A stretch of DNA of 33,697 nt from Chloroflexi bacterium HGW-Chloroflexi-9 (GTDB lineage: Bacteria; Chloroflexota; Dehalococcoidia; UBA2979), in NCBI GenBank assembly GCA_002840675.1, contig PHBR01000018.1:1-33697 (forward strand), given 5' to 3'. The position numbers and the translations under genes were made by a program. This document shows, piece by piece, positions 1 through 33,697 of this stretch. The notes beneath the pieces were generated by a model that saw only the letters and a program-made list of their open reading frames with translations, made no database searches and had not been told where the DNA came from. Within the stretch, counting starts at the first letter, position 1, and the number at the start of each line of letters is the position of its first letter.

Positions 1-525
1 GAGCAGTTGCCACGGCTCCCGCGCGACCAGGGCGGCGCGCCGCTCCGCGAGTTGCGCGCGCAGCCACGGCTGCGCCCCGGCGGTGAAGCGGCGCCGGGCG
101 TCCTCGAACGCCGCGTAGAGCCGGTCGTCGCCGGCGACCAGGCGGGCGTCCAGCAGGGCCGTGAAGGTCTCCACGTTCGCCTTCGCCGCCTCCGTGACCT
201 GTGGGACGGTGCGGACGGAGTGCCCGACCTTCAGCGCGGCGTCCCAGAGCGGGTAGAGGACGCGCTTCGCGCGGTCCTCCGCGCCCCGCTCGACCAGCAG
301 CATGACGTCTACGTCCGAGTGCCGGGCCTGCTCACGGCGGCCGTAGCCGCCCACGGCGACGACCGCGAAGCCGGAGGTGTCCACGTCCGCCGAGAGGGCG
401 GCGAGCGCCTCGTCCAGCAGGTCGGTCAGGTAGGCGCAGAGATCGGCGCCGGCGATCGCGCAGGCGCGCTCGGATACGTCCGAGCGCGCCTGCATGAAGC
501 GCAGCAGCGCAGCGTGTGCGGACAC
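1..525 (-). CDS. glnD: [protein-PII] uridylyltransferase N-terminal part (partial, runs off window)
   Basis: Reverse-strand reading from GTG at 525 gives ...SGFAVVAVGGYGRREQARHSDVDVMLLVE..., the nucleotidyltransferase GGYGR...SDVD motif of GlnD; directly downstream of glnK. Not in the ORF track because it is truncated. Confidence 0.85.
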   Translation of the reverse strand, partial: MSAHAALLRFMQARSDVSERACAIAGADLCAYLTDLLDEALAALSADVDTSGFAVVAVGGYGRREQARHSDVDVMLLVERGAEDRAKRVLYPLWDAALKVGHSVRTVPQVTEAAKANVETFTALLDARLVAGDDRLYAAFEDARRRFTAGAQPWLRAQLAERRAALVAREPWQLL

Positions 526-531
526 GGGGGC

Positions 532-870
532 CTAGATGGCGTCCCGGCCGCGCTCGCCGGTGCGGATGCGGATGACATCCTCCACCGCCAGGACGGCGAT
601 CTTTCCGTCACCGATGGAGCCGGTGCGGGCCGTGGTCTCAATGGTGGAGATCACGGTCGGCGCCAGGGTGTCGTCCACCAGCACCTCGATCCGCACCTTC
701 GGGACCATGTCCACCTCGTACTCCGCGCCACGGTAGGTCTCCGTGTGGCCGGACTGGCGTCCGAAGCCCTGCGCGTTGATGGCGGTGAGGCCGGTCACGC
801 CCGCGCCCTTCAGCGCGTCGCGGACCTCGTCCAGCTTGAAGGGTGCGATGTAAGCAATCACCAGTTTCAT
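532..870 (-). CDS. glnK: Nitrogen regulatory protein P-II
   Basis: MKLVIAYIAPFKLDEVRDALKGAGVTGLTAINAQGFGRQSGHTETYRGAEYEVDMVPK; T-loop with the conserved Tyr (RGAEYEVD). Confidence 0.97.
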   Translation of the reverse strand: MKLVIAYIAPFKLDEVRDALKGAGVTGLTAINAQGFGRQSGHTETYRGAEYEVDMVPKVRIEVLVDDTLAPTVISTIETTARTGSIGDGKIAVLAVEDVIRIRTGERGRDAI

Positions 871-879
871 GATGTCCTC

Positions 880-2103
880 TTACTCGGCCATCACGTAGGA
901 CTGCTCCTCGTGGAGCGAGAGGTCCAGGCCGCTCTGTTCTTCCACCACGGTCACCCGCAGGCCCATGGTCATGTCCAGCACCTTGGCGAGGATAAAGGTC
1001 ATGCCGAAGGAGAATGCGAACGCGATCACGACGCTCAGCGCCTGCCGGCCGAACTGCTCGATTCCGGCGACGAACAGGCCGCCGCTGTAGAGCTCCTCGG
1101 CGAGCAGGCCGGTGAGCAGCGCGCCGATAATGCCGCCGACCAGGTGGACGGCGATGACGTCCAGCGAGTCGTCGAAGTTGAACATGAACTTCAGGCGCAG
1201 AGCCGAGAAGCAGATGAGGCCGGAGGCCGCGCCGATCGCCATCGCACCCAGCGGTCCGACGAAGCCGGCGGCCGGGGTGATGGCGACGAGGCCGGCGACC
1301 GCGCCAGAGACGAAGCCCAGGGTGGTCGGCTTCCCGTGCATCACCTGCTCTGCCAGGATCCAGACGGTCGCGGCGACGGCCGCGGCGATCTGGGTGGTGA
1401 GGAAGGCGTTGCCCGCGAACTCGTCCGCGTTGAAAGCGGAGCCGGCGTTGAAGCCAAACCAGCCGAACCAGAGCATGCCCGCACCAAGGATCGTGAGCGG
1501 GAGCGAGTGCGGGCGGATCGCCTGCTGGCGCCAGCCCGTGCGCTTGCCCAGCACCAGCAGCAGCGCCAGCGCCGCGGCGCCAGCGTTGATGTGAACCACG
1601 AGGCCACCCGCGAAGTCGAACGCGCCGACCTGGTCGGCGATGAAGCCGCCGCCCCACACCCAGTGGGCCATGGGGGCGTAGACGATGATCGACCAGATCG
1701 CGACGAAGACCGCCCAGGTGGTGAACTTCATGCGTTCCGCGATCGCGCCCGAGATCAGGGCAGGGGTGATGATCGCGAACATCAACTGGAACATCATCTG
1801 CACGTTGTCCGGGTACGGCAGACCAAAGTGGTCGTTGCTCATGCCCAGTTCGCGCAGGCCCCAGAGGTCGAAGTTGCCGATGACGTTGTAGCCACCGATC
1901 TCCACCGCGCCGCTGAAGGCGAGCGATGCTCCGACCAGGACCCAGGTGATGGTGACGATACCCATCGCCACGTAGTTCTTCATCAGCATCCCGAGCACGT
2001 TCTTGGAGCGGACCATGCCGCCGTAGAAGAACGCGAGGCCCGGGGTCATGAAGAGGACGAGCGCGCAGCTCGTCAGCATCCACGCCGTTGCTCCGCTATC
2101 CAT
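880..2103 (-). CDS. amt: Ammonium transporter (Amt/MEP family)
   Basis: MDSGATAWMLTSCALVLFMTPGLAFFYGGMVRSKNVLGMLMKNY..., typical Amt N-terminus and multi-TM profile; adjacent to glnK. Confidence 0.97.
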   Translation of the reverse strand: MDSGATAWMLTSCALVLFMTPGLAFFYGGMVRSKNVLGMLMKNYVAMGIVTITWVLVGASLAFSGAVEIGGYNVIGNFDLWGLRELGMSNDHFGLPYPDNVQMMFQLMFAIITPALISGAIAERMKFTTWAVFVAIWSIIVYAPMAHWVWGGGFIADQVGAFDFAGGLVVHINAGAAALALLLVLGKRTGWRQQAIRPHSLPLTILGAGMLWFGWFGFNAGSAFNADEFAGNAFLTTQIAAAVAATVWILAEQVMHGKPTTLGFVSGAVAGLVAITPAAGFVGPLGAMAIGAASGLICFSALRLKFMFNFDDSLDVIAVHLVGGIIGALLTGLLAEELYSGGLFVAGIEQFGRQALSVVIAFAFSFGMTFILAKVLDMTMGLRVTVVEEQSGLDLSLHEEQSYVMAE

Positions 2104-2375
2104 TCGTCCACCCTCCCAGGGGAACCGGCCCGCTTCGTTACGGGGCGATGATCAGACTCTCTGCGCCGTGTGTCCCGAGAATGTCGGTCGTGTTACATCC
2201 ACGTTTCGTACCGCCGGGCGGCCGCGGGGGCGTGGGCAGCGCCGCGGAGGATCGCGGGCGGGGGGATGAGCCGGTAGAATCCGCATACTCCCCGACCTGG
2301 ACCACCCCTGGACCGGAGCGCGACGCCATTCCGCCAGCACGCCCCGCCGCCGTCGCTCGCCCTCGCGCCCCCGGC

Positions 2376-3320
<945 letters not shown>

Positions 3321-3720
3321 AGCCGGAGCCACGTCTCCAGGTCCTCAAGTTCGACCGCCTTGCCCGCCGCCTGCAGCCACGAGCGCATGTGACCGCTGAA
3401 CCCGGCGCCGTGGAACACCACGATTCCCGGGATCGGCCACGCAGCGATGTCATCGATGGTCGCGGGGATCTTCTCCTCCGCCGATCCGGAGACGCGCTGG
3501 TACTTCACCTCGATGCCGAGCGAGCGGCGCAACGTGGGGTCGGTCACGACCAGGTCGATACGTCGCCGCGCGCCCCAGAGCCGCCGGCCGACGTAGACCT
3601 CCGTCTCCACGTCCAGGCCCAGGTCGCGCGCGATCTGGGTGCAGGCGGCGACCAGCGACTGCCAGGAGGTCGGGTCGAAAAAGTGCCCCTGCTCGCCGGA
3701 CGGCTTCGTTGCTCGCGGCA

Positions 3721-4788
3721 TCAGCCGGCCGCCATCGCCGGGACACCCAGGCCGGCCGCCGTCTCCTCCAGCTGGCGCAGCGTCTCGTCGTCCAGCGGAA
3801 TGCCGGAGGCCAGGCGTTCCGCCATCCGGCAGCGCTCCGGCTCACCGGCGAGCAGCACCTCGTCGTGGCCGGGGGCATATGGCGGCTCGGTCACGTGCGC
3901 GGCCAGCGCCTCGTACATCTCGCGCCACGCCTCAGGCTCCGTGAAGCGGCCGAGGTCGAACGCGATCAGCCAGACGCCGTTCGTGCCACGGGCGCCCTCG
4001 ACCGCGGTGCCGGAACCGGAGAGCGCGCCGGAGAGTAGTTCGATCGCCAGGTTCAGCCCGAAGCCCTTGTAGCCGCCGACCGGCCCGCCCACGGGGAGGA
4101 GCGCGCCCGGCTTCGGGTTATCGCCGGTGCCGTAAAAGTCGCGCGCGTCGGTGGTCGGTCGCCCGTCGCCATCGATGATGTCGCCGGGCGGGACGGGTGT
4201 GTTGCGGTTCACGGCGACCTTCAGTTTGCCCTCCGCGATCACGGAAGTCGCCATGTCCAGCACGAACGGCTTTGCGGGGTCGCCGGACGGCAGCGCGATC
4301 ATCAGCGGGTTCGTGCCGGTGCGGCGGTGCCCGCCGCCGAACGCCGCCGTCAGGCGGACGCCCGGCGAGTTCACGCCGCCCATCGCACCGAGGCCGGCGG
4401 CGACGGCCTGCTCCCCGTACGCGCCCACCCGGCCGATGTGGCCGGTGTTGAAGCAGGAGACGAACGCCACGCCCGCCTCGCGCGCCTTCGCGATCGCGAT
4501 CTCCGTGGCGCGTATCGCGACCACCGGCCCCAGGTTCATGCCGCCATCGATCAGCGCGGTCGCGCCGGACTCGCGAGCGATGGTCGTTGGGGCGCCCGGC
4601 CGGAGCACGCCGTCCTTCGCGAGCGCGACATAACCCGGAACGCGGATCACGCCGTGCGAGTCGTGCCCCCGCAGGTTCGCGCCGACGAGGTGGGCCGCGA
4701 CCGTCCGCGCCTCGTCCGGCGGGGAGCCGGCCGCCTCGAAGATCGCGGCGACGTGGTCCTCCAGCGCGCCGGCGGGGACGGACGGCAC
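3721..4788 (-). CDS. Malate/L-lactate dehydrogenase family (Ldh_2) oxidoreductase
   Basis: HDSHGVIRVPGYV, FNTGHIGRVGAYGEQA, GGYKGFGLNLAIELLSGALSG are family signatures. GTG start at 4788 avoids overlap with the upstream aldolase (ORF open from 4842). Confidence 0.92.
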   Translation of the reverse strand: MPSVPAGALEDHVAAIFEAAGSPPDEARTVAAHLVGANLRGHDSHGVIRVPGYVALAKDGVLRPGAPTTIARESGATALIDGGMNLGPVVAIRATEIAIAKAREAGVAFVSCFNTGHIGRVGAYGEQAVAAGLGAMGGVNSPGVRLTAAFGGGHRRTGTNPLMIALPSGDPAKPFVLDMATSVIAEGKLKVAVNRNTPVPPGDIIDGDGRPTTDARDFYGTGDNPKPGALLPVGGPVGGYKGFGLNLAIELLSGALSGSGTAVEGARGTNGVWLIAFDLGRFTEPEAWREMYEALAAHVTEPPYAPGHDEVLLAGEPERCRMAERLASGIPLDDETLRQLEETAAGLGVPAMAAG

Positions 4789-4792
4789 CTCG

Positions 4793-5584
4793 CTAGGCCT
4801 CCGGCTCCACGCGCGGGGTGCCGGTGTCGCCACGGGCGGCACCGAGGTCGGCGGCGGCCTTGGCGCGCATGAAGCCCATGTCGGAGCCCAGCGTCACCAT
4901 CTGGAAGCCGGCTTTCAGCCACTTCGTCGTGAACTCCAGGCTGCCGGTGTGCATGCCGGGTGCGACGCCGTGGCGGCGGCAGGCCTCGTAGATCTGCATG
5001 CACATCGCCTCGTGGCGCGGGTCGCGGTTATCGCCCGTGGGCGCGAGGTCGAGCGCGTACGCGAGGTCGCTGGGGCCGATGTAGGCGCAGTCCAGCCCCG
5101 GCACCGAGAGAATCTCGTCCAGGTTCTCGATGCCCTCTTTCGTCTCGATCATGCCGATGATCGCGACTTCGTCGTTGGCGTGGGCCTGGTAGTCGGAGCC
5201 GGCGTACAGGGTGGCGCGCGCCGGGCCGGAGGAGCGGCCGCCGGCCGGCGGGTACTTCGCGGCCCAGACGGCACGGCGGGCCTCCTCCGCGTTGTTGATG
5301 AGCGGCACCACCACGCCGTACGCGCCGGCGTCCAGCACCTTCATGATCACGGAGGGCTCGTTCCACGGGACGCGCACGAAGGGGATCGTGGCGGTGGTGG
5401 AGATCGCACGCAGCATGTGCTGAGCGTCGGAGTAGTCGATCAGGCCGTGCTGCATGTCCACGCAGAGCCAGTCGAAGCCCACGTTCGCCATGACCTCGGT
5501 GGCGTGGGCGTCCGGGCTGGCAAGCCAGGCGCCGACGGTCTGCTTGCCGGCGCGCCAGGCGCGCAGAGTCGTGTTCGGTCGCAT
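4793..5584 (-). CDS. HpcH/HpaI aldolase family protein
   Basis: GAWLASPDAHATEVMANVGFDWLCVDMQHGLIDY..., VPWNEPSVIMKVLDAGAYGVVVPLINNAEEA..., IGMIETKEGIENLDEILSVPGLDCAYIGPSDLA. Confidence 0.94.
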   Translation of the reverse strand: MRPNTTLRAWRAGKQTVGAWLASPDAHATEVMANVGFDWLCVDMQHGLIDYSDAQHMLRAISTTATIPFVRVPWNEPSVIMKVLDAGAYGVVVPLINNAEEARRAVWAAKYPPAGGRSSGPARATLYAGSDYQAHANDEVAIIGMIETKEGIENLDEILSVPGLDCAYIGPSDLAYALDLAPTGDNRDPRHEAMCMQIYEACRRHGVAPGMHTGSLEFTTKWLKAGFQMVTLGSDMGFMRAKAAADLGAARGDTGTPRVEPEA

Positions 5585-5612
5585 GGAGGCGGTCCTTCCG
5601 GCTCGTCAGACC

Positions 5613-6635
5613 TCAGCGCAGGGCGCGCTTCGGCGTGACCTCGTGTCGATTCGGGATGGTGGCGAACTCGTCCGGCCAGCGGCCCTCCATGAAGGCGACC
5701 ACCGTCCGGCCGATGCGCTCTTTGATGTGGCGGTTGGACCGCTCCGAGTAGAACGCCGAGTGAGGCGTCAGCACGACGTTGTCGAAGCCGACGAGCGGCG
5801 ACAGCGGAGGTACCGGCTCCACCTCGAACACGTCGATGCCGGCACCACCCAGCCGGCCTTCGCGCAGCGCCTCCACCAGCGCCGCCTCCTCCACGATCGG
5901 CCCGCGCGCGGTGTTCACGAGGATGGCGCCGGGGCGCATGCGCGCGAACTGCTCACGCGAGAAGAGGTGGTGCGTGTCCGGGGTCAGCGGCGCGTGGATC
6001 GAGATGTGGTCGGAGTCCTCCAGCAGCGCGTCCAGCGTCGGCGCGCGCTCCACGCCGTGCTCCGCGAAGACGGAGTCGGGCAGGTACGGGTCGAACGCCA
6101 GCACGCGCATGTCCATCGCCAGCGCGCGGCGCGCCATGTGCCTCCCGATGTTCCCGAACGCCACGATGCCCAGCGTCTGGCCGGTGAGCGGTGGCGAGAT
6201 CGGCAGCGGGACGCCTCGGTAGGCGCCGTTGCGGATCGAGCGGTCGTGCAGCACGACCTTGCGGGCGACGGCGAGGAGCAGCATGAGGGCGTGGTTCGCG
6301 ACCTCCGGCTGGCAGAAATCCGGGTAGTGCGCGACCACGACGCCGTGCCGGGTCGCCGCGTCGACATCGAGCGTGTCGATGCCGACGCCGTAGCGGATGA
6401 TCAACTCCAGCCCGGGGACCTGCTCCAGCAGCGGCCCGTCGATGCGGGCGCTGCCCACCAGCACGGCCTGGGCGTCGCGGAGCAGGGTGGCGCGTTCCTC
6501 CTGCGAGGAGGCACGCTGCACCAGTACGCGCCCGCCCGCCGGCTCGATGATCGAGCGTTCGATCTCGAACCAGGCGGGGTCCGCGGACTCCGTCTGGACG
6601 GCGAGGAACGGTGCCGCTGCCCCCTGGTTGGCCAT
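5613..6635 (-). CDS. D-isomer specific 2-hydroxyacid dehydrogenase (CtBP/SerA-like)
   Basis: RYGVGIDTLDVDAATRHGVVVAHYPDFC, TLGIVAFGNIGRHMARRA, ILVNTARGPIVEEAALVEAL, DVFEVEPVPPLSPLVGFDNVVLTPHSAFYS. Start MANQGAAAPF at 6635. Confidence 0.92.
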   Translation of the reverse strand: MANQGAAAPFLAVQTESADPAWFEIERSIIEPAGGRVLVQRASSQEERATLLRDAQAVLVGSARIDGPLLEQVPGLELIIRYGVGIDTLDVDAATRHGVVVAHYPDFCQPEVANHALMLLLAVARKVVLHDRSIRNGAYRGVPLPISPPLTGQTLGIVAFGNIGRHMARRALAMDMRVLAFDPYLPDSVFAEHGVERAPTLDALLEDSDHISIHAPLTPDTHHLFSREQFARMRPGAILVNTARGPIVEEAALVEALREGRLGGAGIDVFEVEPVPPLSPLVGFDNVVLTPHSAFYSERSNRHIKERIGRTVVAFMEGRWPDEFATIPNRHEVTPKRALR

Positions 6636-6765
6636 GCGCCGGAGCATACACGGGTCGGACGCGCCCCCGGCCCCAGGCCGGCCCGCGAGTGCCGCCGTAC
6701 GAGGGCGGCTGGCCGCTCTCCGCGCTAGACTCAGCCTGCGGTGGGTTACTTCGGGAGGGTCTGAC

Positions 6766-6978
6766 GTGAACGACGAACTGCTGGCTCGCATCCTCGATCA
6801 CCTCGAGGGGGACGACTTCGACCTGGACGACGATGACAACGCTGACGGGTTCGACCTCCCCGCCTTCCAGCGCAACCACACCCTTCCCCGCTGGCTGGCG
6901 CAGTGGCCCGACTACTCCTGGGCGCGCCAGCAGTTCGAGGACGCTCGCGAGGTCCGCGACTGGGGGCTCACCGACTAG
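6766..6978 (+). CDS. Small acidic hypothetical protein (70 aa)
   Basis: GTG at 6766 behind GGGAGGG; VNDELLARILDHLEGDDFDLDDDDNADGFDLPAFQRNHTLPRWLAQWPDYSWARQQFEDAREVRDWGLTD*. Fills the gap to ogt. Confidence 0.65.
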   Translation: MNDELLARILDHLEGDDFDLDDDDNADGFDLPAFQRNHTLPRWLAQWPDYSWARQQFEDAREVRDWGLTD

Positions 6979-7025
6979 AGACTCCCCGACGGGCGGTCTA
7001 GAGCCGCCGGAGATCAGGTGCCGTG

Positions 7026-7574
7026 ATGGCGTACTACGACCTGCTTGAATCCCCCGTGGGGACGGTGTTTGTCGGCGGTTCCGCCGAGGGCATCCACCGC
7101 GTGGATTTCGGGGGCGGGGACCGCGAACTCGACTGGTTCCTCGGACGGCTCGCCGTCGAGGCCGGCGTCCCGCTGGACGACGTGCGCCGCGACCCGGTCG
7201 CGGCCGCCGAGGCGACCCGGCAGTTGCACGAGTACTTCGCCGGCGAACGCACCACGTTCGACCTGCCGCTCGCGCCCCGCGGTACCGAGTTCCAGCGCCG
7301 CGTGTGGATGGCGCTGCGGGAGATCCCCGCGGGCGAGACGCGCTCCTACGGCCAGATCGCGGCCCGCCTCGGCCAGCCCACGGCATCGAGGGCGGTCGGC
7401 GCGGCGAACGGGCAGAACCCGCTGGCCGTGGTTGTACCCTGCCACCGCGTGGTCGGCGCCAACGGGACGCTGACCGGCTACGCCGGGGGCCTGGACCGCA
7501 AGGCCTGGCTCCTGGACCACGAGGCCCGCGCGCTGCCGCTGTTTGCGGCGGCAGCCGGCATGGGGAGGAACTAG
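7026..7574 (+). CDS. ogt: Methylated-DNA--[protein]-cysteine S-methyltransferase
   Basis: [33 protein letters not shown] with active-site PCHRV; alternative GTG start at 7023. Confidence 0.95.
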
Positions 7575-7577
7575 TAC

Positions 7578-8363
7578 ATGGCGAAGCCACTCGAAGGTCG
7601 TGTCGCACTGGTCACCGGGGCCAGCCGCGGGATTGGTGAATACGTCTCGCGCGCCCTCGCGGAGGCCGGCGCGAAGGTCGCCATCGCCGCGCGCACGGAG
7701 GAGGTCAGCGACCCCCGCCTGCCCGGCACGATTCACACGGTCGCGCAGGCGATCCGTGACGCCGGTGGCCAGGCGATGGGCGTCCGCATGGACGTCCGCG
7801 ACGGCGACAGTATTGCCGAGGGCGTGAAGAAGGTCGTCGACGAGTGGGGCAAGATCGACATCCTCGTCAACAACGCCGCCATCCTCGTGCCCGGCACGAT
7901 TGAGAGCGTGCAGGACCGCCACCTGGACCTGATCTGGCAGGTCGACCTGCGCGGGCCGTTGCTGCTGATGAAGCACGTGGTCCCGATGATGAAGAAGGCC
8001 GGCCAGGGCCACATCATCAACGTCTCCTCGCGCGCGGGCGTGTTCCCCGGCCCCGGCCCCTACAAGGAGGTCCGCGGCGGTGGCGCGTTCTACGGCATGG
8101 TGAAGGCCGGCCTGGAGCGCTTCTCGCAGGCACTCGCGATGGAGCTGCAGGACGACAACATCTCCGTGAACGTGCTGTCCCCGGACGGCCGCATCAAGAC
8201 GCCGGGCAACATCTGGGCGCAGAACGACCGTGAGAACCCGAACCTGGACTTCGAGGAAGCCTGGGAGATGGGCAAGGGCGTCGCCTGGATCTGCCAGCAG
8301 GGCGTGGAGTTCACCGGCCAGATCCGCTTCGACAAGGAACTCTGCGCCGAGAAGGGCCTCTAG
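7578..8363 (+). CDS. SDR family NAD(P)-dependent oxidoreductase
   Basis: VALVTGASRGIGEY (TGxxxGIG), NNAA, YGMVK active site. Confidence 0.95.
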   Translation: MAKPLEGRVALVTGASRGIGEYVSRALAEAGAKVAIAARTEEVSDPRLPGTIHTVAQAIRDAGGQAMGVRMDVRDGDSIAEGVKKVVDEWGKIDILVNNAAILVPGTIESVQDRHLDLIWQVDLRGPLLLMKHVVPMMKKAGQGHIINVSSRAGVFPGPGPYKEVRGGGAFYGMVKAGLERFSQALAMELQDDNISVNVLSPDGRIKTPGNIWAQNDRENPNLDFEEAWEMGKGVAWICQQGVEFTGQIRFDKELCAEKGL

Positions 8364-8366
8364 GCG

Positions 8367-8852
8367 CTGGACCGGCCGCTTCGCCTCGCCGACCGCTGGT
8401 TCCGCCTGCTCGGGGTCGTCACCCTCGGGCTGCTCGGCGCCACGGCGGTGTTGCTCGCGACGGGCAACGAGGCGTGGCGGCCGGTCTTCGCCTTCGCCCA
8501 CCTGGCGGCGCTCCTCGGCCTCGCCCCGCTCGGCGTGATGCTAGTCCGGCACGCGGTCCGCCAGACCCGTGCGACCGAGGATGGCCCGCTGCTCCCGGCG
8601 CTGGTGGGCCGCTACCCGCAGGTGGTGTTCTTGCTGGCCGCGGTGGTGCTCACAATCACCGTGTCGCTCATGAACTTCGAGGACGGCATCCGCTGGCTGC
8701 GGCGGGTGGCGAACCTCAGCACCGTCGCGATCGTGCTGGTGCTGGTCGCGCGCTACCTGCGCTGGGCGCGTGACCCCTCGGCGGCTACGCCCGTGCCCGC
8801 GAGGCGAGGCCGGCGGCCGGCTACGCGGAGCGGCGGGCCTCGAAGGCGCTGA
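8367..8852 (+). CDS. Small multi-pass membrane protein, hypothetical
   Basis: Hydrophobic segments LGVVTLGLLGATAVLLAT, AHLAALLGLAPLGVMLV, VVFLLAAVVLTITVSL, LSTVAIVLVLVARYL. Frame open from just after the SDR stop; start (CTG 8367 or an internal GTG/ATG) uncertain. Confidence 0.6.
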   Translation: MDRPLRLADRWFRLLGVVTLGLLGATAVLLATGNEAWRPVFAFAHLAALLGLAPLGVMLVRHAVRQTRATEDGPLLPALVGRYPQVVFLLAAVVLTITVSLMNFEDGIRWLRRVANLSTVAIVLVLVARYLRWARDPSAATPVPARRGRRPATRSGGPRRR

Positions 8853-10299
8853 TGGACGCGACCGGGTAGGGGTAGAGGTCGCTCGTCCGCATCCGCCTGC
8901 CGATGGCGACGACCACCTCCACATGGTCGCGTCGCAACTCGCCGGGCGAGGTGAGTCCCAGCGCGCGCACCATCGTCATCAGGTCCTCCTGCACGGCCGC
9001 GGCGTAGTTTGCCACGCGGCTGCGCTTTTCGGACGGCACGAGGCCCCGCTGCCGCCACTGGCTCTGCGTCGCCACTCCCGTGGGGCATTCGTTCGTGTGG
9101 CAGCGCAGCGCCTGGATGCACCCGAGCGAGAACAGGAACCCCCGGCCGATGTTCACGAGGTCCGCGCCCAGGGCGAGCGAGTAGGCGACGTCCGCGCCGG
9201 TGATCATGCGACCGGCGGCGACGATGGTGATGCGGTCGCGCACGCCGTGGCGCCGGTAGGCGTCGTCCACCGCGACGATGGCGTCGTGGAGCGGCAGGCC
9301 CATATGGTCCGCGAGCGACATCGGCGCGGCGCCCGTGCCGCCCTCGGAGCCGTCGACGGAGATGTAGTCGGGGCCGACGCCCTCCTCCGCGAGCGTCCGC
9401 GCGAGATCGTCCAGGAAGTCCGGGTCGCCTGCGACGATCTTGATGCCGACGGGCACGGGGACGCTGGCCTGCACGCGGCGCACGAACGCGAGCAGGGAGG
9501 GGACGGAGTTGAACTCCGTGAACCGGTTCGGTGAGAGTGAGGCTTCACCGGCCGGGATGCCGCGGATCGTCGCGATCTCCTGCGTCACCTTCGCGCCGGG
9601 GAGGATGCCGCCCTTGCCGGGCTTCGCACCCTGGCCCACCTTGATCTCGACGGCGCGCACCTGCGGATGTTGGCCGATCTCGATCAGGCGCACCCAGTCC
9701 ATCTCGCCATCCGGCGTGCGGACGCCGTACTTCGCCGGGCCGATCTGGAAGACGACGTCTGCGCCACCGCCGAGGTGATGCGGCGACAGGCCGCCCTCGC
9801 CCGTGTTCACGTAGCAGCCGGCCTCCGCCGCGCCGGCAGAGAGCGCGCTCACGGCAGACTGCGAGAGCGCACCGAAGGACATCGGCGCGATGTTCACGCG
9901 CGAGCGGACCTGGAACGGCCGAGGGCGGTCCGCGCCGATGACGTGCGGCCGGGGATCCTCGGGCGCTTCGTCGTGGAGCGTCGGAAAGGGCGAGGGGAGG
10001 AAGTGGAACTGGCCGGGACGGTCGACGTCCTGCTGCGTGCCGAAGCCGACGGCGCTGTTGACGCCCTTGGCCGTCTGGTACACCCACGCGCGCTGTGCCC
10101 GGTTGAACGGCCGCTCCTCAAGGTCGCTTGTGACGATGTACTGGCGGAGCTCCGGCCCGATCTTTTCGACCAGATACCGCAGCCGCCCGATCACGGGGTA
10201 CACCCGCCGGACGGCATGGCGGCGCTGCGTCAGGTCCTGGATGGCCAGCAACCCAACGAACGCGACGATCACGAGCGCGACAATGACCCCGAGCGGCAT
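8821..10299 (-). CDS. FMN-binding glutamate synthase family protein (stand-alone synthase domain, N-terminal TM segment)
   Basis: INIGRGFLFSLGCIQALRCHTNECPTGVATQ (GOGAT Fe-S Cys motif), SVDGSEGGTGAAPMSLADHMGLP, KVGQGAKPGKGGILPG; N-terminal hydrophobic helix. Confidence 0.92.
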   Translation of the reverse strand: MPLGVIVALVIVAFVGLLAIQDLTQRRHAVRRVYPVIGRLRYLVEKIGPELRQYIVTSDLEERPFNRAQRAWVYQTAKGVNSAVGFGTQQDVDRPGQFHFLPSPFPTLHDEAPEDPRPHVIGADRPRPFQVRSRVNIAPMSFGALSQSAVSALSAGAAEAGCYVNTGEGGLSPHHLGGGADVVFQIGPAKYGVRTPDGEMDWVRLIEIGQHPQVRAVEIKVGQGAKPGKGGILPGAKVTQEIATIRGIPAGEASLSPNRFTEFNSVPSLLAFVRRVQASVPVPVGIKIVAGDPDFLDDLARTLAEEGVGPDYISVDGSEGGTGAAPMSLADHMGLPLHDAIVAVDDAYRRHGVRDRITIVAAGRMITGADVAYSLALGADLVNIGRGFLFSLGCIQALRCHTNECPTGVATQSQWRQRGLVPSEKRSRVANYAAAVQEDLMTMVRALGLTSPGELRRDHVEVVVAIGRRMRTSDLYPYPVASISAFEARRSA

Positions 10300-10375
10300 C
10301 CGTGCCTCCCACCTGCTCCCGAATCATCGACGTCTCACCGGGACTCGCGCAGGGGTCAGGCAGAACGGGCGGTGC

Positions 10376-11098
10376 TCAGCGCCAGCGGTCGATGATCGCG
10401 GGCAGTTCGGACAGGCGCTGGATGACGGCGTCCGGGCGCGCTTCGTGTGACGGCACGCTGACGTTGGGGCGGTGGATCGCGCGCATCCCGACCGACTGCG
10501 CCCCGTATACGTCGTCGAAGAGCCGGTCGCCGACGAACACGGCCTCCCGCGCGTCCTCGATCCCGACGCCCGCGAGGGCGGCCCGGAAGGCGTCCGGGTG
10601 CGGTTTCATGAACGGCATCTCGCTCGTGTAGAGCCGGGCGTCGATCAGGTGCGCCAGGCCGTCGCGCTCGAGCATCCGCTCGTGAAACTCGGCCGGCCAG
10701 TGCGTGTTGGAGAGCAGCCCGATGCGCAGGCCGTGGTCACGGAGGGCGGACAGCGTCTCCGCCGCCTCCGGGTCGTGCACGATGTGCGGGAGCCACGCGT
10801 CCAGGTAGTGCTCCGTCGCCTCCTCCAGCAGCGCATCTGCCACGTTCGCCCCGAGGGCGTCCGAGGCCCGTCGCACCAGGTCCAGGAAGGTGAACGACGC
10901 GTGGTCGGAGGCGGTGGCCGCCCAGGCGTCCGTCTCCACCTGCGACAGGCGTCGACGGAGCGCCTCGGCCGGCTCGCCCAGGTGCGGTGCGAGGTGCTCG
11001 GCGGCCATCCGCCAGATCTCGTCGAACTCCACGAGCGCCCAGTCGGAGAGCGTCCCGCCCCAGTCGAAGATGACCGCACGCACGGGTGGATGGCTCAC
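10376..11098 (-). CDS. HAD family hydrolase
   Basis: VIFDWGGTLSD (variant motif I), IGLLSNTHW, KPHPDAF, VFVGDRLFDDVYGA. GTG start at 11098 overlaps the upstream stop (GTGA). Confidence 0.93.
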   Translation of the reverse strand: MSHPPVRAVIFDWGGTLSDWALVEFDEIWRMAAEHLAPHLGEPAEALRRRLSQVETDAWAATASDHASFTFLDLVRRASDALGANVADALLEEATEHYLDAWLPHIVHDPEAAETLSALRDHGLRIGLLSNTHWPAEFHERMLERDGLAHLIDARLYTSEMPFMKPHPDAFRAALAGVGIEDAREAVFVGDRLFDDVYGAQSVGMRAIHRPNVSVPSHEARPDAVIQRLSELPAIIDRWR

Positions 11099-11967
11099 CC
11101 GCCGGCCGCCGGCTTCGACGCCTTGAGCGAGTACATCAGCGGCACCAGGTCGCGCTGCGCCTCCGGCAGCCGCCAGTGCTCGCGGCGGCGGTGCATGGAG
11201 CCGTCCGGCACGGCGTTCTCCGCAGTCATCCACGGCAGCCCCTGCCACGCGACCTCGCGATGCTCGTGGAGGAACTCGATGCGCAGGCCGGCCTCGATCA
11301 GGCTCGTCACCACCTCACCCAGCCCGTGGTTCCACTCGTAGCCCTGCTGGTTCTTCAGTGGCGGGCCGTCGACATACGTGCTGGCGGTTTCGTACGCGAC
11401 CGGCGCGGGCACTTCGAAGTACGGGTATCGGAGCACGAGTTGCCCGTCCGGCTGCTCGTCGTCCATCGCCGAGAGCATCGGGTGCGCCTCGTAGAGGTAC
11501 AGGAAGCCACCTGGCCGCACGAAGCCGGCCGCGACGCGCGCCCAGCCGCGGATGTCAGGCAGCCAGTTGAGCGCGCCGATGCCGGTGTAGACGACATCGA
11601 ACTGCTCCGACAGCGCCTCACGCGCGTCGTAGACATTTGATTGCACGAAGCGCGCGTCCGTGACCCCGATGCGCGCCGCCAGGTCGCGGGCCGCCTCCAC
11701 GGCGGGCTCGGAGTAGTCCAGCCCCGTCACGCGCGCGCCGAGGCGCGCCCAGTTCAGCGTGTCCATGCCGAAGTGGCACTGGAGGTGCAGGAGGCTCTTG
11801 CCGGCGACATCGCCGACCTCCTCGATCTCCAGCGGGTAGAGCGACTTCTCGCCGCGCAGGAAGCCTTCCAGGTCGTAGCCCTCGGAGGCGACGTGGATCG
11901 GGACAGACTCGTCCCAGCGGGCGCGGTTCGCCTCCATGAACGGGGTGAACTCCGGGTCAGGCGACAT
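11095..11967 (-). CDS. Class I SAM-dependent methyltransferase
   Basis: KSLLHLQCHFGMDTLNWARLGARVTGLDYSEPAVEAARDLA (motif I). Confidence 0.92.
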   Translation of the reverse strand: MSPDPEFTPFMEANRARWDESVPIHVASEGYDLEGFLRGEKSLYPLEIEEVGDVAGKSLLHLQCHFGMDTLNWARLGARVTGLDYSEPAVEAARDLAARIGVTDARFVQSNVYDAREALSEQFDVVYTGIGALNWLPDIRGWARVAAGFVRPGGFLYLYEAHPMLSAMDDEQPDGQLVLRYPYFEVPAPVAYETASTYVDGPPLKNQQGYEWNHGLGEVVTSLIEAGLRIEFLHEHREVAWQGLPWMTAENAVPDGSMHRRREHWRLPEAQRDLVPLMYSLKASKPAAGG

Positions 11968-12043
11968 GCGGTGCTCCCACCGGCTTCCGGTCTTCGTTGC
12001 TCATGGCGTTCGAGGATAGCGGAGGCGGGCGGGGTGTCCGTTA

Positions 12044-12589
12044 TCAGTGCGCGGGCGCGTCCTCGGGCAGCCGTTCGCCGGCGCGGATCGCCACCGGTAG
12101 ACGGTTTTCGGGCGGCGGGATCGGGCAGGAGTAGTTCTCGTTGTAGGCGCAGTACGGGTGGTAGGCGTAGTTGAAGTCCAGCAGCAGCCGGCCATCTTCG
12201 GTCTCCGGCACATCGAGGTAGCGCCCGGCGCCGTACGTCTCCGTCCCAGAGGTGGCGTCCCGGAACGGCAGGAACAGGTGGCCCATCTCCGGGTCGCGGT
12301 AGAGCGTCAGCGTCTGGGCCGTCATCTCTACCAGGAAGTGCAGCGCCGCCCACCGCTGGTACTCGCGCACCTGGCCGTCCGAGGTCTGCATCTCCAGCGT
12401 CTCAGGCTCCTCGAACACCTCGGGGATCACGACGAACGAGAGCAGCGGCTGAGGCGGGTAGTACGCGAGGCCGGTGAACTCGCGACGGGCGGAGGAGAGA
12501 AGCGGTGACTGGGGGTCGTCGCGGAAGAAGATGTCCTTCGCTGCGCGAAACTCCTCGAGTTCGCTCATCTCGTGGTCGTGGTCAGACAT
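12044..12589 (-). CDS. DUF1684 domain-containing protein
   Basis: LLLDFNYAYHPYCAYNENYSCPIPPPENRLPVAIRAGER, the hallmark of DUF1684. Confidence 0.93.
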   Translation of the reverse strand: MSDHDHEMSELEEFRAAKDIFFRDDPQSPLLSSARREFTGLAYYPPQPLLSFVVIPEVFEEPETLEMQTSDGQVREYQRWAALHFLVEMTAQTLTLYRDPEMGHLFLPFRDATSGTETYGAGRYLDVPETEDGRLLLDFNYAYHPYCAYNENYSCPIPPPENRLPVAIRAGERLPEDAPAH

Positions 12590-12616
12590 GGCGACGCCTT
12601 CCGCTGCGCCCGCGCG

Positions 12617-13456
12617 CTACAGCGCGCGGTACGCAGAGCGGAGGGTGGTCGTGTCGAAACCTTCCGGCGAGGCACCGGTCGCGAAGTCGTAGAGCGCGGC
12701 CTTGAAGATGCCTTCGAGCGCAGCGACTGCGCCGAGGGCCACGGCCAGCGTCAGCGCGCCCAGCATGACGCCGAGCACCGGCGAGATGGCGAAGAGCAGC
12801 GCCGCCGGCAGGATCGCGATCAGCGCCGCGCCGATGTACACGAGGCCGAACCCGAAGGAGGAGGCGACCTGCCGGCCCCACGTCTCGCGGAAGAGGCTGC
12901 TGGAGCGCTTGATCGCCTCGATCGGGCCGGCGTCCTGGGCCACGATCACGGGGACCACGAAGAACGTCATGTACGCCCACACGCCGCCGACCATGCCGAT
13001 GGCGATGCGGCCGATGAAGTTGTCCGTCCGGTTGCGGAGGGCCTGGAGGATCATCCCCACCGTCGCGGAGATCAGCGCCCACACCAGCAATGCCGCCACG
13101 TGAGAGGAGGCGGCGCGGAGGCCGTAGCCCACGGTCGGGTCGCCGCCGCGCAGGCGGAGCATGGCGGAGGCGATCAGGGCGGTGTTGAAGAACAGCACGA
13201 TGAACGTCACCGCGAACAGCATCGCGAAGCCAAGCACGGCGTCGGTTACCGTCGCGCCCTCAGCGGAGCCTGTCTCGGAGGCGGTCTGGACGCGATCCAG
13301 CGTGCCGGTGGAGGCGGCGAGGCCCATGAACGCGCCGGCCAGTAGCACCACGATGACCGCACTCATGATCGGGAACAGGATCAGCTCCCGATCCTTCATG
13401 AGGACCCGCCACGATGCGCGCATGAGTTCGAAGGTGTGACCAATAGTTGCAAACAT
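12617..13456 (-). CDS. DUF6159-like multi-pass membrane protein
   Basis: MFATIGHTFELMRASWRVLMKDRELILFPIMSAVIVVLLAGAFM... with several TM stretches. The 546 aa ORF start upstream is out-of-gene extension. Confidence 0.8.
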   Translation of the reverse strand: MFATIGHTFELMRASWRVLMKDRELILFPIMSAVIVVLLAGAFMGLAASTGTLDRVQTASETGSAEGATVTDAVLGFAMLFAVTFIVLFFNTALIASAMLRLRGGDPTVGYGLRAASSHVAALLVWALISATVGMILQALRNRTDNFIGRIAIGMVGGVWAYMTFFVVPVIVAQDAGPIEAIKRSSSLFRETWGRQVASSFGFGLVYIGAALIAILPAALLFAISPVLGVMLGALTLAVALGAVAALEGIFKAALYDFATGASPEGFDTTTLRSAYRAL

Positions 13457-13532
13457 GGCTCGATTATACCGACAAATCCAGGCCGCACGCCGCCTCGGTG
13501 CCCGGTTCGACACCCGCCGGTAGGATGGGCCC

Positions 13533-14633
13533 ATGGATGACGTTGCCGGATTGACCCGCGCGGAATGGGCGGAGGTCGGCGTGGCTGCCGCGATCTTCGT
13601 GGGTGGCATCGCGCTGGCGTGGTTGCTGGCCGCGCTCGTCCGGGCGCTGGTGCATGCACTGACGCGCTCGTCCGAGTTGTCCCTGGACGACTCGATCGTG
13701 CGGGCGCTGCGTCCGCCGCTCGCGGCGCTGGTGGTGCTGCAGGCAGCCGCGCTCGCCGTGCGGACGCTGTCATTCCTCGATGGGCGGTTGGACGAGGCGC
13801 GTCGCGTCTGGGTGGCTGCGACGCTGCTGGTGGTCGTGCTGGGGATCCAGCGGACGCTGTCCGCGCTGCTGACCTGGTACTCGACGAGCCCGAGCCAGCG
13901 GCTGGGCACGCGGCTCAACATCCGCTCGCTTCCGCTGGTGCGCCGCGCGGTGAACATCGCCGTGTTGCTGACCGGCGGCCTGGTGGTGCTGGATGCGCTC
14001 GGCGTGCAGATCAGCCCGCTGCTCGCGGGCCTCGGCATCGGCGGCATCGCTGTCGCCCTGGCCCTGCAGCCGTTGCTGGCGAATGTGTTCGCTTCCTCGT
14101 ACATGCTCTCGGACGCTTCCGTCCGGGTTGGCGACCTCATCGAGATCGAGGGCGGACCGGTGGGCACGGTGGAGGACGTCGGCTGGCGCGCGACGCGCCT
14201 CCGCAGCTTCGACAACAACGTGGTGCTGGTGCCGAACTCAAAACTCGCCGACTCCACGATGACGAACTACAGCGCGTCAGACACCCAGTCCGACGCGCGC
14301 GTGCTGGTGGGTGTGGCGTACGAGTCAGACCTGGCGCGCGTTGAGGCCGTGTGCGTGGAGGTGCTCACGACCCTCCGCGACGAGCATGAGCTCGCGGCGA
14401 AGGACGCCGAGCTGATCGTGCGGTTCACCGGCTTCGGCGAGTCGAACGTGGACATCATGCTCAAGATGCGCGCCGTCACCTGGGGCGACTCGTTCGTCCT
14501 GCGCCACGAGATGATCCGGCGCATCCACGCCCGCTTCCAGCAGGACGGGATTGTCATCAACTACCCGGCGCGCCGGCTGTTCCTGCAGGCGGAGGATGCC
14601 TCCGCCCTCGCGCGTGGGCAGAGCGAGACCTAG
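13533..14633 (+). CDS. MscS family small-conductance mechanosensitive channel
   Basis: LLAGLGIGGIAVALALQPLLANVFASSYMLSDASVRVGDLIEIEG...GTVEDVGWRATRLRSFDNNVVLVPNSKLADSTMTNYS. Confidence 0.96.
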   Translation: MDDVAGLTRAEWAEVGVAAAIFVGGIALAWLLAALVRALVHALTRSSELSLDDSIVRALRPPLAALVVLQAAALAVRTLSFLDGRLDEARRVWVAATLLVVVLGIQRTLSALLTWYSTSPSQRLGTRLNIRSLPLVRRAVNIAVLLTGGLVVLDALGVQISPLLAGLGIGGIAVALALQPLLANVFASSYMLSDASVRVGDLIEIEGGPVGTVEDVGWRATRLRSFDNNVVLVPNSKLADSTMTNYSASDTQSDARVLVGVAYESDLARVEAVCVEVLTTLRDEHELAAKDAELIVRFTGFGESNVDIMLKMRAVTWGDSFVLRHEMIRRIHARFQQDGIVINYPARRLFLQAEDASALARGQSET

Positions 14634-16534
14634 CGGCTGACGCCGATCAGCCAGCCCCCGGGGAGGAACGTCGGGAGGTCCCCGCGGCGGTCGTCCCGCT
14701 CACGGTCCCGCTCGTCGTCGCCGCGACCCTCGGGGACGTCCAGGAGATCACGCAGTCGCTCCCGCGCGTTGCCGCGAGGCATCTCGTCCGCGATCTCCTG
14801 CAGGCGCTCGCGGACGCCCGGGAGCGACCCGTCCGTTAGCGCTTCGCGGATCGCAGCGCGCCCCGCGCCGCGCCGCCCGAGGTCGCTGACGATGGCCGCG
14901 AGTTCGCGCGCATCCCGGTCCTCGGCCACCGCGACCGCCGACAGCAGCGCGCGCAGCGCCACCTCGTCGTTGCGCTGGATCGCGCGCTCAAGCGCGCGCT
15001 GAAAGTCGCGAGGACGCTCCGGGACCTCGAACGTCGGCGTCGCAACCGGTGTTGGCGTCGCGGTCACCGTCGCGGTCGGCGTCGGCGTGTCGTCGCGGTT
15101 GCGCCCGCCGCGCCGGTCGTCGTCACGCCGGTCTTCGTCAGGGCCGTCGCGGTCGTCCGGGGTGGCCGTCGGGGTTGCGGTGGGCGTGGCGGTTGCGGTC
15201 GTCGTGGGCGTCGCCTCGGTGCGGCGCCGGTCCTGGTCATTCCGGCTGCGCTCCGTGTCGACGACGCGCACCTCCGGCGTTGCTTCGGCCTGTGCCGGGG
15301 CGTTGTCCAGTGGACGGATGACGGTGCGGCCGTCCGTGACCTCCACGGCGACGCGCAGGCTGGAGGCGACACCCGTGGCGGCAGCCAGCGGGATGTGGAC
15401 ATCGCCCGCAGGCGTCTGCAGGATGACCTCGGACGGTGTCTCGGAGTCGGTGGCGCCGCCGGTGGGGGTGAGCCACAGCGTGTAGACGCCCTCCGGAGCG
15501 TCGCTAAAGGAGAACGCGCGCCCACCATCGGTCTCGGAGGTCCCGACGCCGGGGATCTGGCGGACGACGACGCCGTCCGAGCGTGAGCCGGTCGCAGCGC
15601 CGTCCGAAGCGAGGAGGGCCGCAGAAACCGAGGCGTTCACCAGCACCGTGCCGGCGACATCCACCGCACGCACCTCGGCGGGGCGCTGCGCGCCAGCCCG
15701 GGCGACCTCGCCCGCCGCGACGGTCAGCCGTTCGGTGGTGGTGACGACATCCACGAGGCCCTGGATGGTGGTCACGGCCGTCTCGCCGACGGTGGCTTCG
15801 ATCACCGTCTGGAAGACCGTGCCTCGGGCCTCCACGACGGCGTCCGGGGTGCGGACGACGTACGAGACGGGCGCGTCCGGTGCGCTCACCACGTCATGCC
15901 AGAGGCGGCCGGTCAACTGTTCGATCGTGATGCCACGCGTGCCGTTTGCCTGCAGGCGCGTCAGCGCGAGTTCGGTGCCGGGCGCCAGCGTGGTCGTAGA
16001 GCCGTCCGGGAAGGTCAGCAACGCGCGGCCGTCCGTGCCCGTGCGGAGCCGGACGCCTTCGGCCAGCGTCATGCCATCCTCGGCCGCGTACCACTCGCCC
16101 AGCACCTGCTGCTCCACGCCGCCGGCGAAGACCGTGAGCGTGGCGGCGGCGGAGGCCGGAGTGCCGCCGCGTGCGAGCACCAGCACGAGGGCGAAGGCGG
16201 CGATGGCTGCCGCAGGCGCAGCGACCGTCGCCAGGCGCATGGAGATGGTCCCGAGGCCGAGCGACGGCAGGTTGAGCCGGGGCAGCCGGCGGCGTGGCCG
16301 CTCCTGCGGGGTGAGCGCCAGCTGGGCCATGAACGCGGTCCGGCGCTCGGGCGCGGGGGCAGCCTCCGGGATGCCCGGCAAGGAGGCCAGGGCCGTGACG
16401 GCGCGGAGCAGCGGCTCCAGCTCGGCGCGGTGCTCCGGCCAGCGCTCCAGGCAGTCCTCTACGGATGCACGGCGCGCGGTGATGTCCTCCACGCAGCGGT
16501 CAACGATCTCCGCGAGGGCGATGTGCTCGGTCAT
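14630..16534 (-). CDS. FecR domain-containing membrane protein with Thr/Pro-rich linkers, coupled to a sigma factor
   Basis: N-terminal CLERWPEHRAELEPLLRAVTAL, TM AAIAAFALVLVLARG, FecR-like GVRLRTGTDGRALLTFPDGSTTTLAPGTELAL and TPDAVVEARGTVFQ, then TPTATATPTATPTATP linkers. ATGA overlap with the sigma factor. Confidence 0.88.
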   Translation of the reverse strand: MTEHIALAEIVDRCVEDITARRASVEDCLERWPEHRAELEPLLRAVTALASLPGIPEAAPAPERRTAFMAQLALTPQERPRRRLPRLNLPSLGLGTISMRLATVAAPAAAIAAFALVLVLARGGTPASAAATLTVFAGGVEQQVLGEWYAAEDGMTLAEGVRLRTGTDGRALLTFPDGSTTTLAPGTELALTRLQANGTRGITIEQLTGRLWHDVVSAPDAPVSYVVRTPDAVVEARGTVFQTVIEATVGETAVTTIQGLVDVVTTTERLTVAAGEVARAGAQRPAEVRAVDVAGTVLVNASVSAALLASDGAATGSRSDGVVVRQIPGVGTSETDGGRAFSFSDAPEGVYTLWLTPTGGATDSETPSEVILQTPAGDVHIPLAAATGVASSLRVAVEVTDGRTVIRPLDNAPAQAEATPEVRVVDTERSRNDQDRRRTEATPTTTATATPTATPTATPDDRDGPDEDRRDDDRRGGRNRDDTPTPTATVTATPTPVATPTFEVPERPRDFQRALERAIQRNDEVALRALLSAVAVAEDRDARELAAIVSDLGRRGAGRAAIREALTDGSLPGVRERLQEIADEMPRGNARERLRDLLDVPEGRGDDERDRERDDRRGDLPTFLPGGWLIGVSR

Positions 16535-17124
16535 GGCAGCCCTCCCATCGACTCAATCTCGCGCCGGAGTGCCTGGAGCGCGCGCATCTGGAGACCGCGG
16601 ATGGTCACCTCTTTGCGCCCCATGACCTCCCCGATCTCACGCGCCGACTTCTCCATCAGGAACCTCAGCACCAGCACCTGCCGGTGGTCTTCTGTCAGCC
16701 GCTCTAACGCGCCCTTCAGCGCCTCCTGCATCTCGCCTTCGAGGAGCAGGGTTTCCGCTTCCGAGTCGACCGGCAGGTCCAGCCCCTCCAGGTCGGAGGT
16801 GGGACGCCTGCTGCGGAAGTGGTCGACCATCTGGTTGTGTGCCATCCGATACAGCCAGGCCTTGAACGGAACTCCCCGGTCCTCGTACCTCGGGATGGCC
16901 TGCCAGGCTTTCAGGAACACCTGCTGCGCCAGGTCCTCCGCCGCATCCGCGTCGCGGGTGCGATGGGTGAGATAGCGGACGATCTCCGGCTGGAACCGGT
17001 CGTACAGTCCCCCGAACGCCTCGGCGTCGCCTCCCTTGGCGCGGTCGACCAGGCGGCGGACGGCGTCCGCCTCCAGGTCTGTCCCGCCCGAGGCGGGATC
17101 GTGCCGCGCATCCACTTGATCCAA
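16531..17124 (-). CDS. RNA polymerase sigma-70 family (ECF-type) factor
   Basis: DLAQQVFLKAWQAIPRYEDRGVPFKAWLYRMAHNQMVDHFRSRR (sigma2) and LTEDHRQVLVLRFLMEKSAREIGEVMGRKEVTIRGLQMRALQALRR (sigma4). TTG start at 17124 or nearby GTG. Confidence 0.93.
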   Translation of the reverse strand: MDQVDARHDPASGGTDLEADAVRRLVDRAKGGDAEAFGGLYDRFQPEIVRYLTHRTRDADAAEDLAQQVFLKAWQAIPRYEDRGVPFKAWLYRMAHNQMVDHFRSRRPTSDLEGLDLPVDSEAETLLLEGEMQEALKGALERLTEDHRQVLVLRFLMEKSAREIGEVMGRKEVTIRGLQMRALQALRREIESMGGLP

Positions 17125-17225
17125 CGAGTTACGCCCTTGCCTCGTTCGACCCCAACGTTAGGGAGTCTGATCCCAGTGTCGGCGTCGAGGCGGTCGCGCG
17201 TCGACCGACACCGCGACCACCGTGA

Positions 17226-17708
17226 TCAGACACCGCCCGCAGCCCGCGCCGACGTCCGAACCGGTGCCCGACCGGGCGCGTTGGGTCCACTCCGCTCTCG
17301 GCCGTCGCCGAGGACTTCCCGGCAACGCTCGATGAGGGTCGTGGGTGCTCCGGAACCCTGCTCCAGCAGCCGCCGGCACGCCTCAGCGGTGCCGGTGGTG
17401 CCGTCTGGGGCGGCGAACCAGTGCCGGCAGCGCTCCACCAGGTCAGGCAGTGGGTTCTCGCTGCTCGCCACGCGACGGCAGACCTCGTTCGGTGGGGCGG
17501 TGCGGGGTGTCTGGCTGTCCAGCCAGGCGCGGCAGCGCGCCACCAGCGAGGCGGCCGGGTCATCTGCCTGCGCCATGCGCCGGCAGGCCGATGCGGCTGT
17601 GCTCTCTGGTGCCGCGGAAGCGGTGCCTACCAGGCCCAGCGCCAGCGTCAGCGCGAGTGCCAGCGCGGCGGCGCGGGGGATCACAACTCGGGTCAGACTG
17701 CGTCTCAT
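17226..17708 (-). CDS. Secreted protein with three CRR...LVxRCR repeats, hypothetical
   Basis: Signal peptide MRRSLTRVVIPRAAALALALTLALGLVGTASA; repeats ACRRMAQADDPAASLVARCRAWL / VCRRVASSENPLPDLVERCRHWF / ACRRLLEQGSGAPTTLIERCREVL. Confidence 0.8.
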   Translation of the reverse strand: MRRSLTRVVIPRAAALALALTLALGLVGTASAAPESTAASACRRMAQADDPAASLVARCRAWLDSQTPRTAPPNEVCRRVASSENPLPDLVERCRHWFAAPDGTTGTAEACRRLLEQGSGAPTTLIERCREVLGDGRERSGPNAPGRAPVRTSARAAGGV

Positions 17709-17712
17709 CGTT

Positions 17713-17750
17713 CCTCCGGCCGCCCCGGGCCTCCGGCCGCCCCGGGCCTC
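17713..17750. repeat. 17-bp tandem direct repeat (2 copies plus partial) in the 5' region of the Cys-Arg repeat gene
   Basis: cctccggccgccccggg at 17713-17729 and 17730-17746, followed by cctc. Confidence 0.9.
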
Positions 17751-17846
17751 GGTCCACCATGCTCACCCGCTATAACGCGGGTCGCGCCCGGCCGTTCGGC
17801 GCAGTGGCGCGGCCTCCGAATACTCCGTTCACGAACCCGCGGTAGC

Positions 17847-19277
17847 ATGGCCGTTATGACGTGGAAGCCAGACGCGGACAGGAGCCGTCGGGGCCCGCTG
17901 GGCGGCGCGTACCGGCGGGTGGATCGCGTGGTATCGAGGGGGCAGGATCGCCTCTTCCGGATCCTCTGGTTCGCCGTGCCGCCGCAGTCGGTGGCGCGGA
18001 ACCTGGACTTTCAGGCGCTGCTCGCCTCCCGGTTTCTGAGCGACCTGGCGCTGCAGGCCCTCTTCTTTGCCGCCCTCATCGCCAGCGCTCGAGGTGGCGG
18101 CACCACCATGCACGCCGCGATCATCTCGGTCGCGTTCCTGCTGCCCGGTGTGCTCCTGGGGCCGTTTGGTGGGGCGGTGGCGGATGCGGTGCCGAAACGG
18201 GTCGCGCTGGTGGGCGCCTACCTGGCGATGGGGCTGCTGACGCTGATCGTGCCGCTGACCAACGGCACCGAGTTCGTGGACATGCTGGTCGTCATCTTTC
18301 TGGTCCGCATCCTGCACCAGGTGTCCCAGCCCGCGGAGGCCTCCGCCGCACCGCTGGTGGCGACCCGCGCGGAACTCGCGTCAGCCAACTCCTTCCTGTC
18401 GCTGGCGTCTTCGGCGGGCGAGGTTGCGGGGAAGGCGCTGCTGGCGCCGCTGGTCGTGCGGTTCTGGGGACTGACGCCGGTCACCACCATGGCCGGGCTG
18501 CTATTCGTCTTCTCGGCGTTCCGAGTGGTGAATTTCCGCCCGGATCACGCCTCCGAACACGCCGGCGCGGAGCGGGCGCCGTTCCGCCTCTTCGGGTTCC
18601 GCGAGGCCGGCAAGTGGCTCCTGCACGAGCCGGGCGCGTTCTGGATGCTCATGCTCGCGGCGATGGCCAGCGCCATCGGCGTGGTGCTGGGGACGCTGGG
18701 CCCGTTGTACGTGAAGGAGGTCCTGTACGTGGACCCGGCGAACGCCTTCTACGTGTTCGCGCCTGCCTCGGTCGGGGTGGTGGGCGGACTGCTGCTCGCG
18801 CCGCTGGCGATCCGGTGGTTCGGGGAGCGTGCAGTCGCCGTGTTCGGCTTTACGGCCGTCTCCATCGCGTTGTCGATGATCGGACAGATCGGCTGGTCGC
18901 TGGGCCTGTTCCGGTGGGTACTGGTGTTCGACGTGCCACGCGTGCCGCCCCTGGTGGAGATGGCGGGCGCACTGTCAGTGGTCGCCGGGCTCGGGATGAC
19001 GCTGGCGGCGGCGGCCACGCAGACCTACATCGGCAAGTACGTCCCGGTGCCGATCCACGGGCGGGTGTTCGCGCTGCTGGGGACGCTGAAGGACGCGCTC
19101 GCGATGCCGCAACTCATCGTGCTCGGCGCGGTCGCCACGAGGGTAGGCGTCGGCACGATGCTGACCGTGGCGCCGATGCTGCTCCTGGTGGTGGCATACA
19201 CGCTCACGCGGGCCTCCGCCGTCTGGCGACGGCCGCGGCGTGAGGAGGCGCTGATCGCGCCGCCGCGCTACGGGTAG
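17847..19277 (+). CDS. MFS transporter
   Basis: LASRFLSDLALQALFFAALI..., LLPGVLLGPFGGAVADAVPKRVALVGAYLAMGLLTL (MFS motif A-like); ATG 17847 (ORF open further upstream). Confidence 0.9.
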   Translation: MAVMTWKPDADRSRRGPLGGAYRRVDRVVSRGQDRLFRILWFAVPPQSVARNLDFQALLASRFLSDLALQALFFAALIASARGGGTTMHAAIISVAFLLPGVLLGPFGGAVADAVPKRVALVGAYLAMGLLTLIVPLTNGTEFVDMLVVIFLVRILHQVSQPAEASAAPLVATRAELASANSFLSLASSAGEVAGKALLAPLVVRFWGLTPVTTMAGLLFVFSAFRVVNFRPDHASEHAGAERAPFRLFGFREAGKWLLHEPGAFWMLMLAAMASAIGVVLGTLGPLYVKEVLYVDPANAFYVFAPASVGVVGGLLLAPLAIRWFGERAVAVFGFTAVSIALSMIGQIGWSLGLFRWVLVFDVPRVPPLVEMAGALSVVAGLGMTLAAAATQTYIGKYVPVPIHGRVFALLGTLKDALAMPQLIVLGAVATRVGVGTMLTVAPMLLLVVAYTLTRASAVWRRPRREEALIAPPRYG

Positions 19278-20335
19278 AGCGGGCCGCGCTCCAGGCCGGT
19301 GGTCTGCGGCAACCCGAACATGATGTTCAGGTTCTGCATGGCGGAGCCGCTCTGGCCCTTCATCAGGTTGTCGATCGACGACATCACCACGGCCCGCTTC
19401 GAGTTCCCCGAGACGAAGACCGACAGGTCGATGTAGTTCGACCCCAGCGGGCCCTTCAGCGTCGGCGGCGAGTCCAGCACGCGCACGAACGGGTGCCCGG
19501 CGTACGCCTCGCGGAACAGGTCCAGCAGGGCCGCGCGGCTCATCGACTGCGTGAGCGTCAGGTGCATGGTGTTGAGGATGCCGCGGGTGGTCCCGAGCAG
19601 GTGCGGGATGAAGTCCACGGTCGCGCCGCCGGCAGCACCGAGGCGACCGAGCGTCATCTCCGCCTCCACCACGTGCTGGTGGTTCAGGACGCGGTACGGC
19701 ACCACGTTGTCGTTCAGGTGGGAGAGGTGCTGCAGCGGCGCGGGCTTCTTGCCGGCGCCAGACGAGCCCGTCAGGCCATCAACGATCACGAACCCATCGT
19801 CCACCAGCCCGCCCCGATAGAGCGGGGCGAGGCCGAGGATGATGCCGACGGCGAAGCAGCCCGGGTTGCCCACCACCGGCGCACCGGCGATCGCCTCCGC
19901 GTTGAGTTCGGAGACGCCGTAGGCGTTCCGGCCCAGGAGGCTCGCCGCGCCGTGGTTGTTGTCCGCGATCGAAGGGTGGCGCTCCGCGTACCGGGCGTAG
20001 TCGTCCGTGCTCGTGAAGCGGAAGTCGCCGGAGTAGTCGATGAAGCGGACACCGCGCGACGTGAGCGACTCCGCGTACTGCTGCGAGACGCGGTCGGGCG
20101 TCGCGAAGATGACCACGTCACAGTCCGCGCCCACCTCGATCGAGTCGGGGGCCTGCACCACCATCTCGCAGCGCCCCGCCAGGTGCGGGTAGACGTCGTC
20201 GATGCGCTTGCCGGCATCGTCGCGGGCGACCAGCGTCGAGAGCTCGAAGTTGGGGTGGGCGAGGAGCAGTTCCAGGATGCCGAGCCCGCCGTAGCCGGTG
20301 GCACCGATCAACTGCGCGCGAATCTTGCCGGCCAT
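19268..20335 (-). CDS. argC: N-acetyl-gamma-glutamyl-phosphate reductase
   Basis: MAGKIRAQLIGATGYGGLGILELLLAHP, VVGNPGCFAVGIILGLAPL (active-site NPGCF), GLTGSSGAGKKP. Confidence 0.95.
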   Translation of the reverse strand: MAGKIRAQLIGATGYGGLGILELLLAHPNFELSTLVARDDAGKRIDDVYPHLAGRCEMVVQAPDSIEVGADCDVVIFATPDRVSQQYAESLTSRGVRFIDYSGDFRFTSTDDYARYAERHPSIADNNHGAASLLGRNAYGVSELNAEAIAGAPVVGNPGCFAVGIILGLAPLYRGGLVDDGFVIVDGLTGSSGAGKKPAPLQHLSHLNDNVVPYRVLNHQHVVEAEMTLGRLGAAGGATVDFIPHLLGTTRGILNTMHLTLTQSMSRAALLDLFREAYAGHPFVRVLDSPPTLKGPLGSNYIDLSVFVSGNSKRAVVMSSIDNLMKGQSGSAMQNLNIMFGLPQTTGLERGPLYP

Positions 20336-20411
20336 CTGTTCCTCCCGCGTCGCTGAGGTTGCCAGTCTAGATTCCGGGCGGCCGAGGCGGTAGCGCGGTA
20401 CCTTCGGACGC

Positions 20412-20936
20412 ATGACCGGCTGGCGCGCCTACCTGGCCCTGGACGACGATGCCCTCCTTGCCCAGTGCGAGGTGGACCGCTTCCGCGCGAGCGGCCCGGG
20501 CGGCCAGCATCGGAACAAGACGGACACCGCCGTGCGCCTCCGCCACCGCCCGTCCGGGCTGGAGGCGACCGCCGTGGAGACGCGCTCCCAGCACGAGAAC
20601 CGCGCGATGGCCCTCAGCCGCCTCCGGGTGGCGCTGGCGGTGGCACTCCGGGAGCCGGTCGACCTGGAGGCGTACGCGCCGCCGGCGGCGCTGGCGGCGA
20701 CTATGCGCGGCGCCCGGATCAGCGTGTCGCAGAAGAACCCCCGGTACCCGGAGGTCGTGGGCGCCGTGTTCGACCTGCTGGAGGCCGCGGGCTGGCGCGT
20801 CTCGGAGGCGGCGGAGGCGCTGCCGGTGAGCACGACCGCCCTCGGGCGGTTCTTGGAGGCCGACCCGGTGCTGTTTCGCGCGGCGAACGCCCGGAGGCAG
20901 GCGCTGGGCCTGCCGCCGCTCCGAGGGCGCGCGTAG
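20412..20936 (+). CDS. Peptide chain release factor-like protein (GGQ domain plus C-terminal extension)
   Basis: CEVDRFRASGPGGQHRNKTDTAVRLRHRPSGLEATAVETRSQHENRAMALSRLRVALA; no RF1/RF2 codon-recognition domain. Confidence 0.9.
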   Translation: MTGWRAYLALDDDALLAQCEVDRFRASGPGGQHRNKTDTAVRLRHRPSGLEATAVETRSQHENRAMALSRLRVALAVALREPVDLEAYAPPAALAATMRGARISVSQKNPRYPEVVGAVFDLLEAAGWRVSEAAEALPVSTTALGRFLEADPVLFRAANARRQALGLPPLRGRA

Positions 20937-21045
20937 GGATTTCCTCAGCCGGTGAAGCGTTTTCTCTGACCCTCGCGTCAGGGTTGCATTGGCGGCGTTA
21001 TAGTGCGCCGGTCATCCGGGCCGCTCACTCGACGAGGAGCCAGCC

Positions 21046-22398
21046 ATGGCCGTAGAAACCTCTCCCCCCGCCGGCGCAGCGGACGCGTCGCCCGAGCCGG
21101 GGCGACGACGGCGCCCCAAGATCTACTACGGCTACTACCTCGTCGGCGCGGCATTCTTCGCGCAGATGATCTCGGCGGGCGCGCAGACCTACGTCGCCGG
21201 CGTCTTCCTGGTGCCGATGACGGAGGACCTGGACTGGACCCGGTCTGACTTCACGCTGGCGCAGACGGTTGGCCGCTTCTTCACTGCGTTCCTGGGAATA
21301 TTCCTCGGGACGCTGGTCGACCGGGGGTATGCGCGGCGGCTGATGTTCGCGGGCGCGACGATCATCGGCGCGGCCGTGTTCACGACCTCGTTCGTCACGG
21401 ACCTGTGGCAGTACATCCTGCTGCGCGGCGTGATCCTGGTCATGGGCGCGGCGATGGTCGGCAACCTGGTCGTCAACGTCACCCTCGCCAAGTGGTGGGT
21501 GGAGAAGCGCGGCCGGATGGTCGGCTTCTCCTCGATGGGTGTCTCCGCCGCCGGCGTGTTCCTGCCGCTCGTCCTCACGCCGATCGTGGACGAGTTCGGC
21601 TGGCGGGCCGGCTGGCGGGTCCTGGCGATCATCGCGTGGGCGCTCCTGTATCCGGCCGCCGCCATGATGCGTGGCACGCCGGAGGAGCAGGGACTGAACC
21701 CGGACGGCAAGACGGACGAGGAGATGGCCAGTCCGGCCGGCGACCGCGTCCGCGCCGACTTCGCGAACTCGCTGACCCGTGGCGAGGCGCTGCGGACGCC
21801 CGCCTTCTACCTAATCGTGCTCGCGTTCGGCGTATCCGGCGTGGGCCTGGGGACGATGCTGTTCACCACGATCCCGTTCACCACGGACGCCGGCTTCAGC
21901 CGCACGTTCGCTTCGCTGATGCTGTCGCTGTTCGTCGCGCTGCCGGCGGCGCTCGTGAAGCCGGCCTGGGGCTGGGGTATGGACCGCGTATCGCCGAAGG
22001 TGCTTGCCGCCTCCAGCTTCGTTGTCGCATCGATCGGTTCGGTGGTAGTCGTCTTCGCCGCGCAGGCGGGCGCCGGGGTGATCCTGGCGCTCGGCTTCAT
22101 CCTGGTAGGCACCGGCCTCGGCGGGCAGATCCCGATCCAGGAAGTGATCTGGGGCTCCTACTTCGGGCGGCGCTACCTGGGTGCCGTGCGGAGCGTGGCG
22201 ATGCCGTTCGCGCTCTTCTTCGGCGCCGGCGGCCCGCAGGCGGTGCAGATCTACTACGACCGGGTGGGCAACTACTACGGTGCGTTCCTGGCAGTCGGAG
22301 CGCTCTGGCTGCTGGCTGCGTGCTTCGTCCTGCTGGTGAAGAAGCCGAACCTACCGCAGCGCATCCTGGACGAACGCGCCGCCGCGGCGGCCCGCTAG
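21046..22398 (+). CDS. MFS transporter (monocarboxylate/OFA-like)
   Basis: KIYYGYYLVGAAFFAQMISAGAQTYVAGVFLVPMTEDLDWTRSDFTLAQTVGRF... 12-TM profile. Confidence 0.92.
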   Translation: MAVETSPPAGAADASPEPGRRRRPKIYYGYYLVGAAFFAQMISAGAQTYVAGVFLVPMTEDLDWTRSDFTLAQTVGRFFTAFLGIFLGTLVDRGYARRLMFAGATIIGAAVFTTSFVTDLWQYILLRGVILVMGAAMVGNLVVNVTLAKWWVEKRGRMVGFSSMGVSAAGVFLPLVLTPIVDEFGWRAGWRVLAIIAWALLYPAAAMMRGTPEEQGLNPDGKTDEEMASPAGDRVRADFANSLTRGEALRTPAFYLIVLAFGVSGVGLGTMLFTTIPFTTDAGFSRTFASLMLSLFVALPAALVKPAWGWGMDRVSPKVLAASSFVVASIGSVVVVFAAQAGAGVILALGFILVGTGLGGQIPIQEVIWGSYFGRRYLGAVRSVAMPFALFFGAGGPQAVQIYYDRVGNYYGAFLAVGALWLLAACFVLLVKKPNLPQRILDERAAAAAR

Positions 22399-22697
22399 GC
22401 GCCCCTGCGAATCGTCGCCGTCAGGCGGTGTGATTCCAGGCGGTCGCGGTAGAGTTCGGCGCGCTCCAGCGGGCAGGTGATCACGTCCGCGCGTCCGTGT
22501 TCGTGCGCCGTCAGCATCACCTCGACCGCCCGCTCCACGGTCAGTTCCGGCACGGACACCAGCAGCGCGCGCACCACATGGTCCATGCTGTTCACATCGT
22601 CGTTGTGGAGCACCACCGTGTATGGCGGCAGCGTCGCCTCGATCGGCCGTTCGGCCGACCGCGTCTCCGCCTCGCGGGTGGGAGCGTCCGAGGTCAT
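22395..22697 (-). CDS. clpS: ATP-dependent Clp protease adaptor ClpS
   Basis: PPYTVVLHNDDVNSMDHVVRALLVSVPELTVERAVEVMLTAHEHGRADVITCPLERAELYRDRL: canonical NDD...MD...AHEHG. Confidence 0.94.
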   Translation of the reverse strand: MTSDAPTREAETRSAERPIEATLPPYTVVLHNDDVNSMDHVVRALLVSVPELTVERAVEVMLTAHEHGRADVITCPLERAELYRDRLESHRLTATIRRGA

Positions 22698-22718
22698 CGT
22701 GTCGCGCTCACGGCCGAC

Positions 22719-23123
22719 TCAGGCGCTCGCGCGCTCCGCGGCGCGTTCGCGGCGGATGGTGCGCCAGGTGGTGAAGAGCGTCCGCGTGCCGACGTACAGC
22801 ACGACCACGCCGAAGATGCGGCTGAGCGTGTCACCATCGAGCAGCCCGGCGACGTAGCCACCGGCGAGGGCGAACGCGATCGCCAGCGGTGTGACCCACT
22901 TCGCGGTCTCCACGTCCACATAGCCGCCCCTGAGGTTCGTGAGCGTGGCGGAGATCGCGGTCGGGATGATCACGACCAGCGAGACGCCCTGCGCGAGGTG
23001 CTGTTCCTTGCCCAAGATGAGGACCATCGCCGGCACGAACAGCGTGCCGCCGCCCACGCCGAGCAGCCCGCTGGCGGCGCCGCCGACGAGACCGATGAGG
23101 GCGACCGCGATCACGTCTCCCAT
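22719..23123 (-). CDS. TSUP (TauE/SafE) half-size membrane protein
   Basis: MGDVIAVALIGLVGGAASGLLGVGGGTLFVPAMVLILG...; about 134 aa with one GLLGVGGGTLFVP motif. Confidence 0.88.
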   Translation of the reverse strand: MGDVIAVALIGLVGGAASGLLGVGGGTLFVPAMVLILGKEQHLAQGVSLVVIIPTAISATLTNLRGGYVDVETAKWVTPLAIAFALAGGYVAGLLDGDTLSRIFGVVVLYVGTRTLFTTWRTIRRERAAERASA

Positions 23124-23128
23124 CGCGG

Positions 23129-23485
23129 TTACCCGAACACCAGCAGGCGAACGCCCACGACGATCAGGAAGATGGCGAAGACCAGCCGCAGTTCGCGGTC
23201 GGGCATCGCGTGCATCACGTGCGCACCGATCTGCGCGCCGACGACCGAGGAGACCGTGAGCGCGGCCGCGAGCGCCCAGTCCACCTCGCCGCGGATGATG
23301 TACTGCGAGACGGCGGCGAGCGCCGCGAAGATCACGATCACCAGCGAGGTGGCGTGCGCGCGGCGCTGGGTGAGTTTCAGCAGGCCGGTGAGCAGGGGCA
23401 CCATCACGGTGCCGCCGCCGATGCCCGTGAGGCCGGACACGAAGCCGCCGACCGTGCCGGTGAAGATCGCGCGCTGTCGGTCCAT
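23129..23485 (-). CDS. TSUP (TauE/SafE) half-size membrane protein
   Basis: MDRQRAIFTGTVGGFVSGLTGIGGGTVMVPLLTGLLKLTQRRAHATSLVIVI...; about 118 aa, one motif (alternative start at 23515). Confidence 0.88.
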   Translation of the reverse strand: MDRQRAIFTGTVGGFVSGLTGIGGGTVMVPLLTGLLKLTQRRAHATSLVIVIFAALAAVSQYIIRGEVDWALAAALTVSSVVGAQIGAHVMHAMPDRELRLVFAIFLIVVGVRLLVFG

Positions 23486-23548
23486 CGGGGTCCTCTCGCC
23501 GGTCACCGGCAGCATGGCGCGCCGGGCGGGGCGTGTCCACCGGGGCGG

Positions 23549-25087
23549 TCAGGCCCGGGGCGTGAGCCGTTCGATGATCGCGCGCCGGAGCACCTTGCCG
23601 TTACGCGTGCGCGGCAGCGGCTCCGACTGGAGCAGGTACTGGTGCGGGCGCTTGTACTCCGCCAGGTGCTGCGCCGCGAACTCCTGGAGCGCGGCGACGT
23701 CCAGGGCGGTGTCCGGCTGCGGGACGACGCACGCGGTCACCAGTGTCTTGCCGGTGTCCACGGCCAGCCCCACCACCGCCACCTCCAGCACGCCGGGCGC
23801 GCCTGACAGCGCGTGCTCGATCTCCACAGGCGACAGCCGGTAGCCGAAGGACTTGATGAGGTCATCGTGGCGGCCGTGGAACCAGACGTAGCCGTCCGTG
23901 TCGATCGAGGCGAGGTCGCCGCCGGTGAACCACTCGCCGCGGAAGACCTCCGCCTGTTCCACCGGCCGGCGCCAGTAGCCCAGCATCAGCCCGGGGTCGG
24001 AGCGGTGCACCGCCAGCAGCCCCACCTGGCCGGGCGGGAGCGGCGTCGTGCTGTCGCTGTCAGCGTCGAGGATCGCGACGCGGCGGCCGGGCTGTGGACG
24101 GCCGGGCGAACCGGCGCGCACCGGAATGGTCGGGCCGCTGGAGATGTACGTGCTGACCTCGGTCATGCCGAGCGATTCGTACATCTCCGTCCCGGCGCGG
24201 GCGCGCCATTCGTCGCGGAGGGTCGGTGGGAGCGGTTCGCCGGCGCAGAGCACGTGGCGGAGGCGGGAGAGGTCGTGCGCCTCCGGCTGCCCGTACTTCA
24301 GCATCTGGCGGTAGACGGTGGGCACGGCGGCGAACACGGTCACGCCGAGGCGCTCCATCAGCGCGGGCCAGCCATCCGCGCCGGAGACGCCTGCCGCCAG
24401 CACGGCGTGCGCGCCCGCCGCCCACGGGTCCATCAGCCCCACGCCCAGCGTGTACGACCAGTTGAGGGTGCCCGCGTGCAGCGTCACGTCGCCGGGCTGG
24501 AAGCCCTGCCACGCCTCGCGCATCATCGCGCGGCCGTACACGGTGCGGTGCGCGTGCAGCACGCCCTTCGGCCGGTCCGTGGTGCCGGAGGTGTAGATGA
24601 GGAACGCCGGGTCTTCCGCATGCGTCTCCGGCAGCGGTCCGTCGCCATCCAGGGCGTCCAGGGCGCTCGCGTCCACCCACGCGCCGGTCGCGCCGGCCAG
24701 GCGCAGGGCAGGCGTCGTGATCGAGGCGGCGGCCTCCGAGTCGGCGGCGAGGAACGCGGCCTCCTCGTCCGTCAGCGCGGGCGAGGCGGGGATGGGGACG
24801 AGGCCCGCGACGGTCGCGCCGAGGAAGGCGAAGGCGTAGTCCGGAGAGTGGGGGAGCCGCACCAGCACGCGGTCGCCGGGGGCGAGACCGCGCGCGAGGA
24901 GCCCGCGCCCGATCCGCTGCACGCGTGTCCACGCCTCGGCTGCCGTCCACGTGTCAGTGTGGCCGTCCTCGTGGACGAAAGTGAAGGCGGGCGCGTGCGC
25001 CCGGGCCGGGTCTTCGGCGCGGTCGCCGAGGCACCAGCGAGCCAGGTTCAGGGGCGGGTTGGAGGCCGGCGTCGCGGGCTGATTCAC
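23549..25087 (-). CDS. AMP-binding acyl-CoA synthetase (benzoate-CoA ligase-like)
   Basis: FLIYTSGTTDRPKGVLHAHR, YESLGMTEVS, YWRRPVEQAEVFRGEWFTGGDLASIDTDGYVWFHGRHDDLIKSFGYRLSPVEIE, LPRTRNGKVLRR. GTG start at 25087. Confidence 0.93.
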   Translation of the reverse strand: MNQPATPASNPPLNLARWCLGDRAEDPARAHAPAFTFVHEDGHTDTWTAAEAWTRVQRIGRGLLARGLAPGDRVLVRLPHSPDYAFAFLGATVAGLVPIPASPALTDEEAAFLAADSEAAASITTPALRLAGATGAWVDASALDALDGDGPLPETHAEDPAFLIYTSGTTDRPKGVLHAHRTVYGRAMMREAWQGFQPGDVTLHAGTLNWSYTLGVGLMDPWAAGAHAVLAAGVSGADGWPALMERLGVTVFAAVPTVYRQMLKYGQPEAHDLSRLRHVLCAGEPLPPTLRDEWRARAGTEMYESLGMTEVSTYISSGPTIPVRAGSPGRPQPGRRVAILDADSDSTTPLPPGQVGLLAVHRSDPGLMLGYWRRPVEQAEVFRGEWFTGGDLASIDTDGYVWFHGRHDDLIKSFGYRLSPVEIEHALSGAPGVLEVAVVGLAVDTGKTLVTACVVPQPDTALDVAALQEFAAQHLAEYKRPHQYLLQSEPLPRTRNGKVLRRAIIERLTPRA

Positions 25088-25122
25088 GCCGCCAGTGTAC
25101 GCGCGGCCTCCGCGCCGCTCAC

Positions 25123-25530
25123 TCAGGCGATCAAGGCGTAGACGAGTCCGGCCAGCGCGAAGCCAAGCACGGCGTACGACGTGTTGATCGCGTACAGCGC
25201 CCACGGGGCCTGCTCGTACACCACGCTCTTGATCGACTCCATCGCCACCACGCCGGCGCCGATGATCAGGCCGACGACCAGACCGTCCACCGGCCCAGTG
25301 CCGCCGGCCCATTCGTAGACCGCGCCGATGACAAGGGTGGAGACGATCCCGGCGATGGCGGTCAGGCCCATCATCGCGGGCGGCGCGCCGGGGTCGTCCG
25401 CGGCCATGCCGCGGAGCGCCATCCAGCGCTTGCCGAAGAGCAACGTGTACCAGAGCGCGCCGAAGGCGAAGTACGCGACTCCGCCGGCGACGGCCGCCAG
25501 GTAGTTCAGATCCGGGGATGCCAGGCCCAT
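25123..25530 (-). CDS. DUF1761 domain-containing membrane protein
   Basis: LNYLAAVAGGVAYFAFGALWYTLLFGKRWMALRGM..., YAINTSYAVLGFALAGLVYALI. Confidence 0.85.
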   Translation of the reverse strand: MGLASPDLNYLAAVAGGVAYFAFGALWYTLLFGKRWMALRGMAADDPGAPPAMMGLTAIAGIVSTLVIGAVYEWAGGTGPVDGLVVGLIIGAGVVAMESIKSVVYEQAPWALYAINTSYAVLGFALAGLVYALIA

Positions 25531-25579
25531 ACGTCCTCCCGCACCCCGCGCCGCAACCACGAGTGTAATCGACGTGCGG

Positions 25580-25915
25580 CTAGTCGAGTCGCTCGAGGAT
25601 CGCGGACATGGAGCCCTTCGACTGTGGGAGGCGAGGGTCCGCGCCGTACGCGTGGACGGCGGTCTGCTTCGCCTCGCACGCGTCGCGGCTGGCGGTCATC
25701 AGCGTGACGCGGCCCTGCGTGTCCACGATGCGCGCGAGGGCAAACGCTTTCTCCGTGCTATAGCCGAAGACCGCGCCCAGCATCTCGATCACGTAGTCGT
25801 AGGTGTGGTCGTTGTCGTCCAGCAGGATCAGTTGCCAGAGCCGGTCGACTTCCGGCGCGATCTCTTCGATGCGGCCGGGGGTGATCGTCGGGCGGGTCGT
25901 GGCGGTGGGGTGCAT
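25580..25915 (-). CDS. ClpS-family adaptor, divergent paralogue
   Basis: LWQLILLDDNDHTYDYVIEMLGAVFGYSTEKAFALARIVDTQGRVTLMTASRDACEAKQTAVHAYGADPRL aligns without gaps to the ClpS core around the NDD and H66 positions. Confidence 0.85.
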   Translation of the reverse strand: MHPTATTRPTITPGRIEEIAPEVDRLWQLILLDDNDHTYDYVIEMLGAVFGYSTEKAFALARIVDTQGRVTLMTASRDACEAKQTAVHAYGADPRLPQSKGSMSAILERLD

Positions 25916-25931
25916 CGGCGTGACCTGGCCG

Positions 25932-26966
25932 CTATTCGTCGACGGCCGGGAGGACGAGCGGCTGCGTGCGCAGGCCGAGGGCGATCGGCCCCGCCCCGCC
26001 GAGGCGCTCGTGCGGGCCCACGCGGACGCGCACCTCGGCGCCGCTGTGCAGGCGGACGTGTAGCACCTGGTCGTGGCCGTAGTACTCGCGGGCGATCACC
26101 TCGCCGCCGATGCCGCCGGCCATGATCTGCAGTTCCTCCGGGCGTACCACCACGGCGACGCGGTCCGCGCCCTCCGGCGCGGGCAGTTCGCCGAAGGGGG
26201 TCTGGACGCGGCCGCCCTGGGCGCGGAGCCGGTAGATATTCGCGTCGCCAATGAAGTCGGCGGCGTGGACGGTGGTGGGGCGCGAGTAGATCTCGTCCGG
26301 GGTGCCGACCTGTTCCACGCGCCCGCGCCACATGAACGCGATCCGGTCCGCGATCGAAAGCGCCTCCTCCTGGTCGTGGGTAACGAGGACGGCGGTGGTG
26401 CCCGCGAGTTTCACGATCTCGCGCACCTCCGCCCGCACGCGCGCGCGGAGTGACGGGTCGAGGTTGGAGAACGGCTCGTCCAGCAGCAGCAGCCGCGGCC
26501 TCGGCGCCAGCGCACGGGCCAGTGCGACGCGCTGCTGCTCGCCGCCGGAGAGCTCGTGCACGGCCCGCTCGCCGAGCGCGCCCAGGCCGGTCAGGTCCAG
26601 TATCTCCGCGACGCGCGCCGCGCGGTCGGGCGCCTTCGACAGGCCATAGGCCACGTTCTCCGCCACGCTCATGTGCGGGAATAGCGCGTAGTCCTGGAAC
26701 ACCATGCCGACGCGCCGCCGCTCCGCGGGGACGAACGCGTCCTCGCCGGCGACGAGGTCGTCGAACAGCCACAGCGAGCCGGAGTCCGGGCGCTCGAACC
26801 CGGCGAGCAGCCGGAGCGACGTGGTCTTGCCGCAGCCGGAGGGCCCGAGGATCGCGAAGAGTTCGCCGGCGTACACCTCCAGCGAGAGGTCGTGCACGGC
26901 GATCGTGTCGCCGAGGCGGCACGAGAGCCCCTGGGCGCGGACGGCGATCCGGAGCGGGTCGGGCAT
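25932..26966 (-). CDS. ABC transporter ATP-binding protein, Fe3+/FbpC-like
   Basis: LGPSGCGKTTSLRLLAGFERPDSG (Walker A), LSGGEQQRVALARALAPRPRLLLLDEPFSNLD. ATG at 26966; the 867 aa ORF is a fusion artefact with the permease frame. Confidence 0.93.
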   Translation of the reverse strand: MPDPLRIAVRAQGLSCRLGDTIAVHDLSLEVYAGELFAILGPSGCGKTTSLRLLAGFERPDSGSLWLFDDLVAGEDAFVPAERRRVGMVFQDYALFPHMSVAENVAYGLSKAPDRAARVAEILDLTGLGALGERAVHELSGGEQQRVALARALAPRPRLLLLDEPFSNLDPSLRARVRAEVREIVKLAGTTAVLVTHDQEEALSIADRIAFMWRGRVEQVGTPDEIYSRPTTVHAADFIGDANIYRLRAQGGRVQTPFGELPAPEGADRVAVVVRPEELQIMAGGIGGEVIAREYYGHDQVLHVRLHSGAEVRVRVGPHERLGGAGPIALGLRTQPLVLPAVDE

Positions 26967-26968
26967 GG

Positions 26969-28535
26969 TTACCGCCTCGTCCCAAAATTCAGCACGAGCA
27001 GCGCCAGGAGCGAAATGCCCACGAGGATCAGGGCGGGCAGGGCCGCCTCCCCGTAGCGGGCGTCGCTGGAGGCGGACCAGACGCGCGTCGCCAGCGTCTG
27101 GAAGCCGGGCGGCGCGAGGATCAGCGTGGCGGGCAGTTCCTTGATGGTGGTGAGGAAGACCAGCGCCGCGCCGGCGATCACGCCCCGACCGGCCAGCGGC
27201 AGCGTGATCGTGCGGAGGACCCCCGCGGGACGCCGTCCGAGGCCGCGCGCCGCCTCCTCCATCGAGGGACGCACGCGCAGCAGGGCGACGCGCGTTGCGT
27301 TCGTCGCCTGCGGCAGGAACAGCATGACGTAGGCGATCACCAGGATGGTGAGCGACTGGTACAGCCACGCGAACCGGATCGCGGAGAACACCAGCGCCAG
27401 GCCGACGACCAGCCCGGGGAGCGCGTAGCCCGTGTACGAAAGTACCTCCACGATCCGGCTGAACCAGTTGCCTCGGTAGCGGACGCCGAGGATGGCGACG
27501 GGCAGCGCGACCACCGCCGCGGCCCCGGCGGCGAGCGCGGCAGCGGTGACCGAGTTGCCGATCACGTCGTTCACGCCTCGGAAGGCGATCCCCGCGTCCA
27601 AGCCGCGCAGCACCCAGTGCGTGAGCACGGCGACGGGCACGACCAGCGCGATGCCGACGACGAGCGCGACGAACCCGTAGGAGGCCCACCGCCAGCGTCC
27701 GAGCGCGACGGGCACCGGCGGGCGGCCTGCCTCGCGCACGGAGGGCGAGCGTGGCAGCGTTGCCGCGGTCGAAGGCGGACTGGTAGCGGATGAAGATCAC
27801 GCGGGTGAAGGAGTCGAAGCGCATCAACGACGGCGTGCCGAAGTCAGACAGCGCGTAGAGGGCGACAAGCAGGCTGCCGGAGAAGAGCGCCGGGCGGATC
27901 TGCGGCAGGACGACGCGCACGAAGGTGGTGATGCGCCCGTAGCCGAACGTCCGCGACATCTCCTCCAGCCGGGGATCGAGCGTGGCGAGGGCGGGACGGA
28001 GCGTCAGGAACAGGTACGGGTAGGTGAACATCGTGAGCGCAAGCGTGGCCCCGACCCAACCGTAGATCGAGGGCAGGCGCTCGACGCCCCACGGCTCCAG
28101 CAGTCCCTGCACCAGGCCCCGCGGGCCGAAGGCGGAGATGAAGGTGAGCGCGCCGACGTAGGACGGCACGGCGAGCGGCAGCGCCGCGAGCACGCCGATC
28201 AACCGCCGCCCCCTGAGGTCGGAGCGTTCCACGAGCCACGCCATCGGCAGGGCGATTGCGGTGGCGGCGGCGGTGACGGCGGCGGCGAAGAGCACCGTGC
28301 GCACGAGCAGCTGCCCGGTGGTGCGCGCCAGCAGCACGTCGCGCGCCGTGTCCGCGCTCTCCAGCGCCCGCACCACCAGGTAGACGGGGGGGAGCAGGCT
28401 GGCGCCCGCGACGATCAGCCCCGCGAGCACGAGCCAGGGGCCCGGCACATGGCCTCGCGGCCAGCGGACGAGGCGCCGGTGCGTCACGGGGAGGCTGGTC
28501 AACGGGCCGCGCTCCGGGCAGCCTGTGGCAGGCAC
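26969..28535 (-). pseudogene. Fe3+ ABC transporter permease, FbpB-like, frame-disrupted
   Basis: N-half (28535 to about 27755, ...SLMRFDSFTRVIFIRYQSAFDRGNAATLAL) and C-half (27739-26969, VREAGRPPVPVALGRWRWASYGFVALVVGIALVVPVAVL...) are in different frames. Confidence 0.65.
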
Positions 28536-28543
28536 TGAGTGCC
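28531..28543. repeat. Palindrome ggcact-g-agtgcc over the putative permease GTG start
   Basis: Perfect 6-bp arms, 1-nt centre. Confidence 0.6.
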
Positions 28544-28601
28544 GTCACAGTCGCCGAATCAGTCACTACTGGTGGGGTCGAGCGTAGCGTATACCGTCCG
28601 G

Positions 28602-28629
28602 CCTCGGGCATTCCGCCTCGGGCACTCCG
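28602..28629. repeat. 14-bp tandem repeat, one mismatch, in the divergent fbp/nucleotidyltransferase spacer
   Basis: cctcgggcattccg followed by cctcgggcactccg. Confidence 0.7.
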
Positions 28630-28741
28630 CCCGGCCCTCGTGCAGCCCGCGGACGGCATCGTCTGCGCGGGGACTGTGCGAGACTGGGCGGCATCGACGG
28701 AGGCCGCCGGAGGGCGGCCTGCACCGGAAGGGCCGGCTCGC

Positions 28742-29650
28742 GTGGAACCGCTCGGCGTCATTCTCACCGGCGGGCGCGCCACCCGCCTGCGCCCCCTCTC
28801 CGAGGGCATGCCGAAGTCCCTCATCCCCCTCCTCAACCGCCCGCTCATCTCCTACTCGCTCGACATGCTCGCCGCCGCCGGCATCCGCGAGGTGGTGGTG
28901 GTGGTGGGCGCCGATGACGACCGCACCGGCCCCGCGGCGGTCGAGGCCGCACCGGCCGGCATGAGCGTGACCGTGGCGCGGCAGATGGTGCCCCGGGGCT
29001 CCGGGGACGCCCTCCTCAGCGCGGGCGCCGCGCTCGACGGGCGGCACGTGGTGGTAGCCGCCGTCGACACGGTGCTGGGCGGCGATCTGGGCCCGCAGGT
29101 GCGCGCGTTCACCTCCTCGAAGTACGACGCCTGGCTCACGCTCCACGAGACGGACCGCCCGAAGGAGATGGGGATCGTGGTGCTGGAGGGCGACCGGGTG
29201 GTGGACCTGGTGGAGAAGCCGGCGGAGCCGCGCTCCAACCTCGCACTCGTCGGCATCTGGATGCTCGCACCAGCCGCGGTGGAGTACCTGCGCGAGCACC
29301 CGCTGATCAGCCCGCGCGGCGAGGTGGAACTCTCCGGCACGCTGGAGGTCATGCTGCGCGAGGGGCACGGCACGATCGGCGGGGCGGTGTTCCCTGGCGC
29401 GTGGCACGACACCGGCACGCTCGCGAGCCTGCTGCGGACGCAGGAGGCGCTGCTGGATGTCCCGGCGCTGGTCGCGTCGGATGCCGTCGTGGAGCGGTGC
29501 AGCCTCGGTCCGAACGTGGTGGTGGGCGCCGGCGCGCGCCTGGCGGACGTGATCCTGTCGCACGCCCTCGTCGCGCCGGGCGCACGGCTCGAGCACGTGG
29601 AGGGCTCCCACCTGGTGTTCACGGCGGACGGCCAGGTCGCCTCCGCATGA
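28742..29650 (+). CDS. Sugar-phosphate nucleotidyltransferase
   Basis: LGVILTGGRATRLRPLSEGMPKSLIPLLNRPLISYSLDML plus C-terminal left-handed beta-helix-like residues; GTG start 28742. Confidence 0.92.
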   Translation: MEPLGVILTGGRATRLRPLSEGMPKSLIPLLNRPLISYSLDMLAAAGIREVVVVVGADDDRTGPAAVEAAPAGMSVTVARQMVPRGSGDALLSAGAALDGRHVVVAAVDTVLGGDLGPQVRAFTSSKYDAWLTLHETDRPKEMGIVVLEGDRVVDLVEKPAEPRSNLALVGIWMLAPAAVEYLREHPLISPRGEVELSGTLEVMLREGHGTIGGAVFPGAWHDTGTLASLLRTQEALLDVPALVASDAVVERCSLGPNVVVGAGARLADVILSHALVAPGARLEHVEGSHLVFTADGQVASA

Positions 29651-30801
29651 CCGGGGCTGGGCGCGATGCGGAGGTCGTGGTCATCGGCGCCGGCGTCGTC
29701 GGCCTCGCCGTCGCGGAGCGGCTGTCGCGGGACCGCTCGGTCATCGTCATCGAGCGGCACGAGGGGCCGGCGCGGGAGACCTCCTCGCACAACAGCGGCG
29801 TTGTGCACGCCTCGATCTACTACCCGACCGGGTCGCTCAAGCACCGCCTGTGCCTGGAAGGCAACGCCGCCGTGTACGAGTGGTGCGACTCGCACCACGT
29901 CCCCGTCCGGCGCACCGGCAAGTTGATCGCCGCGTTCACCGAGGAGGAACGCGGCGGCCTGGACGAGGTCTACCGGCAGGCCGTCCAGAATGGCGTGCGC
30001 GGCATTGAGCGCATCGGGGGCGAGCGCATCGTTGCGCTGGAGCCGCATCTCCCCGCGCTGGAGGCGGTCTGGTCGCCCAGCACCGGCGTGGTCGACACGT
30101 TCGCCTTCGTGCGGTCGCTCGAATCGGCGGCACGCGACCACGGCGCACTGGTCGTTTACCGCCACGAGGTCACCGCGATCGAGCGCACCGCGAGCGACTT
30201 CCGGATCGACCTGCGCGACGCGGACGGCGCCGCCTCCACGCTCACGTGCCAGGTCCTGGTGAACGCTGCCGGCCTCCGTGCGCACGAGGTCGCCGCGCTC
30301 GCGGCGTATCCCCTGGACGGTGGGGTGCAGGACGGTGTGATCGTGCCCGTGCTCCGGCAGAGCGTGAATGTGGGGCGGTACTACGACGTGATCGACCCCG
30401 AAGCGGCGCGGACCGTCTCGCGACCGATCTACCCGCTCCCGGAGCACGCCGCTGGCGGCCTGGGCCTGCACCTGACGGTCGACCTCGATGGTGGCGTACA
30501 CCTCGGGCCGTCCACGGAGTGGCACGAGGACGGCGCGGCGCTGGACTACCGGCACGAAGCGGACGCGGCCTGGGCGGCGCGATTCCTGGAGGCGGGGCGG
30601 CGCTTTATCCCGGGGCTGCGCGCCGACCAGATCGCGCCCGGGCAGGTGGGCTACCGGCCGAAACTGCAGCAGCCGGGGCAGGGCCAGGTGGACTTCCTGC
30701 TCTGGCACGACCGCGGCTACGTCCACCTCGGTGGGATCGAATCGCCCGGATTCACCTCCGCGCTCCCCCTCGCACGAGAGGTCGCGCAGGCCGTAGGCTA
30801 G
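29647..30801 (+). CDS. FAD-dependent oxidoreductase, L-2-hydroxyglutarate oxidase-like
   Basis: VVVIGAGVVGLAVAERL, TSSHNSGVVHASIYYPTGSLKHRLCLEGNAAVYEWC; ATGA overlap with the upstream gene. Confidence 0.9.
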   Translation: MTGAGRDAEVVVIGAGVVGLAVAERLSRDRSVIVIERHEGPARETSSHNSGVVHASIYYPTGSLKHRLCLEGNAAVYEWCDSHHVPVRRTGKLIAAFTEEERGGLDEVYRQAVQNGVRGIERIGGERIVALEPHLPALEAVWSPSTGVVDTFAFVRSLESAARDHGALVVYRHEVTAIERTASDFRIDLRDADGAASTLTCQVLVNAAGLRAHEVAALAAYPLDGGVQDGVIVPVLRQSVNVGRYYDVIDPEAARTVSRPIYPLPEHAAGGLGLHLTVDLDGGVHLGPSTEWHEDGAALDYRHEADAAWAARFLEAGRRFIPGLRADQIAPGQVGYRPKLQQPGQGQVDFLLWHDRGYVHLGGIESPGFTSALPLAREVAQAVG

Positions 30802-30806
30802 CGGTC

Positions 30807-30914
30807 ATGCTTGAGGATCCAGGCCGGTTCTACTGGAAATGGCTCGCCGTCGGCGCGGGCCTACTCGTGGTCTACGCGATCGAGCGGACCATCCGTCACG
30901 GGTCGCTGTTCTAG
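30807..30914 (+). CDS. 35-aa putative single-pass membrane microprotein
   Basis: MLEDPGRFYWKWLAVGAGLLVVYAIERTIRHGSLF*; one TM helix; starts 6 nt after the upstream stop. Confidence 0.5.
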   Translation: MLEDPGRFYWKWLAVGAGLLVVYAIERTIRHGSLF

Positions 30915-30933
30915 CGGTAGCCCGTCGCCCTCA

Positions 30934-30985
30934 CGAGTCCTCCGGTGCCCCGCACCGGACTCGGATTCCATAATTTCCTCTAATT
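30934..30985 (+). terminator. Putative intrinsic terminator after the nucleotidyltransferase/LhgO-like operon
   Basis: tccggtgc-ccc-gcaccgga stem with flanking cgag/ctcg, then an A/T-rich tail gattccataatttcctctaatttt. Confidence 0.55.
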
Positions 30986-30998
30986 TTCCGAAACAAAG

Positions 30999-31026
30999 TT
31001 GCAGATAAGCATTGGCTCAGTGATAG
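30999..31026 (+). promoter_or_regulatory. Candidate promoter for the iron-binding protein gene
   Basis: ttgcag-16 nt-tgatag inside an A/T-rich island in an otherwise GC-rich window. Confidence 0.3.
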
Positions 31027-31086
31027 TCGTCGCTAAGACACAGTCCCTGGCATCGCGTCTGTGTGCCAGACAGAGGCGGAGGCTTC

Positions 31087-32160
31087 ATGGGTACGAACAG
31101 CGGCGGGCGATCGAGGCGAATGCGATGGCTGGCGGGGTTGCTGCTCCCGCTGATCGCGCTGGTTTCGGTCGCATGTTCCTCTGACGACGACACGACGGAC
31201 GGCACCGCGACCGAGGTTCCCGTCGAAGGTCAGCGGCTGACCGTGTACGCGGGCCGTAACGAGGCGCTGATCGCGCCGCTGCTGGAGATGTTCTCGAAGC
31301 AGACCGGCGTGAAGGTGGACGCGAAGTACGGGTCCACCTCGGAGATCGCAGGCACCATTCTGGAAGAGGGGGCGCGCAGCCCGGCGGACGTGTTCCTGGC
31401 GCAGGACACGGGCGGCCTGGGCGCCGTCGAGCAGGCGGGCCTGTTCGCCCCGCTGGACCCGGCGTTGCTGGACCTGGTGCCGGCCGTGTTCCGCTCCAAC
31501 CAGAGTGGCTGGGTCGGCCTGTCCGGTCGTGTGCGCGTGATCGTCTACAACAAGGACGTCGTGGCGGTGGCCGACCTGCCGTCGTCCGTGAAGGACGTCG
31601 TGAACGAGGAATGGAAGGGGCGTGTCGGCTGGGCGCCGACGAACGCCTCGCTGCAGGCGTTCGTGACCGCCTTCCGCCTGGTGGAGGGCGACGCCGCCGC
31701 GAAGGCGTGGCTGGAGGGCATGGTCGCGAACGGCGCCACCGCCTACGCGAACAACGGTTCCGTGGTGCAGGCTGTGGCAGACGGCGAGGTCGACCTCGGC
31801 CTGGTCAACCACTACTACCTGTTCCAGTTCCTGCGTGACCAGGGGCCCAACTTCCCCGTCGCCAACCACTACACCGAGGCCGGCGACGTCGGCTCGATGG
31901 TGGGCGTCGCCGGCGGCGGCATTCTGAAGTCCACGGACGTGCCGGACGCGGCGCGGGCGCTGATGGCGTTCCTGCTCTCGGAGGAGGCGCAGCGCTACTT
32001 CGCCGAGCAGACATTCGAGTACCCGGTTATCGCCTCGGTCGCCCCGAGCGCGGACCTGCCGGGCCTGGCGAGCGTGACCCCGCCCGACCTGGACCTGAAC
32101 GACCTGTCCGACCTCCAGGGCACGGTCGAACTGATGCGGTCGGTGGGCGTCCTGCAGTAG
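31087..32160 (+). CDS. Fe3+ ABC transporter substrate-binding lipoprotein, FbpA/IdiA-like
   Basis: Lipobox LIALVSVAC-S; LTVYAGRNEALIAPLLEMFSKQTGVKVDAKYGSTSEIAGTILEEGARSPADVFLAQDTGGLGAVEQAGLF. Confidence 0.93.
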   Translation: MGTNSGGRSRRMRWLAGLLLPLIALVSVACSSDDDTTDGTATEVPVEGQRLTVYAGRNEALIAPLLEMFSKQTGVKVDAKYGSTSEIAGTILEEGARSPADVFLAQDTGGLGAVEQAGLFAPLDPALLDLVPAVFRSNQSGWVGLSGRVRVIVYNKDVVAVADLPSSVKDVVNEEWKGRVGWAPTNASLQAFVTAFRLVEGDAAAKAWLEGMVANGATAYANNGSVVQAVADGEVDLGLVNHYYLFQFLRDQGPNFPVANHYTEAGDVGSMVGVAGGGILKSTDVPDAARALMAFLLSEEAQRYFAEQTFEYPVIASVAPSADLPGLASVTPPDLDLNDLSDLQGTVELMRSVGVLQ

Positions 32161-32183
32161 CAGGCATCGGTTCCAACCTCCGG

Positions 32184-32216
32184 TCGAGGGCGTCGCGAGA
32201 CGCCCTCGATTCGTTT
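32184..32216 (+). terminator. Intrinsic terminator after the iron-binding protein gene
   Basis: tcgagggcgtc-gcga-gacgccctcga, perfect 11-bp stem with GNRA-type loop, followed by ttcgttt. Confidence 0.75.
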
Positions 32217-32329
32217 CGGCGCGATGGACTCTGTGCAGGCGGGTACGGGTTCGCTACCGTGACGCCGGGCGACGGGGGGACTACCGGGGTTGAAGCCACC
32301 GGCCCGCGCCCGCTGAATGAGGAGGCTAC

Positions 32330-32839
32330 ATGCCAGTCGAGCGGTTCCCCGTGGAAGCGGGCCACATCATGCTGTTCGCGCGCTCCATCGGCGACGCGAA
32401 CCAGATCTACTACGACGAGAACTATGCGAAGGGCACGGAGCCGGGCGCGATCATCGCTCCCCCGACCTTCGTGCAGGCGTCCGCGCAGTTCGACCCGGAC
32501 TACGGCCTGCGCCCGAAGATCGGGCAGAAGTGGTTCGGCTCCGGCAAGAACCCGACCGGGTCCAACGTGAAGGAAGAGCCGGTCGCGGAGCAGCCGCGCG
32601 CCGGTGGTGGCTCCGGCCTGCACGCCGAGCAGCACTACGAGTACCACCGGCACCTGAAGCCCGGCGACGTACTGCACTCCGTCTCCCGCCCCGGTGAGTC
32701 GTGGGAGCGCGAGGGACGCCGTGCCGGCAAGCTGATCTTCAGCGAGTCGATCACGGAGTACTACGACCAGAACAACGAGCTGGTGATCACCGCTCGTTCC
32801 GTCGGCGTGCGCACCGAGCGCCCGGTGCAGCAGGACTAG
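32330..32839 (+). CDS. MaoC-like dehydratase N-terminal (FAS1-like) domain protein, HadA/HadC-like
   Basis: FARSIGDANQIYYDENYAKGTEPGAIIAPPTFVQAS..., EQHYEYHRHLKPGDVLHSVSRPGESWEREGRRAGKLIF. Confidence 0.88.
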   Translation: MPVERFPVEAGHIMLFARSIGDANQIYYDENYAKGTEPGAIIAPPTFVQASAQFDPDYGLRPKIGQKWFGSGKNPTGSNVKEEPVAEQPRAGGGSGLHAEQHYEYHRHLKPGDVLHSVSRPGESWEREGRRAGKLIFSESITEYYDQNNELVITARSVGVRTERPVQQD

Positions 32840-32848
32840 GGGACAGCG

Positions 32849-33271
32849 ATGGCACTCAAGGCAAGCAGCATCAAGGTGGGCGACGTGCATGAGGAGGTGG
32901 TCTGCCACGACCTCAGCCGCACGCAGATCGTCCAGTACGCCGGTTCCTCCGGGGACTACAACCCGCTGCACACCGACGAGGTGTTCGCGACGAAGATCGC
33001 CGGATACCCGACCGCGTTCGCGCACGGCATGCTCAGCATGGGCCTGACCGGGAAGATGCTCACGAACTGGCTGGGCGATGGCCGCCTCACGAAGTACGGC
33101 GTCCGCTTCGTCTCCCAGGTCTTCCCCGGGGACACGCTCACGGCGCGCGCCACGGTGAAGGAGATCCGCCACGAGAACGGCGGTCCCGTCGTCGACCTGG
33201 AGGTCTCGACGGTGAACCAGGAGGGCAAGGAGGTCGTCACCGGATCGGCCTCCGCGCGCCTCGACCCGTAG
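32849..33271 (+). CDS. MaoC family dehydratase, HadB-like
   Basis: YAGSSGDYNPLHTDEVFATKIAGYPTAFAHGMLSMGLTGKML: catalytic D-x(4)-H hydratase motif. Confidence 0.92.
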   Translation: MALKASSIKVGDVHEEVVCHDLSRTQIVQYAGSSGDYNPLHTDEVFATKIAGYPTAFAHGMLSMGLTGKMLTNWLGDGRLTKYGVRFVSQVFPGDTLTARATVKEIRHENGGPVVDLEVSTVNQEGKEVVTGSASARLDP

Positions 33272-33294
33272 CGGGTCGCCCTCGAATCGCCTCG

Positions 33295-33335
33295 GACGGG
33301 GCGGCACGGCAAGACGCCGGCCGCCCCGTCTGCTT
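33295..33335 (+). terminator. Putative terminator after the MaoC pair
   Basis: gacggggcggc ... gccgccccgtc, 11-bp perfect arms, followed by tgctt. Confidence 0.55.
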
Positions 33336-33345
33336 ACATCGGGCG

Positions 33346-33697
33346 GTGGATGACGCCGCCGACCTCACGCCGCTCGAGCGCCGCTGGCGCGAACTCGTCC
33401 CGCCCGAGGCGGTGGAGTCCGCCCGCGCCCTGTACGAGGTCGCCCCGCTCTGGTCGAACCGCCAGTTGGCGTTCGTCGATGTGCCATACGACCCGCAGCG
33501 CGAGCAGCATTGGGCGGACGCCGCCCGCGTCGCCGACTATGCGAGCCACCTGCCCGAGGGCGGCCGCGTCGTCGTGGACATCGGCCCGGGCGACGGCTGG
33601 CCGGCGCTCCCGCTCGCCTCGGCGCTGCCGCACGCGACGGTGCTGGGCATCGACCCCGCGCCGCGGCGGACTGGCGTGTGTCGCGCGAACGCGGCAC
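33346..33697 (+). CDS. Class I SAM-dependent methyltransferase, N-terminal part (partial, runs off window)
   Basis: From GTG 33346: VDDAADLTPLERRWRELVPPEAVESARALYEVAPLW...GGRVVVDIGPGDGWPALPLASALPHATVLGIDPAPRRTGVCRANAA. Confidence 0.78.
   Translation, partial: MDDAADLTPLERRWRELVPPEAVESARALYEVAPLWSNRQLAFVDVPYDPQREQHWADAARVADYASHLPEGGRVVVDIGPGDGWPALPLASALPHATVLGIDPAPRRTGVCRANAA

Follow-up and report, generated by a model that had tools for sequence, protein, structure and literature searches.

The window analysed here, a 33,697-nt stretch of contig PHBR01000018.1 from Chloroflexi bacterium HGW-Chloroflexi-9, harbors both of the clpS genes present in this assembly: a variant gene at 25580..25915 (-), which encodes a 111-aa protein with an ATG start, and a canonical gene at 22395..22697 (-), whose product scores 62.3 bits against the Pfam ClpS model. 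The two genes belong to a co-directional run extending from 28535 to 22395. It begins with the FbpB/FbpC-type transporter ORF (25932..28535, (-); domains BPD_transp_1, ABC_tran, and TOBE_2), continues with the variant clpS, a gene for a protein with the Pfam domain DUF1761 (25123..25560, (-)), and an AMP-binding gene of the acid-CoA ligase type according to its domain match (23549..25312, (-)), and passes through TauE-like ORFs to the canonical clpS. The stop codon of fbpC (TAG) is separated from the variant clpS ATG by 16 nt (GAATAG-CGGCCAGGTCACGCCG-ATG), exactly as the initial annotation had reported. The same annotation placed the gene at the end of an iron-transport operon, which is not the case: the variant clpS lies inside the run, and the DUF1761, AMP-ligase, TauE-like, and canonical clpS genes all follow it. 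Co-transcription of the variant clpS with the fbp genes is possible at this locus. The fbpB permease gene itself is apparently broken at 27640-27860, with its halves in different frames; in comparison with the close relative L034, where the halves share one frame, about 70 bases seem to be missing from the window, and the break appears to be either a deletion or an assembly error.

ClpS is a bacterial N-recognin, the canonical form of which reads N-terminal F/L/W/Y. The ORF at 25580..25915 is a genuine ClpS, as its designation as a ClpS-like adaptor had implied: it reaches 55.8 bits with the Pfam ClpS family PF02617 (cut-off 23), and an AlphaFold2 model built from 71 sequences has a ClpS core with a pLDDT of 84 (model m37f7958b2c30; elements E27-32, H39-50, H54-67, E69-75, H77-89, and E104-109). 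In a Foldseek comparison with the PDB, the top matches of this model are all ClpS structures, with a TM-score of up to 0.93-0.94 (normalised to the target) and an rmsd of 1.0 for 9b1p from Mycobacterium smegmatis, and a target-normalised score (TMt) of about 0.85 for E. coli ClpS. ClpS proteins begin with an extension of some 20-25 disordered residues. The corresponding segment of the variant (25839..25915, (-)) is predicted to be disordered over its first 20 residues (pLDDT 50-56), a feature shared with E. coli ClpS. The NCBIfam equivalog models are less hospitable: the variant falls far under every curated cut-off (34.3 at best vs 86), and the window's canonical ClpS is likewise below its own (90.9 vs 107).

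The variant aligns to E. coli ClpS without gaps across the pocket by both phmmer and MAFFT, in agreement with the gapless core alignment claimed earlier; the E. coli core used as a ruler was checked against the published numbering and PDB alignments. In E. coli numbering, the variant has D34, D35, N36, D37, H38, T39, Y40, A62, V65, D66, and M99, so that its own residues D33, D34, N35, H37, Y39, A61, D65, and M103 represent E. coli positions 34, 35, 36, 38, 40, 62, 66, and 99. In canonical ClpS, the α-amine of the substrate is contacted by N34, D36, and H66, and M40 serves as the gatekeeper; these four positions are occupied in the variant by D, N, D, and Y. The five states given in the initial annotation (D for N34, retained D35, N for D36, Y for M40, and D for H66) were all reproduced by the two alignments, and three more substitutions, T38 to H, M62 to A, and L99 to M, had been overlooked. 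The canonical paralogue at 22395-22697 indeed keeps the ordinary pocket, as had been said (N34, D35, D36, M40, and H66, together with M62 and L99 in the MAFFT alignment). Altogether, the variant shares with the canonical ClpS proteins of E. coli, Caulobacter, and M. smegmatis the fold, the gapless core, D35, V43, the tail, and the docking positions E/D79, E82, and K84, and differs from them by T38H, M40Y, M62A, H66D, and L99M, at an overall identity of about 24%.

The remodelling is fixed. Among 85 distinct variants aligned with MAFFT, H38, Y40, A62, and D66 are each found in 85/85 and M99 in 84/85, while the 45 canonical sequences mostly have N, M, M, H (in all 45), and L at positions 38, 40, 62, 66, and 99, respectively. 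Further marks of the variants are H89 and a C-terminal block G-D-P-R...(K)GSM(S/T)A. The substitution at position 34, which had been listed as part of the remodelling, is not diagnostic, because D34 (present in 73 of the 85 variants, the remaining 12 having N) also occurs in ordinary ClpS, namely in the M. smegmatis ClpS whose structure was determined with N-degron dipeptides, and in planctomycete DDP-type ClpS. Tolerance of N34D in a protein that binds N-degrons, the retention of D35, and the ability of D66 or D/N36 to accept an amine would all fit a pocket of ordinary F/L/W/Y specificity in which the substitutions compensate for one another. We regard this as improbable, since the five pocket positions shift together and, across the sampled cellular genomes, are hardly ever combined with canonical residues, and a redundant copy beside a canonical paralogue would not need a fixed difference.

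A Pfam-based search of 60 relatives, in which each match was retrieved, included 36 genomes of the window's Dehalococcoidia family; the variant is encoded in 29 of these 36 and canonical ClpS in 24. In three genera (g2, g8, and g15, with two, three, and two genomes, respectively) the variant was found alone, with no canonical ClpS detected, and on these grounds the variant is not accessory to canonical ClpS, allowing for incomplete assemblies. Both forms are encoded in the genome of the cultured Tepidiforma flava (L128). G006 and G020, two small genomes from the window's family, encode ClpC and ClpP and gave no ClpS match of either kind. Beyond the family, more than 500 relatives came out of a motif-seeded scan of named genomes, and the top 80 of them are mainly from Dehalococcoidia and Planctomycetota; the invariance seen in these loci is partly a product of selection because the seeds included H.Y and GSM.A. 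The Pfam- and profile-based searches, which were not motif-seeded, agree with the same signature: in a sample of Planctomycetota, a variant-type score of more than 75 bits is reached in 22/119 genomes, and H38, Y40, and D66 are present in 19/19 of the variants retrieved by the profile, with no motif selection. Across Chloroflexota as a whole the variant is rare (2/201 genomes sampled, including that of the window). A search for plasmid carriage of the variant clpS gave no match. In the Planctomycetota sample, one locus (L273, genome G317) has two or three divergent ClpS-like ORFs adjoining within 1.7 kb, only one of them with a canonical pocket.

The phylogeny of the paralogues, proposed earlier as a check, places the variants on one side of a single branch that splits them from canonical ClpS with an SH-aLRT of 99; the alignment (131 rows) is only 92 columns long, and the tree was for that reason used for this main split only. 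Between close relatives, dN/dS ranges from 0.14 to 0.33 (the G010 and canonical G029 pairs, being out of frame, were left out). The variants are thus an orthologous subfamily with a fixed multi-position signature under purifying selection. A decaying clpS duplicate would account for the loss of the canonical residues and for nothing else; conservation across genera and phyla, the single clade, and the dN/dS values refute it, and we give it practically no credence. Both of the outcomes named in advance as fatal to the initial interpretation, a degraded copy and a paralogue lacking conservation, thereby failed to materialize.

The gene neighborhood is much less constant than the pocket. An fbp block lies upstream of the variant clpS in about one-third of the family, with the window's genus and some eight further genomes showing this arrangement; in most of the others, its place is taken by genes for a nucleotidyltransferase and an FAD oxidoreductase transcribed away from clpS. 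The commonest downstream neighbour in the family is the AMP-binding ligase. Outside the family, no Fbp–clpS adjacency was seen among the loci examined and no conserved neighbours of the variant clpS were found, the neighbour clusters there consisting mostly of opposite-strand shadow ORFs or unrelated genes (CoA transferase, histidine kinase). The case for an iron-transport role fails because the adjacency is confined to a minority of the family, and the iron operon was rejected as the functional context on the basis of synteny. An adaptor reserved for a substrate of the adjacent ferric transporter, which the shared strand, the 16-nt spacing, and the adjoining fbp genes in some related genera might suggest, is accordingly very improbable: some two-thirds of the family and all outside loci have no adjoining fbp genes, and the steadier neighbours are the AMP-ligase, the nucleotidyltransferase, and the FAD oxidoreductase. 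In two Gemmatales, a gene for an FHA-GAF-SpoIIE phosphatase directly precedes the variant clpS (L130:4050-5813 and L123:4244-5908).

In E. coli ClpS, the residues that bind the ClpA N-domain are E79, E82, and K84, according to a 2025 report (PMC12493166). The window's variant has D79, E82, and K84, nearly all planctomycete variants have E79, E82, and K84, and the docking positions are largely kept in the subfamily as a whole. Several Dehalococcoidia variants have T/R at position 82 and H/N at position 84 in place of E and K, and docking is possibly weakened in them for this reason. The window's genome encodes a Clp_N unfoldase together with ClpP: ClpC is split into two contig-end pieces (C108 and C115), ClpB is on C58, and ClpP is on C134. 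Absence of ClpC from some relatives was considered and rejected; the apparent gaps are likely due to assembly because ClpC-like fragments are present in G013 and G012. Leu/Phe-tRNA-protein transferase, which turns N-terminal Arg/Lys into a canonical degron, was not found in any of the 35 relatives searched, while all four control genomes were matched.

The remodelled pocket has a precedent: it had been noted earlier in one protein, ClpS1 of Leptospira interrogans (LIC11356), where a 2025 study describes replacement of the conserved His by Asp and of the gatekeeper Met by Tyr (PMC12493166). Judged from the residues listed in that source, 11 of 12 pocket residues of Leptospira ClpS1 are identical to those of the window's variant at an offset of +3 (L28, D30, D31, N32, H34, Y36, V39, A58, V61, D62, and M100); the next best offset gives 2/12, and the window's canonical ClpS gives 3. 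Like the variant, Leptospira ClpS1 coexists with a canonical ClpS and has a disordered N-terminal tail. It differs by W29, where the variant has L, and, at the position corresponding to the docking residue K84, by V80 instead of the K of the variant; its partner in that study was ClpA, whereas the window's genome has ClpC. No paper treating this form as a subfamily was found in the open literature, most subscription papers being outside the scope of the search.

Among other ClpS paralogues, cyanobacterial ClpS2, Agrobacterium ClpS2, plant ClpS1, and apicoplast ClpS have been described, several of them with shifted N-degron preferences (PMC7966870); these preferences shift mainly among hydrophobic residues. 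None of these forms was seen to carry the H38/Y40/D66 signature in a comparison short of a full pocket alignment. The variant matches Agrobacterium ClpS2 (4yjm) and plant ClpS1 (7d34) less well in both fold and sequence.

The only biochemistry available on a member of the subfamily bears on whether the variant delivers substrates at all. Leptospira ClpS1 has a Kd of 0.44 µM for ClpA, whose N-domain is required for the binding, lowers the ClpA ATPase by 57%, slows degradation of an SsrA substrate, and inhibits ClpA self-degradation; a different specificity of the protein is the authors' suggestion only (PMC12493166). These effects are inhibition, not delivery, and K84 is absent from Leptospira ClpS1 too, both of which count against an adaptor. 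The variant might then be a non-delivering regulator that occupies the ClpC N-domain and the tail site and dampens ClpC or competes with canonical ClpS and other adaptors, with no binding of N-degrons. The loss of the amine-contacting His and the bulky Tyr gate in all 85 variants are compatible with such a role, as is the position of canonical clpS, which in about a dozen relatives has the same orientation as the variant gene and lies near it (the two are nearly side by side in L085 and L086), so that both proteins could be produced together. Yet E. coli ClpS inhibits in the same way and is a delivery adaptor (PMC12493166), a mere blocker would not require five pocket positions to be conserved across phyla, and the variant persists in genera with no canonical ClpS found. 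A pure regulator therefore seems to us unlikely, though it deserves the most serious attention among the alternatives.

Our preferred reading, which we hold to be somewhat probable, is that the variant acts as a second ClpCP adaptor for a different N-terminal or cationic degron. It is favored by the combination of an adaptor fold, tail, and docking face with a conserved altered pocket and with acidic groups at positions 34, 36, and 66 suited to an amine: since the pocket is conserved, it is probably used, and since five positions of its chamber are changed, it probably reads something else. By homology, including that with Leptospira ClpS1, the folded core would use its conserved face, formed by positions 79, 82, and 84, to dock on the N-domain of ClpC, and the disordered N-terminal tail would engage the unfoldase as in other ClpS proteins. 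Acidic acceptors for a protonated amine would be retained (D/N34, D35, D/N36, and D66 replacing H66), and the side-chain chamber would be altered by Y40, H38, A62, and M99 in place of M40, T38, M62, and L99. The ligand of such a pocket is most likely still an N-terminus or some other cationic group, of a residue class other than F/L/W/Y, and the variant would hand its own substrates to ClpCP alongside canonical ClpS. As for the altered or lost N-end rule specificity and the dedicated adaptor initially proposed, the fixed and selected signature, the docking positions, and the variant-only genera speak for this idea, the change of specificity itself is deduced from the pocket, and its iron-related part has found no support.

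A bolder version, to which we attach a rather low probability, is that there exists a widespread class of bacterial N-degrons read only by the variant subfamily. The acid-rich pocket (D/N34, D35, D/N36, and D66, with H38 and Y40) would take N-termini that canonical ClpS rejects, candidates being basic (Arg/Lys) or small and β-branched residues, and a direct reader of the Arg/Lys type would be needed because Leu/Phe-transferase was absent from the search of the 35 relatives. A variant pocket fixed across several phyla suggests an unrecognised degradation signal, and the two forms of ClpS imply either a degron code beyond F/L/W/Y in Dehalococcoidia, Planctomycetota, and Leptospira or ClpS-fold proteins that are pure regulators. 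In these phyla, the name "ClpS" would not be a safe basis for inferring N-end rule activity because Pfam merges the two forms and the NCBIfam models do not separate them.

Intermediate pockets also exist. A planctomycete protein (L255) has W40 together with H66, and several viral-contig proteins combine H38 and H66 with V or E at position 40, which suggests that the pocket may have changed stepwise, H38 being acquired earlier than Y40 and D66. These viral proteins, which belong to the GSM(S/T)A class, come from IMG/VR contigs L225 and L227-L232 (43-408 kb, several of jumbo-phage size); examples are L228:2920-3258 and L231:3004-3348. H38 and H66 with V or E at position 40 are found in L228-L231, and the complete H38/Y40/D66 set in L227 and L232. 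Viral ClpS may serve to redirect the host Clp protease. In the loci L223, L224, and L226, a second ORF (3883-4032), about 650 bp past the ClpS gene, is a partial duplicate of the C-terminal block only (RVHAFGPDPLVPRCRGSMTCIIEPV). The viral ClpS proteins match the existing PHROGs families phrog_27368 and phrog_15940.
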